Shown here: positions 1 through 64,000 of the stretch, one piece after another
How positions within the stretch are numbered: position 1 is the stretch's first letter
Layout of the letters: each line of letters begins with the position of its first letter
Virus record (IMG/VR): IMGVR_UViG_3300032224_001305
Span: 1 to 64,000 of that record
DNA: 64,000 bases
Direction: 5' to 3' (one strand)
Origin: a virus
Made by a program: the position numbers and the translations under genes
Notes under the pieces: generated by a model
Seen by the model: the letters and a program-made list of their open reading frames with translations, nothing else
The model's database searches: none
Told to the model about the DNA's origin: nothing

Positions 1-1095
1 CTGGCAGCGGTTGCTACTGCGGCTACCTTGGGGTCTGCCACCAAGTCACTGACGGTCACGATCGACGCCAAGGGGCGCGTGACGTCGATGACGGAGAACA
101 CAATCACCGCGACCGACTCGACCAAGCTGCCGCTTGCCGGCGGCACGATGACCGGCACCTTGGTGCTGCGGACAGGGTCTGCGACAGCGGGCACGTCGCC
201 GGTCAAATTCGTTAGCGGGTCGCTGCTGACGGCACCCGAGGCCGGCGCGGTTGAATTCTTGACCGACGACTTGCTGCTCACGATCTCCACCGGCACCGCA
301 CGCAAGCGGCTTGCAATCTGTGACGCCACCCTGACCTCCGGGCGCATTCCTTTCAGCACGACCAATGGACGCCTTCTCGACAGCGCGAACCTTACATACA
401 CAGATTCTACTGCTGTCCTGACCATGACGCTGTCCTCGAACGCGTTGATTGGTCCTGTTGTCAGCAACCAGAACGCAGGCTCCTCGGCGGTTGCCGGGTT
501 CAAGTGCAGCACCGCCGTCAGTAATGTGATTTTCGGAGCGGGCTCTAGCGCCAGTACATACGCTGGTGGTGCTCATATCTACACGGCAGACGCTGTATCT
601 ATTTCGTTCTGGAACCTCGGCACTCGGCGTATGACCATCAACAGCTCGGGTCTGGTGGGTATCGGCGTAACCAACGCTACCGCATCCCTGCACCTGGTGG
701 CCGGAACGGCTTCCGCAAATACAGCACCTATCAAGATCAACTCCGGTACCGTTATGGCTACACCTGAAGACGGGTGCATTGAGTACAACGGCACGAAATG
801 GTACACGACCATTTCAACAGACCGTCAAGAGCTGCTGCGCGGCGCGACTTACTCCCAGTCGTTGACCCCAACCGCGGTTTCTGCCAATAGTGAGTCCGTC
901 CAGACGTTCACAGTTACGGGGCTAATTGTGCCTTATGCCGTATCACTGTCGCCGCCCGCAAGCATGTCCGGTCTGGGCATCATGTGGGCGCGCGTATCGG
1001 CGTCGAATACACTCGAAGTCGGGTTCCGTAACTTTACCGCCGGTTCGCTGACTCCGCCGTCTGGAACCTGGCGCATCATGGCTGCCCGCAACTAA
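1..1095 (+). CDS. Tail fibre / receptor-binding protein, C-terminal part (5' truncated)
   Basis: The frame is open at the left edge, so the N-terminus lies outside the window. The visible 364 residues are rich in Thr, Ser, Gly and Ala. They contain the PLAGGTMTG-type motif common in fibre proteins, followed by two diverged copies of a unit with the pattern G-T-A-x-A-x-T-[SA]-P-[VI]-K-x(3)-SG-x(3)-[TA]PE-x-G (roughly 300 and 900 nt into the window). The C-terminus, GTWRIMAARN, looks like a fibre tip. Its GC-rich codons differ from the AT-leaning genes that follow, which fits a mosaic host-range module. The role in adsorption is inferred from the repeats and composition. Confidence 0.75.
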   Translation: MAAVATAATLGSATKSLTVTIDAKGRVTSMTENTITATDSTKLPLAGGTMTGTLVLRTGSATAGTSPVKFVSGSLLTAPEAGAVEFLTDDLLLTISTGTARKRLAICDATLTSGRIPFSTTNGRLLDSANLTYTDSTAVLTMTLSSNALIGPVVSNQNAGSSAVAGFKCSTAVSNVIFGAGSSASTYAGGAHIYTADAVSISFWNLGTRRMTINSSGLVGIGVTNATASLHLVAGTASANTAPIKINSGTVMATPEDGCIEYNGTKWYTTISTDRQELLRGATYSQSLTPTAVSANSESVQTFTVTGLIVPYAVSLSPPASMSGLGIMWARVSASNTLEVGFRNFTAGSLTPPSGTWRIMAARN

Positions 1096-1108
1096 GAGGA
1101 CATGACTG

Positions 1109-1288
1109 CTAGGTCACTGAAGGGTCGGGGGTAGCATCTGCAAGCTCACCATACAGGGCGATTCGACCGACCAGTGCGGGCTGTTCCGTAGTTCCGCCCG
1201 CCATATAGGTCGTGTTGAAGGTCACATCTTTCAAGGGAATAGTCTTGGTCGTGCCGTCCGGCAGTTTAAGTATTAGCTCTGCTTCCAT
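1109..1288 (-). CDS. Small hypothetical protein, antisense to the virion block
   Basis: This 59-codon ORF starts MEAELILKLPDGTTKTIPL and is preceded by a good ribosome binding site (AGGAGA, 5 nt before ATG). It fills the gap between the fibre gene and the next (+) gene. No family is recognised. The short beta-rich sequence with an IALYGELAD segment resembles small proteins encoded next to fibre genes, but that is only an impression. It is the only reverse gene before 8310. Confidence 0.55.
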   Translation of the reverse strand: MEAELILKLPDGTTKTIPLKDVTFNTTYMAGGTTEQPALVGRIALYGELADATPDPSVT

Positions 1289-1337
1289 TGTGTCTCCTGT
1301 GAAATATGCAAACCGTCAATAGACGCTGAGACTACAG

Positions 1338-1343
1338 TATACT
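1338..1343 (+). promoter_or_regulatory. Possible -10 box upstream of the virion block
   Basis: TATACT lies in the 150-nt gap before the first gene of the long (+) block. No convincing -35 box is visible 17 nt upstream, so this may be a middle/late-type or extended promoter, or chance. Confidence 0.3.
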
Positions 1344-1444
1344 AACTAATGCCGCGTGTAAGCATCGTCAGACTAAAATGTAGGCAGGCAGACAACTACC
1401 GTTATCGCTCGTAATAAGTTACGCTATTTCCAACGAGGTGTGTT

Positions 1445-3418
1445 ATGGCAGTAGTAAGAAAGGTCGATCGCCCAAAATTCGATAAGATTGCAGCTGTTCG
1501 TGGTACTTTGGGCGACGACCCAAACAACTACCCGACAGAACTTCTCGCCGCTCTTATGCACCAACACCAATTTCTTAGCGAGTACTCTGTAAACGTACAG
1601 ATACATAAGCAAGATGACGTTGCTGGTTATATGTACGGTGTCTTTGTAGCTCGGCCGATGACAGCGGTTCCTAATCCAGACACACCCACAATCAGAATAC
1701 CAATTATTGTTTCAGGCCGTCGCGTATTCCCATTTGATGTGTTTATCACGTCAGATGGTAGATTTCAGCCGTTAACACAGGGCAGAGTAGCCGCCTCTTT
1801 ATTTAGCGCTAGCAATGTAAGCGCAGTAGCCAAGAGCTCGCTCCCAGCACAGGCACAAATAGGCGTTGGCGGTGGATTCCCTATCGCTGGTGAGGACATG
1901 TTCCTCAACCCGCGTTACGGTCAATCCAAGACAGCGAGCGCGTCCATACTGGAGGCCGTAGTTCCCACTGTATCCTCAGAGAAAGTAGCCGCCTTCTTGG
2001 CGGGTATACAGAACTCTCCAGAGCTGATGTACTCAGTAAAAGAGAGCACGAACTTTGCCAACTCCCTGCGGAAAATAGCTTCGGCTGAGCCTGTACAATA
2101 TGTAGAAGACCCTGCGGAGCTAAACGTTTCGGCGTGCTTGGTTACTAAAAACAGCGACGGTTTCTATTTAGACCGTATGCTTGAGAACGAAGAAGGTATT
2201 GCCGTAGCACAGGACAGAGTGAAGCTAGCCCGTGCAGATGTAGAGTTGCTACCCCTAGCGATACGCCAAGAAGCGCTGGTTAACGGTGTCGCATACCTGT
2301 CCGATTCCACATCTCCGCTAGAGCAGGTATCCACAGACACTGGTGCCTTGAACAAGGTAGCTACAGCTTCTGGCTCCGGTGTATACGCGGCAATGACCAA
2401 GACAGCCAAAGCCGAAAGAGTCGTTGTTTTAGATAACGTGCATACTCTAGGCGGAAAGCGTACAGATGCTGTTCTTGTGGTCGGCGCAGCAGGAACTTCT
2501 CTGCAAGAGAAGATAGCCGGAATAAGATGCGGCAATATCGATACATCAGTTCTCTCAGGTAGAGAACCTCACGGTCGCGGCGTTTTTATTATCGGTGATA
2601 TCGTAACTGAGCCGCTAACAGTAAGAGCTACTCTTCTCAACGCGGATGGAAACGTACACCAGGCTGATACAGACCTAGGTCAGCGCTACCTGCTGAAAGA
2701 AGCAGCAGTCAGCAAGCTTGCTTCTTACGGCAGCAACAAGATGCTGATCCCGTCTTCAGCCAAGTTCATTCCGATAACACAAGGCGATTCATACATAAGC
2801 GACAAGGATAAGCTGAAGTTTGCTAGTGCGCTTAAGGAACTCGCTGGAGCGTACACAGTTAAGTCCAATGCTCGTGGTGGTGTAGACGTTCTAAATGAAG
2901 AGGATACACTAGTCCATACAACGAGCGATGCTCCGTCTACTGGTCTTCTGTTCTTGGCGCTGGGCGATACTGCTCAGGGTGCTAAGGAGAAGGTCGCTAA
3001 GATGTGTGGTTCTTCTTCGTACTCGACTATGCGCGTAGTACCTAAGAAGAAGGTTAACACCCTAGCGAAGAAGAAGCCTGTAGAAAAGAAGGCGTCAGCT
3101 CTCATAGACATAACAGGTATACGCGCCTCCTTGGTTAAGGAGGCAGCCGTGTTAGCCGCCCCCGACACCATAGACGCGGTATTGTCGCTAGAGTTTGTCA
3201 CTCCGGAGAATATAAACACTTACATAGAGTTTATACCTACTCTGGAAGACGCACTCGCCAAGCTGTCCGAGACGCTGGTTGGAGCACGCATAGGCGTACC
3301 AGACATACCGGAAAACGCACTAACATCATCAGTGACAAGCCTGGACCGAGCTATACAGGGCTTGAAAAAGTTACAAATACGCCTAAGCTTGCCTACAGAT
3401 GAACAGACGTTCACCTGA
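1445..3418 (+). CDS. Large virion-associated protein of unknown function
   Basis: A 657-aa protein with a GAGGTG ribosome binding site. No family is recognised. It is soluble-looking, mixed alpha/beta, without membrane segments. It carries about ten short Lys-x-Ala motifs (KIAAV, KTASA, KVAAF, KIASA, KVATA, KEAAV, KVAKM, KKASA and similar). The same motif is enriched across the other virion-block proteins and could mark sites for the maturation protease. Position upstream of terminase and the capsid genes suggests a structural or internal head protein. Confidence 0.7.
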   Translation: MAVVRKVDRPKFDKIAAVRGTLGDDPNNYPTELLAALMHQHQFLSEYSVNVQIHKQDDVAGYMYGVFVARPMTAVPNPDTPTIRIPIIVSGRRVFPFDVFITSDGRFQPLTQGRVAASLFSASNVSAVAKSSLPAQAQIGVGGGFPIAGEDMFLNPRYGQSKTASASILEAVVPTVSSEKVAAFLAGIQNSPELMYSVKESTNFANSLRKIASAEPVQYVEDPAELNVSACLVTKNSDGFYLDRMLENEEGIAVAQDRVKLARADVELLPLAIRQEALVNGVAYLSDSTSPLEQVSTDTGALNKVATASGSGVYAAMTKTAKAERVVVLDNVHTLGGKRTDAVLVVGAAGTSLQEKIAGIRCGNIDTSVLSGREPHGRGVFIIGDIVTEPLTVRATLLNADGNVHQADTDLGQRYLLKEAAVSKLASYGSNKMLIPSSAKFIPITQGDSYISDKDKLKFASALKELAGAYTVKSNARGGVDVLNEEDTLVHTTSDAPSTGLLFLALGDTAQGAKEKVAKMCGSSSYSTMRVVPKKKVNTLAKKKPVEKKASALIDITGIRASLVKEAAVLAAPDTIDAVLSLEFVTPENINTYIEFIPTLEDALAKLSETLVGARIGVPDIPENALTSSVTSLDRAIQGLKKLQIRLSLPTDEQTFT

Positions 3419-3424
3419 TGGACC

Positions 3425-4210
3425 ATGCGCCTCCCATACGAATATTGGCTAAAATATCTTCTCGTATCTGCGCAGGCCACTACTGAGCAGATCGGAGAGT
3501 TATGTGAGCTCCACCAACTGCCCGTACCAGAAGATGAATATCTTACTAGGTTACGTGCTGAGCTAGGTGGAAGACGTCACATTACCGATATCCCTACACT
3601 ACGTAGACTGAAGATAAAAGGGTTGGCTGTATCTGATCCAGATGCAGTTGCTGCGCGTGAGTTGTTGTCTGAATATAGACTTCGACCCGCGCTGGAACTT
3701 TTAATCATAAGCGGTATGACGGACGCAGATATTGCGCATTATCTAGAAGTAATACTTAAGCGCATTGTCCCAGAAGCAGTCATCGGTATGTACCGGCATT
3801 ACTTTTGGAATGTAAACTTACTTTCTAATTACGACTGGGAAATATATTTTCTAGACAGTAAGGATAGCCAACACGGTAAGAAGCTAAAGCAGGGTCTTCT
3901 TAGAGGAGAAGAATTTGCCCTATGGAAGTTAGGTTACATAAAAGAAACTGAGCAGCGAGGAATAATCTCCAATATGCTCTATGAATCGGCCATGCGGTTT
4001 AGAGAACTTAGTTCATATGGCAATGGTCAAGAGACCGCACTGGCTGCTAAGATGTGGGCCGAGACAGTATTTAAGTCTGCAGAGTTCTTATCTCGCGACG
4101 AGGACGCAATCAAGTCCACCGTTGAGGATCTAAACGCATTTGCCCTTAAACTAGGACGTCGCGAAATCTCATCAGTTGCTTCATTAAATAACAAGCTCAC
4201 TAAGGAGTAG
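3425..4210 (+). CDS. Hypothetical protein
   Basis: A 261-aa, mostly helical protein starting 6 nt after the previous stop. The N-terminal 50 residues (TTEQIGELCELHQLPV) have a helix-turn-helix-like rhythm, but no family is recognised. It lies in an apparent transcription unit with the genes on both sides, upstream of the helicase and terminase. A small-terminase role is possible by position but not supported by any motif. Confidence 0.65.
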   Translation: MRLPYEYWLKYLLVSAQATTEQIGELCELHQLPVPEDEYLTRLRAELGGRRHITDIPTLRRLKIKGLAVSDPDAVAARELLSEYRLRPALELLIISGMTDADIAHYLEVILKRIVPEAVIGMYRHYFWNVNLLSNYDWEIYFLDSKDSQHGKKLKQGLLRGEEFALWKLGYIKETEQRGIISNMLYESAMRFRELSSYGNGQETALAAKMWAETVFKSAEFLSRDEDAIKSTVEDLNAFALKLGRREISSVASLNNKLTKE

Positions 4211-4214
4211 TGTA

Positions 4215-4553
4215 GTGTTTAACGCAATAGACTTATCCAAACTAGAGTTCCCCGAGCTAGTATCTTCCAACACCAAGAATGATGAACTACGTTTTGATTA
4301 CGTCATTAGATCAGACAAGGTATGTATCCACGTTTGGCCAAATAACAAAGATAAAGTATTCCCCAGTAATACACCGTCGGCTCTTAAGGCAGGATTAGTC
4401 AGCATGGCTGGGTATATTTCTATCATTGAATACGTACCAGAGGTCGATTCCTGGTATGTAGAACTGACCAATCTACCTGTGAAACCTACAGATGCTATGC
4501 TAGAATCGTTGCTTACTAAGATCTTAGCAGCGCAGGTAGGAAATGGCGGGTAA
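4215..4553 (+). CDS. Small hypothetical protein
   Basis: A 112-aa ORF that starts with GTG after an AAGGAG site formed by the end of the previous gene, and overlaps the next gene by 11 nt. Translational coupling on both sides supports it. It contains no recognised domain. Confidence 0.6.
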   Translation: MFNAIDLSKLEFPELVSSNTKNDELRFDYVIRSDKVCIHVWPNNKDKVFPSNTPSALKAGLVSMAGYISIIEYVPEVDSWYVELTNLPVKPTDAMLESLLTKILAAQVGNGG

Positions 4554-6417
4554 CAAGAAGAAAGATCTCGGTTATTTACCAGCAGTTGCCGCGGCAGCTC
4601 CCGTATTTGGGCTAAAAGCGGTAGTCGGAGATCTTCCTAAAGGTGCCCTAGAGTATGCTGTAGAAAACAAAGCTCTAGGCGGTAATAGAGCCTTTGGTAC
4701 GTATTTGCGCCAGGGGTTTAAGGGTAGAGGGGCTGGACGCGCTCTTGGGGCAGGACTTGGAATACTTAGTGCTCCTTTCTTTGTGAAAGGTACTCGCCTA
4801 CTTGAATCGAAGAACAAAGACGATAAGAGAAGAGGCCTTGCCTTAGTCGCAGGATCTACTGCCGGTTTGGCGGCTGCCAAGGGTTTCTTGGAGGCCGGTG
4901 TAGAAGGTATATCCTCTGGTATGAATCCTATAGCCGCGGCCACGTCTGGTGGCATGCGCGCTGGTATTCGCGCCGGGTATAAAATACCTCTAGCTCTTGC
5001 CACCACTTTTGGTGTGGCCGCTGGTAGAAGCAAGTCAGATAGTAGCCCAGCTATGAAATATCTAGCCCCTGTGGCTGCTGGTGCTGGTGTAGGCGCTATA
5101 AGCCGCTCAATAGAGGAGGCGGCACAAATAGCTGCTAAGGGAAAAGGACTTCGTCTGACTCCAGCCAATCTGCGTAAAATAACTGCGGCAGGTTTAGGTG
5201 GTGCTGCTGGCGGTGTCCTAGGAGGCTTAGTTCTAGCCAAGGCGGTAGACGTTCTTTCTCCAAAAGAGAAAAAAGCAGCCGTTCCGGTTGGAGCAGCCCT
5301 AGACGCGCTACTAAGTATGGGCGGATCGGCCGCAGCGCACGCGGGTAAAGAAATAGGTTTAGGATACGCAGGGCCTGGTCTCCTACAACATACCGTTACT
5401 GGCGCAGGCTATGGCTACAAAGCACAGTCAGGATTTCTGAAGAAGCTCCTAGGGGAAAAAGCTGTAGCTTCGCTGCAGAAGTCAACAAACCGTGCTCGCT
5501 CCAGACAAGTAGGTCTAGGTATTCAGGAGGGTCTGTACGGCTACGGTACAGCCCCTATGGGAGCTAAGTTTCTATCCAACTTTGGCGTTGGTATAGGCGG
5601 AGTATCTCCAGAGTCTATGGCCTACAGAGAACTAGGCATAAAGCTTGGACGATCTTTAAGAGAGAAAGCCCCTGGTGAGAGAGAAGCATTTCTAAAGAAA
5701 ATGCAGAAGTTCATCATAGATAGACCGGATACCTTAAAAGGAGCGGAGGGAGAGCTTAACCCACTCACCGCCCCTTTATTAGGCGGAATATCTATGGCAG
5801 TAGGTGAGCGCCCTTTTTACGTTAAGGGTGGCAAGCTAAAGGAAGTAGGTAAGTGGGCTCTACATGGTGGTCACCCATATTCTGAAAAGGGATTACCCAC
5901 CGCACTAGGCGCACTTGAAAAAGAGCCCGGATGGCTGAAGCAGAACTATCCTCATCTAATGGCTATGACTGGTCTAGCCGCCAGTGGCCCAGGTGTCCTA
6001 GGGACCGCGGCTGGTATGGCCGGTGGTCACGGAGCGCTTAGCGGCATAAAGAACATGGTGACTACCCTTCCCTTTGTTAAGGAGAAGATAGTTAAGTCCA
6101 CGCACCAAGGGATACGGTACGGAGTATTTCCAGGCAAAGCTTTCAAGCCTACGCTTGGAATGGAAATAGGCTTATCGCCCGCCACTACTATGATGGAGCG
6201 TAGTCTTAAACCATTGGTTACGGCAATAAGAGATGAGGAAATAGCACGTGGTGTTGGAGCGATAAAGCGTACAATAGCTTCTGGTAAAGACACTAGTCGC
6301 GCCAAGCGTATTATAAAAGATACGCCAAAAGCGCTTCTTCTACCACTAGGCGCTGGTGCTGGTGTCGGTCTCGCGGGCAACGCTATACTATCAAGAAAGA
6401 AACAAGGAGAACCGTGA
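4543..6417 (+). CDS. Gly/Ala-rich internal or membrane-interacting virion protein
   Basis: A 624-aa basic protein with many Gly/Ala-rich hydrophobic stretches (for example around residues 60-80, 100-160, 170-240 and 470-500) alternating with Lys/Arg patches. Such composition is typical of phage internal or ejected proteins and of membrane-active tape-like proteins. No family is recognised. It overlaps the upstream gene by 11 nt and the downstream helicase by 4 nt (GTGA), so it is translationally coupled to both. A (-) ORF in the 5' part is a Gly/Ala codon shadow. Confidence 0.65.
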   Translation: MAGNKKKDLGYLPAVAAAAPVFGLKAVVGDLPKGALEYAVENKALGGNRAFGTYLRQGFKGRGAGRALGAGLGILSAPFFVKGTRLLESKNKDDKRRGLALVAGSTAGLAAAKGFLEAGVEGISSGMNPIAAATSGGMRAGIRAGYKIPLALATTFGVAAGRSKSDSSPAMKYLAPVAAGAGVGAISRSIEEAAQIAAKGKGLRLTPANLRKITAAGLGGAAGGVLGGLVLAKAVDVLSPKEKKAAVPVGAALDALLSMGGSAAAHAGKEIGLGYAGPGLLQHTVTGAGYGYKAQSGFLKKLLGEKAVASLQKSTNRARSRQVGLGIQEGLYGYGTAPMGAKFLSNFGVGIGGVSPESMAYRELGIKLGRSLREKAPGEREAFLKKMQKFIIDRPDTLKGAEGELNPLTAPLLGGISMAVGERPFYVKGGKLKEVGKWALHGGHPYSEKGLPTALGALEKEPGWLKQNYPHLMAMTGLAASGPGVLGTAAGMAGGHGALSGIKNMVTTLPFVKEKIVKSTHQGIRYGVFPGKAFKPTLGMEIGLSPATTMMERSLKPLVTAIRDEEIARGVGAIKRTIASGKDTSRAKRIIKDTPKALLLPLGAGAGVGLAGNAILSRKKQGEP

Positions 6418-8135
6418 CTGGGTTCTACGACCTTCTTTTAAAGACCGCTGCTGAACAGCAGGCACCCCAGGCCGCACCAAAAAGTGGCTCTGGTGTTCCT
6501 ACTATGATACCCGAGTTCACGCCTAAGCCGCACCAAGTAGAAGCGGTCAAGCGCCTGGAGGAGAACAACGGTAAGATGATAATGGTTCATGCCATGGGTA
6601 CTGGTAAAACGCTCACCAGTATCTACGGTTTTGAGAAGATGCGGGACGAAGGCAAGGCCAAGAAGGCTGTTGTAATCACTCCAGCTGGCTTACGTAATAA
6701 CTTCTTTGACAGCATTACTAAGTTTACGACCAGTAAAGCCAATATAGCCAACCAGCCAAATAAGATAGACCCTAACGCACAGTACAACGTCGTTAGCTAC
6801 GAGACTTTTAGACAAGATCCCGTAGGGATAATGGAACGCGCTGGCGCTGACACTATGATCGTTGACGAGTATCACCGCGTTAGAAATGCTGAAGCGTCCA
6901 CGCATCAAGCTCTTGTTGCTGGTAGACAGAAAGCTAAGAACTTTATAGGTCTTACTGCGTCTTTCATAAACAATAAGCCATCAGAGATAGCGCCTTTATT
7001 AGCACTATCTGAGAATAACCCTAATCTTACGTCGCAAGAGTTCAACACCAAGTTCGTTAGAACTATTGGTGCCATAAAGTCGTTCACAGGGTCTACTAAG
7101 AAACAGGTAGGTCTAAAGAACGCCCCAGCGTTCGTCAAAGCTGTTTATCCAAAAGTAGACTTCGTAGCCACTGAAGATGTGTCCGGTAATGACATGCCAA
7201 AGAAACAGGTGAAAGAAGTACCTGTTCCCATGTCTGAAGAGCAGTACAAGTTATATGAATTAGCGCTTAATAAACTTGGGCCAATTTCAGAATACATAGA
7301 AAGACGAGACCCTAATATCTCGGTTAGAGACACTGAGCGCATATTTACTCAGATAGGGCAGGCTAGACAAATAGCCAACTCTGTTGGAATGGGTCGCAAA
7401 GACATAACGCCAGAACAAGCCGCTGAGAAGACGCCTAAGGTTAGACGCATAATAGAAGATACGGTAAAGCACTTGGCCGAAAAGCCGGATAACAACGTAG
7501 TGCTATATACCAATCTTGTTAATGGCGGTGTTGATGTTCTAGACGCCGGACTGCGTAAGGCTGGAATAGACCACGCGCTGTTTATAGGTAAGGGTACAGA
7601 AGTCAACGGCACCAACGTCACAGAAACTTCTAGACAGCAGGGCGTGAACGAGTTTAAGGAAGGTAAGAAGCGCGTCATAGTCATTTCTGGTGCAGGCGCA
7701 GAAGGACTAGATCTAAAGAATGCAACCGCCTTCTACGCACTAGACGGACACTTCAATCCAGAGCGCATCTTGCAAGCAGAAGCTCGTGCACGTCGCCTAG
7801 GCGGTCAAGCGCACAGACCTCCTGAGCAGCGCGTCGTAGACGTACGTCGCTATAAGTCAGTAGCGCCTGCTAGTGAGCAGCCATCTTTATTTCGTAGAAT
7901 ACTTGGCGCAGAGAAACCACGTACAACCGATGAGTGGATGTATGACGTAGCTGCCGAGAAGTATAAGACTAACAAGCAGTATTATTCGGCACTGAAAGAA
8001 CCGCACAAGTACGTAAGAAAGGAGATTGCTCCTACTGGAAAAGTGCGGTACTTATATCCCGAAGAAGTTCCTCAGCAGGGGTTCTTTGCACGTATGATCT
8101 CCCCGTCTCCATATAAATATGAGACTCCTAAGTAG
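6414..8135 (+). CDS. SNF2/DEAD-like superfamily 2 helicase with virion-type N-terminus
   Basis: A 573-aa SF2 ATPase. Walker A is GTGKT at residues 62-66, motif II is DEYH at 151-154, and motif III is GLTAS. The C-terminal RecA lobe shows the GAGAEGLDL and QAEARARRLGG segments that correspond to motifs V and VI of SNF2-type enzymes. It likely translocates on or remodels duplex DNA. The start is GTG, overlapping the upstream stop, with AAGGAG ahead of it. The N-terminus, LLLKTAAEQQ, carries the L-L-K-x-A motif shared by many virion-block proteins. That suggests it may be packaged in the head and ejected with the DNA, which is inference. Confidence 0.85.
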   Translation: MTGFYDLLLKTAAEQQAPQAAPKSGSGVPTMIPEFTPKPHQVEAVKRLEENNGKMIMVHAMGTGKTLTSIYGFEKMRDEGKAKKAVVITPAGLRNNFFDSITKFTTSKANIANQPNKIDPNAQYNVVSYETFRQDPVGIMERAGADTMIVDEYHRVRNAEASTHQALVAGRQKAKNFIGLTASFINNKPSEIAPLLALSENNPNLTSQEFNTKFVRTIGAIKSFTGSTKKQVGLKNAPAFVKAVYPKVDFVATEDVSGNDMPKKQVKEVPVPMSEEQYKLYELALNKLGPISEYIERRDPNISVRDTERIFTQIGQARQIANSVGMGRKDITPEQAAEKTPKVRRIIEDTVKHLAEKPDNNVVLYTNLVNGGVDVLDAGLRKAGIDHALFIGKGTEVNGTNVTETSRQQGVNEFKEGKKRVIVISGAGAEGLDLKNATAFYALDGHFNPERILQAEARARRLGGQAHRPPEQRVVDVRRYKSVAPASEQPSLFRRILGAEKPRTTDEWMYDVAAEKYKTNKQYYSALKEPHKYVRKEIAPTGKVRYLYPEEVPQQGFFARMISPSPYKYETPK

Positions 8136-8140
8136 GGCTA

Positions 8141-8401
8141 ATGCCTGAACTAAAAGATCGAGATAGAAACCTTGAATTGAGCCGCGATTCGTCTAGGTCG
8201 TGCTCACAATGCTATTTCTTCTACCTACTACAAATGAGATGGCCGGCGGATGACGGCAAGTGCAGTCAGTTCGATGACTTTGTACGCGCCGATTTTATTT
8301 GTGACAAATTTATTTCCGCTTACTCTTCACACGAACCAGATGTTCTTTCATCTGGCCATACACCGGACCTAGCCCGGGACGAAGGGAAAGAAATAATTTG
8401 A
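8141..8401 (+). CDS. Small Cys-containing hypothetical protein
   Basis: An 86-aa protein with CSQC, a third Cys about 18 residues later (GKCSQ) and a fourth in FICDKF, a spacing compatible with a metal-binding fold. It starts 5 nt after the helicase stop with a weak AGGG site. The last 30 codons are overlapped by a reverse ORF that ends at 8310, so the C-terminal annotation is less certain. Confidence 0.55.
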   Translation: MPELKDRDRNLELSRDSSRSCSQCYFFYLLQMRWPADDGKCSQFDDFVRADFICDKFISAYSSHEPDVLSSGHTPDLARDEGKEII

Positions 8402-8537
8402 TGTTCTCATAGGTAGTTTTATTTACTCCTGGATCTAAGTAAAGTACAAGCTCATCTTGCTCTACAGAGTATCTCTGTAGATCAGCGCCTATAGCGCGCG
8501 ACAGGGTTGCGATAACTTCCTCTTGCCAGGACTCCAT
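8310..8537 (-). CDS. Possible small antisense gene covering the pre-terminase gap
   Basis: A 75-aa reading frame beginning MESWQEEVIATLSRAIGADL. It spans the otherwise non-coding 134 nt between 8402 and 8535 and overlaps the tail of the upstream gene. Its start codon interleaves with the terminase start (CATG). The amino acid sequence looks protein-like (amphipathic helix, then beta-strand and helix) and GAGG lies ahead of the ATG. No family is recognised. It could equally be fortuitous. Confidence 0.35.
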   Translation of the reverse strand: MESWQEEVIATLSRAIGADLQRYSVEQDELVLYLDPGVNKTTYENIKLFLSLRPGLGPVYGQMKEHLVRVKSKRK

Positions 8538-10164
8538 GCCCTCACCCATAGACTTATTCCCCTCTGAGTACACCAACTACGCGTTTAGAATGCCCAACCA
8601 CGAAGGCATACTATCCAATTTTGATTTTACCGGAAGAGAATACTTAATTCCTATTTACGATACTCCCGCCAAAAATCTTCTTTTAAAGTTTGGACGTCAG
8701 TGCGAGAAGAGCACTACTCTCGGTAACAAGCTGATTTCGTATTCAGTACTTCGACCTTTTATTAGGTCATTGTATGTAACTCCATCGGAACAACAGACCA
8801 CGGTTTTCTCTAGCGAGCGTATCGCCACTCCTATAGAGATGTCGCCTGTTCTACAGAACTACATGCGTAATACTGGTAAGAAGCGCGTAGTCGATAATGT
8901 GCTTCTAAAGGTATTTAACACAGGTAGTCGCATAACGTTTCGATACGCACACTATGACGCAGATAGCTCACGCGGTATTTCCGCCGACAAGTTAGTTGTA
9001 GACGAGATACAGGACATCCTGCTCGACGTTCTACCAGTTCTTGAGGAGTGTATTTCTCACGGTACGCTGAAAACCAAAGAATACGCAGGCACCCCCAAAA
9101 CCTTTGATAATCCCATAGAGCATTACTGGGCACAGTTCTCTACACAGTATGAGTGGGTAATACCCTGCGATAGTTGTGGAGGCGGGGACTATAGGCACTG
9201 GAATATAATTGTCTATGACTCAGTGCAGCGCAAAGGTCTTAGCTGTACTAGATGCGGTAAAGTCATAAACCCTCGTCATCCAGACGCTGGGTGGGCTTCT
9301 ATGCGAGATGAGAACTGGCTACGTAATCCTCCGAACGGAATAATACCGTATGAAGGCTACAGGATTGCCCAACCAATGGTCTCATGGCTTTCTTGGGAGG
9401 AAGTCTACGACAAGAAAATTAAATATCCCATGTCCAAATTTCATAACGAGGTGTTGGGACTTAGCTATGACGCCGGAGAAAAATTAGTAAATAAGCAAGC
9501 GCTGATTGATAGTTCTGACAGTAGTATTGATGAGAACACCATTAAGAACGCCGTAGGTAGGACGCCTCTGTTCATGGGCGTAGACTGGGGCGGAGGTTCT
9601 GAGACCAGCAGCTTTACGGCAATAAGCATAATAGGTTACGCCGGTGAGAAGGTCATGGTCTTCTACATGAAGAGGCTAACGGGTATGGAGGCCGAACCTG
9701 CAAATGTTGTTAATACAATATGCTCACTCATAGATAAATACAAAGTGCATCTAGTAGGTTGTGACTATGGTGGCGGATTAGACAGAAATGATACTCTTAT
9801 ACGAAGATACGGACTACAAAAGATTCTCCGGTATCAATATGTAAATACTAAGAAAATATACTTTGACAGTTCTTTGATGCGATGGATGGCCAACAGAACA
9901 GAGGTTTTGATGGCACTAGTAAATGCCATAAACAGAACCAATGTATTTTCTTTTCCAAGATGGGAACTATGGGAGCACACAGCAGCTCCTGATATCCTTA
10001 GCCTACTTCTTGAAAGAAGCGAGAAGACGGGCTCCAGTACAATAATTAGAACTCCCGGACAACCAGATGATATAGCGCACTCCCTTTTGTATGCTTTTTT
10101 AGCGAGTATGGTCGTGTACCCGAGGCCAGATATTTTGACTCCAGATAAGGAGCCATCGCGCTAA
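8536..10164 (+). CDS. terL: Terminase large subunit
   Basis: A 542-aa DNA packaging motor. The ATPase domain has a deviant Walker A, GRQCEKST (residues 53-60), and a Walker B ending in VVDEIQD (D156, E157). A Cys4-type insertion (CDSCGG and CTRCGK) lies between the ATPase and nuclease domains. The RNase H-like nuclease shows the expected acidic residues in MGVDWGGG, VGCDYGGG and DDIAHSLLYAF. It cuts and packages concatemeric DNA at the portal. Start ATG at 8536 has an AGGA site 5 nt upstream. Confidence 0.93.
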   Translation: MPSPIDLFPSEYTNYAFRMPNHEGILSNFDFTGREYLIPIYDTPAKNLLLKFGRQCEKSTTLGNKLISYSVLRPFIRSLYVTPSEQQTTVFSSERIATPIEMSPVLQNYMRNTGKKRVVDNVLLKVFNTGSRITFRYAHYDADSSRGISADKLVVDEIQDILLDVLPVLEECISHGTLKTKEYAGTPKTFDNPIEHYWAQFSTQYEWVIPCDSCGGGDYRHWNIIVYDSVQRKGLSCTRCGKVINPRHPDAGWASMRDENWLRNPPNGIIPYEGYRIAQPMVSWLSWEEVYDKKIKYPMSKFHNEVLGLSYDAGEKLVNKQALIDSSDSSIDENTIKNAVGRTPLFMGVDWGGGSETSSFTAISIIGYAGEKVMVFYMKRLTGMEAEPANVVNTICSLIDKYKVHLVGCDYGGGLDRNDTLIRRYGLQKILRYQYVNTKKIYFDSSLMRWMANRTEVLMALVNAINRTNVFSFPRWELWEHTAAPDILSLLLERSEKTGSSTIIRTPGQPDDIAHSLLYAFLASMVVYPRPDILTPDKEPSR

Positions 10165-10217
10165 GGGCTATCGTAGACGTACATAACTGGTAGTATGTTA
10201 TTTACTCGGAGGCTGTA

Positions 10218-11186
10218 ATGAACCTAGTAGACTACATTATGTCCAAGAAAAGCGCCGGTGGCGCAAACTCTGTCGAGCTTCAGTCAATTGGTAAGGCTGC
10301 GGCAAAGGCGTATGTAGAGAACGGCACGCCACTAAATGATACAGTTTCTGAGATGGCGAAAGAGGCCGGACTAAACTACGAGCAGATAAAGCGCGCAGCA
10401 GAGTTTGCTAACAACGAAACGTTCCTTATCAAGTTTCGACAGCCGTACGAGAAGAACGTCGCATTTCCTGTAGCAGACGCCTCAGTTATCTCGCGTAATA
10501 TTCATAGTGATGCCGTTCCGGTGCAAGAAAAGACAGCTTCTAGAGCATGGACTGGCTCTGCATCCAATCGGTATGTACCGGGTGGCGAGGGATTCAGTCT
10601 AGAGAAGATGCTAGGGGTAAAGCCGCTGGAGAAGCGGGCTTCTACAGGCCCGTCTAGAAACGAGGTCATACGTAGCTTCTTGTCGCATAAAGATAAGTTA
10701 GCTGAATTAAAAGCCGAAACTGAAGTACTAGAGGCGCGCTTCCTAGCTAAGGTCGCGCGGCTAAATAGAGAAGTGCATCAAGAAATTGTCAGCGGAACAG
10801 AGCCGTGGGCCATTGGCGCTGCCGTAGTTAAGGCTAATCCTTCTGCTGGTTTATTTTCGATAATAGCCTCTGAGCTACGCGGATCTATGGATACATCGTC
10901 TATGCACAAGATGGCCGCTGGCTACGAACTGATAGACGATAATCCGGTCACCGGACTGGTCCAAGACCTAGAGGCAGTATCTCAGAAGTTGTTATCCAAC
11001 GAGGACACTTCACAGAGAACACGCGCTGCCATAGAAGAGATGCTAACGTTATTGCGTGGCCAGCCAGATACCAACCCGACTGTAGAGTTGTTCTCAGGTG
11101 CTCCCATAGACACCACAGAACAGGTTCCTTCAGTGCCTCAACCAGCTCCTGAAGGACCGGGCGCATCGCAACCTATGCCACAATAG
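10218..11186 (+). CDS. Virion-block protein of unknown function
   Basis: A 322-aa protein with a CGGAGG ribosome binding site. It is helical in the middle, with a Pro-rich acidic C-terminus. No family is recognised. It contains repeated K-x-A motifs (KAAAK, KEAGL, KTASR, KRAST, KVARL, KMAAG). Position directly after terminase, where portal-associated or head genes usually lie, suggests a head component. Confidence 0.65.
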   Translation: MNLVDYIMSKKSAGGANSVELQSIGKAAAKAYVENGTPLNDTVSEMAKEAGLNYEQIKRAAEFANNETFLIKFRQPYEKNVAFPVADASVISRNIHSDAVPVQEKTASRAWTGSASNRYVPGGEGFSLEKMLGVKPLEKRASTGPSRNEVIRSFLSHKDKLAELKAETEVLEARFLAKVARLNREVHQEIVSGTEPWAIGAAVVKANPSAGLFSIIASELRGSMDTSSMHKMAAGYELIDDNPVTGLVQDLEAVSQKLLSNEDTSQRTRAAIEEMLTLLRGQPDTNPTVELFSGAPIDTTEQVPSVPQPAPEGPGASQPMPQ

Positions 11187-11196
11187 TGAGGTAGCT

Positions 11197-11685
11197 GTGT
11201 CTCGCAGAGATACGCTAGTAAAAATAGCTTTTCTAACCGGTGGTACCAAAAGCATATCACTAGGTGCTAAAGCTATTAAGGGTATAGACACGCTGCTAGA
11301 ACTACCGGGACGCGGCCTGTTCGCAGCATCCGCTCCCATTGTAGGCGGAGTAGCGGCTGCTCCGGTCAAGGTTGGTAAAGGACTGGGCAGAAGTGCAATT
11401 GCCTTCGCAAAGAAACATCCATTTCTAGCGGCAACCGCAGCGGCACCGGTTCTATTCCCGGGCCCCATAACTGAGTTGCTGTCACCACAAGCCCTAGCTA
11501 AGGTGGCTGTAGAGCCTCTAGCTCCTAGCGCGCTTATAAAACCCACTGCAGAGTTTGAGCGCTCTTTGGCTAGAGACGCAGCGCAGTCGCAACAAAATCT
11601 TCCTATCTTCGCCAGAATGCAAGATCCAAGATTTCCCGCCACTAGTAAGTACCAGTGGGGTTTAAGAGAAAGAGCCGCCGGCTGA
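11197..11685 (+). CDS. Gly/Ala-rich virion-type protein with LVKIA N-terminus
   Basis: A 162-aa protein starting with GTG after GAGGTAGCT. The N-terminus RRDTLVKIAF fits the shared R-x-x-L-V-K-x-A motif. Two hydrophobic Gly/Ala stretches (about residues 38-60 and 72-90) may insert in or contact a membrane. No family is recognised. It may be an internal head protein. Confidence 0.6.
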   Translation: MSRRDTLVKIAFLTGGTKSISLGAKAIKGIDTLLELPGRGLFAASAPIVGGVAAAPVKVGKGLGRSAIAFAKKHPFLAATAAAPVLFPGPITELLSPQALAKVAVEPLAPSALIKPTAEFERSLARDAAQSQQNLPIFARMQDPRFPATSKYQWGLRERAAG

Positions 11686-11734
11686 TAGTGACAACCGCCC
11701 AAAACAGTAACTAGCAAACACAGAGGTACGTACA

Positions 11735-12319
11735 ATGAGCAAGTCAGTTAGAGAAAGACTCCTAAAGACCGCCTCCCCAGGAGCCATAGGAAGATTTGCT
11801 AGCGCACACGGCGGAGATATAGCCAAGTCGCTCATATTGTCTGGGCTCGGCGGCGCAGGTGCCTTAGCGATGAAGCGGTTGACCAAGCCCACACTATCAT
11901 CTCAAGTTAGACTCGGCATGGGCCGCGCTCTTGGGTTTGGTCTAGGTGGTCTAGCTCTCGGTACCGGCGTAATGGCCGCATCAAAGGGATATGAGGCCGT
12001 AAAGAATCCCATCGAGCGCAAGCACAGCTTCGACAAGATGTTGGCCGAAAACCCCGGTCTAAAGAGAGAAGACAAGGACGTCGTGCGTAAGAGCTTTGCT
12101 ACGCTACATACGTTCAACCCTATGATGGCAAAAGATCCGACAGTCGCCGGTGCGTTTGTACGCAGAGCCCTTGCTTTCAAGGATGAGGGCATACAAAGCG
12201 CTGACGTAAAGACACTGTCAGAAATAAGAAAGAACCTAAGCTACTCAGGTAAGCGCCGTGATGTTGGCTTCTTAGAGATGGCAAAAAATCTGCAGTCTAT
12301 GAGCCACGAAAACGATTAA
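11735..12319 (+). CDS. Virion-type protein with RLLKTA N-terminus
   Basis: A 194-aa protein. The N-terminus SVRERLLKTASPGAIG is the clearest example of the shared motif. A hydrophobic Gly/Ala/Leu segment near residues 65-80 is followed by a charged helical C-terminal half. Paralogue-like in layout to the gene just upstream, though without clear sequence identity. Function unknown. Confidence 0.6.
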   Translation: MSKSVRERLLKTASPGAIGRFASAHGGDIAKSLILSGLGGAGALAMKRLTKPTLSSQVRLGMGRALGFGLGGLALGTGVMAASKGYEAVKNPIERKHSFDKMLAENPGLKREDKDVVRKSFATLHTFNPMMAKDPTVAGAFVRRALAFKDEGIQSADVKTLSEIRKNLSYSGKRRDVGFLEMAKNLQSMSHEND

Positions 12320-12359
12320 TAGCTGAAGTTACGCGGGTCATCACAGCCGAGGTACTATC

Positions 12360-13961
12360 ATGTATAAGCTTATAACAGTGAGTGGAAGTGATGACTCGCG
12401 TTTATTCTCAGAAATAATACGCCCAGGCGCACCCTTAGTTAAAGAAGCTTCTGTGGTACACCCAGATGTACAAAAGTGCATCAGTGGCCTGAAGTCAACT
12501 CCCGGTAAGATCTACATACTTGTAAATGCTATGGGTGCTGGCGAGTACTATGGTTCCAACTTCAATGGTGACTTCTTCGAGGAGAAAGAGCTTAATCCTC
12601 CTGATGGTACGTCTGAGTATGGATACAAGACCTTCCTCAATTCTGGCGTCTACAGAAACCACAGCAATAAGGATGTAACTAAGTCCTATGGCAAGGTTAT
12701 ATGTTCAGCCTATAACCTCGTAATGCACCGAGTTGAGCTCGTAATAGAGATCGATGAAAAGAAGTGCAAGGAAGTTGGGCATGCTGATCTGTGGGATAGG
12801 CTTAGTTCTGGAGAAAAGCCCGCAGTTAGTATGGGATGTAAAGTAGCATATGACGTGTGTTCCATCTGTGGGCACAAATCAGCCACTAGACAGGACTATT
12901 GTGAACATGCCAGAGACCAACTAAGCCAAGTGCTGCCTGACGGTCGTAAGGTGTTTGTCTACAACCCTAAGCCAAAATTCTTTGACCTATCTATAGTAGT
13001 GATAGGCGCGGATAGGGCAAGTTTTGTGATGGACAAAGTCGCCCACGCAAGATTTGGTATCCCTTCTTCTGCAGAACTGGCTGAAGACGTTAACCTAACT
13101 GCCGCATCAGATATTCTCAAATCTAGAATGAAGCTGGCAGCCAAAGGTAAAAGCGCAGAGATTCTAAAGCGTGTAAGAGCGACTTCTGCCCGTGTAGTAG
13201 ACCCTGGTGAGAAAGAAGTAGACATACCAGATGAGACTCTAGACGAAATGTCTGAGTCCGGTGATCTTGGTAAAATACTTACTACCGCGTCATCGGCAGG
13301 TATAGTACTTAAGCCCTCTGAATTTCAACGTATTGTACTGAACATAGTCGGTAAGCCTAGCCTTGCGCGACAATACTCAGACAGCGGTTGTTGTTTCTGT
13401 AATAGCAATGATACAGACGAGAGTGTAGAGTTTGGCGACCCATCCATGTTCTCACATAACATAATGTCTGCGCTAATGCCTATGCTACAAGAGCGCTCAG
13501 CTTTTGAACCTGTTGTATCACGCAGAATAATCATCATAAAAACGGCTAGGGCTAAGAAGCCCTTACGTAAGATTAAGACACCACTTCTAGATAAGGTGGC
13601 TGCCGCTTACAATGGGTACAGAAAACAGCTACTAGAAAAAATTGGTACTATAGTTGCCAATATTACTGAACGCGAGTTAAACTTACTGGCGACGGTTCGC
13701 GGTGAACTGCTCGAAGATAGTCTGGTGAGAAGAAACCTTGGAGTAAAAACAGCTTCAGCGGCTGTTCCATTGGCCCTTCTTGGCGCTATTCCACTAGCCT
13801 ATATTTATGGTGCCCACTCGGGCTCCGATGAGCAGGAGAAAGCGGCCGACAGCATCATAGCTAAGCATCCAGTGCTTGCTATGTCTGTCTTAGCGGGCTT
13901 GGCCAAGATAGCGGACAAAGAGCTTGTCCAGTCTGGCCTACTTAATAAAATGCTCCGCTAA
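12360..13961 (+). CDS. Capsid maturation (prohead) protease
   Basis: A 533-aa protein. Its N-terminal half matches the phage prohead protease fold: NFNGDFFEEKEL, then FLNSGVYRNHSNKD with the candidate catalytic His near residue 101. The block PAVSMGCKVAYDVCSICG has the candidate Ser near 156, followed by a zinc-like Cys cluster (C-x2-C, then YCEH). The same order is known from T4-like and jumbo phage head proteases. The C-terminal 200 residues contain repeated K-x-A motifs (KTARA, KVAAA, KTASA, KAADS, KIADK) and may be a self-processed tail. It cleaves scaffold, capsid and internal proteins during head maturation. Confidence 0.8.
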   Translation: MYKLITVSGSDDSRLFSEIIRPGAPLVKEASVVHPDVQKCISGLKSTPGKIYILVNAMGAGEYYGSNFNGDFFEEKELNPPDGTSEYGYKTFLNSGVYRNHSNKDVTKSYGKVICSAYNLVMHRVELVIEIDEKKCKEVGHADLWDRLSSGEKPAVSMGCKVAYDVCSICGHKSATRQDYCEHARDQLSQVLPDGRKVFVYNPKPKFFDLSIVVIGADRASFVMDKVAHARFGIPSSAELAEDVNLTAASDILKSRMKLAAKGKSAEILKRVRATSARVVDPGEKEVDIPDETLDEMSESGDLGKILTTASSAGIVLKPSEFQRIVLNIVGKPSLARQYSDSGCCFCNSNDTDESVEFGDPSMFSHNIMSALMPMLQERSAFEPVVSRRIIIIKTARAKKPLRKIKTPLLDKVAAAYNGYRKQLLEKIGTIVANITERELNLLATVRGELLEDSLVRRNLGVKTASAAVPLALLGAIPLAYIYGAHSGSDEQEKAADSIIAKHPVLAMSVLAGLAKIADKELVQSGLLNKMLR

Positions 13962-14055
13962 GTAGTGGAGACAAGGCCCGTAGAGCGATAGTTAGAACCC
14001 GAATACGGTTTGATGACACTCTTGCTCAGCAAACAACAAGCACTTGGAGAACACA

Positions 14056-14652
14056 ATGAACGAGCTACTTGCACAGCTGTATGGAACACATGAGAAGATT
14101 GCCAGCGCCGCCCAGGTTCAGGAGACTGTTGAGACAGTTTCGGACGAGGAAGCGTTGGACGAGTACATCGTTGCTGAGATCGAGAAGGTAGCCGAGGCGC
14201 AGGGTGTTGACCTGAACGCGCTGTCGGACGAGGACCTGGGCGAGATCTTCGCGGCATACAAGGGCGAGCTACTGAAGGAGGCTTCGGCTGACTTCGGCGG
14301 TGAGGAAATTGATGACGCCACGCAAGAGGCGCTGTCGGTTGGCGACCTGATCGGCCGCACAGCCCTGCACGCGTTCTACGACGAGGCCAACAAGGTTCAG
14401 GCTGTTGCTGAGACGCATGAGAAGCTGGCGGGTCTGTCGGACGAGGAAATCTTCGAAGGTCTGGCCATGCAGCGCGCCGAGAACATCTTGGCAGCTCTGG
14501 CCGGTGAGCCGGAAGGCTTCTTCAAGGAGGCCGCGCTAGCTCTTGACGCCGAGGACGAGGATCTGGACGACGCCATCACGTCGGCCGCAGCCGATATCCT
14601 GGACGCCAATGGCTACGACGTCGACGCCATCGCGGCGGCTCTCGTAGGTTAA
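14056..14652 (+). CDS. Acidic scaffold/core-like protein
   Basis: A 198-aa, very acidic helical protein between the protease and the capsid genes, the usual place of a scaffold. The ATG at 14056, preceded by TTGGAG, is preferred over a TTG 12 nt upstream that lies in the ribosome binding site. K-x-A motifs (EKIASA, EKVAEA, KEASAD, EKLAGL, KEAALA) recur every 20-60 residues, as expected if the core is chopped up by the protease. Codons are GC-rich like those of the major capsid gene, which suggests high expression. The scaffold role is inferred. Confidence 0.6.
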   Translation: MNELLAQLYGTHEKIASAAQVQETVETVSDEEALDEYIVAEIEKVAEAQGVDLNALSDEDLGEIFAAYKGELLKEASADFGGEEIDDATQEALSVGDLIGRTALHAFYDEANKVQAVAETHEKLAGLSDEEIFEGLAMQRAENILAALAGEPEGFFKEAALALDAEDEDLDDAITSAAADILDANGYDVDAIAAALVG

Positions 14653-14664
14653 TAAGCATTGGAG

Positions 14665-14703
14665 ACTGTGGGTAAGAAGGAGCGATTCTTTCTTACCCAC
14701 AGT
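14665..14703 (+). terminator. Perfect 14-bp hairpin after the core-like gene
   Basis: Arms at 14665-14678 and 14690-14703 (ACTGTGGGTAAGAA and its exact complement) enclose an 11-nt loop. The tail is only TTCC, so it may be a weak terminator or an mRNA-stabilising or processing hairpin that sets the ratio of upstream and downstream products. Confidence 0.6.
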
Positions 14704-14739
14704 TTCCGTGTATATTCGTTGTATACGGTGGAGCATTAA

Positions 14740-15390
14740 ATGAGCGCGCTTCAAAAACTACTAGCAGCCAAAAAAGCACAAACCACTGAGAAAGTGGCAG
14801 CAGCTATTGAGCCTGAGTACATCACGAAGCTAGCTTCTGCGTGCGAGTACGCCGCGCAAGTTATTAGCGGTAAATATATTGCCGATTCAGAACAAAAAGT
14901 AGAGCACACCTATACTCAAAAGACGCCTGTTGCTGAGAAGCTCGCTAGCGTTGCTAAGCCGGATTTCCTGACCGACAAGCTGCGTGAGAAGGTTGCTTTT
15001 CATCAAGAGCAAGAGCAGAAAGCTTACGTAGAAGATACGCGCAATATTGTCGCTAATATTATTTCGCGCTTTGCCAAAAACGACGGTGTTGAATACACCA
15101 GTCGAGAAAAGAATCATATAGAGGTAGACACTCCGTCAGCGCTTGTAGTAGCTGAGGAGACTTCCTCTAACCCAGAGATGGGTAACAGTTCAGTTGATGT
15201 TGTAGCAGCTACGGCTGGTACTCGTCTTTCTGATGTGCTGGCAGCAGCACAATCTGCCAATGGAGCCGGTGAGAGTGCGACAATAGTAGGCACGAAGACC
15301 GCAGGTGCCCAGGGCAAAGGGCCAATGGCCGTTGGGGCAGCTACGAACCGGATAAAGGCTCGTTTGATGTCACAAGCTGGCGGTAAATAA
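14740..15390 (+). CDS. Head-block protein with repeated K-x-A motifs
   Basis: A 216-aa protein beginning MSALQKLLAAKKA. It is helical and rich in EKVAAA, TKLASA, EKLASV and EKVAFH motifs in its first 90 residues, with an Ala/Ser/Gly-rich C-terminus. No family is recognised. Position between the core-like protein and the major capsid protein suggests a scaffold, core or minor head protein. Confidence 0.6.
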   Translation: MSALQKLLAAKKAQTTEKVAAAIEPEYITKLASACEYAAQVISGKYIADSEQKVEHTYTQKTPVAEKLASVAKPDFLTDKLREKVAFHQEQEQKAYVEDTRNIVANIISRFAKNDGVEYTSREKNHIEVDTPSALVVAEETSSNPEMGNSSVDVVAATAGTRLSDVLAAAQSANGAGESATIVGTKTAGAQGKGPMAVGAATNRIKARLMSQAGGK

Positions 15391-15408
15391 GTAACCGTGG
15401 AGTAAACA

Positions 15409-15750
15409 ATGGATACAGCAACACTCCAAAGACTTCTGACAGACGCGGCGAATACAATTCGTTCGTTACACGCAGAAAAGGAGAAGTTAGCCAGTGCGTT
15501 GGCTAACTATCAACGTAAGGAGCTCGCTGAGGAGATTGTCGACCTCATGGATGCGCGCGGAATGGGCAACGAAGAGGTCCCGCACAAAGAGAAAGTGGCG
15601 CATGTGCTTTCTTCAGGCAAAGACCTCACAGTTACCCGCGAAGCTCTACGCATGGCTTCTACCGACATGTCCTTCGCTCGGGTGGCTGATGAAGCCGACC
15701 TGACACACGCCACAGCTTCGGACAAGCTGAAAGCGTTCCTACTATCGTAG
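15409..15750 (+). CDS. Small head-block protein
   Basis: A 113-aa helical protein with a GTGGAG ribosome binding site. It has a coiled-coil-like start (TIRSLHAEKEKLASALANY) and further K-x-A motifs (EKLASA, EKVAHV). Function unknown; a head or scaffold role is inferred from the neighbours. Confidence 0.6.
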   Translation: MDTATLQRLLTDAANTIRSLHAEKEKLASALANYQRKELAEEIVDLMDARGMGNEEVPHKEKVAHVLSSGKDLTVTREALRMASTDMSFARVADEADLTHATASDKLKAFLLS

Positions 15751-15765
15751 TAACAGAGGTTCAAA

Positions 15766-16374
15766 ATGGCAGATACAAAAATCGGTGATATAAAGTACAA
15801 TACAAAGGGCATCAACTGCTCGCCTACTTCGAGCTTCCTCTACACCAGAATAGAGGATGTTGATTACTCGGCAGTAGCGATCACGGACGGCAGCGGTCCC
15901 CTAGACGGACAGTTCATCGTCGCCCCTGCATCAACTGGCACCAGCGGTTGGGTAACTGACCTGGATGCGACAAACCTGAAGTTCCAGTCAGACACCCTGA
16001 CGGACTTGGCAGAGGCGCAGGGAACAGGTCTAGCCATGGTATGGCAGAGCCAGTTCAAGACGGACCAGGACGCTCTCGGCAGCGCCAAGGTTCCAGTTGT
16101 TCGTGGATCGCTCCGCGTCAAGACCAAGCTGTTCGGTAAGCCGACCGCCGTTGCCATCGCTACGGCGTACGCTGCGGGCACACAGCTCACCGTACAAATG
16201 GTAGACGTTACTGTCGTAAGCGGTACCTACAAGCGCTTGGTACTGTTCCCGGTAAGCAAGAAGACCGCGTGGGTTGTAGGCTTCGTAACTCAGGTTGTTA
16301 GCGACGTTGCGGGCTCAGAGGAGATCGAGGTTCAGCTGTACGAGTTCCCTCGTCAGGTTTCTCTGAACGCCTAA
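15766..16374 (+). CDS. Candidate capsid decoration/stabilisation protein
   Basis: A 202-aa beta-rich protein directly upstream of the major capsid gene, with codon choice like the capsid gene. No transmembrane or catalytic motif is seen. Small beta-rich proteins at this position are often capsid decoration proteins; that assignment is positional only. Confidence 0.55.
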   Translation: MADTKIGDIKYNTKGINCSPTSSFLYTRIEDVDYSAVAITDGSGPLDGQFIVAPASTGTSGWVTDLDATNLKFQSDTLTDLAEAQGTGLAMVWQSQFKTDQDALGSAKVPVVRGSLRVKTKLFGKPTAVAIATAYAAGTQLTVQMVDVTVVSGTYKRLVLFPVSKKTAWVVGFVTQVVSDVAGSEEIEVQLYEFPRQVSLNA

Positions 16375-16424
16375 TTTACTTTAGCTAACTGACTAGTTCG
16401 GAATACCCGTAAAGGAGAAATACC

Positions 16425-17612
16425 ATGAGTGACGGAGCACTGCAGAATGAGATGTTCATCGATAAGATGAACACAGAAGACGGTCGTACAAAGCTAGCTG
16501 GTCTGAGCGCCGAGCTGCTGAAAGACCGCATCCGCGAAGAAGGCTTTCTGGGCATGATCCTGACCCGCAAGCCGGTGTCACGCCAAGACCTACAGGTCTC
16601 GACCAAGCACCAGGGCATGGTCAAGATTGTTCAGATGACCGATCTGCGCACAGGTGCGATGACAGCGTCGTTCCGCGCCCAGCCGGAAGTTTCGTACTTC
16701 TCGGCCCCGCGTTTCGAGGTTCCTTTCTACCGCATCAACTCGAAGCGCTATGAGTACGAGGAGATCGAACTGAAGTCGTACGACTTCCCGATCACCGACG
16801 TAGTCATGCAGCACATCAGCAACGACGTCCAGGAGATCGAAGATCGCCAGGGCCTGTTGCTGTTCGAGACGGCGGTTCAGGCTGTTCAGAAGAAGGCCAA
16901 TAACATCGCCCTGTCGACAGCGTCGTTCGGTGACACCACCGCTTGCACAGCTTACAACGTACTCAACAAGACCTGTGTTGAGCGCGGTAAGTGCAAGAGC
17001 AACGACGTCGTCGCCAACAGCGCGGCGGCCGGTGCGGCTGCATCTCAGGATGAGAACCTCATCTACCCGCTACAGAAGGACGACATCACCAAGCTGCAGA
17101 AGCTGTTCATCGGCACCGGTGGACAGGGTTCGCGTCTGCGTGCTGAGAAGCTCCTGATGACCGACTACGATCATCTCGACTTCAACAACTGGGTGTTGTC
17201 GGACGTAGGCGACAAGATCGTCATGGAGACAACCGTTGACGGCTACAAGTACAAGCAGGTCCAGGGTCTGAAGTTCTTCAAGACCCTGAAGACCGACATC
17301 CTGCGTCCCGGTAACCTCTACGCGTTCGCGCCAGAGGAGTACTTGGGCGGCTTCCTGCAGTTCGGCAAGCTGACGTTCTTCACGGACAAGATCCGTGACC
17401 GTTACTCGTTCGAGGCGTGGGAGGACATCGGTCTGTACGTCGGTAACGTCGCTGGCGTTCGTAAGTTGGAGCTGTACGCTTGCTCGGTCGATGCCGGCAA
17501 GGTCGGCTCAACAAACGGCGCGAACTACCAGCCCGTTGCAGAGAAGGACCTGTCGACGCTCAACAACCTCATCTCAGAGGGTGGCGCTTACCCGCAGGTA
17601 ACCACTTTCTAA
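16425..17612 (+). CDS. Major capsid protein
   Basis: A 395-aa protein with a strong AAAGGAG site and strongly biased, C/G-ending codons typical of the most highly expressed virion gene. The order N-terminal helical segment, then EVPFYRINSKRYEYEEIELKSYDFPI, then a helical spine (NDVQEIEDRQGLLLFETAVQAV), fits an HK97-fold capsid subunit. The C-terminal ALYVGNVAGVRK-like segment is also usual. A TKLAGLS motif near residue 23 could be the maturation cleavage site. It follows the protease and core-like genes as expected. Confidence 0.8.
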   Translation: MSDGALQNEMFIDKMNTEDGRTKLAGLSAELLKDRIREEGFLGMILTRKPVSRQDLQVSTKHQGMVKIVQMTDLRTGAMTASFRAQPEVSYFSAPRFEVPFYRINSKRYEYEEIELKSYDFPITDVVMQHISNDVQEIEDRQGLLLFETAVQAVQKKANNIALSTASFGDTTACTAYNVLNKTCVERGKCKSNDVVANSAAAGAAASQDENLIYPLQKDDITKLQKLFIGTGGQGSRLRAEKLLMTDYDHLDFNNWVLSDVGDKIVMETTVDGYKYKQVQGLKFFKTLKTDILRPGNLYAFAPEEYLGGFLQFGKLTFFTDKIRDRYSFEAWEDIGLYVGNVAGVRKLELYACSVDAGKVGSTNGANYQPVAEKDLSTLNNLISEGGAYPQVTTF

Positions 17613-17632
17613 GAAAAAGTTGTTCGTGTAAG

Positions 17633-17683
17633 GTTGAGGCCGATTGGTTTTCCTGTAAACTCAGGGCGCCAGTCGGCCTCAAC
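17633..17683 (+). terminator. Long hairpin after the major capsid gene
   Basis: Arms at 17633-17647 and 17669-17683 pair over 15 bp with one G-U pair, around a 21-nt loop. It lies between the capsid stop and the ribosome binding site of the next gene, with no clear T-run. It probably stabilises the capsid mRNA 3' end or causes partial termination. Confidence 0.6.
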
Positions 17684-17700
17684 TATTAGGAGCTAATAAA

Positions 17701-18213
17701 ATGCCGTATCAGATTTCTAATCTAATTATGACCTGCCACGATCCACTTAAGCGCGGTAACAAGCCTTTCTTAGCGCGCCGTCCCATAACTGTTGGCCAGA
17801 GAATTATCCGCCCTGGTGAGACAATTACCATTGGTGACCATATTTATGGCCAGGTAAAAAGCAAACTGGAAGTGTACGTCAATCTTGGTCTTATCAAGAT
17901 AAACCGTCTTCCGTCTACTGTTACTCCTGTGTCAGAGCCAAGCCTACTAGAGGATCGTGCCGAAATGGTCTCTGTATCTGATGTAGTATTATTAGTTGAT
18001 CCTCCTACTGAAGATGTAATTAAGATTTCAACTGCGGACAATATTGTTGATAATGTCGAGAGCGCCGCTCCAGAAGCCGTGATTGCTTCTTCTGAGGAGA
18101 CACCGGAACAGGCCGAAGTCCCCGCTAGCACTGAAACTACTGATGTAGCTGTAGTCGACGAGCCAGCAGCAGAAGAAGTAAAGACGGTGAAGAGACGTCG
18201 TACAACGGTGTAA
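17701..18213 (+). CDS. Head-tail block protein
   Basis: A 170-aa protein. The first 80 residues are beta-rich and basic (LIMTCHDPLKRGNKPFLARR). The rest is an acidic, Val/Glu/Thr-rich tail ending KTVKRRRTTV. It follows the capsid gene and is nearly fused to the next gene (1-nt gap). Function unknown. Confidence 0.6.
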   Translation: MPYQISNLIMTCHDPLKRGNKPFLARRPITVGQRIIRPGETITIGDHIYGQVKSKLEVYVNLGLIKINRLPSTVTPVSEPSLLEDRAEMVSVSDVVLLVDPPTEDVIKISTADNIVDNVESAAPEAVIASSEETPEQAEVPASTETTDVAVVDEPAAEEVKTVKRRRTTV

Positions 18214-18214
18214 A

Positions 18215-18727
18215 ATGGACAGTCCTACGCTAGACAACTCAGTTAATTCCGCGTTAATAAAATCTGTCCAAGCCTACATAGCTCTAGTCCGTGCCAAAAT
18301 GCGTGACTATCCAGAGTTAAATAGACTTACGGACGGTGTAGAGTCTAGCGATAGAAATATAGCCACAGCGCTGTTACTTGCGCTAGATGACTATAACAAT
18401 ACTCCTCCGCTGATTAACGCCGCATCACTAGCGGAGTTCCCTAGCGTTGATCTGCTAGTACGCGGGGCCATTATTCAGCTTATTGAGTCTCTGGGTTTAT
18501 TACAGACTAGAAATCGTCTGCCTTATGCAGACGGGCAGATACAAATACAGACTGAACAACCACAGCTGTACATGCAGTGGTGGAACATGTTTAAGACCGA
18601 TTACGAAAATAAGAAGTTCAGACTAAAGCAGTCCATAAATCTTCGAGACGCTTTAGGATATCAAGTGGGCATGAGCACAGAGTACCTACTGATAAACGGC
18701 TTCTTTGATACACTAGATAAGCGCTAG
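18215..18727 (+). CDS. Candidate head completion protein
   Basis: A 170-aa helical protein (AYIALVRAKMRDYPELNRL...). It has no recognised motif. Its position between the capsid gene and the connector-like genes is that of head completion or adaptor proteins in myoviruses. Confidence 0.55.
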   Translation: MDSPTLDNSVNSALIKSVQAYIALVRAKMRDYPELNRLTDGVESSDRNIATALLLALDDYNNTPPLINAASLAEFPSVDLLVRGAIIQLIESLGLLQTRNRLPYADGQIQIQTEQPQLYMQWWNMFKTDYENKKFRLKQSINLRDALGYQVGMSTEYLLINGFFDTLDKR

Positions 18728-18735
18728 GAGGACTC

Positions 18736-19104
18736 ATGTCTATTTCAATTGCTCCAGTAAAAAGAAACGTAGCCTCCTATACTGGCGGCAGCGCTACACT
18801 AACTATAGGTATAGACGACTCATCGTATTATACACGCTTTGTGTTTCAGGTTAAGGGCTTTACCGCAGGCGTGAAGTTGTCAGTTCATGGTAGCGTAAAT
18901 GGGCAAGACTGGGCTCCATTAGATTCTACCAGCACTTTTTTGGCTTCAAGTTATACAGTATCTACCGCTAATACTGTCATTATCTTAGACACGTATGCTC
19001 CTCTACCGGGCGGCCTACGTTTTGTTTTAGATGGTGTTAGCGCCGCTAGCGGAACCATCCATACTTGTATGACAGCAAGCCCCTATAACACCAACCGAGC
19101 ATAA
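18736..19104 (+). CDS. Small beta-rich virion protein
   Basis: A 122-aa protein with a GGAGG site. It has alternating beta-strand character (FVFQVKGFTAGVKLSVHGSVNGQDW) that resembles a jelly-roll or Ig-like decoration domain. Function unknown. Confidence 0.6.
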   Translation: MSISIAPVKRNVASYTGGSATLTIGIDDSSYYTRFVFQVKGFTAGVKLSVHGSVNGQDWAPLDSTSTFLASSYTVSTANTVIILDTYAPLPGGLRFVLDGVSAASGTIHTCMTASPYNTNRA

Positions 19105-19113
19105 GGTAGCACC

Positions 19114-19941
19114 ATGAGCTTGACTGATTTCATCACAGAGACCTCAAAGAAAAATGAGGCCGCTCGTATAGTGAACGGTATGGCTTTTCTTACTGAGCTT
19201 AAGAAGACTGCTGCTACCTACGTTCCTCCGCAGAAGGATGAGAGCTACACGCCGTCCCCGGCCAGTTCTCTCAATACCGACGTGGGAGCACGGCAGCAGT
19301 TTACATCTGTTTCGTCTCAGAAAGGTGTAGCCGCTCGTGGTGTTGGTATACGTGGTGGTTCTGCGGGTGCTGGTAGAATTAAGAAAGCGACCATCGATAA
19401 GCAGGCATTCATAGACGCGCTATTTCAAGGATTAAAATCGGACGTTAAAGGTCTGTCGGCTGCTGCAGAAGGATACAGAGAGGGACTCAGCCAGTTCCGC
19501 GCAGGTGGTGCTGCAAAGCCTGACTTAGGTTCAGCCTTCGATAGAGCTAAGGCTTTCATAACTAGAAAGCCGACTAGAGAGCAAGCAGCCTACGCCAAGG
19601 GACCGGACTACTACAACGCGTTTATACGTGCAAAGAATCTTCAGAAGGGCACCGGTGCAGCAGACGTCTTGGACGAAATAAATATGTCTATGCGTAACCC
19701 ACAAGGTAACCTAACGCCTATGTCAGTCACACGCGGTGCTTTAGAGACAGGACTAATAACTCCTGCGTCTTTAAAGAACATTGCTAATAAGGCCAAAGAC
19801 TATGCTACTGGAGCATCTAGAGAAGCCGAGGCTGCAGAGAAAACCAAGAAACTTCTTCAAGGTGCCGGTCTGATAGGCGGTGGTGCTCTGGCTGGCGGTT
19901 TACTAGCTAAGAACATGTCGTCTAAGAACAGAAATGCTTAA
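19114..19941 (+). CDS. Virion-block protein with K-x-A motifs
   Basis: A 275-aa basic protein. Near its N-terminus it has ELKKTAATY, and further on KKATIDK, then a hydrophobic Gly/Leu segment near the C-terminus (GAGLIGGGALAGGLLAKNM). The C-terminal Gly-rich membrane-like segment recurs in several virion-block proteins. It overlaps the next gene by 8 nt. Function unknown. Confidence 0.55.
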   Translation: MSLTDFITETSKKNEAARIVNGMAFLTELKKTAATYVPPQKDESYTPSPASSLNTDVGARQQFTSVSSQKGVAARGVGIRGGSAGAGRIKKATIDKQAFIDALFQGLKSDVKGLSAAAEGYREGLSQFRAGGAAKPDLGSAFDRAKAFITRKPTREQAAYAKGPDYYNAFIRAKNLQKGTGAADVLDEINMSMRNPQGNLTPMSVTRGALETGLITPASLKNIANKAKDYATGASREAEAAEKTKKLLQGAGLIGGGALAGGLLAKNMSSKNRNA

Positions 19942-20827
19942 TCCAAGTAATATACGCGTCAGAGCCTTTGACAGAGGATACCTAGATATATTCTGGGACT
20001 TAGGTTCTACGTTTGAAGACTTGAATAGTTACGACATTTTTGTGCAGCGCGCTGAAGCTGAGTTTGGCCCGTATGTGGACGTCTCTCCCGCTCTTAGAGC
20101 GGTTGAGCATTTTAGAGATGCGGCTGTACGTGGATATACTTCTTTTTATCAGCGTATATATTACCGACTACGAGTAGTTAAACGCTCTACTGGTGAAGAG
20201 AAGACCTGCCCTGATTTGGGCGGTGCGCGTCTTGAGGCTCGCCCAGACCTAGCAGCTCTCGAAATAGCTCGCCATGCTAATCTTCGTCTAAAAGAGTCGG
20301 AGGGGCGCGTTGTCTGGATCTTTCCTAGGAAACGCTCGGGTCAGCGCTGTACTACCTGTTTTGATAGAACGACCATGCGTTCGCGCAGAGCTGATTGCCC
20401 TGTGTGCTACGGAACTACATACGTAGGTGGCTACCATACGCCGGTAAAAACTTACGCACAAGTTCTTACTCCACAGGAGATGACGTACCACACGCAAAAT
20501 GGTCCTGTAGAAAGTCTTAACTCTATGATAAAGTTAGGCAACTATCCAGAATTATCCGAAGGCGATGTTGTAATAGAAGCCGAAAATATTCGTTGGAAGA
20601 TTGGTACTTCTATTACACGTATAGAGAAATCTAGAGCGCTGGTAAGGCAGCAAGCACCGATACATGCCATACCTGTCTCTGATATTGAGTTCTCTCTCCC
20701 GGTTAAGATGACTCTACTAGAAGCTGGAGAACTAGAAGCGTCTCCGCATAGAAACTATACGAATCCATCTAACCTAGAGACTGCGGGATTTGACCCAGCC
20801 TCGTCCAGCATATTTGGTAAAAAATGA
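19934..20827 (+). CDS. Candidate neck/head-tail connector protein with zinc site
   Basis: A 297-aa protein. The first 90 residues look like a fibronectin-III-type beta domain (YLDIFWDLGSTFEDLNSYDIFVQRA). The middle carries a C-x2-C pair (RCTTCF) and a second (CPVCYGT) followed by YVGGYHTPV, a treble-clef-like metal site known from conserved phage neck proteins. The C-terminal part is beta-rich. It overlaps both neighbours, and leads into the tail genes. Function is inferred from position and the zinc module. Confidence 0.55.
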   Translation: MLNPSNIRVRAFDRGYLDIFWDLGSTFEDLNSYDIFVQRAEAEFGPYVDVSPALRAVEHFRDAAVRGYTSFYQRIYYRLRVVKRSTGEEKTCPDLGGARLEARPDLAALEIARHANLRLKESEGRVVWIFPRKRSGQRCTTCFDRTTMRSRRADCPVCYGTTYVGGYHTPVKTYAQVLTPQEMTYHTQNGPVESLNSMIKLGNYPELSEGDVVIEAENIRWKIGTSITRIEKSRALVRQQAPIHAIPVSDIEFSLPVKMTLLEAGELEASPHRNYTNPSNLETAGFDPASSSIFGKK

Positions 20828-21483
20828 ACACAGGTTCTCCGCTGATATCACCGGATAATACTTTTCCGGAAATAGACGACCGCGTCTATTACGCAGTACG
20901 CGCCCTTATCTTATGGCTGCAGGGAGTGTTCAGAACAAGGCCGAAGGGGGCGTATCGATGGGATATAGACCCCGAGATAAGCGAGATTATCATAACCGCA
21001 CATGACCCATATGAGTCCGACAAGACTAACAAACGTCCAAACATTGTTGTATCTAGAACACAGATGACCAATGCCAATACGTCTATTGGTCAGACATTAT
21101 CTCCAGGCATATTCTCCGAATCAACTACATATACGGACTTAATGCAGGGCAATCTGATTATCACTGTGATAGCCAGAGAAGGACTTGAGGCGCAGAATAT
21201 TGCCTATAATTTATTCCGCCTAATACCTGTATTCAGAGGCATGCTCAATAGAACGGGTCGTATGACTACTTTGCCTGGGCGCATGTCCATGACGCCGGAA
21301 ATGCCGTATGCTGACGTATCGTCGTCGGCAACATCTCCCTACAGAAGAGCCGTGTCGGTAGTTCTGCCCATATCTATACAAGACCATTTTTCCGTAGATA
21401 CGGGTCAGCACTTTTCCTTCCTACACGCAGTAGAGACTTACGTAAATGGCCAGCTAACTGAAAAAATTACAAGCGAAGACTAA
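20824..21483 (+). CDS. Candidate tail terminator/completion protein
   Basis: A 219-aa protein overlapping the upstream stop (ATGA), directly ahead of the sheath gene. It has long beta-strands and a helix (YYAVRALILWLQGVF). Proteins of this size just before the sheath are often tail terminators, but I see no diagnostic motif. Confidence 0.5.
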   Translation: MNTGSPLISPDNTFPEIDDRVYYAVRALILWLQGVFRTRPKGAYRWDIDPEISEIIITAHDPYESDKTNKRPNIVVSRTQMTNANTSIGQTLSPGIFSESTTYTDLMQGNLIITVIAREGLEAQNIAYNLFRLIPVFRGMLNRTGRMTTLPGRMSMTPEMPYADVSSSATSPYRRAVSVVLPISIQDHFSVDTGQHFSFLHAVETYVNGQLTEKITSED

Positions 21484-21560
21484 TAACACAGCCTGTGAGT
21501 ACCTAGCACAGCTTCTGCGAGATAAACTCTAAAACGTCTTATTTGTGGGAGACACTAAAC

Positions 21561-24500
21561 ATGGCAACGTTAGAGAGACCCGGCGTAGAAGTTGAACAGG
21601 TTGTTGTAAACAACACACCTACCGTACTCGCAGCAGCGTTACCAGCGTGTGTCGTTGGTCCGTGCTACCAAATTGTCTCCCCCACGACGGCTGAAGGTGT
21701 GTTAGATAGCACGTCAGTCGTTATCACGCCGGCTCAAATAACGGGCGACGTTATTGCAGAGCCTATTGCCTGCAATGGCAAACAGCTCAAGGTCGTAGTC
21801 AACGGTGGAAATCCGCAGGTCATTATCCTGCCGACACCGCTGTCTGGTAACCCTCTGACCTTTACCACCATCGTTAGCAGCATCAATAAGCAGCTAGCTG
21901 GTGCTACGTCAGCGGTCGTTAACGACAAGCTCGTTATCACTACCCTCAACAAGGGTGATTCCTCCTCTCTGTTCTTAGCTGCTACTGACGGAACAAGCGC
22001 CTACGCGGATCTTGGTCTATCGTCAGTGGATCTCACAGAGTTCAAGGGCAAGTCCAAGTACGACAACACAACGTCGATCGTACAGTTCTCGTCTCTACCG
22101 GCTACTAAGACAGCCACAAGCAATCTGTCTTGGGATGCCAACAACATAGACTTGTACAACTACCGTGGAAGCGGCGAGCCGGTAAAGCTATCGGACGTCA
22201 GCGCTATCATCCACAACTCGTGGTCCAACGGCACCATCGACCGTATCTTCAATACCGATATTGACGACGGCGGCTTTGATGGTAACTACTTCCAGCCGAT
22301 CGTTTCTAAGCGTATAGGTCTGTATGGTAAGAACGTCGGTGGTGGTAAGACCAACACTGTGTTCCATCCAGGTACGCACGCATCGTTGACGCTTCCTCTA
22401 CGTAACAACGTGGGTAATGGCGGAACGTCTCCTGACACCACCGGCGGCAACTACCTATACGTAGAGGCGCTCGGTCTACAGGGATTTGTTTCCAACAAAG
22501 ACGCCGCGATCGGTAACTATGTAGGAAAGGCCGGTAACGAAGTGAGCGTAAAGATCACTTCAGGCGTAGCTACCGGCGTTGCATGGAATGCCGGTCTGAA
22601 GCAGTTGCAGATCACGCTACTGGATTCAGGTGCTGGTGCATCTTCTGTGACTTATGCGCAGCTAGAGACCGCGCTAAACACCATCACTGGTGGGTTCGAC
22701 GCAACCAAAGACTTGTCGATCTCGCTCAAGTACACAAACGGCGCTGCGGCCGTAACAGAAAACGATATCAGCGGTGCCAACGCGATCACATGCTACCTGA
22801 CCGGTGGCTCAGATCCGTTGAACTTCGCTGCTGCTGATAGCTCAGCTACTAAGAACTTGGTAGCCACAGTGACCGGCTCAGTAAAGGTCGGCTCGTTTAC
22901 TGGCGCTGACTTGGGCCTAACTGGCGAGTGGATTGACCTATCAATCAACGGCTCACCGGCCATTAGAACCACGTTTGCCAGCGGCACATCGGTTGTCACC
23001 ACGCTAAACACAACACTAGCCAGCTCCATATTGGGCGCTGCTGGTACTGTTACCGTAGATAACGTGGCCGTTAACGCTTACGCCAGAAGCGTAACCATAA
23101 CGTCGCAGTTCGGTGAGTCAGTAGCAGTACTACAGCTCCTAGCCAATCCGTCACCGACCAGTTCTTTCTACAAACAGTACCAAGATTCGACCATACAGGT
23201 TGTAGCTTACTCGAACACCAAGGTAGTGCAGAAGTTGTTCAGTGGTGTACGCGACAATTTCAAGAACGGCATATCTATCACTCCAGATAATAATGATGCC
23301 GGTACGGGTTCTTCTTTACACCACTCTTCGTACAACAGCATCGCAGGCCCTACCTCATTGGTAGGCTCAGTAATGGAGCGCGGTCTAGTGCCCGGTTCAC
23401 AGGCTCTTAGCCTTCTGAGCGTCAAAGCGCAGGCTGCCATAGTGTTTGCCCCAAACACCACCGCAGCCGTATGGACCGGTGCTGCCTTTAACGTCGTTCT
23501 AACCCATAGTGCTGTTGGCGGCGATACCACAATAACTACAGCGGGTGGTGCGGCAAACTACGCAGCAGCAGTCGGCCAGATACAAACTGCTCTTGCTGCC
23601 CTAGGTGGAGCGCACGCGGCTTCTATAGTTGTGGCGTCTAGAACTATCAATGGTGTCGCGTGCCTATGCTTCATCGACAAGACAGGCACAGGTACTTTGA
23701 AGGTAAAAGGTACAACTACAGCTGCAGTAAAGACCGCACTTACAAACACCGCTACTAACGGTGCTACTCTGTACGACGTGCCTTACTCGTCGGTGACTAC
23801 ATCGTTCACTCTAGCGGATTCCTCTGTGGGCGGATGGACGGTAACGGGCATCTCGTCGTCCATGTCACAGGTGAAGTTTGCCGACAACATCGGTTTTATT
23901 AATACAAATACAGCTCACCTGACTGAGTACTTCCTAGACTCGAGCGCTACCGTTACTTACACCAAGTACATGGGCGCCACTAACGGCGGTGATCTAAAGA
24001 CCACCTTCGTCAGAAGCGCAGGTAACGTGCCTCTGGCAGCGTTCTTCTCAGGATCGAGCGCCAACCTATCGTGGAAGCAGGGATGGGCTAGCTCGTTTGC
24101 GCAAGACAGCAAGGACTACACCGGACGTATCTTCACCGGTGGATCGGCTCTAGCAAAGGTTGGCGATTCACTGAACAACGCTGGCACGCCGTACGGTCGT
24201 ATCAGCGCGATACAGTCGCTGAACATAGCTGGCTATGCGGCTTTCTCAGGAGCGCAGTTGCTCCTGTCTGAGTCGTCAGTAGACACCTACGGAATACTGA
24301 CCGATTGGTACGTACGTGCCGAGGCATTAGATACTTACTCGCCTGCCAGAAACGTAGCGCCAGAAGTAGTCATAGACACCGCTACGCAGAACATCACTGT
24401 GAAGGCGGCGGTTAATCGCTCTTCGGCAGGAATTCCGTCAGCGGTGACGTCTACTCTGTACGCTGGTTACACGGCGCTACGCCTAGACGTAACTCCGGCT

Positions 24501-25907
24501 GCGGCGAACCCAAGTCTGATGTCGTTCCAAGACACGACAGAGGTAGAAACATTGATAGGACCGATCAGCCCAGCCAACCCGCTGGCGTTCGGTATAGCAA
24601 AAGCATTCGACAATGCGCCTACGGTACAGATTACCGGCATGGGCGTTGACGATGTCTCGGCAGATGCCCCGTACGGCACCGCCGAGGCCTACAGTAGAGC
24701 CTTCACAGAGCTAGAGCGCTACGAGGTCTATGCCATCGCTCCGATGACGTTCGACCGCGAAGTACACAAATTGCTAGCTCTACACTGCTCTACTATGTCT
24801 CTTCCCGGTGGAAAGAAGGAGCGCGCAGGCATCTGCTGCACTACTTTGCCCACAGAGAAAGAGTCGCTGCTATGTCTGAGCGGTACAATGACCGCTACAG
24901 AGGGAGCAGCTGGTAAGTGGACCCTCACTATAGAAGGTAAGAGCTTCGTAGACGCCCTAGACGGCAAGAAGGATGCAAACGGAAACACCATCTCGGCGTT
25001 CCCAGGCGCTACCTTCTCGGCGGCCAACGGTATCTACATCGATAGATCTGGCGATGCCTACAAGTATCTCGTAACTGAGATCTCCAGCACCACCGAGATT
25101 GTCATCGAAGTAGATTACGCGTTTGACGCTGGTGGCGGACCCGGATCAAATGGAAACGATGACGGATACTACAAAGAGGATGCCTCAGCGCTAGCGGAAT
25201 TCCCCGCTGCCGGTGAGAACTGCAGCTTGCTCGTACGTCAGGCTTCCATTGACGATACAACCACCACCGGTAAGAACCAGCAGGTTGAGGCAATCGCAGC
25301 GTTCGCTTCAGGCTTTGCCATGTCGCGCTTCACTGAGATTCAGCCTGCGTACTTCGGTACCCTTGTAAACGGTACTGAGACACTGGTTGAGGGCTTCTAC
25401 TTCTGCGCAGCATGGGCTGGAGCTTCGAGCCAGCAGAATCCTGCACAGGGCTTTACCAACTTCCCAATGGTAGGCTTCACACGTCCTATCGGCTCTAATG
25501 ACAAGTTCACGGAGACGCAGATGGCTACAGCCGCTGCCGGTGGCGTCAACTGGATAATCCAGGATTCCTCGGGTGGTCCGGTGTTCAGCCGTCATCAGCT
25601 GACAACCAACACCTCTTCTCTAAAGACTAGAGAGTGGTCAGTTGTCAAGGCGGTTGACTACGCAGCCAAGCTTCTCCGCGAATCGGTCAAGGGCTACATA
25701 GGACGATACAACATTACTAAGGCATTGCTGGAGGAGATCTCCATCACTTGCACTAGTGTGTGTTCAAGCTTAGGTGGTACGGTATTAGCGGAAATAAGTG
25801 TCACTGGCATCAAAGTTTCCGATACAGCGCCGGATCACGTCGAGCTAGACATTGTTGCGGTTCCGTTCTACCCAGCGAACAAGATAAAGATCCGCATCAC
25901 TGTTTAA
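21561..25907 (+). CDS. Tail sheath protein (unusually long)
   Basis: A 1448-aa protein. The start is set at ATG 21561 (GGAGAC ahead), not at a GTG 18 nt upstream. The N-terminus MATLERPGVEVEQVV matches the sheath signature [RP]PGV-x-[VI]-E. The last 350 residues (SFVDALDG... to the terminal DHVELDIVAVPFYPANKIKI segment) match the C-terminal sheath core. The family is usually about 400-700 aa, so about 700 residues of Thr/Ser/Ala/Gly-rich beta domains are inserted in the middle, probably exposed on the tail surface. It contracts to drive the tube through the envelope. Confidence 0.88.
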   Translation: MATLERPGVEVEQVVVNNTPTVLAAALPACVVGPCYQIVSPTTAEGVLDSTSVVITPAQITGDVIAEPIACNGKQLKVVVNGGNPQVIILPTPLSGNPLTFTTIVSSINKQLAGATSAVVNDKLVITTLNKGDSSSLFLAATDGTSAYADLGLSSVDLTEFKGKSKYDNTTSIVQFSSLPATKTATSNLSWDANNIDLYNYRGSGEPVKLSDVSAIIHNSWSNGTIDRIFNTDIDDGGFDGNYFQPIVSKRIGLYGKNVGGGKTNTVFHPGTHASLTLPLRNNVGNGGTSPDTTGGNYLYVEALGLQGFVSNKDAAIGNYVGKAGNEVSVKITSGVATGVAWNAGLKQLQITLLDSGAGASSVTYAQLETALNTITGGFDATKDLSISLKYTNGAAAVTENDISGANAITCYLTGGSDPLNFAAADSSATKNLVATVTGSVKVGSFTGADLGLTGEWIDLSINGSPAIRTTFASGTSVVTTLNTTLASSILGAAGTVTVDNVAVNAYARSVTITSQFGESVAVLQLLANPSPTSSFYKQYQDSTIQVVAYSNTKVVQKLFSGVRDNFKNGISITPDNNDAGTGSSLHHSSYNSIAGPTSLVGSVMERGLVPGSQALSLLSVKAQAAIVFAPNTTAAVWTGAAFNVVLTHSAVGGDTTITTAGGAANYAAAVGQIQTALAALGGAHAASIVVASRTINGVACLCFIDKTGTGTLKVKGTTTAAVKTALTNTATNGATLYDVPYSSVTTSFTLADSSVGGWTVTGISSSMSQVKFADNIGFINTNTAHLTEYFLDSSATVTYTKYMGATNGGDLKTTFVRSAGNVPLAAFFSGSSANLSWKQGWASSFAQDSKDYTGRIFTGGSALAKVGDSLNNAGTPYGRISAIQSLNIAGYAAFSGAQLLLSESSVDTYGILTDWYVRAEALDTYSPARNVAPEVVIDTATQNITVKAAVNRSSAGIPSAVTSTLYAGYTALRLDVTPAAANPSLMSFQDTTEVETLIGPISPANPLAFGIAKAFDNAPTVQITGMGVDDVSADAPYGTAEAYSRAFTELERYEVYAIAPMTFDREVHKLLALHCSTMSLPGGKKERAGICCTTLPTEKESLLCLSGTMTATEGAAGKWTLTIEGKSFVDALDGKKDANGNTISAFPGATFSAANGIYIDRSGDAYKYLVTEISSTTEIVIEVDYAFDAGGGPGSNGNDDGYYKEDASALAEFPAAGENCSLLVRQASIDDTTTTGKNQQVEAIAAFASGFAMSRFTEIQPAYFGTLVNGTETLVEGFYFCAAWAGASSQQNPAQGFTNFPMVGFTRPIGSNDKFTETQMATAAAGGVNWIIQDSSGGPVFSRHQLTTNTSSLKTREWSVVKAVDYAAKLLRESVKGYIGRYNITKALLEEISITCTSVCSSLGGTVLAEISVTGIKVSDTAPDHVELDIVAVPFYPANKIKIRITV

Positions 25908-25979
25908 GGTTTTTACCTAGGTTTACGTTTTGTTGGAAGTATCATAACGGTGTAAAGGTCTGCACCATCGGAGTTCAAA

Positions 25980-26528
25980 ATGGGTACATCAACTAGCTTC
26001 GGTTCTAAAAAGCGTCCCGCAGGTAAGGTATATCGTACTTACGGTCCTCTTGCGCGAGTTATTACTGACATATACAACGATGTAGACGCGGGCTTTTTGA
26101 ACGCTGAGGGTACCATCGTACCTAAGGCGACGTACACTAGCGCCGGTCAGATTCTAGTATCCACGGCTGCTAGCACAGTAGCCGTGCGCAATACTCTGAA
26201 GACCGTTCCTATCGTGGCTCTAGCCAACGATACGGCTATCATCACTGCCGCGCACTTGGTTACCAACGGTGTAACTACGATAACCCCTACAGCTCCTAGA
26301 TCAAAAGCAACAGATACGGCTGCTAATATAATAGCTCTGACTGGTGCTGTAGTTGGAACAGCCTACGAGTTCACTGTCGCTAACTTAGCCGCTAATTTTG
26401 ACCTGACCATAACAGCCGGAGCCAGTGTCACACTAGTTCCAGCTACTATTACAGTAGCGGCTGGGTTTGCTAAGTCGTATAACGTCATCGTTACTAGCGC
26501 CACAACTGTGACGCTGATGGCTAAGTAA
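25980..26528 (+). CDS. Tail-region beta-rich protein
   Basis: A 182-aa, Thr/Ala/Val-rich beta protein between the sheath and the tube candidate. The second half resembles a small fibre or decoration domain (TITAGASVTLVPATITVAAGF). Function unknown. Confidence 0.55.
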   Translation: MGTSTSFGSKKRPAGKVYRTYGPLARVITDIYNDVDAGFLNAEGTIVPKATYTSAGQILVSTAASTVAVRNTLKTVPIVALANDTAIITAAHLVTNGVTTITPTAPRSKATDTAANIIALTGAVVGTAYEFTVANLAANFDLTITAGASVTLVPATITVAAGFAKSYNVIVTSATTVTLMAK

Positions 26529-26534
26529 ATTACT

Positions 26535-26580
26535 TACCGGCAACTGCTCTAGCCGGTAGGACGGAGCATCCCCTCGGGGT
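26535..26580 (+). terminator. Two short hairpins before the tube gene
   Basis: A 7-bp stem (26535-26541 with 26552-26558) is followed by a compact CCCC-TC-GGGG hairpin (26570-26579) and TTTATTA. It may be a weak terminator or attenuator between the two tail genes. Confidence 0.45.
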
Positions 26581-26607
26581 TTATTATCTGCTGATAAAGG
26601 AGCACAG

Positions 26608-27432
26608 ATGCCTAGCATTTCAGAGTGGAAGCCATATACACACCATGTTCAGGGCGGTCTGCGCGAAGGCAACTTCATCAGCAGCCAGTTTGCCGTTTTA
26701 TGCGCGGGTCCTCCGTTCCTACGACATCTATCGGCTACACAGGGTAACTTGAACTCTGCCAAGTCGCTGCCTGTGTATCCGTTAGGCATTGTTCAGCAGA
26801 TGTCGCTAGGCCAGAGCAAGAACATCAGCCGCTTCTTTGAAATCGGCTCTGATCGTTCTTACTTCATAAGCGGTCGCTCGATGGGCCAAATCTCGCTAGG
26901 TCGTTTGTCGTTCCACGGCCCTAGCTTGCTTCGTGCTCTGTACGCGTACTACGACACGTCGAATAGCACCAAAGAGAACTCATACAAAATGCGTTCTCTT
27001 TTCGACACCTCAAGCGGTACTAACCCGTTTGGTGTCCCTCCCTTTAGAACCGGTGCTAATAACAAAGAAGCTACTTCGGCGCAGGGAGAGAAGCTGCACT
27101 CGGTTATGATCCCTCCAGGCTACGATAACTTCTTTATCAACTTGGCGTCTGACTTGTTCAGCCAGCCGATGGGGCTTCTGTTTGTACTAAAGGATAACGA
27201 AGAGACGACCTACGGCGCGTTCTACCTAGAGCAGTGCTACGTGCCGTCGCACTCAATGGGATTTGACGCTCAGGGACTAATCATCTCAGAGTCAGTCTCT
27301 ATTCAGTACGAGCGCCTTGTACCGGTCCAGATGAACCAGCTGGAACTGATACGCGACGTTGGTGGCACCGAAACTTCGGGCTTCATTGCAGATCCGTTTG
27401 GCTCGTATGGTAATGTTGGTTCAACGCTCTAA
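26608..27432 (+). CDS. Candidate tail tube protein
   Basis: A 274-aa protein with an AAAGGAG site and GC-rich codons like other abundant virion genes. It follows the sheath as tube genes do. It is beta-rich with repeated GRSMGQISLGRLSFHG-like strands and a C-terminal SESVSIQYERLVPV segment. No decisive motif; the call rests on position, size and codon bias. Confidence 0.6.
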   Translation: MPSISEWKPYTHHVQGGLREGNFISSQFAVLCAGPPFLRHLSATQGNLNSAKSLPVYPLGIVQQMSLGQSKNISRFFEIGSDRSYFISGRSMGQISLGRLSFHGPSLLRALYAYYDTSNSTKENSYKMRSLFDTSSGTNPFGVPPFRTGANNKEATSAQGEKLHSVMIPPGYDNFFINLASDLFSQPMGLLFVLKDNEETTYGAFYLEQCYVPSHSMGFDAQGLIISESVSIQYERLVPVQMNQLELIRDVGGTETSGFIADPFGSYGNVGSTL

Positions 27433-27454
27433 AATAATCTAGTTTCTATTGTGG

Positions 27455-27495
27455 ATAGCCCGCCAAGTACTAAAATACTCGGCGGGCTATTTACT
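27455..27495 (+). terminator. Terminator-like hairpin after the tube gene
   Basis: ATAGCCCGCC at 27455-27464 pairs perfectly with 27481-27490, with an inner AGTA/TACT stem, and is followed by TTTACTTT. It ends the heavily expressed sheath-tube unit at least partly. Confidence 0.7.
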
Positions 27496-27513
27496 TTAAA
27501 ATGGAGAACAAAA

Positions 27514-28005
27514 ATGGCAACTGTAAGAGATTTATTACTAAAGATGGCTGCTCGTTACATGGAAAACGAGAAGGGTGAGAAGCACTCTTCTAAGAAAGAA
27601 GAGAAGAAAGAGATGAAGGGATCTTGCGGCTGCGGAAGATGCGCCAAGTGCAAGATGATGGCCGGTAAGTCTAAGATGGCCTATGTAACCGGTTCAGGCC
27701 AGTCGATGTTCCAGCGCATGTTCACTGGTGCAAACGCAGCTCGCCAAGCTGAGAACGCTGCCTCAGCCCCTGTAGCTCCTTCTAAGCCTGTAAGCAATAC
27801 GTTGCGTCCTGGCGTGCCCGGCTATTCAGCTAAGGCAGCACTCGAAGATACTAAGGAAAACTACGCTGCCGGCGGCTACGCTGCTCCTAGCACTAGTTCC
27901 TTTTTAGGAAATATAACTGGCGTTGGTAGAGTAGACAACGCGTTAAACAAGCAGGTACAAGAAGGTGGAGCCTATAAGCAGATAGCCCGCTCGCCCCGCC
28001 CATAG
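27514..28005 (+). CDS. Virion-type protein with Cys cluster and LLLKMA N-terminus
   Basis: A 163-aa protein. I start it at ATG 27514 (GGAGAAC ahead); a longer frame from a GTG at 27451 would begin inside the terminator hairpin. The N-terminus TVRDLLLKMAARY fits the shared virion motif. A Lys/Glu-rich stretch follows, then CGCGRCAKCKMM, four closely spaced Cys that could bind metal. The rest is Ala/Pro-rich and flexible. A similar Cys cluster occurs in the protein at 61538. Function unknown. Confidence 0.65.
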   Translation: MATVRDLLLKMAARYMENEKGEKHSSKKEEKKEMKGSCGCGRCAKCKMMAGKSKMAYVTGSGQSMFQRMFTGANAARQAENAASAPVAPSKPVSNTLRPGVPGYSAKAALEDTKENYAAGGYAAPSTSSFLGNITGVGRVDNALNKQVQEGGAYKQIARSPRP

Positions 28006-28024
28006 CTAAATTTTATAAGAAAGC

Positions 28025-28070
28025 AAAAAAACAGAACACCCACCTAAGGATCTATTGGTGGGTTCCTGTT
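28025..28070 (-). terminator. Rho-independent terminator between convergent operons
   Basis: Read on the reverse strand, a stem built on ACCCACC/GGTGGGT with flanking CAG/CTG pairs is followed by a T7 run. It ends the reverse operon that runs from the repeat region down to 28090, and may also slow forward transcription. Confidence 0.75.
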
Positions 28071-28089
28071 TATCGTAGATAATGCCTAT

Positions 28090-28494
28090 CTAGTTTGAGG
28101 CATGTACTCCGGCTATTACTGCTCCAGCACCTATTACTAAGCCACTGCCAAATAGAAACCATCCTGAAGAATACCAAGGTGTCTCTACTGGTTTGTTTAC
28201 TGGAACGACGCAGTTCATCAGCTTTTCTTCTAGTTTCTTAGAGTACTCTTTCTCTACACGTACCTCGCCTACTAATGCCGTAATAGACGCGTCCTTAGCA
28301 AGAGATACTGCAGATGCTTCTAGCTTGCACTTAGGCAATTCAACAGAGCGGCACTTTTCTCCCTCTACAGCCCAAGCTGTTGGTAGTACAACTCCGGCAC
28401 ATGGTACAGAAACACCTTGTGCCTTAGTACATTGCTCCGCTGCTGTAGCCACGTTTGCGATTAACAGAAATAACACTGTGAGTTTAGTTTTCAT
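28090..28494 (-). CDS. Secreted membrane-anchored protein, spanin-like partner
   Basis: A 134-aa protein starting MKTKLTVLFLLIANVATA, a clear Sec signal peptide followed by AEQC. ATG 28494 has GAGGTG ahead. The middle has several Cys and a short coiled coil (VRVEKEYSKKLEEKLMN). The C-terminal 25 residues (SGWFLFGSGLVIGAGAVIAGV) form a membrane segment. It lies 1 nt after the coiled-coil membrane protein upstream. The pair could act at the envelope in lysis, but the lipobox expected of an o-spanin is not clear. Confidence 0.6.
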   Translation of the reverse strand: MKTKLTVLFLLIANVATAAEQCTKAQGVSVPCAGVVLPTAWAVEGEKCRSVELPKCKLEASAVSLAKDASITALVGEVRVEKEYSKKLEEKLMNCVVPVNKPVETPWYSSGWFLFGSGLVIGAGAVIAGVHASN

Positions 28495-28495
28495 G

Positions 28496-28888
28496 TCACA
28501 CACCTCGCAGTTTGTTTATCTCATCAGCAGCAGCGTCCGCATCCCCAGTGGTCTTGTCTAGGGCCGTACCTTTAGCATCTAGTTCTTCTGTTTCCTTCTT
28601 TAACTTAACCGCGATAGCTTCTTTATCGGCGGCCTCTTTATCCTTTAACTCTTTTAACGCTTTGTCTTTCTTCTCTTTGTCTTCAATGATCTCTTTAACA
28701 GTCTTAACAGCTTGCTTACCAGTCTGCACTTGACCCGTAAGATCCTCTATCTTGTCGTTTTTATCTTTGAGCTCTTTTTCTTGGCTTTTGAATTTTAGGA
28801 AAGCTAGTACAGCACCGCCTAACAGCACCAATAGGGCGATTGTTTCTACCTTCGCCTTTCTGAACCAATTGAGTACTGACAACCACAT
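28496..28888 (-). CDS. Membrane-anchored coiled-coil protein (i-spanin-like)
   Basis: A 130-aa protein with one N-terminal membrane segment (ETIALLVLLGGAVLAFL, residues 15-31) followed by about 90 residues of Lys/Glu/Asp-rich coiled coil. This type II topology is that of Rz-type inner-membrane spanins. AGGAGG lies ahead of the start. Last but one gene of its operon. Confidence 0.6.
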   Translation of the reverse strand: MWLSVLNWFRKAKVETIALLVLLGGAVLAFLKFKSQEKELKDKNDKIEDLTGQVQTGKQAVKTVKEIIEDKEKKDKALKELKDKEAADKEAIAVKLKKETEELDAKGTALDKTTGDADAAADEINKLRGV

Positions 28889-28940
28889 AACAGCCTCCTA
28901 GCTAAAAATGGATGCAGTCTTTCGACTACACCCACTCTTG

Positions 28941-29360
28941 TTATGCCCAGTTGGTAGCTACTACCTGCAGCGTACCGTCCTTCTCCTTAGCAACTTCACA
29001 CGTGTAACCAGCCAACTCTAGTTCCTTCTTTGCCACCGCGGCGGTGTAGTACTGAGGTACTGCGCCAAAGAAGTCGTTTATACCAAACGCTTTGTCCAGC
29101 TTACGCGTGTCATCAACATCGTAGATGACTTCAAGCGTACCAGCTGGAGTAGAACACCAAGCTATATCTTCCACGCCTGAGAACACCTCACGCGGCAGAA
29201 CTAGCGCACAGTTGTGCTGCTCACGATAAGCGGCAAAACCTCTACGAGTAGTATTGGTCTGCAACTTGGTTGCCACGATCTTGTTCATTAATCCAAGAGC
29301 AGATCGTAATGCTTCGACGTTCTTGATCTCAGGTAGTTCCAGTTTTCTCAATGCTGACAT
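28941..29360 (-). CDS. Ycf35-like protein (DUF1257)
   Basis: A 139-aa protein that shows the Ycf35/DUF1257 pattern: RGFAAYREQHNCALVL, DIAW, then LEVIYDVDD, QYYTAAVAKKELELAGYT, and a final KDGTLQVVATNWA. In cyanobacteria and plastids this family is of uncertain function. Here it overlaps the radical SAM gene by 32 nt, and shares an operon with DUF2997 and a Ycf46-type AAA ATPase, its known genomic associates in cyanobacteria and some phages as far as I recall. Confidence 0.7.
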   Translation of the reverse strand: MSALRKLELPEIKNVEALRSALGLMNKIVATKLQTNTTRRGFAAYREQHNCALVLPREVFSGVEDIAWCSTPAGTLEVIYDVDDTRKLDKAFGINDFFGAVPQYYTAAVAKKELELAGYTCEVAKEKDGTLQVVATNWA

Positions 29361-29919
29361 AGTCTCCCTCCGCGCTAGGAAATCCTAGCAGCTTGCTACC
29401 TGTCGGAGTAATCTTGACTTCCACTGAAGGCAGGTTCACCAACATATCTGGAGTTATTTTATAACTCAGACATAGAACCTTTTGATTAGAACTAGATAGC
29501 AGGTTTCGCACAGGAGTCATCGACATCTCCTGCTTGTATGGACCAGCGACTACAGCGTCTATGTACTTCTTGATATCAGCCCATTCCTCAATTTGATTGA
29601 GAGATCGCTGATCTATTCCAGTAAATAAAAGTACGCCTAGTGGTAGGTTCTTAAACCATAACTCTTTTACCAGTTCCAACAACGCCGGTGCTTGCTCTAG
29701 CGGTTCACCGCCACTTATTGATACGCCTTCTGGATTGTCCTGTAGAAGAAGCTTTAGAACTTCTTCTACATCCATTAATTTTCCAGCGCTCTTCGACCAC
29801 GTGTGTTGTGAGAAGCACCCCGGACAACGAATTCGACAGCCCGCAAGGTGGACGATATTCCGTAGGCCAGGCCCATTTACTCGGGTGCGGTACGTGATGT
29901 CTAGTACCGACAATTTCAT
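29329..29919 (-). CDS. Radical SAM protein, NrdG-like
   Basis: A 196-aa protein. The 4Fe-4S motif is C28-x3-C32-x2-C35 in LAGCRIRCPGCFSQHTW. SISGGEPLEQ is the GGE (SAM-binding) motif. Size and N-terminal pattern resemble NrdG-type activases, but no anaerobic reductase gene is in the window. It sits between DUF2997 and DUF1257, so it may instead modify something within that cassette. It overlaps both neighbours, starting at ATGA with DUF2997. Confidence 0.75.
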   Translation of the reverse strand: MKLSVLDITYRTRVNGPGLRNIVHLAGCRIRCPGCFSQHTWSKSAGKLMDVEEVLKLLLQDNPEGVSISGGEPLEQAPALLELVKELWFKNLPLGVLLFTGIDQRSLNQIEEWADIKKYIDAVVAGPYKQEMSMTPVRNLLSSSNQKVLCLSYKITPDMLVNLPSVEVKITPTGSKLLGFPSAEGDYVSIEKTGTT

Positions 29920-30113
29920 GGCTTGCCGTCGTAAATCGAATTGGCGTTGGTTTCTTGAGCGTAAAATTCGGGAGTTTTCTTTTCATCCGCGACCTTTGCG
30001 CCAAGGGCTTCGGTTATCTTATTTATGACCACAAGACAACTGGAACCGGGTGACCCACTTACTTCTATTGTAGACTTGCCTTTCTTATCAATCTTGACTG
30101 TCACCTTTTTCAT
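29916..30113 (-). CDS. DUF2997 small protein
   Basis: A 65-aa protein, MKKVTVKIDKKGKSTIEVSG..., followed by SSCLVVINKITEALG and EFYAQ. This is the DUF2997 layout: two beta-strands, a Cys-containing helix and a C-terminal Glu-Phe/Tyr-Tyr box. ATG 30113 has AAGGAG ahead and is preferred over upstream starts inside the RecA-like gene. It partners DUF1257 and Ycf46-like genes in other genomes. Confidence 0.65.
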   Translation of the reverse strand: MKKVTVKIDKKGKSTIEVSGSPGSSCLVVINKITEALGAKVADEKKTPEFYAQETNANSIYDGKP

Positions 30114-30915
30114 GCAGCTCCTTGAGTTGTTGCGAAGCGCGTTCGTAACCTGGACCAAGCAAAGTGCCGGCTTTGGTAACCCAGTATGCCCCTTTGGATA
30201 CGACCTTCTTAGTCGATATTAGATACTTTAGAAGCTCTAAGTATCTATCTATTCCAGAGTCAGAGAACACATGCACCTGTGTCTTTTTACCAGGCACAGC
30301 GTCTCTATTTCTCTCCACTAAGATGTCTACTTTTCTATAGGCGACCTTACCGTACGCAGACTTTGTTTCAGCTATCTTAAAACTTAGCTTTGCAGTCACG
30401 CCCATATCTGTGTTCAGAGCAGAACGCACTTTATTTACTCTTCCAAGTACGGCGCGTGCTTCGCTTATTAGAACTACTGTGCCACCCGCCTCGTCGCACG
30501 CGTCGGACAGCATATCAATGGTCTCTTGCGTCTCAGTTCTATTGTCAGTGTAGCTTATTCTGTTCAGAGAACGCGCTACGTTTGCGGAGGCTTCTAACGC
30601 TGACGCAGAGTCTACGATTATTAGCAGATTAGGTGTCTGCCGCATTACAATAGAGAACACCGTACCTAAGGTCTTCCAATCTGGGACAGTGGCAATAGTC
30701 GTATCACCAGGCACGCCTAGTTCTAGGTATCTATCTTTATCCAATGGAGTGGTGTGGATAAGTATGGCGGGACGGCCCTCTGAGGCGGCTTGTTTTATCA
30801 AGCACGCCCCAAAGGCCGACTTACCGCTACTCGGCTCTCCATAGATATCTACAACACCAACTGGCAAACCACCAGATAGTAACTCATCTACGGAGTCAAT
30901 GCCGGTAGACTTCAT
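30088..30915 (-). CDS. RecA/RadA-like recombination ATPase
   Basis: A 275-aa RecA-fold ATPase. Walker A is GEPSSGKS (residues 26-33) and Walker B is LLIIVDSAS. The sequence then has ETIDMLSDACDEAGGTVVLISEAR (strand and switch region). The C-terminus KGAYWVTKAGTLLGPGYERA matches the end of the RecA core (K-K-G-A-W-Y...G-x-G). It likely forms filaments on single-stranded DNA for phage recombination, like UvsX. It overlaps the AAA gene by 4 nt (ATGA). Confidence 0.8.
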   Translation of the reverse strand: MKSTGIDSVDELLSGGLPVGVVDIYGEPSSGKSAFGACLIKQAASEGRPAILIHTTPLDKDRYLELGVPGDTTIATVPDWKTLGTVFSIVMRQTPNLLIIVDSASALEASANVARSLNRISYTDNRTETQETIDMLSDACDEAGGTVVLISEARAVLGRVNKVRSALNTDMGVTAKLSFKIAETKSAYGKVAYRKVDILVERNRDAVPGKKTQVHVFSDSGIDRYLELLKYLISTKKVVSKGAYWVTKAGTLLGPGYERASQQLKELHEKGDSQD

Positions 30916-32525
30916 CCGAGGATACTCCCCTTAATAAAGCGCTTCTTTACTGACGATTCACTGGTCGACGCCAACTGCTGTTTGGACGCAGGTATGGCAC
31001 GTGTCTTTGACCACTCTCTCAGCGACTCTATCTCTACTTGCATAGTAGATGATAAAGGCACCATTGATGATATGGCAGAGATCCAGCTAGTCGTAGTGAC
31101 ATCAGTCTTAGCAGAGAACGCGTTATACATAGCACTTACAAAAGACGTATCTATCTCAGCGCCTGAGTAACCAGAGGCTGCTGTAGATATTGTGTCCCAG
31201 TCAAAGCTGGCATCAGCTCTACCGTACTTTGCCGCTACAATCTTTGCGATCTCCATTCTCTCTTTATCGTTTGGAAGATCAACAAAGAACATCGCATCAA
31301 AGCGACCAGCGCGTAGCATCTCTGGCGGCAGAGAACTAACGTCATTAGCGGTAGCTACCACAAACACCGGAGAGGTCTTATCAGACATCCAAGTGAGGAA
31401 GTTGCCGAACACACGGCTGGATGTGCCTCCGTCGTTGCCTCCTGACTTGCCCATGCCCTTTTCCATCTCATCGATGAACAGCACGCACGGTGCAACAGCC
31501 TCAGCAGTCTTTAGTGCGCGTCTCATACGAGACTCGCTTTCGCCAACCAAAGAACCAAACAGTGAGCCGATGTCCATGCGTAGCACAGGCATGTTCCACT
31601 CTTTGCCGATTGTTTTAGCGACCAGAGACTTACCGCAACCAGGAACACCCATCATTAGCAACGCACGCGGAGGCGGCAACCCAAAGTTCTTTGCCTCTTC
31701 AGAGAACGCGTCTGTTCTCTCACGAAGCCATCCCTTCAGATTATCCAGACCGCCTACTACGTGTAAGTCATGCTCTGCGGAGTAATACTCCAACACACCA
31801 GACTTTCTGATGATGGACTTCTTCTCCGACAACAGCATCTGCGTATCTACTTTGCCAGTAGCCACGATAGACATTGCCAACGCTGACGAAACTTCCTGTA
31901 AGGTTAGTCCCACAGTAGTTCTCGCTACAAGCGTAGATAGTTTAGCTATCTCCTTCTCACTGTTCTTATCAGCGAGTAAGTCTTTCAGCGTGTAGTAACA
32001 CTCATGCGCGATCTGCTCTTCTGTAGGAAGATCAAAATCTATCAGCGTTAATACTTTTTCCATACGTGGTGGAATATCCGACTCCGAGTCCACAATGATT
32101 ACTGAAGTAGAATCTCTACGTTCCATCAGTAATTGAGAGCGCAACTCCTTGAGCAGTCTTCCTATTGCGAAGCCACCGCCGCCACCTAAGAAAAAGCCAT
32201 AATCTTTCAACACCATCAAAACGTCTTTAGCACCGTTGGCAGACGCAGACTCTGTCGTAGCGGTCATTAGGTACTTTATGGGTGCTGTAGGATCACCAGC
32301 GTGTTCAGTAAGAACCGTACCCACTTTGTGTGGAGACGTTGATGCAGCGTACTTACAAGCTGTACCAACGCCATATGTCCATACGAGCAGAGCACTATAT
32401 TTATTGTTCTTTGCGATTTCGATTAGATCGTCAACAACCCGGTGCTCCTCGTGAGTTACTACGAAGAGCACCGGATCGCTGGCGCCCAATCTACGCTTAA
32501 TCTGCGTGATTGAATTGTCTGACAT
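30912..32525 (-). CDS. Ycf46-type AAA+ ATPase
   Basis: A 537-aa protein. The N-terminal 240 residues match the Ycf46 layout: LFVVTHEEHRVVDDLIEIA, then a YSALLVWTYGVG segment and a degenerate ATPase-like fold. The C-terminal AAA domain has Walker A GVPGCGKS (293-300), Walker B VLFIDEMEK (D352, E353) and an LRAGRFDAMFFVDLP arginine-finger region. Its start overlaps the ParB stop (TAATG on the reverse strand). It probably remodels protein complexes; substrates are unknown. Confidence 0.8.
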   Translation of the reverse strand: MSDNSITQIKRRLGASDPVLFVVTHEEHRVVDDLIEIAKNNKYSALLVWTYGVGTACKYAASTSPHKVGTVLTEHAGDPTAPIKYLMTATTESASANGAKDVLMVLKDYGFFLGGGGGFAIGRLLKELRSQLLMERRDSTSVIIVDSESDIPPRMEKVLTLIDFDLPTEEQIAHECYYTLKDLLADKNSEKEIAKLSTLVARTTVGLTLQEVSSALAMSIVATGKVDTQMLLSEKKSIIRKSGVLEYYSAEHDLHVVGGLDNLKGWLRERTDAFSEEAKNFGLPPPRALLMMGVPGCGKSLVAKTIGKEWNMPVLRMDIGSLFGSLVGESESRMRRALKTAEAVAPCVLFIDEMEKGMGKSGGNDGGTSSRVFGNFLTWMSDKTSPVFVVATANDVSSLPPEMLRAGRFDAMFFVDLPNDKERMEIAKIVAAKYGRADASFDWDTISTAASGYSGAEIDTSFVSAMYNAFSAKTDVTTTSWISAISSMVPLSSTMQVEIESLREWSKTRAIPASKQQLASTSESSVKKRFIKGSILG

Positions 32526-33724
32526 TACTTAGGCAACTTCTTACCGGCGGAGGTGACGATGCGACGAACCGGCGTCTTAACCACTTCCTCTTCTTCCTCA
32601 GTGTCGTCGCCCAAGTCTTTCTTGGCACGCTTAGCCACCTCGGCTTTCTTCTGAGCCGCCTTCTCTGCGGCCTCCTCCACCTTGCGCTGCTTCTCTGCTT
32701 GCTTGGTGGCTTTCTCTGCCTCTTTCTTCCGAGACGCCTCAGCCTTAGCCGTTTGCTTCTCAGCGTCCTTCTTTTCCTTTTGCGCAACCTTAAGCGCCAG
32801 CTTCTCGTTCTCGCGCTCCACCTTCTCTTCCTCGGAGAGCTTAGGACGACCAGCGCTACGCGGCTTAGCTACCTCTACTTCCTCGTCCTCTACGCTCAAC
32901 TTGTAGTCATTGTCCAGTTCAACGCGCTCCAGTACTTCCTCGTCCGAAAGCTCCAACAGGAACCAACGGATCAGCGTCAGCAATGAATCGCGGTGCGACT
33001 CTTCGATGTCTAGCTCGTCATCGGTGACCAGCGCTTTACGAAGCAGCATGATGTCTGTCTTCGTGCGGTTGGTCGCTTCTTTCTTCTTGGTGTCTTTCTT
33101 CTCGGTCTCGCCGCGACCAAGCATCTTGTTGAGAGCTGCCACCTGTGCGTCTACGTTGGGTACACCCTTCTTAGACAACACCGCCAACTCACGCGCCTGC
33201 TTCAGAGTGATTAGCTCTTTACGCAGCGCATCCTTAGCCTGCGGACAAAGCTGACGGTGCAGCGCCAAGTGGCCGCTGACCCATGACTGGCTCTTACCTA
33301 GAACCTGACCCACCTTCTCCTGATTACCGATGCGCTCCATCAAGCGACCTACCGCGTCAGCGGCATCCGCAGGATTGAGATCCTCACGTTGTACGTTCTC
33401 TGCGACGTTCATCGTGAGTGCGCCGTCTAGGTCACCCTGGTAGACGGTACAATTGATCTCCTGATACATCTCGTCAAAACCGTCGACCTCGTCAATCAGC
33501 TCTTTGATTGCGTGTAGACGACGATGACCAGCGATGAGCAAGAAAAGCTCTTTACCCTCTGCGTCCTCCGTCTGCCAAACCATCGGAGCAGTCAGCAGGC
33601 CGTTAACCTCGATGCTCTTCTTGATCTCCGTCAGATCTCCGACGCTGGTACGACAATTAGTAAAACCGGGATACTCGGTTTTGATTTCGCTCAATGGTAT
33701 TGAAAGGTGCGAGTACTGCTCCAT
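32525..33724 (-). CDS. ParB-like DNA-binding protein with long coiled C-terminus
   Basis: A 399-aa protein. ATG 33724 has GAGGAG ahead; an in-frame ATG 15 nt upstream lacks a site. The ParB/Spo0J N-domain is clear: LLIAGHRRLHAIKEL (box II) and NVAENVQREDLNPADAA (box III), followed by a helix-turn-helix (KVGQVLGKSQSWVSGHLALH). The last 130 residues are a Lys/Glu/Ala coiled coil unlike chromosomal ParB. No ParA is in the window. Together with the E1 and JAMM genes upstream it recalls PRTRC cassettes. A candidate target is the palindrome cluster at 34690-35001. Confidence 0.82.
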   Translation of the reverse strand: MEQYSHLSIPLSEIKTEYPGFTNCRTSVGDLTEIKKSIEVNGLLTAPMVWQTEDAEGKELFLLIAGHRRLHAIKELIDEVDGFDEMYQEINCTVYQGDLDGALTMNVAENVQREDLNPADAADAVGRLMERIGNQEKVGQVLGKSQSWVSGHLALHRQLCPQAKDALRKELITLKQARELAVLSKKGVPNVDAQVAALNKMLGRGETEKKDTKKKEATNRTKTDIMLLRKALVTDDELDIEESHRDSLLTLIRWFLLELSDEEVLERVELDNDYKLSVEDEEVEVAKPRSAGRPKLSEEEKVERENEKLALKVAQKEKKDAEKQTAKAEASRKKEAEKATKQAEKQRKVEEAAEKAAQKKAEVAKRAKKDLGDDTEEEEEVVKTPVRRIVTSAGKKLPK

Positions 33725-33821
33725 AACGTAACTCCTCAAGTTGTTTTGAATTTCTTGCGCTGAACGGGTGGTAGCCAGGGTTTCTCAGCGCGCCTTGTTT
33801 TACTCTTCTAGTAATCTACCG

Positions 33822-34310
33822 TCAACTCGCTGCGACTAAATTTTCAGCAAGCTTGAAGATGCAAGCACGTATATCCGATACTGCTTGCTTGCTAAGTTTG
33901 GCCGTACTGATACCTTCAAGATCGGTATGGACAATCCTAACTAGATCGTCCACGGCAATACTAATAGCGACTCTTTGTGTACTCAGCGTCGTGCCCGACG
34001 CAAGCCGCTCAAACTCTCCGCGCTTTCGCGTTGCTTTTATTTGCTCTGATATACTGTTGATTATATCTGGGCGATCTTCTGGCTTTAGATCGAACAGCGC
34101 TAGCCACTTTGTCATTAACTCATACGAGGGAACTCGCTTGCCACTCTCAACAAGTGATACAGCGCCTGAAGAAACACCTAGCTTTTCAGCCAGCTGTTGT
34201 TGCGTCAGTTCCCTTTCCACACGCAACGTTGTCAAACTTACTCCGTAATAGACAACTCCACTAGCTATTGTTTTATTCCGTAATCGCGTCCGTTTTTGCG
34301 GATTGCTCAT
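33822..34310 (-). CDS. XRE-family transcriptional regulator
   Basis: A 162-aa protein. The helix-turn-helix is LTQQQLAEKLGVSSGAVSLVESGKRVPS, a textbook Cro/CI-type motif. ATG 34310 is chosen over a TTG further upstream. It overlaps the upstream HTH gene by 38 nt. Likely regulates the operon via the palindromes upstream of the pair. Confidence 0.8.
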   Translation of the reverse strand: MSNPQKRTRLRNKTIASGVVYYGVSLTTLRVERELTQQQLAEKLGVSSGAVSLVESGKRVPSYELMTKWLALFDLKPEDRPDIINSISEQIKATRKRGEFERLASGTTLSTQRVAISIAVDDLVRIVHTDLEGISTAKLSKQAVSDIRACIFKLAENLVAAS

Positions 34311-34653
34311 GTAGTGCTCTCGCTTCTGCAATACGCTGGTACTCGAGTATGAACATCACACCTGAGTAAGGTCTAGCGCCTTTGGACGTTTTCTCTTGTT
34401 CTAGGCGTTGCTCTAGATACATACCCAGAAGAGTAGCAACAGCGGGATCTGGGTCATCAAGGGAAACTGGGATACCAGCTACACGAAGTATGTCTAAAAG
34501 CATTTCGAGGGATATATTACCGTTTATACTTTTGTAGAAAGCGGCTGAAGATATTCCAAGCTGGCGAATTATTTCATAGTTTGGCATCTCCGAGCGACTT
34601 ATCAGATATTTTATCTGCTCTGCTAGTGTCACTCTGTCCACCTCATATAACAT
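34273..34653 (-). CDS. Second HTH regulator
   Basis: A 126-aa protein with an XRE-like motif (PNYEIIRQLGISSAAFYKSINGNISLEMLLDILRVAG). First gene downstream of the repeat-rich region. Together the two HTH proteins could form a switch acting on the palindromes, as lysogeny or copy-control regulators do; this is inference. Confidence 0.7.
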   Translation of the reverse strand: MLYEVDRVTLAEQIKYLISRSEMPNYEIIRQLGISSAAFYKSINGNISLEMLLDILRVAGIPVSLDDPDPAVATLLGMYLEQRLEQEKTSKGARPYSGVMFILEYQRIAEARALHEQSAKTDAITE

Positions 34654-34692
34654 TTCTAGTTTTGTTAAACTAACTGTCTCGAATCATCAACT

Positions 34693-34714
34693 CTCTACCA
34701 ATTGGTTGGTAGAG
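34693..34714. repeat. Palindrome A1
   Basis: Nine-bp arms CTCTACCAA and TTGGTAGAG around TTGG. First of three family members (others at 34807 and 34980). Confidence 0.85.
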
Positions 34715-34748
34715 TGATAATCATTGCACTTTTAAAAACACCTCTCTA

Positions 34749-34779
34749 CCTCTTAGTTTGTAAACATTACTAGTAATGT
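34749..34779. repeat. Composite repeat B1 (forward copy)
   Basis: CCTCTTAGTTTGTAA followed by the perfect 16-bp palindrome ACATTACTAGTAATGT. The same composite recurs inverted at 34914-34944 with one mismatch. Confidence 0.85.
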
Positions 34780-34806
34780 AAAACTGAGGGTAACGAAACA
34801 ACAACT

Positions 34807-34828
34807 CTCTACCAATCAGTTAGTAGAG
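34807..34828. repeat. Palindrome A2
   Basis: Arms CTCTACCAA and TTAGTAGAG (one mismatch) around TCAG; second member of the A family. Confidence 0.8.
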
Positions 34829-34913
34829 TGAATTTCATTATAGATTTTTATCTGAAGAACAAACCTCTTGGTTTGCAGTCTAACTTACTATACCTCTAAT
34901 CAACTAATACTTA

Positions 34914-34944
34914 ACATTACTAGTAATGATTACAAACTAAGAGG
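34914..34944. repeat. Composite repeat B2 (inverted copy)
   Basis: CATTACTAGTAATG followed by ATTACAAACTAAGAGG, the reverse complement of B1. A diverged half-copy (CCTCTTGGTTTGCAG) starts near 34864. Confidence 0.85.
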
Positions 34945-34979
34945 TTAGTAGTACTAGAAGAAAAAGTCAATAAAATTGA

Positions 34980-35001
34980 CTCTACCAACCTGTTGGTAGA
35001 G
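34980..35001. repeat. Palindrome A3 (perfect)
   Basis: Ten-bp arms CTCTACCAAC and GTTGGTAGAG around CT, followed by TTTTG. Being downstream of the reverse gene at 35049, it may also act as its terminator. Confidence 0.85.
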
Positions 35002-35048
35002 TTTTGTTGTTTCGATAGTATCGATTTTACAAAACTAGAAATGTTAAG

Positions 35049-36062
35049 TTAGAGAAGCTTTCGTACCTTGGTCAGCTGATTTGTCTTTGTTCCAGCAGAA
35101 GCTGTCTCAGCCGTTTGGAATTGAGAGACGACAATAACGTTCTTACCGTCGTATACCAGCTCTCCGCCTGCGGCGGTTACCGTCAGCGTGTGCATTATTT
35201 TATCGAACGAAATAATACGCAGAATCGGATAAACCTTCTTTAGATCTTCCAGTGTCCGATACAAAGTATCCGCGTCAGCAGGATTGTTGTTTACCATTCC
35301 CGCTAACGCGTTTGTAAGCTTCGCATACAACTCAGCTAGGTTGCAGTTGTTCATCTCTATGTTTATTGCCTCTATCTTGTGCAGAATAGGCAATATGTGC
35401 ATCTGGTCACCAGGTGGTAACTCAGCCTTCCACGTGATGATGTTTACCGCAAACTGCTTTCTTGCGATCTGAAGATCACCAAGAGTCTCTTCAAGCCATG
35501 ACAGCACGTTCCAGATACTTTCTTTCTGCGCGTCACTGATAGTCGCACCCGGTAGGGTAAGAGCAATAAGGCGCTTGTACTCCTCCAGCCACTTGTTCAT
35601 TCTGTAGTGCAGTTTGTCTAGCTCGTCCGCTAGGGCGGTCACATCAAAGAAACCGCGTATGACTTCCCACTCCAGACGCTCTGCTTCTACCTTGAACGCA
35701 CTGAAATCCTCGGCGTTCAGCGAGAAGTGCTGCCAGATGTAGTACGGTAGACGAACTCGCTTGGTCTTGGGTGGCGGTTCTTTGAACCACGGAGGAACCG
35801 CAGCTAAGGACGCAAACTGCGTAACCACCGCAGCGGTCTCTTCGTCCATCACGCGCATAGGCATGTAGATAACGGCGCCGTCTTTGGTCATGCGGTATCT
35901 GTACACATGGCCCTTCTCTTTTGGACTCAGTTCACTCTTGTTGTAGGGGGCATTGTCTACCGGGTCTCGGTAGATGTTCTTGTGGAACTTTCCAAGACCC
36001 GTACTGTCTCGCCACTCAATGAAAATACCAATGTCCTCAGCGTCATTACGAACACCCTGCAT
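35049..36062 (-). CDS. Unknown protein of the ubiquitin-like cassette
   Basis: A 337-aa protein with an AGGAGG site. The first 110 residues are mixed; residues 120-290 are helical; the C-terminus has a small beta hairpin (ITHTLTVTAAGGELVYDGKNVIVV-like). No family is recognised. It is the last gene of the reverse operon that holds the E1, JAMM, E2 and Ubl genes, so it may be a regulator, substrate or PRTRC-type accessory protein. Confidence 0.65.
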   Translation of the reverse strand: MQGVRNDAEDIGIFIEWRDSTGLGKFHKNIYRDPVDNAPYNKSELSPKEKGHVYRYRMTKDGAVIYMPMRVMDEETAAVVTQFASLAAVPPWFKEPPPKTKRVRLPYYIWQHFSLNAEDFSAFKVEAERLEWEVIRGFFDVTALADELDKLHYRMNKWLEEYKRLIALTLPGATISDAQKESIWNVLSWLEETLGDLQIARKQFAVNIITWKAELPPGDQMHILPILHKIEAINIEMNNCNLAELYAKLTNALAGMVNNNPADADTLYRTLEDLKKVYPILRIISFDKIMHTLTVTAAGGELVYDGKNVIVVSQFQTAETASAGTKTNQLTKVRKLL

Positions 36063-36079
36063 TTAATCCTCCTAGGTAA

Positions 36080-36131
36080 AGAAGAGAGACACACGTAGAC
36101 AGGCTAGGCCCGTCCACGTGTACTCTCTTCT
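36080..36131 (-). terminator. Long intergenic hairpin in the ubiquitin-like operon
   Basis: Arms 36080-36096 and 36116-36131 (AGAAGAGAG...CACGT against ACGTGTACTCTCTTCT) pair almost completely. It lies between the genes at 36135 and 36062. No good T-run follows, so processing or attenuation is more likely than full termination. Confidence 0.55.
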
Positions 36132-36134
36132 CCT

Positions 36135-36830
36135 TTAAGCAACTGACTTCTTAACTTCAGACGTGCGCATGAACTTCTTTCCAGACATCTTCATGGCAGC
36201 TACCTCGCCCATGGTGAGGTGATTCGTCACCGCAATGCTTGAGGAGAACTGGTCCCACTCGCCTTCCACGATAGTAGCAAAGGATGGCGGAACGCGACCA
36301 GCCAGAAGTTTTCCGAAGAATGGCAGGGCCACGAGCTTGTGGTGCATCAGGATACCCACAAGCTCACTCTCCATGCCGAGCAGCTCGTACATCGCCATAT
36401 CTTCTTCGGTAGTCTCCCCGGTCACCACCGAGAAGCCGCGGTTGTGCAGCCAAGTGCTGAGGTCTACACCCAGCTCTTCCAGGTCAGCCTCTCGCTGCTC
36501 CACAGTGTAGAACGCCGTGACATGGTGCATGAACGCCTTCTGAAGCATCTGACGACTAATGTCATACTGCTCCTTGGTTCGAACAGCTCCACGCTTAGGA
36601 TTACCGCCATCTACGATGAAGTTAAGTGCGGGACCGTACGGAATACTACCGTTGGCACCGATGACCAAAGACACCTTACAGAAATCATCAGACTCGGTCG
36701 AGAAGGGGCGACCGATCCAAGCGAGCTCATCGCCAATCCTGGTTTGCACCAAGATCGTCTTGGTTCCATTGAACTCGATAGTGAAGCGGACAGGCGACGA
36801 TTCCGTCGCCAAGAAGTAAGGTGTACGCAT
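36135..36830 (-). CDS. Unknown protein next to the E1-like gene
   Basis: A 231-aa alpha/beta protein with a CGAGGT site. It starts with a beta-rich region (VRFTIEFNGTKTILVQT) and has helices in the second half. No family is recognised. Its constant neighbours here (E1 upstream, 26-nt gap) make it a likely component of the conjugation system, perhaps equivalent to one of the PRTRC proteins of unknown role. Confidence 0.65.
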   Translation of the reverse strand: MRTPYFLATESSPVRFTIEFNGTKTILVQTRIGDELAWIGRPFSTESDDFCKVSLVIGANGSIPYGPALNFIVDGGNPKRGAVRTKEQYDISRQMLQKAFMHHVTAFYTVEQREADLEELGVDLSTWLHNRGFSVVTGETTEEDMAMYELLGMESELVGILMHHKLVALPFFGKLLAGRVPPSFATIVEGEWDQFSSSIAVTNHLTMGEVAAMKMSGKKFMRTSEVKKSVA

Positions 36831-36856
36831 TTATTTATACCTCGCGCTATATGCGC

Positions 36857-37522
36857 TTAACGTGCTTGAGGAAGCACGGTGAAATTACGAAAATCCACAG
36901 CTACCTGATGTGGATATTTCTCACTGATAATCCAGCTCACCAACGCTGAGCACATGAGACTTGCAATCCCATAAGCGCAGAAGATCGTTGAGCGAGCCGT
37001 GCACGGTTCTGTAAACGCTTCAGCGTCACTGTGTAGTGATCCCAGATAGTTTGCCACTGAGTCTTTGTCTTCCTTATCGACAAAGAACACCTTGCCAAAT
37101 CTAGAACCCATACGACCGTCGAGATAGATCTTAGTCGACGGATCGTTTAGGAAGTTGGTGAACACAAGCTGACGTGCAGCCATGCTGTCCAAGGCGGACA
37201 CAACCAACTCTGTTCCAAACGCCCCGCCTTCATAGAACTGATCGTGCGGTACAATGGTGACGCCAGTTCCTACTTCTAGGCGTTCCTTTAGAGCATCCAC
37301 TTTCTTCTTACCAAGGTCATTCAAGTAGTAACCCTGGTTAGCAATATTATGGGACTCAACGGTATCAGCATCCCAGACGTGCATTACTCCTATACCAGTT
37401 TTTGCTAGCACTTCTGCAACGTGGGAGCCGATAGAACCGACACCAACGACAGTTGTTGTCATACCTGATACCTCTTGAGGGATCAGTGTAGATTGGCGTG
37501 TGAAATCTAGCTTGACAGCCAT
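36857..37522 (-). CDS. E1-like (ThiF/MoeB-family) adenylyltransferase
   Basis: A 221-aa minimal E1. The nucleotide loop is GVGSIG (residues 27-32) in TTTVVGVGSIGSHVAEVLA. WDADTVESHNIANQGYY supplies the acidic residue and N-x-x-x-Q of the adenylation site, followed by K-x-D-A-L. SALDSMAARQ fits the D-x-x-x-x-R box. Cys174 in TEPCTARS is the candidate thioester Cys. It would adenylate the C-terminal Gly of the Ubl at 39499 and pass it to the E2. ATG 37522 overlaps the JAMM gene; a TTG 12 nt upstream is also possible. Confidence 0.85.
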   Translation of the reverse strand: MAVKLDFTRQSTLIPQEVSGMTTTVVGVGSIGSHVAEVLAKTGIGVMHVWDADTVESHNIANQGYYLNDLGKKKVDALKERLEVGTGVTIVPHDQFYEGGAFGTELVVSALDSMAARQLVFTNFLNDPSTKIYLDGRMGSRFGKVFFVDKEDKDSVANYLGSLHSDAEAFTEPCTARSTIFCAYGIASLMCSALVSWIISEKYPHQVAVDFRNFTVLPQAR

Positions 37523-38379
37523 TTGCGTGTCCAATATCCGATATTATCTCGGATCGTTTCGGGTTTCTTCTCAACGTTTATAACGGTGCTTTCCGTCTTT
37601 ACCTGTCTTTCCTCTATTTTTTTAGCCTTTGCCGGCTCCTCTATAAATCTCACCGGAGGCACGTTCCTAGTGCCCTGCCATCCCCACCAGGCAGGAAAGT
37701 CATCGTCGTCATCATGTAGTTTAGTCTTTACCGGCAGGTTGGTCTGAACTCCAGCCTGCCACGTTCTAGTGACCGGAGCAGTAAAGGACTGTTTCTGTAC
37801 GGTGACCACGTTGTGCATACGCTCAACTTTAGCCAGTGACTCTTCTATCCACTTATTAGTAACGGTGCCCTGATACAACACACCGTACGAGCAGTTGACT
37901 ACGGTATTTCTGTACACGCTGTTGTTGTTACCGTGGCTGTTGGGATCATACGTATCTAGACGCAAGTACAGATTATTGCCAGGATCTTTACCAGCTAGCG
38001 CGGCTGCAGCACCACTTTTATTAGTGATAATACTCCACATAAAGGCGCCGTTAGCCAGACGATCGATAGTAGCTTCGTCTGTGCCAGAGGGACTAGCTGT
38101 CATGTTCACGTGGCTGTGGAAGAACACACGCAGTCTAGAAGTATCAGCGCCCTGATTGATCAACTCTAGCTGCAGCAAAGACAGAGACTGGTCGTCCATC
38201 TCAGTGTACACACCAGAGCACTTTTGCTTTGGTACATAAAACTCTTGAACGACATCGTCTCTGCCAGGCAGCAGCAAGCCGAGAGCAGAGATCTCGATAT
38301 CGCATGCCTCGGTAAGACGCCACATCTGTATCCACGCCTTGGGCGTGAACAGAAGCTTCTTCGTTTGCACTACACTCAT
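37507..38379 (-). CDS. JAMM/MPN (JAB) metalloprotease
   Basis: A 290-aa protein. Glu29 (CDIEISALG) and the motif H88-S-H90-x7-S98-x2-D101 in FFHSHVNMTASPSGTD are a complete JAMM zinc site. These enzymes remove ubiquitin-like proteins from targets or trim Ubl precursors. About 130 C-terminal residues beyond the JAMM domain are not recognised. It overlaps the E2 gene by 4 nt (ATGA) and the E1 gene by 16 nt, a tight operon. Confidence 0.88.
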   Translation of the reverse strand: MSVVQTKKLLFTPKAWIQMWRLTEACDIEISALGLLLPGRDDVVQEFYVPKQKCSGVYTEMDDQSLSLLQLELINQGADTSRLRVFFHSHVNMTASPSGTDEATIDRLANGAFMWSIITNKSGAAAALAGKDPGNNLYLRLDTYDPNSHGNNNSVYRNTVVNCSYGVLYQGTVTNKWIEESLAKVERMHNVVTVQKQSFTAPVTRTWQAGVQTNLPVKTKLHDDDDDFPAWWGWQGTRNVPPVRFIEEPAKAKKIEERQVKTESTVINVEKKPETIRDNIGYWTRKWLSS

Positions 38380-39410
38380 GATACCGTCCTAGGTACGCAG
38401 CCAGAGTTGTTTAGGCCGCTGTTTGTTTCTAGAGATACTAGCGAGAACATATGTAGCTTTGCGCAACAAGTGGGACATGAGCCACAATGTGACACTGCCG
38501 TTTCCTGAAAGCAGTTAGCGCAGAAAATACTCTCGTGTACATGCTCACAACCCTGAGCGGCCGGAGCTACGCCAAGATCGTTGCAGTGTGGACACACGAT
38601 CCTACCCCAAGGACCTTTGGGATCCCTATCTATGAGATTGGTATACGCGCTCGCTGGATTAGCAAACAACAGACAACCGCTTAGAAGTGCCAGCGCGTTG
38701 GCCACGTTTCCATGTAGTAAAGAGTCTGAGATACGTATAGCCTCGTCACCCGTACACACACTGTTGTTGTAGTTTATGTGCGGGTGGTCGCGAAACGTCG
38801 TAACAACATCGTTACTATCTTTAGCAGTGACCTGTAGATTAGCGCCGTATCTCTGTACATCCCAGCCAAGTTTTACTAGGTACGAACCATACTTTTCGTG
38901 CGATTTGAGACCGGTACCTCGCTGAATAATACGGAATACCTTTGTGCGAAACTCTACGTTGATTCTGGGGGGTTCAGTACCACTCTGAGTAGAGACAGTA
39001 ACCGTAGGCACATCAACGGTACTGAGTAGCTCTGAGGCGTTGTCATAGTCAAACGTATCGCACAGATCTTTGTAGCTCTCAAACAGCGCTTTATTTTTAA
39101 TGATATACTGAATAGCTTTTATAGTGCTTTGGTGACGGTCATTAAGCTCATCAGACTTGCGTTCGGCGTAGTAAACTTCGTCAGCAAGTGCTTGTTCCTT
39201 TGTTGTGATTAGTCGAAGCTTTTCTTTAAGCTTTTCCTTCTCTTCTTTTATAGCGTCTATAAACGCCTGCTTCTTCTCTTTAACCTCCTTGAGTTCGGCG
39301 TCAGCAGTGTCGACAAGCTTCTTAGTCTGCTCCGCCTCTACCCGTTTTGACTCTATGGTACTGTCATCTACTTTGAAACAGCCCATCAAACGCGTTTTCA
39401 GTTCTGACAT
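38376..39410 (-). CDS. E2-like conjugating enzyme fused to a RING-like zinc domain
   Basis: A 344-aa protein in three parts. Residues 20-110 form a coiled coil. Residues about 130-260 contain H209-P-H-I-N-x-N-x-S-V-C219, exactly the spacing of the HPN...C active site of ubiquitin E2 enzymes. Residues 270-320 have C273-x2-C276-x11-C288-x3-H292-x4-C297-x2-C300-x11-C312-P-T-C315, close to a C3HC4 RING finger including its CPxC end. The fusion would join conjugation and ligase-like functions. It follows the Ubl gene after a terminator-like hairpin. Confidence 0.8.
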   Translation of the reverse strand: MSELKTRLMGCFKVDDSTIESKRVEAEQTKKLVDTADAELKEVKEKKQAFIDAIKEEKEKLKEKLRLITTKEQALADEVYYAERKSDELNDRHQSTIKAIQYIIKNKALFESYKDLCDTFDYDNASELLSTVDVPTVTVSTQSGTEPPRINVEFRTKVFRIIQRGTGLKSHEKYGSYLVKLGWDVQRYGANLQVTAKDSNDVVTTFRDHPHINYNNSVCTGDEAIRISDSLLHGNVANALALLSGCLLFANPASAYTNLIDRDPKGPWGRIVCPHCNDLGVAPAAQGCEHVHESIFCANCFQETAVSHCGSCPTCCAKLHMFSLVSLETNSGLNNSGCVPRTVS

Positions 39411-39420
39411 TGCTGACCCC

Positions 39421-39468
39421 TAAAAACGCGAGAGGGCACCACATACTAGATGTATGCAGTGCCCCCTC
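39421..39468 (-). terminator. Terminator/attenuator between the Ubl and E2 genes
   Basis: On the reverse strand the arms 39468-39452 and 39446-39430 pair over about 15 of 17 bp, then CGCG is followed by TTTTT. It should make the Ubl mRNA more abundant than that of the enzymes, as one wants for a modifier. Confidence 0.7.
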
Positions 39469-39498
39469 ACGCAGCCATAGACCTACGCCGCTACCAAA

Positions 39499-39909
39499 TT
39501 AGCCAGCGTTGACGTTGACCTGCACCATGATGGTGTGATTGCCTGCGGGCACCGGGTCGTTAGCCGACAGCGGGACGAGCTGGCTGTCACGAACGTAAGC
39601 ATAGCTAGCGGTGCTGGTATTCCAGCCAGCCGAAGCCACGATGTCCTTGATAGGCGTACCAGGGACGAAGTTCACCGGAACCGCGTCCTTACCCAAGCTA
39701 CCCTTGAGAAGGACGGTGTTACCGCCCTGAGCCTCAGCCAGCTTCTCGTTGTACGCCGCCTTGGCGCGCGTCATCTTAGCCGCAGCGGCAGTCAACTCAT
39801 CCATGTTCTCGGTCGAGAACTCTTCTTCGAATGCCGCCTTGGCATCTTCGTACGCGTTGGTGGCTTCGTCCAGAATGCGCTGCAGATCATCAATCGAGAG
39901 TGCGCCCAT
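39499..39909 (-). CDS. Ubiquitin-like beta-grasp modifier with helical N-terminus
   Basis: A 136-aa protein. Residues 5-60 are a helical hairpin (acidic). Residues 64-136 show the beta-grasp order: NTVLLKGSLG, PVNFVPGTPIKDIVASAG (strand 2 and helix), SYAYVRDSQLVPLSAND, and PAGNHTIMVQVNVNAG. It ends in a single Gly, as required for E1 activation without trimming. The family closest in pattern is ThiS/PRTRC-C/bacterial Ubl. Strong GGAGAA site. Encoded first in the conjugation cassette. Confidence 0.75.
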   Translation of the reverse strand: MGALSIDDLQRILDEATNAYEDAKAAFEEEFSTENMDELTAAAAKMTRAKAAYNEKLAEAQGGNTVLLKGSLGKDAVPVNFVPGTPIKDIVASAGWNTSTASYAYVRDSQLVPLSANDPVPAGNHTIMVQVNVNAG

Positions 39910-39910
39910 G

Positions 39911-40150
39911 TTATTTCTCCATGAAAAGCCTAACGGCTTTTGTTGTCCTAGCTTTGCTTGTTGTTGCGATAGTTACAGATTTGTAAGTCTTTCCGCCGCA
40001 TTCGGACGTAAGACGTATAGCCCACGGCAATCTTCCGTTGTCGGGTGCTTCTGCGTCTTCTGTCTGCAGATGAGCTACAAACAAAAGAGTCGTTACATTG
40101 CCTGATTGAACCGGTTCTCGGCTGTAAGATACAGTCCAGCCTTGGCTCAT
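39911..40150 (-). CDS. Small hypothetical protein upstream of the Ubl gene
   Basis: A 79-aa beta-rich protein (MSQGWTVSYSREPVQSG...) with AAGGA ahead of ATG 40150; a longer frame from 40195 has no binding site. Ends 2 nt before the Ubl start, so it is co-translated with it. Function unknown. Confidence 0.6.
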   Translation of the reverse strand: MSQGWTVSYSREPVQSGNVTTLLFVAHLQTEDAEAPDNGRLPWAIRLTSECGGKTYKSVTIATTSKARTTKAVRLFMEK

Positions 40151-40224
40151 TGCGTCCTTACTACTAGCTACCACCCGTAGTAGGTACAAGAGCATATAAC
40201 ATTATTTTTATTTGTTTTGCAGAC

Positions 40225-40428
40225 TTAGTCTACGGCGGTCACATCATCCGCGGCGTCAACGGTGACGGTGACATCCGTCGCTACCGAGACTTCTCCAGCC
40301 AGCGGAGCTGCGTCAGCATCTACAGCGTCTACTACATCGACATCTGCATTACCAGCGTCAACGTCAGCCGTAGACTTGCTGCAGCCTGCGAAAACAATTA
40401 CTAGTGATAAACAAGCTAAAACTTTCAT
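40225..40428 (-). CDS. Small lipoprotein
   Basis: A 67-aa protein. MKVLACLSLVIVFAGCSKS is a lipoprotein signal with lipobox FAGC. The mature part is only about 50 residues, rich in Asp, Val and Ala. Likely anchored in the outer membrane; an o-spanin or superinfection role is possible, but there is no proof. Confidence 0.65.
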   Translation of the reverse strand: MKVLACLSLVIVFAGCSKSTADVDAGNADVDVVDAVDADAAPLAGEVSVATDVTVTVDAADDVTAVD

Positions 40429-40446
40429 CTAAACTCCCAATCAGGG

Positions 40447-40770
<324 letters not shown>

Positions 40771-41466
40771 TTATATTTTCTCCTTGTCTTGAAATATATC
40801 TCTGAATACTTTTGTGATGTTGCCTCTACTTACTGGCTCTGGCTGTTTCCTGCCCGTAGCCATTATGGACACATCTTTCTTTGACACTTTCTTAACTACA
40901 CCAAATCGGTGCCCACCGATCTTAGAATAGAACTGGACCATATCACCGGCCCTAATAGCGTCAATAGAGACTTCTTCGTGAAAGAGAGGTGAACTCATAT
41001 TTTTCTCACACCTCATAACTTTAGCTGCATAATTTTTAGCGCGACGTAACTTTGGACCCGCTCCCTTGGCCGCAGCAGTTCCAGCGTTGTAACCCATCAG
41101 GGTATGTCGGATGGTACATGTGGTATCTTTACCGCATGCTCCCCGCGCAAGTCTATACCACGCATTAGTTTTGCCTAGTAAAGACGCTGTCCTACTAAGG
41201 GCAACCGGGACCTTCTTCAAAGACGCACAGGGTACTTTCTTTGACGGGAGTACTTGAGTAACCCCGCACTCTCCGCTGGAACCTATTTGACTAGCGTCCC
41301 ATTTGGACTCTACGTGTGCCACGCATATAAGTCTTTCTACAGGTACGTCAGATTCTTTGGCGGTGTTAACTAGAGCAGCTTCGTTCTCGCAAATTACTTG
41401 TACTTCCTTACTATTCAGTACGCCTGGATTTGCTGAGAGTACTGCGCAAAGTGCTAGATTTATCAA
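40771..41466 (-). CDS. Lytic transglycosylase-type endolysin
   Basis: A 231-aa protein. The SLT fold is shown by LICVAHVESKWDASQIGSSGECGVTQVLP (catalytic Glu53) and by GYNAG. Several Cys could form disulfides, which fits a periplasmic site of action. The C-terminal 60 residues (AGDMVQFYSKIGGHRFGVV) look SH3-like. Start is TTG with GAGG ahead, overlapping the NYN gene stop. The first 15 residues are hydrophobic and may be a signal. It cleaves peptidoglycan at lysis. Confidence 0.78.
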   Translation of the reverse strand: MINLALCAVLSANPGVLNSKEVQVICENEAALVNTAKESDVPVERLICVAHVESKWDASQIGSSGECGVTQVLPSKKVPCASLKKVPVALSRTASLLGKTNAWYRLARGACGKDTTCTIRHTLMGYNAGTAAAKGAGPKLRRAKNYAAKVMRCEKNMSSPLFHEEVSIDAIRAGDMVQFYSKIGGHRFGVVKKVSKKDVSIMATGRKQPEPVSRGNITKVFRDIFQDKEKI

Positions 41467-42005
41467 GGTGCCTCATCTAGTTTAGCCACCTCAGGACTTA
41501 ACCTAATCCTATCTTTAGTTAGTTGGTCGGATAGATCAGTAAAGTCCAAAGATCGCTTGAGAATCAGCTGCGCCCAAGATGCAGGTACATCTTCCCCAAA
41601 GTAGACTATTGTGCATTCCTTTCCAGCATCTCTTAGAATCTTTTGGGTGTTAGACGCAGCCTCGATGTTTGTTACAAGGGCTATCTCGCTGGCATCATTA
41701 GCCATAGCGTAAGCCAACATTTCTGGTAAGTAACTATCCTTAGACTCCCTAGTGGGTGAGTATTGTATAACCACATAACCGGATTGTTCCAATCTCTTTA
41801 TAAAATTTTGCTGTGGTTTATTTGCGTCTATGGCTGTTGTAAAACCGATGGCAGACACAGAGTCGGAAGCCTCTCCATCTAGATCTAGTAAGTATTTTAT
41901 CTCGCCAAGTAGTTCCTTGTAGTCTATTAGCAAGTCTAAGCGTCTACTGGTGAAGTACAGCTGAGTTAAATCAAACAGGATAAATACTTTGTTGCTTTGG
42001 GTCAT
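41463..42005 (-). CDS. NYN-domain (LabA-like) nuclease
   Basis: A 180-aa protein. FILFDLTQLYFTSRRL supplies the first acidic residue. KDSYLPEMLAYAMANDASEIALVTNIEAAS has the D-x-x-L...D...S pattern of NYN/PIN RNases, and GKECTIVYFG the last strand. ATG 42005 with AGGT is preferred to an upstream ATG without a site. It lies at the end of the tRNA array, so an RNA substrate is plausible. Confidence 0.7.
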   Translation of the reverse strand: MTQSNKVFILFDLTQLYFTSRRLDLLIDYKELLGEIKYLLDLDGEASDSVSAIGFTTAIDANKPQQNFIKRLEQSGYVVIQYSPTRESKDSYLPEMLAYAMANDASEIALVTNIEAASNTQKILRDAGKECTIVYFGEDVPASWAQLILKRSLDFTDLSDQLTKDRIRLSPEVAKLDEAP

Positions 42006-42035
42006 TTTATTACCTATCAATATTATTGAGCGCAT

Positions 42036-42412
42036 ATATTAGCGCGAGCCCCTTGTACAGTACCGAACCTATAGTGTCAACGCGACATACCTTCGCAAGG
42101 GGTCACCAAGTATAGACCCAAAACACCTGTAGCTGTGTATGCTGGCTAAAAAATTGGCAGAGTACACATAGAAGGATTTATTAGACCCTTCTATGTGTAC
42201 TCCACCTTGGCAGTTAGCCCACGCACGACGTCCGTCTTTCTCCTTGTCACAGGATACTCAGCCGTATATCAATGCACCGCCCGCGTTAGTCTCGTCAAAC
42301 GGAGCGAACGGCCTCCGTAAGACACAGTTGGTAACACAAGTAACTAGCTAGGTACTAGTTATATGTGTCACCGACATTCTTCATATATCAGAAACTTTCT
42401 TATTTTTGCATT
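42036..42412. other. Non-coding region between the tRNA array and the NYN gene
   Basis: No credible ORF. It holds a strong hairpin terminator at 42160-42202, a TTGACA box at 42080-42075 on the reverse strand that could start the NYN operon (the -10 is weak), and a TCATATATCA element at 42391 also found upstream of the array. The 42203-42390 part shows nothing I can identify. Confidence 0.5.
42160..42202 (-). terminator. Terminator of the tRNA operon
   Basis: A perfect 16-bp stem (42160-42175 with 42187-42202) with an 11-nt loop, followed on the reverse strand within 6 nt by TTTTTT. It ends transcription that enters from the tRNA array. Confidence 0.8.
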
Positions 42413-42497
42413 TGGTGCGAGAAGCGGGACTTGAACCCGCACGCCAAAAAGCGAAAGATTTTAAGTCTCTTGCGTCTACCGATTCCGCCATTCTCGC
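42413..42497 (-). tRNA. tRNA-Leu(UAA)
   Basis: Class II tRNA with a long variable arm. The acceptor GCGAGAA pairs with its 3' strand; anticodon TAA sits in loop CTTAAAA; CCA is encoded. Confidence 0.95.
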
Positions 42498-42523
42498 GAA
42501 GCATAACGACTAACCATATACAG

Positions 42524-42596
<73 letters not shown>

Positions 42597-42636
42597 TTAG
42601 CTGGTAACGCGTACGCTACCAGAGTTTTATAAAATA

Positions 42637-43233
42637 TCAACACTGCGTAGATAGTTCTGCAAATCTATCGTTGTAGTAATTCTTTAACGTTCCACGCAAG
42701 TAAGGAAAGTCTCCTAAGAGCGCTGGCAAGTGCGTACGTAGTTTCGCCCGATCGTTGAACTTACCGATGTTAGTAGGATCAACTAAGTACGGCACCTTAT
42801 TCCTATCAGCGTAGTCTCGTATAGAAGACCTATTAGTGTTTAGCATAGGTCTAAACACTTTTCCGTTTACTACTGGCGTATAGGAGGGATTACCCTTAAA
42901 CGCCGTTATTAAATACCACTCTATTGCGTCATCCAATGTGTGTCCAGTAACTACCTGTGCTTCAGACATCTGGTAATACTGGCTACGCATATCGTGCCAC
43001 TCTGCCTCTGTACCATATGGTAGCTTAGTAACACAGAGCGGTAATTCGTGGTCAGAACAGTAGTCTTCCACTAGACACCGACTTAGCTTTGAGAAGTCCG
43101 ACTCACCGTGCTGAAAATGTAGTACAGTTATATCTTTCCTACCCACTCTACAGAAATGGAGTAGCGCCATAGAATCTGGACCACCAGAGCATGCAACTAC
43201 AACGCGCCTATCAATATTAGGGCTGAATAACAT
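42637..43233 (-). CDS. tilS: tRNA(Ile)-lysidine synthase, minimal
   Basis: A 198-aa PP-loop ATPase. VVVACSGGPDSMALLHF is the SGGxDS loop (residues 16-21). Then come HFQHGESDFS, RSQYYQ, VTGHTLDDAIEWYL and RPMLNTNRSSIRDYA, the usual order for TilS N-domains. It lacks the C-terminal domains of the larger TilS type. It modifies C34 of CAU-anticodon tRNA-Ile to lysidine so that it reads AUA. ATG 43233 with AGGAG is the start; a longer frame would run into the tRNA-Arg. Confidence 0.82.
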   Translation of the reverse strand: MLFSPNIDRRVVVACSGGPDSMALLHFCRVGRKDITVLHFQHGESDFSKLSRCLVEDYCSDHELPLCVTKLPYGTEAEWHDMRSQYYQMSEAQVVTGHTLDDAIEWYLITAFKGNPSYTPVVNGKVFRPMLNTNRSSIRDYADRNKVPYLVDPTNIGKFNDRAKLRTHLPALLGDFPYLRGTLKNYYNDRFAELSTQC

Positions 43234-43252
43234 TTGCACTCCTATAACATAA

Positions 43253-43329
<77 letters not shown>

Positions 43330-43342
43330 ACTGAAAACAATT

Positions 43343-43419
43343 TGGTCGGAGTGAAGGGATTCGAACCCATGACCCTCTGCTCCCAAAGCAGATGCGCTAC
43401 CAGACTGCGCTACACTCCG
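43343..43419 (-). tRNA. tRNA-Pro(UGG)
   Basis: Acceptor CGGAGTG, anticodon TGG in loop TTTGGGA, CCA encoded. Confidence 0.95.
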
Positions 43420-43565
43420 AAAGGCTCCTGCACAATTAAGCATCGTGCTAACGCGTGGAGTACACGACGATCTTACTTCTGTCGCTGGACTAGGCCATAC
43501 GGCGCCCGATGGGGGACGAGAGAAGAGATAGATCGCGACCCGGAGGTGAACACCCCATCTCCAGG

Positions 43566-43648
43566 TGGAAGGTGGTAGATTCGAACTACCGTAGGCTGAC
43601 GCCGGCAGATTTACAGTCTGCTCCAATTGGCCACTCTGGCAACCTTCC
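43566..43648 (-). tRNA. tRNA-Tyr(GUA)
   Basis: Class II tRNA, acceptor GGAAGGT, anticodon GTA in loop CTGTAAA, long variable arm. The 3' end is ACCT, so CCA is not fully encoded. The 146 nt between this tRNA and tRNA-Pro hold no gene I recognise. Confidence 0.93.
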
Positions 43649-43681
43649 ATTGGGGTGCGCTCGCAGGATGATCCTAGACCG

Positions 43682-44245
43682 CTAACTTAACTGCTGATCT
43701 ACGCAATGCTCGACAGACATAAAGTCCGTATGTGCTTTGCATCTAGGCTCGTACCCTTCTTTACCTCCGACCTTAACTTCTTCCTGCTTCTCCACCAAAG
43801 TAATTGTGTAGTAGGCGTCGTTTCCGCAGAAGCAAACCGCGGGACAAAGCTCAATCTTTGTTGCCCACGGCAGTATCTTTGCCATCTCTGGAAAGGCGCT
43901 ACCTTCTGACGAGAGCTGCAAGGAGGAGACGTATATTTGCTTTCCTTGTTTGTATAACTCAACCAGAACGTCTGACACCCCCGGTATCATAAAGGCTTCG
44001 TCAACCGCTATTACCTCTGCTTTACCTAGATGGTCAAAGATCTCTCTACCCTCGCTGATAGGAATAGACTCCCAGCGGTTTCCGTTATGAGAAACAACAG
44101 CCTTCGTTGCATACCTAGTATCAATGCTCGGCTTGAACAGTTTAATTACCTTCTTCTGGTATTTTGCTCTTTCCAGCTGCGAAAGCATTCTTGACGTTTT
44201 ACCGCCGAACATTGGGCCGGTGAAGACTACAAACTCTTGTTTCAT
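43682..44245 (-). CDS. tdk: Thymidine kinase (type II)
   Basis: A 187-aa enzyme. The P-loop is GPMFGGKT (residues 10-17), followed by IAVDEAFMI as the Walker B/DEAQF-like box and a C-terminal zinc site (CPAVCFCGN with a later RCKAH). It makes dTMP from thymidine for phage DNA synthesis. It is embedded between tRNAs and probably co-transcribed with them. Confidence 0.92.
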   Translation of the reverse strand: MKQEFVVFTGPMFGGKTSRMLSQLERAKYQKKVIKLFKPSIDTRYATKAVVSHNGNRWESIPISEGREIFDHLGKAEVIAVDEAFMIPGVSDVLVELYKQGKQIYVSSLQLSSEGSAFPEMAKILPWATKIELCPAVCFCGNDAYYTITLVEKQEEVKVGGKEGYEPRCKAHTDFMSVEHCVDQQLS

Positions 44246-44264
44246 TTTTATACTCTAGTTGTAG

Positions 44265-44337
44265 TGCGCTCGGAGGGAATCGAACCCTCGACCAACAGAT
44301 TAAAAGTCTGCTGCTCTACCGACTGAGCTACAAGCGC
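44265..44337 (-). tRNA. tRNA-Lys(UUU)
   Basis: Acceptor GCGCTTG (one G-U pair), anticodon TTT in loop CTTTTAA. CCA is not encoded. Confidence 0.95.
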
Positions 44338-44342
44338 AGCCG

Positions 44343-44456
44343 CTATTTATTCTTAAGATACATCCCGATTAAATCTATTATGATTGATACACCGAAGCCA
44401 AACGCGGCTCCCCATACAAATCCCTCTATACCAGAAGCGCTAGCTAGATAATCCAA
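44343..44456 (-). CDS. Possible 37-aa membrane peptide between tRNAs
   Basis: A short frame from TTG at 44456 with a strong AGGAGG 4 nt upstream. The product (LDYLASASGIEGFVWGAAFG...) has one hydrophobic helix and ends MYLKNK. A longer frame would start inside tRNA-Gly and is rejected. Function unknown. Confidence 0.45.
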   Translation of the reverse strand: MDYLASASGIEGFVWGAAFGFGVSIIIDLIGMYLKNK

Positions 44457-44484
44457 GCTACCTCCTACTAGATTAGTATCACTG

Positions 44485-44559
44485 TGGAGCGGGCGATGGG
44501 ATTCGAACCCACGACGTTCAGCTTGGAAGGCTGACACTCTACCGCTGAGTTACACCCGC
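44485..44559 (-). tRNA. tRNA-Gly(UCC)
   Basis: Acceptor GCGGGTG, anticodon TCC in loop CTTCCAA, CCA encoded. Confidence 0.95.
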
Positions 44560-44575
44560 GTCCCCATTATAGATG

Positions 44576-44664
44576 TGGCGGAGGGAGAGGGATTCGAACC
44601 CCCGGACGCTTTTAACGTCGACGGTTTTCAAGACCGCTCCATTAAACCACTCTGGCATCCCTCC
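44576..44664 (-). tRNA. tRNA-Ser(UGA)
   Basis: Class II tRNA, acceptor GGAGGGA, anticodon TGA in loop CTTGAAA, long variable arm, CCA encoded. Confidence 0.95.
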
Positions 44665-44720
44665 GGCTAGTACCGCCCGTGAGGACGGCACCGTTACACC
44701 TTGTACACGTGGTACATGTG

Positions 44721-45101
44721 CTATTTCTGAAACTGCTCAGGATCGTCCGCATCGGTGTCTACCTGTAGCATAGACGCGACCAACTGACATATTTTCATTT
44801 TAGTGTAGTGGGTTTGGTTAGACAACGGACACTTACTCAAGAAGTAGCTTGTGTGTAGAAAGCCTGATGCAGGTGCTTCGAACACGTAAGATTCTCCTAA
44901 CGTTCGTCCTAAGACGTAAACCGAGTTATCGTCCGGAGCAATACACGCTATGGCCTTGTATCTAGTTCCGTCGCCTGGTTGCCATTCCACCACAACCACG
45001 TTTTCTTTAATGCAAACTTTATTCGTTCCCGGCCTGCTATATGGACTGTACGCAGCATCTAACCTGCTACTCACGTTGTCGGCATATGTCGAATCAAACA
45101 T
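44721..45101 (-). CDS. Hypothetical protein within the tRNA array
   Basis: A 126-aa protein with GAGGTAGCC ahead of the ATG. The middle is beta-rich (VCIKENVVVVEWQPGDGTRY). No family is recognised. Confidence 0.6.
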   Translation of the reverse strand: MFDSTYADNVSSRLDAAYSPYSRPGTNKVCIKENVVVVEWQPGDGTRYKAIACIAPDDNSVYVLGRTLGESYVFEAPASGFLHTSYFLSKCPLSNQTHYTKMKICQLVASMLQVDTDADDPEQFQK

Positions 45102-45116
45102 GGCTACCTCAAATAA

Positions 45117-45383
45117 TTAGGTCCAATCTCTAACCACTAGAAATACACCAGTGGCTACCGTGTAACCGACGCCCTCCATTAGAGCTATCTTTACTCGATC
45201 TTGTGCACTACGTGCTTCTACTATCAATATCGTAGGAACCATAGCTATAAGCGGGTAAGTAAAGCTAATGGCCAATCCAAGGGTGTACACCTTGTTATTG
45301 GCCGCGTACGCTGCTACGTCGAACCACATCTGCAGTAGGAACGCAGCTAAAAAAGCGGCAACGTATTTAGCTTTATTACTCAT
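45117..45383 (-). CDS. Small membrane protein within the tRNA array
   Basis: An 88-aa protein with two or three membrane helices (YVAAFLAAFLLQMWFDVAAY, LGLAISFTYPLIAMVPTILI, VGYTVATGVFLVV). ATG 45383 has AGGAA ahead; a longer frame enters tRNA-Ala and is rejected. Three-helix phage membrane proteins may be holins, but nothing here proves it. Confidence 0.6.
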   Translation of the reverse strand: MSNKAKYVAAFLAAFLLQMWFDVAAYAANNKVYTLGLAISFTYPLIAMVPTILIVEARSAQDRVKIALMEGVGYTVATGVFLVVRDWT

Positions 45384-45404
45384 ATTAAATTCCTGGTTAT
45401 TTGG

Positions 45405-45480
45405 TGGTGGACTCAAGGGGGATCGAACCCCTGACCCTCGGCTTGCAAAGCCGATGCTCTCCCAGCTGAGCTATGAGCCC
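45405..45480 (-). tRNA. tRNA-Ala(UGC)
   Basis: Acceptor GGGCTCA, anticodon TGC in loop TTTGCAA, CCA encoded. Confidence 0.95.
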
Positions 45481-45575
45481 TTGGTAAAAAGCGCGTGATA
45501 GCCAATATCATGGCGATATACAGAGACACTCGCTCTGCATATCGGCCACTCGGCGTGGACTTTGACTATACGCGC

Positions 45576-45650
45576 TGGTGGATGCTGAGGGATTCGAACC
45601 CCCGACTGCCTCCGTGTAAAGGAGGAACTCTACCGCTGAGTTAAGCATCC
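45576..45650 (-). tRNA. tRNA-Val(UAC)
   Basis: Acceptor GGATGCT, anticodon TAC in loop TTTACAC, CCA encoded. Confidence 0.93.
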
Positions 45651-45776
45651 TTAAGGAAAGTACCTGAGCGCCTTTATAGGTAGCGCTTTCCTGCTGCAAC
45701 AGGCATGCGTTTTACCAGTGAGCACTTGCAGGTGCTTACTCGATCTGTCGCATCTTTCTAAATCAGGTACTCCCGG

Positions 45777-45850
45777 TGGGCCCTCTGGGATTTGAACCCA
45801 GTACCCGCAGTTTATGAGACTGCTGCTCTAACCGATTGAGCTAAGGGCCC
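45777..45850 (-). tRNA. tRNA with CAU anticodon, probably tRNA-Ile2 (lysidine type)
   Basis: Acceptor GGGCCCT, anticodon CAT in loop CTCATAA, T-loop TTCAAAT. Not an initiator, since the first pair is G-C. The acceptor and T-arm are closer to bacterial tRNA-Ile2 (GG-CCCT, TTCAA) than to elongator tRNA-Met, and tilS lies in the same array. CCA is not encoded. Elongator Met remains possible. Confidence 0.85.
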
Positions 45851-45867
45851 GTTCACCTAACTGACAG

Positions 45868-45949
45868 TGCGTGTAGAGGGACTCGAACCCCCACGTCTCT
45901 CAACAACAGAACCTAAATCTGCCGCGTCTACCAATTCCGCCATACACGC
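45868..45949 (-). tRNA. tRNA-Leu(UAG)
   Basis: Class II tRNA, acceptor GCGTGTA, anticodon TAG in loop TTTAGGT, long variable arm. CCA is not encoded. First tRNA of the array in the direction of transcription. Confidence 0.93.
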
Positions 45950-45970
45950 CTAATGAACTCTACGCAGTAT

Positions 45971-45980
45971 TCATATATCA
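45971..45980 (-). promoter_or_regulatory. TGATATATGA element upstream of the tRNA array
   Basis: Lies about 20 nt upstream of the first tRNA on the reverse strand, where a -10 region is expected. The same decamer occurs at 42391-42400 on the far side of the array. Confidence 0.4.
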
Positions 45981-46021
45981 AAGAACAACGCGCTTTTTGC
46001 ACGCAAATACAAAGTCGATCT

Positions 46022-46030
46022 TGGTATAGG
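46022..46030 (+). promoter_or_regulatory. Possible extended -10 promoter
   Basis: TGG-TATAGG, an extended -10 form, lies 40 nt before the first gene of the next forward block. No good -35 is visible. Confidence 0.4.
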
Positions 46031-46069
46031 AGCTGTGCTGCACAAGCACCAAGCAGCTAGGAGGTATAC

Positions 46070-46666
46070 ATGCAGTTCGACTTGACGTCAATACAACCCA
46101 ATGATCCGCTCAAGGACTTCTTATCTGCTGTGATGAGAATCGATAAAGCCAGTATCAATATGCACATGCAGAATCTGGCAGAGTTCGATATCGAAATTAC
46201 TGTCAACGGGCGCTCGATAATGCCGGATGTGCTAATCAAGACGATGCTGGCGGCTAAAGACAGAGAGATTGCGAGTCTTCGTGAAAAGCTAACGCAGGAG
46301 TCAGTTAGTCGACTTCTACGGTCTAGCGCTTCTACTGGGCAAGTCTCTGCGCCAGTAAGCGCAGAACCTGAAGTAGTGCAAGCACCTGCTACACAGGCAC
46401 AACCGGAGACACCTACAGTAAACTATGACGCTGACGTAACCGTTAGTCGAGATCTGGTCGTCTTCAAGAAAGAGGCCTTTAAGAAGTTCTACGAGTCTAC
46501 GCAGCAGGGCGTAGAGTCTCTGTCGGATCTACTACTACAGCACATCAATCATACGCAGAGACGTAAGGGTGTAATACCCAGCGAGACGCTCGTGCGTCTG
46601 CTGACAGTAGAAAGTAAATTTGGTGTTGTCTCTAAGATGATGGAGCGTGTACGAAATGACTTTTGA
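46070..46666 (+). CDS. Hypothetical protein, first gene of the second forward block
   Basis: A 198-aa protein with a perfect AGGAGG site. It has a helical N-terminal half, an Ala/Pro/Gln/Glu linker (residues 95-125) and a helical C-terminal domain (VVFKKEAFKKFYESTQQ...). No family is recognised. It overlaps the next gene. Confidence 0.65.
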   Translation: MQFDLTSIQPNDPLKDFLSAVMRIDKASINMHMQNLAEFDIEITVNGRSIMPDVLIKTMLAAKDREIASLREKLTQESVSRLLRSSASTGQVSAPVSAEPEVVQAPATQAQPETPTVNYDADVTVSRDLVVFKKEAFKKFYESTQQGVESLSDLLLQHINHTQRRKGVIPSETLVRLLTVESKFGVVSKMMERVRNDF

Positions 46667-46952
46667 ACCACCGCAGTTTGGCTTGCCTCCGCATGTGGTA
46701 AGTCACATACTGGTAAACCCGTCTCGCTGGACAAAGAAAGGCGACTTGCTGAAGAAGCAACTTCGCAAGTTGACCACTAATGAAACAGCCATAAATAATT
46801 TTCTGACTCGGCACTCTGTCGGAAGTAGCAAGGTCTACTTCCCGATAGCTGCTAACCACGCGCCTAGGCTAGATACAGCTAAGTACCCCACTAGGAATCA
46901 CTACGAGGATGTAGTACCAGGCAGTGTCTACGCCTTGGTAGTTATTCCCTAG
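46656..46952 (+). CDS. Small hypothetical protein
   Basis: A 98-aa protein, MTFEPPQFGLPPHVV..., starting within the end of the upstream gene. A GTG 9 nt upstream is an alternative start. Followed by a terminator. Function unknown. Confidence 0.6.
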   Translation: MTFEPPQFGLPPHVVSHILVNPSRWTKKGDLLKKQLRKLTTNETAINNFLTRHSVGSSKVYFPIAANHAPRLDTAKYPTRNHYEDVVPGSVYALVVIP

Positions 46953-46960
46953 AAATAAAA

Positions 46961-47000
46961 GACGGCGCGATGATCTACCAAGGTCATCTCGTCGTTTTTT
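46961..47000 (+). terminator. Rho-independent terminator
   Basis: An imperfect stem (GACGGCGCGATGA against TCATCTCGTCGT) followed by TTTTTT. Confidence 0.75.
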
Positions 47001-47005
47001 AGCTA

Positions 47006-47034
47006 TTGACAGTCGTAGAGGCTACGTGGTAAAC
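47006..47034 (+). promoter_or_regulatory. Candidate promoter for the tail chaperone block
   Basis: TTGACA at 47006-47011, a 17-nt spacer, then GTAAAC at 47029-47034, placed right after a terminator and before the next gene. The -35 box is perfect; the -10 is poor. Confidence 0.45.
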
Positions 47035-47076
47035 CGCTGCTGTATTGATGTGTATACAGTAAACTAGGTGAAACCA

Positions 47077-47316
47077 GTGGCAAGTTCGGCACAACTGACA
47101 ATTTGGCAACACCGTGATTTGTGCTCAGTACGTCGTCATGACGAGCTGAACGGACTAGGTCCGTATCAACTTTTTACTACTGATGACGTATGCAGATATT
47201 TAGATTGCGCCAACTATGATGGCTGCCTAACCTTTGCGGCGGCAAACAAATGGGGGTCCTTTTCTTGTAAAGGATGCAGGAAGGCCCTACACGGAGAATT
47301 TGTAACAGAGGAGTAA
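47077..47316 (+). CDS. Small Cys-rich protein
   Basis: A 79-aa protein starting with GTG 47077, which has AGGTGA at the right distance; GTG 47068 is an alternative. Cys residues occur in DLCS, DVCRYLDCANYDGC and SCKGC, suggesting a small metal-binding domain. Function unknown. Confidence 0.5.
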   Translation: MASSAQLTIWQHRDLCSVRRHDELNGLGPYQLFTTDDVCRYLDCANYDGCLTFAAANKWGSFSCKGCRKALHGEFVTEE

Positions 47317-47318
47317 TT

Positions 47319-48056
47319 ATGAATATTGAGGACCTAAAAGCCCGAGCCAGCGTAGTGTACGCTGACAAGGACCAGGAGTCACAGGCCAAAGAGGACTTTC
47401 AGTCGCACCTGAAGGGCTCAGCGCCCAGCAATCAAACGCAGCCTGACCCAGGCGGAAGACGGCTACCGTCTGAGCTACAAAGCCAATTGGCCAGTCTGGA
47501 AAAGGATATGCTTAAGGTCAATGCTACTGAGCAAAAGATTGACCTAGGACCGTTGCCCGAAGCAGCGCGTCGTAAGATTGCCGGAGCTGAAGACGACAAC
47601 ACAGGGAATAAGACCAATACACCACTCGACCAGGTTCTAAAAGAGAAGACCGAGAAAGCATGCGCGCCGATGGATTTTGGCGAGCTTATCATGACAGGAC
47701 GCGTTCAGCAGGATGTACCTGTCCTACCTGGCAAGCTAAAAGTAACATTTCAGTCTCTTACCGGAGCTGAGAGTTATTGGGTTGAGCGCATGATGAGCGA
47801 GCAGCCTACAGAACTAGGACGCTCATGGGCGGTCTACATGCAGTTGGCTATGACGGTACACGCCGTCAACGGCTCGATGCGTGAGCCTTTTAATATCGAC
47901 GGTAAGATCGACAGAGCAATCCTAGAGCGTCGTCTGTCCTTGCTGATGAAGATGAATACGCGCCTAATAGAATTATTAATTGCCAATATGTTTTGGTTCT
48001 TCGACCGCGTTAATTCCCTTTACGACAATGATTTCGAATCCATAAAAAATGGATAG
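47319..48056 (+). CDS. Tail assembly chaperone (G-type, short product)
   Basis: A 245-aa protein. ATG 47319 has GAGGAG ahead. Residues about 120-160 (FGELIMTGRVQQDVPVLPGKLKVTFQSLTGAE) resemble tail chaperones that bind the tape measure protein. The stop at 48054 lies 4 nt after the slippery heptamer A-AAA-AAT, and an open -1 frame continues for 106 codons. This is the lambda G/GT arrangement. Confidence 0.72.
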   Translation: MNIEDLKARASVVYADKDQESQAKEDFQSHLKGSAPSNQTQPDPGGRRLPSELQSQLASLEKDMLKVNATEQKIDLGPLPEAARRKIAGAEDDNTGNKTNTPLDQVLKEKTEKACAPMDFGELIMTGRVQQDVPVLPGKLKVTFQSLTGAESYWVERMMSEQPTELGRSWAVYMQLAMTVHAVNGSMREPFNIDGKIDRAILERRLSLLMKMNTRLIELLIANMFWFFDRVNSLYDNDFESIKNG

Positions 48057-48370
48057 AGACCCCTCTAGGGTGGGCACGGGCTAATTTGTTTTACGACAAC
48101 TTAGTTAGGATGCCAGAGCCGGGTTCCCTAAAGGAGGTCGTGTGTATCATTGTTCAGAGGCACCGGCAGGAACAGGAAGTCTACAGACTTATCGCCCAGA
48201 TGGAGTCATCAACAGAGGGAAGAAGTAAGGCTCTGAACAACTTCAAGAACTCGTTGGCTCCGTATGTAAACAAGCAGCGGGAGCAAGAGTCTAAGGCAAT
48301 TGCTGACCGCATGAATAAGTACATACACACTGGGCAGTGGGTTATTAACTTGGATGACAAAAATGAATGA
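47319..48370 (+). CDS. Tail assembly chaperone GT-type frameshift product
   Basis: Predicted -1 frameshift at 48044-48050 (A AAA AAT) joins 244 residues of the upstream frame to 106 residues of the -1 frame, ending at 48370. The downstream frame has no good start or ribosome binding site of its own (a TTG at 48086 is the first candidate). It is open without interruption back to the slip site. The fused tail (WIETPLGWARANLFYDNLVR, then a helical domain) would bridge chaperone and tail components. Confidence 0.65.
48044..48050 (+). promoter_or_regulatory. Programmed -1 ribosomal frameshift site
   Basis: Heptamer A AAA AAT in the zero frame, two codons before the stop. The P-site AAA and A-site AAT tRNAs can re-pair on AAA AAA. 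A short ACCC/GGGT stem begins 8 nt downstream. Confidence 0.65.
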
Positions 48371-48764
48371 GCCACTACTTGTACTAATTGGCGTGGCGTC
48401 CAGATATCTGGTGGGAGAGGGCCTCGTACAAGAGGCTGTCTTCATGAACCAGGTAACAGGAGAAGAGTACGTACTAGGACTAGTCTCCGGGCAGTTCGAG
48501 GCATTACTCGAAATATTACGGTTAAACAATGGCGAGTCCACGTCAGGCCAAAACTCTCAAGATGCTGTGGAGGAAGAATCGGCTGCACGAAGCACCGCAG
48601 CTATTAGAATCGATCGTAAGCTCGGTTCTAACAGCGTACCCCTCCAACAAGAAGATGAAGAGGACACGGAACCGTCGTGGACGTCCGAGGAAGATACCGA
48701 AGAAGACGTTGTGGACGAAGCGACACCAGAAGCGATACGTTCTATCTTTGGCAGAGGATTTTAA
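48354..48764 (+). CDS. Hypothetical protein with acidic C-terminus
   Basis: A 136-aa protein overlapping the end of the chaperone frame. N-terminal 60 residues look folded (VLIGVASRYLVGEGLVQEAVF...), the rest is acidic. It may start at ATG 48354 or 48363. Its 3' part is overlapped in the +1 frame by the next ORF. Confidence 0.6.
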   Translation: MTKMNEPLLVLIGVASRYLVGEGLVQEAVFMNQVTGEEYVLGLVSGQFEALLEILRLNNGESTSGQNSQDAVEEESAARSTAAIRIDRKLGSNSVPLQQEDEEDTEPSWTSEEDTEEDVVDEATPEAIRSIFGRGF

Positions 48765-49170
48765 TCAACTTTGGCGGTGCCCGGTATGTAAGGGATGGTG
48801 GGTATCTGAACTTACATACTCGGGCTGCGCTACTTGTGAAAACCAAGTATTTCCAGAGGTAGTGTTGTTTAGGGAGAAAGTAGACTTACGGGAGTATTTG
48901 CAAAAATATATTGAGCTATGGCTTGAACGTACTTCGCTTATGCTTCTCGTAACGTCTGCTACTAATAGGCGCTCTGCAAAAAGAAGAATACCGTTATCTA
49001 CTGTGTTTAGTGTGTTACAGCCGAAGGCTAAGCCTTCAGTAAGAAAATCGAAGAAGTGGTTTACACAAATATTTTCTGGAGGGTGCAGATATACAGGTTA
49101 TGTTGACCATGATTTCTGCATGTATGACTTATGGCCAAACACTTACGACGCCGCACTCCTACGCGTCTAA
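48529..49170 (+). CDS. Zinc-motif protein with basic N-terminus (start uncertain)
   Basis: Up to 213 aa. The segment WRCPVCKGWW...GCATCENQVF has two C-x2-C pairs, a zinc ribbon. If translation starts at ATG 48529, the N-terminus is basic and contains RRGRPRK, an AT-hook core, but it is then read from DNA also used by the acidic gene. A start near TTG 48748 would avoid the overlap but has no good site. Confidence 0.5.
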   Translation: MASPRQAKTLKMLWRKNRLHEAPQLLESIVSSVLTAYPSNKKMKRTRNRRGRPRKIPKKTLWTKRHQKRYVLSLAEDFNQLWRCPVCKGWWVSELTYSGCATCENQVFPEVVLFREKVDLREYLQKYIELWLERTSLMLLVTSATNRRSAKRRIPLSTVFSVLQPKAKPSVRKSKKWFTQIFSGGCRYTGYVDHDFCMYDLWPNTYDAALLRV

Positions 49171-49316
49171 TGCAGCTACGTGTACCAGAAGAGCTACACA
49201 CTTGGCTGAAGGAGTACGCGTTTGTCAACAAAACTACTATGACAAACATAGTAACTGCCTATCTAACAAGACTACGTGATAGGAAAGAGTCCCCGATGAA
49301 GGTGCCGGAGGTGTAA
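49131..49316 (+). CDS. Ribbon-helix-helix DNA-binding protein
   Basis: A 61-aa protein. LMQLRVPEELHTWLKEYAFVNKTTMTNIVTAYLTRL has the strand-helix-helix layout of Arc/MetJ-type repressors. The start overlaps the upstream gene. It may regulate the small-gene cluster. Confidence 0.6.
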   Translation: MAKHLRRRTPTRLMQLRVPEELHTWLKEYAFVNKTTMTNIVTAYLTRLRDRKESPMKVPEV

Positions 49317-49317
49317 A

Positions 49318-49917
49318 ATGGCTGCCACAGAATTACGTGTGGAAAAGCTAACAGTACCAAAGTCTTCTACTGAAGTTGCTGGCCTACTACAAAGGCTGCT
49401 CTCCATAAAAGGACTTGTGTCGTTCTCAGTTAGCCGTGAAGGTGTAGAGATAAAGCGTTATCGGTCTCTACATGATCCACCGATATCGGATGAATCTCCT
49501 ATCGAAGAGCCAGAGCTAGGAATAGCCCTAGCTACGCTAGAAGAGATAATAGAGATAGAAGACTGTCCTACCACAGAACTATCGCTGACAAGGGCGGCAC
49601 ACCTTATATCTTCTAGGGGATTCGCTCCGTCAATCCTAGTACTGCCCTCAGAGGAATACGTAAAAGTATTCCAAGATATTACTGGACCCATAACTCCCGA
49701 TTTCTCAGAAGGAGCCGGATCTGTATTTATCAGCGGCTATCGTGTAGAGATCTCCGACATGCTTGCTGATAATACTTTTCTTATGCTGGGCTCGTTAGTT
49801 TCTACGTACCACCTGGATTCAGTACGGATGGCCGTACGTATATTCGTCAAAGGAGTAAACAATGGCGTCGACCAAGAAAGAGACAGTGTCATTGGAGAAG
49901 ATGCAGCTACAGCTTAA
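49318..49917 (+). CDS. Hypothetical protein
   Basis: A 199-aa mixed alpha/beta protein with AGGTG ahead, overlapping the next gene by 56 nt. No family is recognised. Likely virion- or tail-assembly-related by position only. Confidence 0.6.
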   Translation: MAATELRVEKLTVPKSSTEVAGLLQRLLSIKGLVSFSVSREGVEIKRYRSLHDPPISDESPIEEPELGIALATLEEIIEIEDCPTTELSLTRAAHLISSRGFAPSILVLPSEEYVKVFQDITGPITPDFSEGAGSVFISGYRVEISDMLADNTFLMLGSLVSTYHLDSVRMAVRIFVKGVNNGVDQERDSVIGEDAATA

Positions 49918-50335
49918 GCAGGCTCTTGAAACCACCAAAGCTTGCGAAGTGTTGGCCATGCAGTCTAGAAATGGTGACCTGCGAGCAGTGTTTAGAGTCA
50001 CTGACCAACCTGCTTGGCTAAGAGTACTTTCTACATATCTAGCCAATGAGAACAAAGAGCAGTGGTACTCGTTCATAGGTCAGGCCTATAAACTGAACAA
50101 CGGTTCTCTTGTGACCGCATGGGTTATGTTTGTAGACGCTCCTCCCGGAGTATCTTTAGAAAGCGCGGTACAGGGTGCCTGTCGCTGCCTTACACAGACC
50201 GTGGCTAACACTACCGTATCAGACTCCGAGGCCTTATTTCCTGACGAAGCCACTATTCCAGCTGCATGGGCTATTGGTCCACAGGCGCTAAGTAGAATTA
50301 AACACACCGCAATCGACTCCAGCATGCGGAGGTAA
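49862..50335 (+). CDS. Hypothetical protein
   Basis: A 157-aa protein with AAAGGAG. Helical N-terminus, then a beta-rich domain (WYSFIGQAYKLNNGSLVTAWVMFV). No family recognised. Confidence 0.6.
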   Translation: MASTKKETVSLEKMQLQLKQALETTKACEVLAMQSRNGDLRAVFRVTDQPAWLRVLSTYLANENKEQWYSFIGQAYKLNNGSLVTAWVMFVDAPPGVSLESAVQGACRCLTQTVANTTVSDSEALFPDEATIPAAWAIGPQALSRIKHTAIDSSMRR

Positions 50336-50338
50336 TAG

Positions 50339-50977
50339 ATGTCTAAGCTAGTAACTGCAGAACTACGCGCTAATTATGTAGTGGAAGTAACGCTGCATTA
50401 TTTACCAAAGCGCGTAAATATTAGAGGAAATATAAATCTGTATAAAAAGGGCGGAGAGTACGGACGTAGCGACTCTGTACTAGATATGTGCAGCGAAATG
50501 GGATGCCTGGGCGTGTTCACAGACTCTTTCCAGCTCACTGAAGTGGAGCTGGAAGAGATAATAAAAGGCGGTAACCCAAATATCGAGTTCTGGCCAGAAA
50601 GCGCCAAGAACCGCTATGACAATTGGGGAGCCATGTTGGTTACATGTCCTAAGTGCAAGGTAATCTCCAGACGTAATACTCTGTCCGATGCTTATGGATT
50701 CAACACCACGTTAAACAAGATAGCTCTAGCAGTTACCGGGTACTTTAGAGAGCTTGATAGCAATGCTGATATAGTTCTAAAAGTGCACAGAGCCCCTGGC
50801 AGCTTACAGACAGCCAAGCAGGATTTTCTATCCACCGGCAATAAGGGAAAATATGCCGAGGATCTAGAAAAGGCTCGCTTGAACCATCACGTTTTCTATC
50901 CGCTAGCTAAGCTGTTAAAAGATACTGCTGGAGGCGCTTCAGTAGAGTCCTGCATCGAGAGATTCTTACGAGCGTAG
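50339..50977 (+). CDS. Hypothetical protein with CPKC motif
   Basis: A 212-aa protein with a GGAGG site. One C-x2-C (VTCPKCKV) follows a region with two more Cys (MCSEMGC), so a metal site is possible. No family recognised. Confidence 0.6.
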   Translation: MSKLVTAELRANYVVEVTLHYLPKRVNIRGNINLYKKGGEYGRSDSVLDMCSEMGCLGVFTDSFQLTEVELEEIIKGGNPNIEFWPESAKNRYDNWGAMLVTCPKCKVISRRNTLSDAYGFNTTLNKIALAVTGYFRELDSNADIVLKVHRAPGSLQTAKQDFLSTGNKGKYAEDLEKARLNHHVFYPLAKLLKDTAGGASVESCIERFLRA

Positions 50978-50982
50978 AGCTG

Positions 50983-51270
50983 ATGAACATAAAAGAGGCA
51001 CTAGTAAAGATAAGCTACCTGCGCCACAAGGACGCTGCCCTTGACTTTTTGCAGAAAGAACTCGAGAGAGTATTGCCAAATGACGCAGGAACGCGTACTA
51101 AGGAGCCGCTGAGTGCAGCGGGTGTGTCTCCAGAGCAAGTTCCTGACGATGTAATACAAGATGTATTGGCCACGTTGGGCGAGTTACGGTCCACACTACA
51201 AATAGAGCTCGAACAAATAGAGCGTATGGAGTTTACAGATGTCGGAAAAGGAAAATCCAACCGTAAGTGA
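50983..51270 (+). CDS. Small helical protein
   Basis: A 95-aa protein, mostly helical, 5 nt after the previous gene and overlapping the next by 32 nt. Function unknown. Confidence 0.55.
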   Translation: MNIKEALVKISYLRHKDAALDFLQKELERVLPNDAGTRTKEPLSAAGVSPEQVPDDVIQDVLATLGELRSTLQIELEQIERMEFTDVGKGKSNRK

Positions 51271-51634
51271 CATTGCGACACTAGAAGCCAAAGTGGCTGA
51301 GATAGATAATAACGTTGTCCAAATAGCAATGTTCATAGACAAGCTAGCAAAGGAGCACATGGCAGCTACTAAGCTGCTACAGCGCACCGAGCACTTCTTG
51401 TTCTCGTTAATTAAGGTAGGACTAGATAGCGGCCTAGACTTCAATGCTATGCAGGATGCTATGGAAGACTACAACAAGCATGAGGACTTGTTGGTATTCT
51501 GGGGCGTGCGTACTCAGGAAGAGTACGAAACACTCAAAGCGCAGTCACAAGCTGCTCAGGAAGCTGCACAGGTACTGGCAGATGGACAGGCAGCTAGTAT
51601 GGCTGACATCGAAGCTGAGGCTGAGAGCGTATAA
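51239..51634 (+). CDS. Helical hypothetical protein, last of the block
   Basis: A 131-aa, coiled-coil-prone protein (LEAKVAEIDNNVVQIAMFIDKLAKEH...). Ends just before a terminator. Function unknown. Confidence 0.6.
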   Translation: MSEKENPTVSDIATLEAKVAEIDNNVVQIAMFIDKLAKEHMAATKLLQRTEHFLFSLIKVGLDSGLDFNAMQDAMEDYNKHEDLLVFWGVRTQEEYETLKAQSQAAQEAAQVLADGQAASMADIEAEAESV

Positions 51635-51655
51635 CAATCCGTGTGAGGGTGAGGT

Positions 51656-51692
51656 AAGGGGTCGCCGTAACTGGCGGCCCCTTTCTTTTTTG
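51656..51692 (+). terminator. Rho-independent terminator (forward)
   Basis: An 11-bp stem (AAGGGGTCGCC against GGCGGCCCCTT, one G-U) with a 6-nt loop and a CTTTTTT tail. Confidence 0.88.
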
Positions 51693-51705
51693 TAATAGGT
51701 AAAAG

Positions 51706-51734
51706 AATGACAAGAGCGCTAGCTCGTTGTCATT
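51706..51734 (-). terminator. Terminator-like hairpin (reverse)
   Basis: AATGACAA-GAG pairs with CTC-TTGTCATT with one bulge; on the reverse strand it is followed by CTTTTAC. It ends the reverse island that starts at 54828, facing the forward terminator. Confidence 0.6.
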
Positions 51735-51745
51735 CAGTCGCGCTC

Positions 51746-51862
51746 TCAGCCGAATACGGCTACAAGAAGCGCAAAGAACACATGAAATCCTACTAGGGCC
51801 AGAAGGGCCCCGAGAATTTCTTTCACCGAAAAATCTTCCAGGCCACCAGGTTCACCGCGCAT
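51746..51862 (-). CDS. 38-aa membrane peptide
   Basis: ATG 51862 with AGAGG ahead encodes MRGEPGGLEDFSVKEILG followed by one strongly hydrophobic helix (ALLALVGFHVFFALLVAVFG). It fills the gap at the end of the reverse island. Function unknown. Confidence 0.6.
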   Translation of the reverse strand: MRGEPGGLEDFSVKEILGALLALVGFHVFFALLVAVFG

Positions 51863-51922
51863 ACGCACCTCTAAGCGTGTTACTGTACGCTCATAATACT
51901 TATACCGTAATACGCCTATAAT

Positions 51923-52324
51923 TTAGCTAGGGTTTTCGTCTGCCATCCAGAAGGCCAGGTCGTTTATAGTATCGACGGCCATACATCCCTCTTGGCTAGT
52001 TATAACCGGCTTATCTACTGATAATAATTTTTCAAGAATAGGAATAAACGAGACATTCTCGTCAACAATTTCCGCTCTGCGGTGAACAATCTTAAGCGGC
52101 TCCTTGTTTTCCAGTGCTCGCTCGAAGTTATCGGGCTCAAGTAGAAACAAACCAACGCGCTTGTCTTTCTTTAGTAGTAAGCATTGCGACGGGCGCTTTC
52201 CGTTCATTACACGCCCATAAATCACGTCTATCTCGTCGTGTATTGGTGCAATACGCCAATACATAGCCGTGAACTTGTCGTATATACCGTCTAGGTGCTC
52301 AGTCATATCTTCTTGTATGCTCAT
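51923..52324 (-). CDS. Hypothetical protein
   Basis: A 133-aa protein with an AGAGGAA site, overlapping the upstream gene stop (ATGA). No family recognised. Confidence 0.6.
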   Translation of the reverse strand: MSIQEDMTEHLDGIYDKFTAMYWRIAPIHDEIDVIYGRVMNGKRPSQCLLLKKDKRVGLFLLEPDNFERALENKEPLKIVHRRAEIVDENVSFIPILEKLLSVDKPVITSQEGCMAVDTINDLAFWMADENPS

Positions 52325-52962
52325 ATCGGTTCCTCTAACAATTTACCGGCCCTTATATCTCCGTAACCATACTCGTACATCTGTAGCACAGGTAAAAACG
52401 CTTTACGTTCCTCGTAAAGGTCCTGTACAAGCTTCCTGGGTATTTCTCTACCAGCATAATCCATAAAGTCCGGGTAGAAGCCTAGCTGCGCCCGTCTGGC
52501 TACATGGTTGTCGTAGTAGTCTATTTCTAAAGTGGTGGCTAGGTCGGCTACCTTGCCGTGCAATGTGCACCAGGCGTGGTACTTGACCTCGTCCCCATCC
52601 TTCAAGAAACCCTCGTAGTACCTGAGTTTGTGCGCGTCGTCTTCCATAAGCATCTTCTGGTGCAATGTAAACGCGTATTGTGGGTCTAACTGCCTATTTT
52701 TTAACGTATAACCTACTTTTGTGAAAATAAGAGATACGTAGCGCTTTTCTTCCACAGACATGACGTGGTTAGGAAAAGAAATCCAGCCAAGAGCACATAC
52801 AAGCTCTCTACTAGTATGTTCTAGCTGCAGATTCTCGCGTTCTAGGCTGTAACGCTTCTCTCTTATTGTCCTGTTGATTTCCAACGCTACAGACACGCCT
52901 CTAGAGAGGCTGGATAGCTCTTTTGGCCGTGTTTTTCTTATGAAATCTTGCCTAGTTGTCAT
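52321..52962 (-). CDS. Hypothetical protein
   Basis: A 213-aa basic, helical protein. It is the first gene of a reverse sub-operon whose upstream region has iterated GGCCTATTTT units. No family recognised. The ribosome binding site is weak. Confidence 0.6.
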   Translation of the reverse strand: MTTRQDFIRKTRPKELSSLSRGVSVALEINRTIREKRYSLERENLQLEHTSRELVCALGWISFPNHVMSVEEKRYVSLIFTKVGYTLKNRQLDPQYAFTLHQKMLMEDDAHKLRYYEGFLKDGDEVKYHAWCTLHGKVADLATTLEIDYYDNHVARRAQLGFYPDFMDYAGREIPRKLVQDLYEERKAFLPVLQMYEYGYGDIRAGKLLEEPI

Positions 52963-52999
52963 TTTGAAGCCCGTAAATGCTCAATTTTACGTTAAAAAT

Positions 53000-53040
53000 G
53001 GCTATTTTTGCTCATGGAGGCCTATTTTGGCCTATTTTTA
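53000..53040. repeat. Iterated GGCCTATTTT units
   Basis: GGCTATTTTT at 53000, then GGCCTATTTT at 53019 and again at 53029. They lie in an AT-rich 182-nt gap (52963-53144) upstream of the reverse gene at 52962, and may be an operator. Confidence 0.6.
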
Positions 53041-53107
53041 CTGAATTTATCACTAAGAAGCATAAAAAGGCCATTTATAATGACCATTTCTCTGTAATGA
53101 TAGCTAA

Positions 53108-53136
53108 GTACGAGGTGGTTGTAAACCACCCCGTAC
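53108..53136. other. Intergenic hairpin
   Basis: Thirteen-nt arms (GTACGAGGTGGTT and its complement, one mismatch) close to a GTA loop, just downstream of the reverse gene ending at 53145. No T-run. Confidence 0.5.
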
Positions 53137-53144
53137 CAACACCT

Positions 53145-53564
53145 CTACGCCTCGGCCATAGGTGCCATAATCGCGCCCTCGATATCCTTATCGAAATACG
53201 TAGAGTCGGAGTCAACCAGTTCGATGCTACTAAGCTCTTTATCGTGGATGATAAGTGTCAGAGGACCCATCGTGGCATATTCCTCTATCAACTTGGCGGC
53301 CTTTTCTTTACCTACGATGCCCTCTAGAAGTAAATCGAGGAAAGCGACTATGCGATTTACAAACTCGTCGTGTAGGCCCGTCAGACGTATGTTAAACCGC
53401 AGCTCGAAATAGAACGCTGGGCACTTACGTAGAACTTCGTACATACCTTTTAGCTGCTTGCGTTCATCTGCACAATCGGGACAGTCTCCGCATCCTACAC
53501 ACGTCAGAAACAGCATAGTCGCTATCCATTCGCTGACTTCTTCCAATGAAAGCTCATTACCCAT
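53145..53564 (-). CDS. Hypothetical protein with Cys cluster
   Basis: A 139-aa protein starting MGNELSLEEVSEW (GAGG ahead). CVGCGDCPDC near residue 22 could bind a metal; the rest is helical. Longer upstream frames lack a binding site. Function unknown. Confidence 0.6.
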   Translation of the reverse strand: MGNELSLEEVSEWIATMLFLTCVGCGDCPDCADERKQLKGMYEVLRKCPAFYFELRFNIRLTGLHDEFVNRIVAFLDLLLEGIVGKEKAAKLIEEYATMGPLTLIIHDKELSSIELVDSDSTYFDKDIEGAIMAPMAEA

Positions 53565-53681
53565 AATCAACCTCGCTGGCGCAAGAGCGCCATCTATTTG
53601 GCAAACGGCGCTCCTGCACCAGCGGTAACTATGCCACATAGTAGTCCATGCCCACTACGCTATATTTATTACTCGTGGATA

Positions 53682-53864
53682 TTACGCCAACGAGTCATAG
53701 CTCATCAGTCCTAGTTCTAGCGCCAGGAAATGCACAATCGCCTGACCGAACTCGGACACCAATGGCATGATCTCTTCGCTGATGAAACGCATAACGCTGG
53801 ATGTGAGAATACCCAGAGCCTGCTTGAACATACCGACGAAGAAGTCAAAAATGGTAGAGAGCAT
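53682..53864 (-). CDS. Small amphipathic/membrane peptide
   Basis: A 60-aa protein (MLSTIFDFFVGMFKQALGIL...) with an AGGGGA site. Almost all hydrophobic and amphipathic helix. It could act on membranes. Function unknown. Confidence 0.6.
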   Translation of the reverse strand: MLSTIFDFFVGMFKQALGILTSSVMRFISEEIMPLVSEFGQAIVHFLALELGLMSYDSLA

Positions 53865-53934
53865 ATTCTAATCCCCTTTAAGTTTGGCGGCTTTATCAAT
53901 GAAGGTGCGCCTGCCGCCTATAGGCTATCTCACC

Positions 53935-54828
53935 TTAAACCACCGTTCTAGGAAGCCGTATGGTAGGCATTCCTGAACTGAACATTCGATCTATGAAGAC
54001 CTCGTTCAAGAGCTCTTCAGCAGCGTAAGCAGTAATATTATCGTGAATAGTCTTACCATCTAGAGACACAACCGGGTTCACCACCACGGTGTATCTATTG
54101 TCTTTGTTAATACCAATCCAGAACCACGCACAGTTTTTGACGTTGCGCATATTATTCAGCCCGCCCATAAGACCGGTGCTATCTTTTGCTTTTATGACAG
54201 TAAACGCGTGGGAAGCGGTGAAAGCGCTAAGAATAATCTCTAGAGGATTATTTGGACCATTAATACCGCGGAACAATTGCTGATGAACGTACTGTTCACG
54301 CACGGTTACTGGAGAGGTACCGTAGGACTCAAGGTACTTACCGCGCACCTCTCTAAAATGCACTCTAGGAGACGTAAAAGACAGTAAGGAGGAACTGGGC
54401 AGTTTAGGCAGATCCTTTTTCACTTGCTGGCACATGCGAACTGCTATTTCGTTTACCAGTTCCGGATCGGCACTAATGTATTCAAGAATTCCTGGCAGGA
54501 ACCTATTCAAGAACACAGCCATAGACGTGCAACTACCTACCTGAATTCTTTTAGGAGAAGCCGCGTCCGCTGTCTCCCGCCAAGGAGTGTGTCCACTACG
54601 ACCACGTGCCTGCCTATACCAGAGCACAATTCTGACACTGTCCGGAGTCTCACTAGCTATATCGATGGTTTTCAGTACTACTATCGCAGACTGATTTCCC
54701 ATTATGCTGATGCCCTGCCTACACGTGAAAGTGGCCCTATCATCTAACACATGCGCATCAAATGCCAATCGCCCAATGGTGGGCAGAATGACTTTCAGGT
54801 ACTTAGTAGTTTCTAGATATAGAGACAT
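53935..54828 (-). CDS. Hypothetical protein, first gene of the reverse island
   Basis: A 297-aa protein. ATG 54828 with GGAGG is preferred over an in-frame upstream ATG. Mixed alpha/beta with the segments FRGINGPNNPLEIILSAF and AWFWIGINKDNRYTVVV. No family recognised. Confidence 0.65.
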   Translation of the reverse strand: MSLYLETTKYLKVILPTIGRLAFDAHVLDDRATFTCRQGISIMGNQSAIVVLKTIDIASETPDSVRIVLWYRQARGRSGHTPWRETADAASPKRIQVGSCTSMAVFLNRFLPGILEYISADPELVNEIAVRMCQQVKKDLPKLPSSSLLSFTSPRVHFREVRGKYLESYGTSPVTVREQYVHQQLFRGINGPNNPLEIILSAFTASHAFTVIKAKDSTGLMGGLNNMRNVKNCAWFWIGINKDNRYTVVVNPVVSLDGKTIHDNITAYAAEELLNEVFIDRMFSSGMPTIRLPRTVV

Positions 54829-54969
54829 CCGCAACACCTCCGTCAACAACTAAAGTTTATTGGTGCGCAATAATCTTTTGACTGCGCATGTACATATACC
54901 TGCAAATAAGCCAAAGTTGCGGCTGAACGGAACGAGTGTGCTACACTGCCACCACTTGCGGAGTGTAAG
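54829..54969. promoter_or_regulatory. Divergent intergenic region
   Basis: Separates the reverse island from the forward tape-measure-like gene, so it should carry two promoters. TGC-TACACT (extended -10 form) about 30 nt before the forward start is the best forward candidate; I see no clear reverse one. Confidence 0.4.
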
Positions 54970-57900
54970 ATGGCCATAAACTCAAGCGATATATCACAGA
55001 GAATAGCCCAAGACGCCGCTGCCATGCAGGCGCAGCATATGGCTGCACTACAGGCACAATACCCAGCCACAGGAGTAGGTCCTGGACTACAGCAGCCAAT
55101 GCCGTCTGACTTTCAGGCCGGTATACCAAATATGGCCGCATCTGCCGCTACGTATGCGGGTGGTGTACCAGGTGGTCTCACCACAGGTATCGGACTAGCT
55201 GCTGCCTTTGGTTACGCACCAAGAATCCTAGATCCTTTCACTCAAGCCATACACGCAGGTAAGACTGCTTCCGCTATGCGCGGCGGTTTCATGGCTAGCG
55301 GTGCTGGCGCCGCAGCAGGTATTGGTGCAGCCGCTGTAACATTAGGTGGATACTATGCCGCAGGCGCAGCAGCTGATTACTTAGCCTTCGATCCATTTAA
55401 GACCGGCGCACAAATGCGCGGCCAAACATTAGGCGCAATCCACTCATTTATGCCGCAAGCACCGATGTCATCTATGGCATCCACCGCGGCCATGATGGAA
55501 AACATACAACGCCAATCTGGTGGTATGTATGGCATAGGTGACTTATCTAACTTAATGGGAATGGGCGTGTCCGGCGGTGATATCCGCACCATGGACATGA
55601 ATTCATTTCAATCCGACTTTAAGACATTAATAAGCAAGACTAAGGAAGTCGCGCAGGCACTATCGTCGTCTCTAACAGAAGCCTACGGGGCTATGAAAGA
55701 GATAAAGTCGTTAGGCGTGTCTGACGTAGCCGGCACTGCATATGGTATGCGCGGATTAGGCGTAGCCGCAGGTATATCTCCCGCAGAGATGATGGGTATA
55801 GCTCGCGGCGGATCTATGCTCGCAAAGCAATCAGGTATTAGCCGTGATATTGGTGTATCTGGTGCAATGTCTTCCGCAGCCACATTTGGCTACATAGGCC
55901 AACGCAAATTATTAGGAGAAGACTTTGGTTTAGAGGACTTAGGCACTTTCCAAAACGCGGGCTATCGATTCTTCGGTTCTATGCAAGGACAAAAAGTCCT
56001 AGCGGCCATGATGAATCAGCGCGGCGAGATAGATGAATCCATCGCCCAGCAGATAGCACAAGGAACGATCTCTAAGTCAGAGATCAACCGCCTGTCAAAT
56101 ATCACGCTAAATAAAAGACAAGATTTATTCGGCGCGCACAGTTCCGAATTAGTCGCCACCTACCTGAGCCAATACGGGCCGCAAGGTATTGTTAACCCGC
56201 TGTCCACCATGACGCAGGGTATGGCTAATCCATTATCAGCTAGACAAGGACTCACTGGACTCAACCAAGAGCAGATGCACGAGCTGAGTCTACTAAACTC
56301 AAGTAGCGCGTCTCTAAAGCAGCAAATAGCAAACGCCGCCGTAGAAGGGTTCGCTCAAGGAACACAGAAGCTAGGTCTACAAGATCAGCTAACTCTAGCC
56401 GTAAGCAAAATGACGGCACCGGTGAGAGAGAAGTTCCAGCAAATGGGCGCATCAGTAGCTCAGTCAATTGCTGAGTCCATAGAGGATGTAACCAAAGACT
56501 TCGTAACAAGACCTACTACCGTCACGGCTGACTACAGTGGCGTGCGTGCCATGAGATCGGCCTTATCTACAGGCAACTTCTCACGAGCCTCAAATATCGA
56601 ATCCATGTTGTCTGGTGGCGGTGGGCTAGGTATGCGCCAGTATCAACTGGGACCTAGATCCGGTGGATTCCTGCAGAGAAATCTACCGCGAGCTCTGTCT
56701 GCAGAAGCATATGGAGAAGAGATAGATCTTCTGCCTACTACCCTAGGTATACACGGACTAGATAGCTACCAGTCTACTGGTGACCTATTAGAGGGTGCGG
56801 CATTGGGCGTTGGCCTAGGTGGAAGACTAGCCGGAGCTTCTTACAGAAACGCGGGAATGCTTGCCAACGCAACTCTAGGTAGGGCGGGCAGATACTTAAC
56901 AGGCCTGGGAGCAGAAGCCGCTGCTGAAGGCGGACTTGCCGGCGTAGGTCTTGCCGCTGGTTCCGTAAGAATGGCAGGCGGCGCATTAAGACTAGCCTCA
57001 CTAGGTGCACGTGTCCTAGGTCCAGTAGGTGCCGCACTAGCAGTTAAAGACTCCTGGGAGTTAGGTGCAAAAGCAGGCCACTACATAAACGCTCTAACAG
57101 GTATGGAGAGCTTTGCCGACGCCGACTACACAAAGCGCGGACAAATGATGCGCATGGCACAGGAAGCAGGATTAGCTGATCCGAACGAAGTTATGCGCAT
57201 GTCCGACGCTGTGCACGCATCCTCCGGAGGGAAAGACCTCATAGAGATCGCGGGTACGGCGCAAGTTAGATATGTAGAAAATCCTAGCTACGATCCAAAC
57301 TACATCCCCCCAGTCGACGCCACTACAGGGTACGTTACACACGAAAACCCTGTCATAAACGACCCAATGCGTATGTACTTCAAAAGAGATGCGTCTAGGA
57401 CACTAGCCAACATAAATAAATTCGACACTAATAAAACAATTTCTGCCCTTACTCAGGCCACCGACGGCGCGTTTGTATCACAGCTCAGAGGTATCGCCGG
57501 AGACCAGACAAAGAGCACTACGCAAAAAGAACAGGAACTGCGTGGTCTGATGCTCCAGCGTGGTGCAGATCTACAGAGACAAGGAAAGGGTACGTCTGCT
57601 AGCGACCTTATTAATAGTAATAAAGGCGCAATTTTCGCTCTCATGAAGGAAGGCGGTCACTACGACGAAACCAATGAAACATACGTTCAGCAAGTATCTA
57701 GTAAGCTAGACGAAGCTAGAAATGGAAATAGACTACAGAATGTAGCCGCAGACTTTATGTCTGGGCAGATGAACACATACCAGGGACTAGTAGCCGAAGT
57801 ACTGACTGAAGGTAAGTATGGGATAGGTAATAAAGACGCGTTCGCTCAAGAAGTAAATAGACGCTTTACGGAGAGATTTACTGGTGCTGAAGCAGTACAG

Positions 57901-58740
57901 GCACAAAATGCGCTGGCCATATTTAAAGACGCCCAACCAATACTAATAGGTGCTGGTCTAGAACCCTTGCAGAAGGCCGCACACGAAATAAACCTAGCCT
58001 ACCGCAATCAATACAGAAAAGAAGGCGGAGAAGTAAAAGAGTTTATGTCAATGGCCGCTGGTTCTGCAGGTATGACTGGTGTCGTATCCGAAGCGTCTAA
58101 GTCTTTGTTCGCTGCTCTTGGTAACGATAACGTTGGACCAGTGCAGCGCACTCAAGCCATGACTGAGTTCTACGAGAAGATGATTGACAGCAAGGCGACC
58201 GCCGAACAGCTAGGCGCCTTCACGTCACGTATGGGTATGTCTAGAACTGAGCTAGGTATAGACATAGCCGCCGCTGGTGCTGGCTATACCCGTATGTTAG
58301 GTCTCGAAGAGCAATTCTTTGGTAAGGGTAGAAAGGGCAAAGGCAAGCAGTGGGCCGAAGCGTTCTTGGGTACGTCTCTATCTGGCGTAGGACTTGAGGA
58401 CTGGGTAAGTGGTAAATCTAAGACAGCCACTGCTGACGCACGCCAGAGAATAGAAAAGGGCATCATAGATATGATGGTCACTACTTCAGGTGGTGCCCTA
58501 TCACCAGACCAAATACGCACTGCGGAGTCCAACGTACAAAAAGTGCTCGACCACATGAAGGGCGGCGGCACTGGAGATGTAAAAGAGTTGGCCAAACTCT
58601 TCCAAGCTCCGTCGGGTAATGCAACGCCTCCGCCTAATGCCGCACAGCAAGCCAAGTTAATGGCCGACTTCAACACGACGATAGACAGCGTCACTAAGAA
58701 GATGCAAAAGCTTGCAGACGTAATACCCGCAGGTAGCTAA
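54970..58740 (+). CDS. Tape-measure-like tail protein
   Basis: A 1256-aa protein, the second longest in the window. It is Ala/Gly/Met/Gln-rich, with Gly/Ala hydrophobic segments near residues 55-140 and 610-700 and long helical stretches. These features, its length and its position downstream of the tail assembly chaperone genes fit a tail tape measure or a related central tail protein. It stops at TAA 58738. The same frame then continues for 99 codons into an S74-type chaperone domain. Confidence 0.6.
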   Translation: MAINSSDISQRIAQDAAAMQAQHMAALQAQYPATGVGPGLQQPMPSDFQAGIPNMAASAATYAGGVPGGLTTGIGLAAAFGYAPRILDPFTQAIHAGKTASAMRGGFMASGAGAAAGIGAAAVTLGGYYAAGAAADYLAFDPFKTGAQMRGQTLGAIHSFMPQAPMSSMASTAAMMENIQRQSGGMYGIGDLSNLMGMGVSGGDIRTMDMNSFQSDFKTLISKTKEVAQALSSSLTEAYGAMKEIKSLGVSDVAGTAYGMRGLGVAAGISPAEMMGIARGGSMLAKQSGISRDIGVSGAMSSAATFGYIGQRKLLGEDFGLEDLGTFQNAGYRFFGSMQGQKVLAAMMNQRGEIDESIAQQIAQGTISKSEINRLSNITLNKRQDLFGAHSSELVATYLSQYGPQGIVNPLSTMTQGMANPLSARQGLTGLNQEQMHELSLLNSSSASLKQQIANAAVEGFAQGTQKLGLQDQLTLAVSKMTAPVREKFQQMGASVAQSIAESIEDVTKDFVTRPTTVTADYSGVRAMRSALSTGNFSRASNIESMLSGGGGLGMRQYQLGPRSGGFLQRNLPRALSAEAYGEEIDLLPTTLGIHGLDSYQSTGDLLEGAALGVGLGGRLAGASYRNAGMLANATLGRAGRYLTGLGAEAAAEGGLAGVGLAAGSVRMAGGALRLASLGARVLGPVGAALAVKDSWELGAKAGHYINALTGMESFADADYTKRGQMMRMAQEAGLADPNEVMRMSDAVHASSGGKDLIEIAGTAQVRYVENPSYDPNYIPPVDATTGYVTHENPVINDPMRMYFKRDASRTLANINKFDTNKTISALTQATDGAFVSQLRGIAGDQTKSTTQKEQELRGLMLQRGADLQRQGKGTSASDLINSNKGAIFALMKEGGHYDETNETYVQQVSSKLDEARNGNRLQNVAADFMSGQMNTYQGLVAEVLTEGKYGIGNKDAFAQEVNRRFTERFTGAEAVQAQNALAIFKDAQPILIGAGLEPLQKAAHEINLAYRNQYRKEGGEVKEFMSMAAGSAGMTGVVSEASKSLFAALGNDNVGPVQRTQAMTEFYEKMIDSKATAEQLGAFTSRMGMSRTELGIDIAAAGAGYTRMLGLEEQFFGKGRKGKGKQWAEAFLGTSLSGVGLEDWVSGKSKTATADARQRIEKGIIDMMVTTSGGALSPDQIRTAESNVQKVLDHMKGGGTGDVKELAKLFQAPSGNATPPPNAAQQAKLMADFNTTIDSVTKKMQKLADVIPAGS

Positions 58741-59040
58741 GGCAATGGCTCTCCGCCGCCAGCTACAGCGTCGGGCGGCGCTGGATACTCTGACGCACGT
58801 CTGAAAGATAACGTGACGGCCTTGCTTGTATCTGTATATGCGAAAATAGGTCTGACCGGAGTTTCTTGGATATGGAATGGTGTGGCCAACGCTATAGGAC
58901 TATATGGCTACGCAGAAGGTGTTCTAGCGCAAGAGGTATTAGAGAAGTATCCAGACACTGTTGGTGTTGACGAGAGTGGTTGGTTATTCGTTCGATACGA
59001 TTTACTTAACGACATGATAGGAAGAGTATCTAATATCTGA
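58741..59040 (+). other. S74-type intramolecular chaperone domain in frame after the TAA
   Basis: Ninety-nine codons, in frame with the preceding gene, encode a Gly/Pro/Ala linker and then YSDARLKDNV (the S74 cleavage/recognition box). The sequence continues with VSWIWNG, YGYAEGVLAQEVLEKYPDTVG and FVRYDLLNDMI, the standard order of this domain. The only in-frame start, GTG 58813, lies after the SDxRLK box. It is therefore either made by stop-codon readthrough, or is a remnant of a fusion broken by the TAA. Such domains fold trimeric fibres and cut themselves off. Confidence 0.7.
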
Positions 59041-59050
59041 GGTAATAAAA

Positions 59051-59353
59051 ATGAACAAACTGCGCCGACAATTGCTGAAGATAGCTGGAGCCTATGGCCA
59101 GATAACAGACCCGCAGTCTTCTGCTGGTATACGTCCTGATTCTGAATATCCAGGACCGGGCGAATATGAGCCCTTAGTACGTACAGACACTTCTCGCAAA
59201 GGCGCGTACCCAACGTCTAAGTACAGCGTAAGAGACGAAGAGACGCCGCAGAGATTTGCTCCAAAAAATAATCTAACGGCGGGTTTGTTCTCAGACCCAA
59301 AGAAGGTTACTGACGAGCAGTTGATGCGCTATAAAGATTTAGCCCGTAAGTAA
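59051..59353 (+). CDS. Virion-type protein with QLLKIA N-terminus
   Basis: A 100-aa protein, MNKLRRQLLKIAGAYG, then a Pro/Ser/Asp-rich unfolded-looking region. Fits the shared N-terminal motif. GAGGT site. Function unknown. Confidence 0.62.
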   Translation: MNKLRRQLLKIAGAYGQITDPQSSAGIRPDSEYPGPGEYEPLVRTDTSRKGAYPTSKYSVRDEETPQRFAPKNNLTAGLFSDPKKVTDEQLMRYKDLARK

Positions 59354-59377
59354 TTACTCGTAATAAAGGTGGCGGAC

Positions 59378-59842
59378 ATGGCAAACGTACGTGAGCAGCT
59401 GATAAAGATAGCAACTGAACTAAACAAGGAAGCAGCGCGCCCTTTGACCTCATCCGAGTGGTCTGGTCGTGCAGCTGGCGAACACCTCTTCAACGCTAGA
59501 TTGTGGGACGCCGAAAGAAAGCGTGCCGAAGGTGCTGCCAGTAGACTACGTACGCAATTTACGGGAGACAGTCCTGCAGCTTTATATGGCCAAGGCTTAG
59601 CTAAGAAGATGGATACAGCCGCTTCTGACTATGCCTTTGGTGCAGCTAACAACTTAGAGCACGCTAAGTACATGGCTGACGTGGGTGCTTCTCACAAGGC
59701 TAGACAGATAGCCGAAGCAGGCATACCCGCAGAACAAGCGGCTAATAACCTCAGTAAGTTCTTAGCCGCATCAAGAGCACCAGAGAAAGCAACTGCCGCT
59801 CCTTCGTTGATGAAGCGCCTACTCGCCAAGATTGCTCGTTAG
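59378..59842 (+). CDS. Virion-type protein with QLIKIA N-terminus
   Basis: A 154-aa helical protein, MANVREQLIKIATELNKEAAR. ATG 59378 has AAGGTGG ahead; GTG 59369 is inside that site. K-x-A occurs again near the end. Function unknown. Confidence 0.62.
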   Translation: MANVREQLIKIATELNKEAARPLTSSEWSGRAAGEHLFNARLWDAERKRAEGAASRLRTQFTGDSPAALYGQGLAKKMDTAASDYAFGAANNLEHAKYMADVGASHKARQIAEAGIPAEQAANNLSKFLAASRAPEKATAAPSLMKRLLAKIAR

Positions 59843-59866
59843 TATTTTCTATTAATAAGGTGCGTC

Positions 59867-60175
59867 ATGAATACGAGACTCAGACTGGTAAAGATGGCGG
59901 CTAGGTTACAGCTTGGTATACCAAAGCCACCACCTCCGGTGTCACAACCGCCCGCACCAGAGAATGTGCCTCCGCCTCCTCCACCCCCTGAGCCAACTGA
60001 GATGCCGGGTATGGACTACTCGCGCAACATGCAGCAGCTCCTAAAGACGTACGGGTTAAAGTCTGCCATCAACCCAAATAAGATACTGAAGGGGTTGTCT
60101 GATGTGCAGGACATTAGCCAGTACGTAGACCAGCCCGCACCACCCCCCGCAACACAAGCACCAGCACCTCAGTAA
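59867..60175 (+). CDS. Proline-rich virion-type protein
   Basis: A 102-aa protein, MNTRLRLVKMAARLQLG, followed by long Pro-rich runs at both ends of a short helical centre. It has the shared N-terminal motif. Function unknown. Confidence 0.6.
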   Translation: MNTRLRLVKMAARLQLGIPKPPPPVSQPPAPENVPPPPPPPEPTEMPGMDYSRNMQQLLKTYGLKSAINPNKILKGLSDVQDISQYVDQPAPPPATQAPAPQ

Positions 60176-60184
60176 GGAGCCTGT

Positions 60185-60610
60185 ATGACACGCGTTCTCA
60201 GTTTAATATCTATCGTAATATTCTTCTTACTTCCATCCACGGCGTACTCATACGACTGGAAGGTAGTGAAGGTGCTTGACGGAGACACCGTGAAGTTTGA
60301 GGTCAAGTTCCTACCTAAGGAGCTAGGCACCAATCTAAGCGTGCGCGTGCTGGGCATAGACACACCAGAGAAAGCTCCGCGTGCTAAATGTGACAAAGAG
60401 GCGCAGCTAGGTCTGAAAGCTACTGAGTTCACCAAGCAGGCGGTAGGGCAAGCTAAGAAGATCGAAGTAGACATCACCGAGTGGGACAAATACGGCGGTC
60501 GTGTACTAGGGCACATCAAGCTAGACGGTAAGCGGTTGTCAGACCTTCTGATAGATGCGGGTCTTGCTAGACCGTACCACGGTGAGAAGAAGTCTGACTG
60601 GTGTAAGTAG
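60185..60610 (+). CDS. Secreted thermonuclease (SNase family)
   Basis: A 141-aa protein. Residues 1-22 are a Sec signal peptide (LISIVIFFLLPSTAYS). The SNase core shows VLDGDTVKF, Arg54, the VLGIDTPE box with Glu62, and Arg106 in YGGRVLG, matching Arg35, Glu43 and Arg87 of staphylococcal nuclease. It cuts DNA/RNA and would act in the periplasm or outside. AAGGAG site. It may degrade incoming or released DNA. Confidence 0.88.
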   Translation: MTRVLSLISIVIFFLLPSTAYSYDWKVVKVLDGDTVKFEVKFLPKELGTNLSVRVLGIDTPEKAPRAKCDKEAQLGLKATEFTKQAVGQAKKIEVDITEWDKYGGRVLGHIKLDGKRLSDLLIDAGLARPYHGEKKSDWCK

Positions 60611-60613
60611 TAG

Positions 60614-61402
60614 TTAATCTCTACTTAGCAATTTAGACAGCACCAGGGCATTATCGCCTATTTTGCCGTGATACCACGGACTTCTAAACGGCCTAACCGT
60701 TACCATCTCAAAGTGGCCGTCACTCTCTAGTGCTCGCACTGAGTTCTGCGTTTCTGTTCTGGCCATGTATAGGATCTCTACTCTGTCTGGGATATTGCGC
60801 AGGCAAGCTTTCCAAGCCCGATTCAACCAATCGCCATACGTAGAGTCTGACCATAGGACTAGGTATGGGTCCATGTCACATAGCCCGCCACTGGTTGCCG
60901 CGTATGCAATAGACTTACCTCCCCTAGAGTGACCGACCACTACCAGTCTCTGCGGTAGACTCCTCTTCATGGCAGGCACTTTATTCATAGCAGCTTCTAC
61001 CATGCGCTTGAAAGAACCTGGTGTCGTCCATGCTCTACGGGCCTCTATTGATCTCTCATAGGTGCTCCACGGCAGCTCAGGCTCTATCAGCGTGAAACTA
61101 AAGCCACGTTTAACTAATGTGCGGAGCTGTGGGTACATGTTGTGCTTAAAATCATGGAAGCCGTGCATACCATGGCCCCACACTATCACGTAGTGGTATT
61201 TGGCATCCGGGTTCTCATGATGAACCACTAACGTCACCCTCTTTTTATTACGGTGCAGGATATCCAGCTCATCATTACCTTCCATATAGCCGACCCATGA
61301 CCACAGGTCTTCTGCCGCAGCAGATTTAACGTCGTTTGCTATTTCCGGTAATACTCCGTGCTGTATTGACAACCACCCTGCTAGAAGCCACCACATGAAC
61401 AT
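60614..61402 (-). CDS. Alpha/beta hydrolase, possibly secreted
   Basis: A 262-aa protein. VVVGHSRGGKS gives the nucleophile elbow (Ser159), VIVWGHGMHGF a possible oxyanion-hole segment, and a late His could complete the triad. A short hydrophobic N-terminus (MFMWWLLAGWLSIQHG) may be a signal. It is the only reverse gene in this forward block, and ends 4 nt from the nuclease gene. Substrate unknown; lipase, esterase or cell-surface hydrolase are options. Confidence 0.72.
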   Translation of the reverse strand: MFMWWLLAGWLSIQHGVLPEIANDVKSAAAEDLWSWVGYMEGNDELDILHRNKKRVTLVVHHENPDAKYHYVIVWGHGMHGFHDFKHNMYPQLRTLVKRGFSFTLIEPELPWSTYERSIEARRAWTTPGSFKRMVEAAMNKVPAMKRSLPQRLVVVGHSRGGKSIAYAATSGGLCDMDPYLVLWSDSTYGDWLNRAWKACLRNIPDRVEILYMARTETQNSVRALESDGHFEMVTVRPFRSPWYHGKIGDNALVLSKLLSRD

Positions 61403-61474
61403 CTCCTTGCTAATTCTTACAACGACAATATCATCTCTAATATTTGGTGTTAAGAGCTTTCAAAGCGTAGCGTA

Positions 61475-61503
61475 TTGGCATTACACCCTTTACTTAGTAT
61501 CCT
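61475..61503 (+). promoter_or_regulatory. Sigma70-type promoter
   Basis: TTGGCA at 61475-61480, a 17-nt spacer, TATCCT at 61498-61503, 35 nt before the next start codon and downstream of a divergent gene. The clearest bacterial-type promoter I see in the window. Confidence 0.7.
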
Positions 61504-61537
61504 AGTGAACGTGTTACCTACTCTTCGTGAGGAAATT

Positions 61538-62452
61538 ATGCTACGTCACGACAAAAAAGCGCGTCTTCTAGCCAAGGTAGCCGGTAAGGGCGGCAAAGGT
61601 GACGCTAGCGTTTTCACCAGTACTGGCGTAGACGCCGCCATATCACACCATAAGCACAACAAGGGAACATGGGCGTCGGGCACAGACCTACAGCCCGTAG
61701 TTCCAGTTCCCTTAGAGACAAAGCGCCCCATATTGGCGGACGACTTTCCTAAGAACCTTGCTGAGATAGTCAACGCTAAGTACCAGGCCTTGCGTGAAGA
61801 AGCACACCACACTGAGGAGATGCACAAGACTCCTAGCGGTGAGAAGGCTCCCTCAGCAGAGACACTGGTTGACGTAGTTCCCACGGGAGCCGGTAGATTG
61901 CGTCTACAGGCTATTGCCGATGGGCTGACCTCATCAAAGAATACGACTGGCGGTGACTACGATCCGCTCTACCCACGCAAGGTCACCTTTGGCAATGCCA
62001 AGGCCGACAAGCCCATAGCGGTAGGACAGGACAAGGTCGCTAGCCACGAGGGTTGCTGCAACAAGTGTGGTGCCAAGTGCGCTAAGTGCTCTGCCGAAGA
62101 AGAGAAGAAAGAGCATTCAAAGAAGGCCAGCGCAGTTATGGGTAGCCAACTTGGTCAGTTCATCGCTGGCGCTCCTGGTGCAGCCCTAGGCGCAGCGGCT
62201 CTGACCGATAAGAAGAAGAATCGTGGTAAGGCCGCGCTATATTCTGGCCTTGGTTCAGTGGGCGGTACACTGGCCGGTGCTCTTGGCGGAGCAGGCGCAG
62301 GAGCCATAGCTGGACCACACGTTGCCGTACCGTTGGCACTATTAGGTGCCGTAGCTGGTGGTCATGTAGGCGCAGGCTACGGAGCTCATAAAGCAGAGCA
62401 CGGTTCTAAGGTTAGAGCCAAGCTAAAGAAGAACAACAAGAAGAGCAAGTGA
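61538..62452 (+). CDS. Virion-type protein with Cys cluster and glycine-zipper C-terminus
   Basis: A 304-aa protein. ATG 61538 with GAGGAA is used; a TTG at 61475 lies in the promoter. N-terminus MLRHDKKARLLAKVAGKGG fits the shared motif. Around residue 180, GCCNKCGAKCAKC forms a dense Cys cluster followed by Lys/Glu/His residues. The C-terminal 100 residues are Gly/Ala-rich (glycine zipper), suited to membrane insertion. The Cys cluster resembles that at 27514. Confidence 0.65.
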   Translation: MLRHDKKARLLAKVAGKGGKGDASVFTSTGVDAAISHHKHNKGTWASGTDLQPVVPVPLETKRPILADDFPKNLAEIVNAKYQALREEAHHTEEMHKTPSGEKAPSAETLVDVVPTGAGRLRLQAIADGLTSSKNTTGGDYDPLYPRKVTFGNAKADKPIAVGQDKVASHEGCCNKCGAKCAKCSAEEEKKEHSKKASAVMGSQLGQFIAGAPGAALGAAALTDKKKNRGKAALYSGLGSVGGTLAGALGGAGAGAIAGPHVAVPLALLGAVAGGHVGAGYGAHKAEHGSKVRAKLKKNNKKSK

Positions 62453-62482
62453 TAACCGCACTTAGCTGTTAGGAGACAGACA

Positions 62483-62995
62483 ATGAACAGAGAGCGTTTA
62501 CTACGTATGGCCGCACTAGCAAACGGCGCGCCGGTTGAGAAGACTGCAGCTGATATTTCTTCATGCAAGGACACGCTGTGCCACGTACTAGGCGCTCTTC
62601 TGGCCCTGCGCCAGATGCACCAGTCGATACACTGGACGCTGTCAGGACCCAACTACTACGGTGACCACCAGCTATTTGGTCGCCTATATGACGCGCAGGA
62701 CGACGACATCGACACGATCGGTGAGAAGATCGTCGCTTTCTGCGGCCCTGACCCAGTAGAGGCGGGTTACCTGTCGAATCTACAGGCAGAATATATCAAG
62801 AAGTGGTCTTCGGGTGATGCGATCAAAGCAGCCCTAGCCGCTGAGCAGGACTTCCAGGCCATCATCAAGGACGTATACGACAAGCTTGAGGAGAACGACG
62901 AGCTGACACTAGGCTTGGACGACTTCTTGATGACCGTGGCTGACAAGCACGAGACGCACATCTACCTGCTACAGCAGAGACTAGGTGGTAAGTAA
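62483..62995 (+). CDS. Dps/ferritin-like protein with virion-type N-terminus
   Basis: A 170-aa four-helix protein. MHQSIHWTLSGPNYYGDHQLF...DDDIDTIGEKI matches the Dps ferroxidase signature: H50-W, H62, D77 and E81, equal in spacing to E. coli Dps His51, His63, Asp78 and Glu82. The residue matching Asp67 is Gly66 with Asp70 nearby. The N-terminus MNRERLLRMAALANG carries the shared motif. It would bind DNA and/or iron and protect against peroxide, perhaps within the head. AGGAGA site; GC-rich codons suggest high expression. Confidence 0.78.
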   Translation: MNRERLLRMAALANGAPVEKTAADISSCKDTLCHVLGALLALRQMHQSIHWTLSGPNYYGDHQLFGRLYDAQDDDIDTIGEKIVAFCGPDPVEAGYLSNLQAEYIKKWSSGDAIKAALAAEQDFQAIIKDVYDKLEENDELTLGLDDFLMTVADKHETHIYLLQQRLGGK

Positions 62996-63018
62996 TTTTC
63001 TAACCAGTAGAGGGCTGC

Positions 63019-63546
63019 ATGTCTAACAGAGACCAGCTAGTAAAATTTGCTTTCGCTACTGGCCTTGTAAAAGAGGCCGTTAATCCTATGGCTGCTGTAG
63101 AAACTGTGGCTAAGGGATACGGCGCAGCAGCGAAAGGCCTAGGGGCAGACATAAAGTCTGGCGCGGGGCAGTTCTTTGAGAATGTGCTGGGCAAGAACGT
63201 TGCTGGTGCTAAAGCAGCGCGTACAGAGGCCAAAGCTGCCATAGGTAAGCTAGACACAGAGCTTACGGAAGCAGCCAAAGCTGGTAAGCCTGTTGAGGCA
63301 CGTTTCGGTGAGTTTGCTCCTCTGAGAGACAACTTAGAAGCGGCAAAGACAGGAGTAGGCGAGGCAGAAATGGCCACCAGAAAAGCTAGACTAGCTGCTG
63401 GTGCCGGTGCTGGCGCGATAGGTGCTGGCCTATTAGGCTTGAAGATGTACCGCAACGCTGCTGCCAAAGCTATGAACCGCAAGCTGCTAATGGGTGCTGG
63501 TGCCGCAGGCTTGGGCGGTTTGGCTCTTGGTTCGGCACTGGACTAA
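63019..63546 (+). CDS. Virion-type protein with QLVKFA N-terminus
   Basis: A 175-aa Ala/Gly/Lys-rich helical protein, MSNRDQLVKFAFATGLVKEA, with a C-terminal Gly/Ala/Leu hydrophobic region (AAGAGAGAIGAGLLGL and AGAAGLGGLALG). Same build as the proteins at 11197 and 11735. Function unknown. Confidence 0.6.
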   Translation: MSNRDQLVKFAFATGLVKEAVNPMAAVETVAKGYGAAAKGLGADIKSGAGQFFENVLGKNVAGAKAARTEAKAAIGKLDTELTEAAKAGKPVEARFGEFAPLRDNLEAAKTGVGEAEMATRKARLAAGAGAGAIGAGLLGLKMYRNAAAKAMNRKLLMGAGAAGLGGLALGSALD

Positions 63547-63548
63547 TA

Positions 63549-63773
63549 ATGACGTCTCACTTACGTAGTAGATTAGTGAAGCTGGCGTCCTCTCTGTACA
63601 AGGGGGACGTCCGCTTTATTAATAGAACAAAAGTCACTACGGAAGTGGGTACGAATCAGGTAGTGACCTCTAAGTTATTGGGCCTGCCAGATCCTACGGA
63701 TCTAAGCGTCGTCCCCGTGGGACCTAGCAACCCGCAGAGTGAGACGACACCATGGACCAAGACTCTTACCTAG
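63549..63773 (+). CDS. Small virion-type protein with RLVKLA N-terminus
   Basis: A 74-aa protein, MTSHLRSRLVKLASSLYKGD, starting 2 nt after the previous gene and overlapping the next by 22 nt. Function unknown. Confidence 0.58.
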   Translation: MTSHLRSRLVKLASSLYKGDVRFINRTKVTTEVGTNQVVTSKLLGLPDPTDLSVVPVGPSNPQSETTPWTKTLT

Positions 63774-64000
63774 CAAAACAAGCCGCACATGCAGACGATA
63801 GGCTACGTGAGCGTACCAAGGCTCACCCTGCCGTCTTGCATGAGCTACGTAAGAAATTACGAAGAATAAAACTAGAGCGCGGAACCCACCATGCTAGGAT
63901 ACCTGGCGGTGGCTACGCTGTTCTAAAAGATATTGGCGACCGTCATGTAGTAGCTACAGTACTAGCTAGCAACATGAATCCGCCTGGCAAAGACGTAAGT
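63752..64000 (+). CDS. Hypothetical protein, 3' truncated by the window
   Basis: The frame runs off the right edge after 83 codons. It starts MDQDSYLAKQAAHADDRLRER and continues with a basic helical region and a beta-rich GGGYAVLKDIGDRHVVATVL. The N-terminus has a weaker L-A-K-x-A form of the motif. Function unknown. Confidence 0.58.
   Translation, partial: MDQDSYLAKQAAHADDRLRERTKAHPAVLHELRKKLRRIKLERGTHHARIPGGGYAVLKDIGDRHVVATVLASNMNPPGKDVS

Follow-up and report, generated by a model that had tools for sequence, protein, structure and literature searches.

The virus record analysed here is 101,375 bp long and is covered by the window from base 1 to base 64000. Its terminase, endolysin, ribonucleotide reductase, thymidylate synthase and ligase genes, together with its tRNAs, mark it as that of a large tailed phage. 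The record carries no end repeats and may be incomplete; its terminase relatives are roughly 39-46% identical, and no close relative was found. Between the frame of a small predicted helix-turn-helix (HTH) regulator, HTH2, and a stop codon at 35049 lies a gene-free stretch (34654-35048) that measures 395 nt rather than the 330 nt given in a preliminary description. Within it are three copies of a 22-bp palindrome (A), two of a 16-bp palindrome (B), two degenerate B copies at the edges and a 16-nt box (C), arranged in the order B0, A1, C1-B1, A2, C3, B2-C2, A3, B4 (Table 1). As all flanking genes are encoded on the minus strand, this array is positioned upstream of a run of HTH2, HTH1, ParB, AAA and RecA-like genes, and it also sits downstream of a separate minus-strand gene group.

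Table 1. Features of the array and of the genes on either side, in window coordinates.
Feature	Position	Strand	Remark
RecA/UvsX-like recombinase	30088-30915	-	next gene after AAA ATPase
AAA ATPase, PHROG 8638	30912-32525	-	next gene of the run after ParB
ParB with GxRR and ENxQRE boxes and ParB HTH	32525-33724	-	third gene after the array
HTH1, clear Cro/CI-type regulator	33822-34310	-	HTH_3 E 4.5e-11
HTH2, small Cro/CI-like regulator (predicted)	34273-34653	-	weak family match
Whole array, long imperfect inverted repeat	34648-35046		arms 34648-34782 and 34911-35046, centre about 34847
B0, degenerate B site, 3 mismatches	34650-34665		overlaps first ATG of HTH2 frame
A1 palindrome CTCTACCAATTGGTTGGTAGAG	34693-34714		
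C1 box TTACAAACTAAGAGGT	34748-34763	-	adjoins B1
B1, perfect 16-bp palindrome ACATTACTAGTAATGT	34764-34779		
A2 palindrome, 1 mismatch	34807-34828		
C3, third C box, 3 mismatches	34863-34878	-	without attached B site
B2 palindrome, 1 mismatch	34914-34929		
C2 box	34930-34945	+	adjoins B2; inverted copy of C1-B1
A3 palindrome	34979-35002		22-bp palindrome at 34980-35001; RNA form terminator-like on both strands
B4, degenerate B site, 3 mismatches	35029-35044		right edge
Uncharacterised protein	35049-36062	-	
Uncharacterised protein	36135-36830	-	
ThiF/E1	36857-37534	-	
JAB protein	37507-38379	-	
Coiled-coil protein with Cys/His-rich RING-like tail	38376-39410	-	
Predicted ubiquitin-like protein, C-terminal beta-grasp	39499-39909	-	

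The three A copies are the palindromes of one family that had been reported previously, and the two inverted composite repeats noted alongside them correspond to a C-B block that occurs at 34748-34779 and, inverted, at 34914-34945, with a single mismatch in 32 nt. The centres of B and A lie exactly 46 bp apart in each of the pairs B0-A1, B1-A2 and B4-A3, and the three B-A units, two direct and one inverted, match across about 86 nt. The longest runs invariant among them are the site cores; since part of the B-to-A spacer (TCGAAACAACAA) is conserved as well, duplication is the probable origin of the units. The sequence CAAACC-GGTTTG at 34860-34875, opposite A2, was rejected as a fourth A-like copy, its alignment being no better than those of shuffled sequences. 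The array contains five palindromes with arms of at least 7, whereas 1000 sequences simulated from a first-order Markov model had 0.28 on average and always fewer than five; the segment starting at the array has the highest palindrome count in the record. The arms of the long inverted repeat share 109 identities, with 19 mismatches and 15 gap positions; their score of 129 is the highest of its kind in the record, and shuffled sequences reached 64 at most. Furthermore, the array has a GC content of 30-31%, compared with about 49% for the record, and is the lowest in this respect among intergenic regions longer than 150 nt.

A genome-wide search for the palindromes, whose abundance elsewhere the preliminary description had named as the finding that would tell against its proposal, placed every match to A (at most 1 mismatch) and to B (at most 3 mismatches) in the 101-kb record within the array. 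Outside the array, every site in these 101 kb differs from B at more than 3 positions and from the A consensus CTCTACCAA-N4-TTGGTAGAG at more than 2, and an asymmetric match at 72517, inside a predicted gene, shows 2 mismatches to a looser A pattern. A partial B-like site with 4 mismatches (33802-33817), possibly a chance occurrence, is present in the HTH1-parB gap. Scans of IMG/VR with the exact A and B patterns yielded isolated matches only, none with a surrounding clustered array; the terminal repeat of the array had no match in the same database, and BLASTN of the array stretch returned nothing in phages or plasmids.

ParB and two HTH genes do lie just downstream, as first described, with ParB as the third gene in the order array, HTH2, HTH1, ParB, and with HTH2 weakly supported as an HTH protein. 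Family scores for the latter are low (best E 0.046 in PHROGs and 0.17 in Pfam) and a fold search with its model gave no usable match; from its helix pattern it is likely of the Cro/CI type too. Its likelier start appears to be a GTG at 34632-34630, behind GAGGTGG, in which case B0 would fall in the leader. ParB displays the CTP-box motifs GHRRLHA at 66 and ENVQRE at 109, followed by the ParB HTH (HTH_ParB E 1.2e-9), and aligns with Spo0J and Noc chains, features by which its sequence places it in the ParB CTPase clamp family. The ParA-binding motif, defined as (L/F/I)G(K/R)G(L/F/I) (PMC12704722), has no match in ParB. A ParA-type ATPase (PF13614, detected in 14 of 14 controls) is likewise absent from the 101-kb record, which may be incomplete, so that the earlier observation of ParB without ParA is supported for the DNA examined. 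With the same proviso on completeness, a scan for tyrosine integrases (PF00589, present in 14 of 14 controls) found none in the record. In PADLOC and NCBIfam the AAA ATPase shows similarity to the defence ATPase IetA/IteA, at a score far below the NCBIfam cut-off, and a DUF1257-like gene (28941-29360) and a radical-SAM protein gene (29329-29919) are found near it.

Directly upstream of the array, on the minus strand (35049-39909), the phage encodes a cassette of predicted ubiquitin-like, RING-like, JAB and ThiF/E1 proteins. A single-sequence model of the ubiquitin-like protein (pLDDT 81) gives VIA-align Z values of 9-10 to ubiquitin-like folds and 9.3 to a bacterial multi-ubiquitin protein. 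Having ParB and ThiF encoded close to a predicted ubiquitin-like protein is reminiscent of the ParB- and ThiF-related PRTRC cassette; however, ParB reaches 52.8 of 278.6 bits and ThiF 44.2 of 144.75 bits, both far below the curated cut-offs, and the PRTRC E model found no match in a search run without a positive control. Further along the same strand (42413-45949), 12 clustered tRNA genes are interrupted by genes for a PP-loop ATPase (42637-43287, PF01171) and for a thymidine kinase (43682-44245).

Relatives were gathered by terminase, which gave 56 records. ParB is present at about 30-35% in 10 of these 56, in other gene contexts, and no comparable array was found near ParB in those inspected. 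A perfect 20-bp palindrome (CCGGACTTCATGAAGTCCGG) lies inside parB of two related phage records (L131:8080-8099 and L132:8223-8242) and is possibly a parS-like site of those relatives' ParBs. Scans for close relatives with HTH2, ParB and AAA found none; a terminase-alignment scan of bacterial and archaeal genomes recovered two distant fragments; the gene at 35049-36062, HTH1 and HTH2 had no match in six related records, in a search that had no positive control.

Together, two unrelated palindrome families upstream of two predicted HTH genes and one ParB gene call to mind plasmid RK2. There, KorB, a clamp protein of the ParB family, is loaded onto DNA at a 16-bp site and slides with CTP, and KorA, sitting on a 12-bp site of its own, locks it (PMC11790492). 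By analogy, we propose, with about even confidence, that the array is a multi-operator control region for the HTH2-HTH1-ParB-AAA-RecA-like run, bound by the HTH protein or proteins and by ParB in a KorA/KorB-like manner. In the RK2/RP4 KorA-KorB central control operon, a ParB-family and a small HTH protein are co-encoded and two operator families sit at their own operon (PMC11790492); the phage has a corresponding HTH and ParB gene content and two palindrome families, which would be the counterpart of those operators. The phage differs in its operator sequences, in having no homologue of the ParA protein IncC and in the mirror-symmetric composite form of its units; moreover, RK2 operators are spread over several promoters, whereas close A and B sites occur at a single locus in the phage. 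Phage Cro/CI operator regions, too, have three palindromic operators ahead of a Cro/CI-type repressor gene; the array is set apart from these by its second operator family, by ParB in the gene run, by the lack of a tyrosine integrase and by having no divergent early gene adjoining it.

Concerning binding partners, CTP use, repression and promoter position, we infer a scheme in which two or more of the three DNA-binding proteins from the genes just downstream would occupy the B-A palindrome pairs. In the simplest assignment the 22-bp A sites would belong to an HTH protein and the 16-bp B sites to ParB, although the two could be exchanged, or HTH1 and HTH2 could divide both site families between them. 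ParB could then load onto B sites, close into a clamp with CTP and slide, while the HTH protein at A would hold or help it, and the resulting nucleoprotein block would repress or time the operon. Confinement of the A and B sites to the array locus is what local autoregulation would predict, and the position ahead of the HTH-HTH-ParB run speaks for an autoregulatory control region no less than for plasmid maintenance or an origin. The constant 46-bp spacing of three matching B-A units and a ParB with CTP-box motifs but no ParA-binding motif are further points in favour of this reading. Against such an operator region, a search of the minus strand here revealed no sigma-70-like promoter; the mirror symmetry and the 400 bp exceed the needs of one operon; no relative with a comparable array was found; and HTH2 is weakly supported as an HTH protein.

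The main rival, unlikely in our estimate, is a ParB-binding centromere, that is, a parS-like array through which phage DNA would be held, condensed or segregated independently of ParA, for example in a plasmid-like or pseudolysogenic state. B is a perfect 16-bp palindrome, the length of chromosomal parS, with several copies three genes from parB, and ParB-parS systems such as those of the phage-plasmid P1 and F sopC likewise combine a ParB bearing CTP-box motifs with repeated 16-bp palindromes near its gene. By contrast with those systems, the phage presents neither a ParA nor a ParA-binding motif, the two features on which assignment to ParABS by sequence would depend, and it carries a second palindrome family paired at fixed spacing. 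ParB alone leaves the A family and the 46-bp pairing unexplained, and no replication-initiator gene was recognised among the proteins scanned. The missing motif is weak evidence against a centromere, since P1 ParB also lacks a canonical one (PMC12704722), and the lack of a tyrosine integrase in the record is in its favour: a phage group with ParB and without ParA or integrase, for which extrachromosomal persistence has been proposed, offers a precedent (PMC10286716). What stands of the partition site or origin put forward initially is a dedicated protein-binding array beside ParB and HTH genes, which is well supported; the further step to either function has no positive evidence, and plasmid-like maintenance, for which ParA, a tyrosine integrase and a ParA-binding motif were all sought and not found, is possible without positive support. 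Rather less probably, an orphan ParB clamp and one or two HTH proteins on the mirror-symmetric paired operators would form a ParA-independent nucleoprotein hub, both controlling the operon and organising phage DNA.

That the array is the phage's DNA replication origin we consider improbable, even though it is AT-rich, with the lowest GC in the record, contains iteron-like repeats and has RecA-like and AAA genes, candidates for recombination and ATPase functions, downstream. GC skew follows the strand of the genes, with turns close to 20 kb and 46 kb and none at the array, which makes an origin here less likely, and the array contains no DnaA or IHF consensus box. More doubtful still is an RNA device, in which the transcript would fold into a single, very long hairpin serving for termination, for attenuation or as an RNase III cleavage site between two operons. 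A single strand of the array does fold at -144 kcal/mol (z -11.5), and 3 terminator-like hairpins, where 0.3 would be expected, are formed by A3 on each strand and by A2 on the minus strand; given its behaviour on both strands, A3 may end a transcript coming from the upstream genes. However, any long inverted repeat of palindromic sites would fold in this way whatever its role, the change in A2 breaks pairing without compensation, and the tail past A2 is no more than weakly U-rich. A degenerate mobile element, foldback or MITE, is hardly credible: its terminal inverted repeats (TAACATTTCTAGTTTTGT) flanked by TA and a base composition unlike the remaining phage would fit, but the stretch is single-copy in the record, its terminal sequence has no counterpart in IMG/VR, DNA similar to it was not found in phages or plasmids, and its internal B-A units keep a fixed spacing.

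ParB genes without ParA are present in phages, and a 2023 report stated that no characterised phage with ParB alone was known to its authors (PMC10286716). The locus offers a compact, testable case: it encodes three candidates for DNA-binding proteins, its two site families are clearly distinct, and their geometry is fixed. If ParB is locked at this array by an HTH partner, the clamp-and-lock repression of RK2 would extend to phages.

Follow-up and report, generated by a model that had tools for sequence, protein, structure and literature searches.

Does a single gene of a contractile-tailed phage encode a ubiquitin-type E2 conjugating enzyme that carries its own RING-like domain, and if so, in what pathway might such a protein function? 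The question was raised by a 64,000-nucleotide stretch (hereafter the window) of the 101,375-base virus record IMGVR_UViG_3300032224_001305, which also includes genes for the large terminase, head protease, tail sheath and helicase. The original prediction, made from the sequence alone, was that an open reading frame at 38376-39410 combines an E2-like active site of eukaryote-like spacing with a C3HC4 RING-like series of cysteines and histidines. We confirmed that this frame is open and begins with ATG on the minus strand (39410-38376), encoding a protein of 344 aa (p344). The predicted active-site motif HPHINYNNSVCTG occupies residues 209-221 (38748-38786), with the predicted catalytic Cys219 at 38754-38756. 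The distance of 10 residues from H209 to C219 equals that of eukaryotic E2s (HPNINSNGSIC), with the one correction that the motif is HPH and not HPN. The Cys/His series at residues 273-315 (38466-38594) was also correctly identified and has the form C273-x2-C276-x11-C288-x3-H292-x4-C297-x2-C300-x11-C312-x2-C315, with H290 as an alternative ligand; the gap of 4 between ligands 4 and 5 is longer than the usual 2-3.

To determine whether these patterns might be a mere coincidence of Cys and His residues in an unrelated coiled-coil protein, we scanned all 368 window ORFs of at least 40 aa and found that p344 is the only one with either the E2-type motif or the RING-type pattern. The latter arose in 0 of 20,000 shuffles of the whole protein and in 8 of 20,000 shuffles of its Cys-rich tail alone, and Cys constitutes 4.1% of p344 against 1.1% over the genes of the window. 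The coincidence explanation is favored only by the absence of any significant single-sequence database hit for p344, and in light of the genomic context and profile searches described below we reject it as very improbable.

Reading downstream on the minus strand, the gene neighborhood of p344 comprises first a 136-aa Ubl candidate (39499-39909) with a helical N-terminus followed by a small beta-grasp-like C-terminal domain ending in VQVNVNAG. This protein had no HMM or PDB hit on its own, and its identification rests on its position directly upstream of the E2-like gene, as in most cassettes of related phages. p344 is followed by a 290-aa JAB/JAMM metalloprotease (37507-38379, minus strand) with an E..HSHVN...SGTD motif, in which the glutamate (in IEISALG), the HxH and the aspartate are aligned in relatives; its match to PF14464 (E=1e-4, 22.5 bits) falls just under the cut-off of 25. 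Next is a 225-aa ThiF/E1-like adenylating enzyme (36857-37534, minus strand) with the motifs GVGSIG, DADTVESHNIANQ and EPCTARS, the last of which contains a candidate catalytic Cys; the CTA/CSA motif is shared by most relatives aligned. It matches PF00899 with 64 bits and retrieves MccB, UBA5, NEDD8 E1, Cap2 and MoeB from the PDB. p344 and JAB overlap by 4 bases and JAB and E1 by 28, as translationally linked genes do. Downstream lie two proteins without family hits, the first of which, p231 (36135-36830, minus strand), had no counterpart by eye in the cassettes inspected, and a ParB-like protein (32525-33739, minus strand). An Asp-rich low-complexity ORF (40447-40770, minus strand) lies just upstream of the cassette.

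Single-protein searches with p344, E1 or JAB in viral contigs, and with p344 in phage and plasmid records, found no p344 relatives, although the E1 recovered 72 phage records. We searched viral contigs with a DNA pattern for HPH[IV]N....[IV]C.G, which gave five loci, and with a wider pattern, which gave thirty; all encode E2-like ORFs, most with a charged helical stretch before the motif. Setting aside two duplicates, 28 distinct viral loci remain (individual loci are given L numbers below). In 25 of these a JAB lies next to the E2 and in 21 an E1 is found, with most of the rest being short loci that end too soon. The gene order is E2-JAB-E1, except in L022, where it is E2-E1-JAB. A small Ubl-like ORF lies just upstream in most, ending in GG, GA or AG with or without a short tail (e.g. 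KGGR, EGGSK, VKGA, VVGG and VKAG). Several loci (L027, L029, L033 and L037) have two or three tandem E2-like genes in one cassette, and in L037 the JAB match lies in a 1333-aa ORF. Cultured phages have comparable cassettes: Xanthomonas phage PhiXhv-12 encodes a Ubl ending in GG, an 892-aa protein with a coiled coil, HPH...CLG and a Cys-rich tail, and a ThiF protein, and comparable genes are seen in crAss001 (gp79-gp76) and Flavobacterium phage Fpv3. The E2-like proteins of these three phages are more divergent and did not pass the family HMM. In L003 (1205-6427) and L004 (1559-6661), crAss001 gp79-gp75 and Fpv3 display a syntenic set comprising a Ubl-like protein, a protein with an MHSH...C.G motif, JAB, ThiF and an unknown protein, of which the second may be a divergent E2.

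We next asked if the similarity to E2 enzymes extends beyond the motif. The family profile, searched against all PDB sequences, retrieved ubiquitin E2s at the top, with a best E=0.0038 for the first alignment and E=0.00037 over 82 columns for a trimmed one. This match includes the LLxxxNPxSP element after the active site (LLxxPNPxxP in the UBC core), which was not in the search pattern. UQ_con is the commonest Pfam match (5 of 29 members, best E 0.001); there is no match to the Prok-E2 families, and no specific model for this family in Pfam, NCBIfam or PHROGs. p344, with its E2-like core at residues 149-263 (38622-38966, minus strand), scored 40.3 bits on an E2-family HMM built without it, whereas one thousand copies with the motif kept and both flanks shuffled had a mean of 16.0, s.d. 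2.6 and a maximum of 25.3. Thus, the similarity is not the motif alone, although the motif carries most of it: with the 13-residue motif masked p344 falls to 4.3 bits, and split HMMs of the parts before and after the motif did not detect p344 on their own. It should be noted that HPH and C.G are invariant among the relatives because the search pattern required them, though p344 and PhiXhv-12 were not found that way. Further, the segment after C219, CTGDEAIRISDSLL, lacks the Trp given as a conserved E2 element (PMC4630614). AlphaFold models with 29 and 24 aligned sequences gave a confident N-terminal helix, an E2-like order of strands and helices at intermediate confidence and a poorly predicted tail (block pLDDT about 40-66), and Foldseek searches with them found no significant match, with E2 and UEV structures appearing low in the lists. 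These models were too uncertain to confirm either fold; the assignment of p344 as an E2 is supported by sequence profiles and gene context. The long N-terminal helix or coiled coil spans residues 16-105 (39096-39365, minus strand), with block pLDDT of 90 or more over residues 21-90; a charged helix-rich stretch also precedes the E2-like region in most relatives.

The RING-like assignment of the tail is supported more weakly. A search with the tail alone (70 residues around 273-315) retrieved 26 PDB chains, most of them RING E3 ligases (TRIM21, RNF4, RING2, TRIM31 and BRE1), with a best E=0.014, which is suggestive but not significant; no Pfam RING model matched p344. Cys-rich tails follow the E2 in 17 of the 28 viral relatives (18 of 30 family members, p344 included). 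While the original prediction held that an E2 joined to its own ligase-like domain in one phage protein would be unusual, an E2 plus zinc tail is in fact a common architecture of this phage family. L007 has the same C3HC4 order with similar spacing, but its tail had no RING hit in the PDB; the top two hits of the L033 tail are TRIM32, albeit weakly (E=0.02). Most relatives' tails are other Cys clusters, often tandem CxxC-x4-CxxC, rather than clear C3HC4 RINGs. A tree of the E1s places the window nearest to L028, which also has a Cys-rich tail, but most branches are weak and the zinc tail needs about six changes. So the fusion is recurrent in phages, while its RING nature is established only by spacing and weak similarity. 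An alternative is that p344 is an active E2 whose tail is a structural or substrate-binding zinc module (zinc ribbon, LIM-, PHD- or B-box-like), with the E2 working without an E3, as some E2s do. The variability of the tails, their lack of RING spacing in many relatives and their absence in 11 of 28 viral relatives, most of which still have JAB and E1, favor this. However, p344's own tail has C3HC4 spacing and retrieves mostly RING E3s, and we consider this alternative less likely.

Taken together, these observations suggest that p344 is probably the E2 of a phage-encoded reversible ubiquitin-like conjugation system. In this proposal, in which catalysis is itself inferred, the E1 adenylates the C-terminal Gly of the Ubl and passes it to Cys219 of p344. 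The RING-like tail is inferred to act as a built-in E3-like module that holds or activates the E2~Ubl thioester, in cis or across a dimer made by the coiled coil, which may alternatively bind a partner, and the Ubl then goes to a protein amine. The JAB protease is predicted to trim Ubl precursors where needed and to remove the Ubl. The E3 role of the tail, the acceptor and the purpose of the system are likewise inferences, and tagging of host or phage proteins during infection is a guess. We also considered the possibility that the cassette is a sulfur-carrier pathway of the ThiS/MoaD type, as the Ubls are small, of ThiS/MoaD size, and the E1 hits ThiF/MoeB models. This appears highly unlikely, as an E2-like enzyme with a conserved Cys and a JAB protease are present throughout, and no rhodanese, ThiG, MoaE or tRNA-thiolation gene was noticed in the cassettes inspected.

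Operons combining Ubl, E1, E2 and JAB in a mobile-element context have been known in prokaryotes since 2006 (Iyer, Burroughs and Aravind 2006, PMC1779556). However, the type 6d E2s described therein lack the conserved His of classical E2s, whereas p344 has H209 in its HPH, and a coiled coil and zinc tail in addition. The window also shows weak affinities with the PRTRC system, in that its E1 and the downstream ParB-like protein hit PRTRC models (TIGR03734 and TIGR03736 appear here), but both score far under the cut-offs (44.2 against 144.75 bits for ThiF and 52.8 against 278.6 bits for ParB), and p344, JAB and the Ubl hit no PRTRC model; we hence reject membership in that system. The cascade of Ca. 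Caldiarchaeum subterraneum, which has been reconstituted in vitro, comprises Ub, E1, E2, a RING-type small zinc protein (srfp) and the JAMM protease Rpn11 (PMC5654768). It is encoded by a cellular archaeal operon in which the RING protein is a separate gene, whereas here the zinc module is fused to the E2 and the E1 is a minimal ThiF-like protein. BilABCD likewise has a Ubl, E1, E2 and JAB (PMC11354881), and Ubl-type conjugation chemistry is shared with type II CBASS (Cap2/Cap3), but those are bacterial anti-phage defence systems while the present cassette is in phages. Although the window E1 has Cap2 and PADLOC E1-E2 hits over its Rossmann region, E2 and E1 are separate genes here, unlike in Cap2, and p344 hits no E1-E2 model in PADLOC, on account of which we reject CBASS membership. 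HPH in place of HPN has been described as unique to the Ube2w family of eukaryotic E2s (PMC4630614), and UBE2W is among the PDB hits of the family profile. As UBE2W modifies protein N-termini (PMC9527308), a non-lysine acceptor is possible for the phage enzyme, which differs from UBE2W in its additional zinc tail and coiled coil.

What appears to be new is a distinct E2 family, concentrated in phages and without a specific model, in a standard four-gene phage cassette and often with a fused zinc tail. The overview of jumbo phage biology by Iyer et al. 2021 (PMC7824862) mentions no such phage system in its main text, though an earlier mention cannot be excluded, as our comparison did not extend to works such as that of Burroughs et al. 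2011 on prokaryotic RING fingers. Given that Ubl conjugation in prokaryotes is now known as a bacterial weapon against phages (Bil, CBASS), phages with a whole E1-E2-Ubl-JAB set of their own, and E2s fused to zinc modules, would turn this around and offer a tractable four-gene system for asking how E2-E3 coupling arises. It is quite possible, though less likely than not, that a wide range of phages carries such a complete, self-contained and reversible system, with an E2 often fused to its own RING-like E3 module, and uses it to tag host or phage proteins during infection. With respect to distribution, a CWG form of the pattern, which is seen in 13 of 29 sequences (28 viral plus the one mentioned next), hit a single place in 257 billion bases of bacterial and archaeal genomes, suggesting, without proving, that the family is concentrated in phages. 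This place is an Uhrbacteria contig (L040: 706-2478, minus strand) with two tandem coiled-coil E2-like genes, one with HPHV...CWG and one in which the Cys is lost (HPCVSENGFLMLG), next to two AAA+ ATPase genes and with no JAB or E1 within the 8 kb seen.

Elsewhere in the window, a 1454-aa ORF (21543-25907, plus strand) shows tail-sheath similarity only in its last 180 residues, its long N-terminal part being unexplained. The window also contains a cluster of 12 tRNA genes (42413-45949), which is interleaved with a PP-loop ATPase-like ORF with an SGGPDS motif (42637-43287) and a thymidine-kinase-like ORF (43682-44245).
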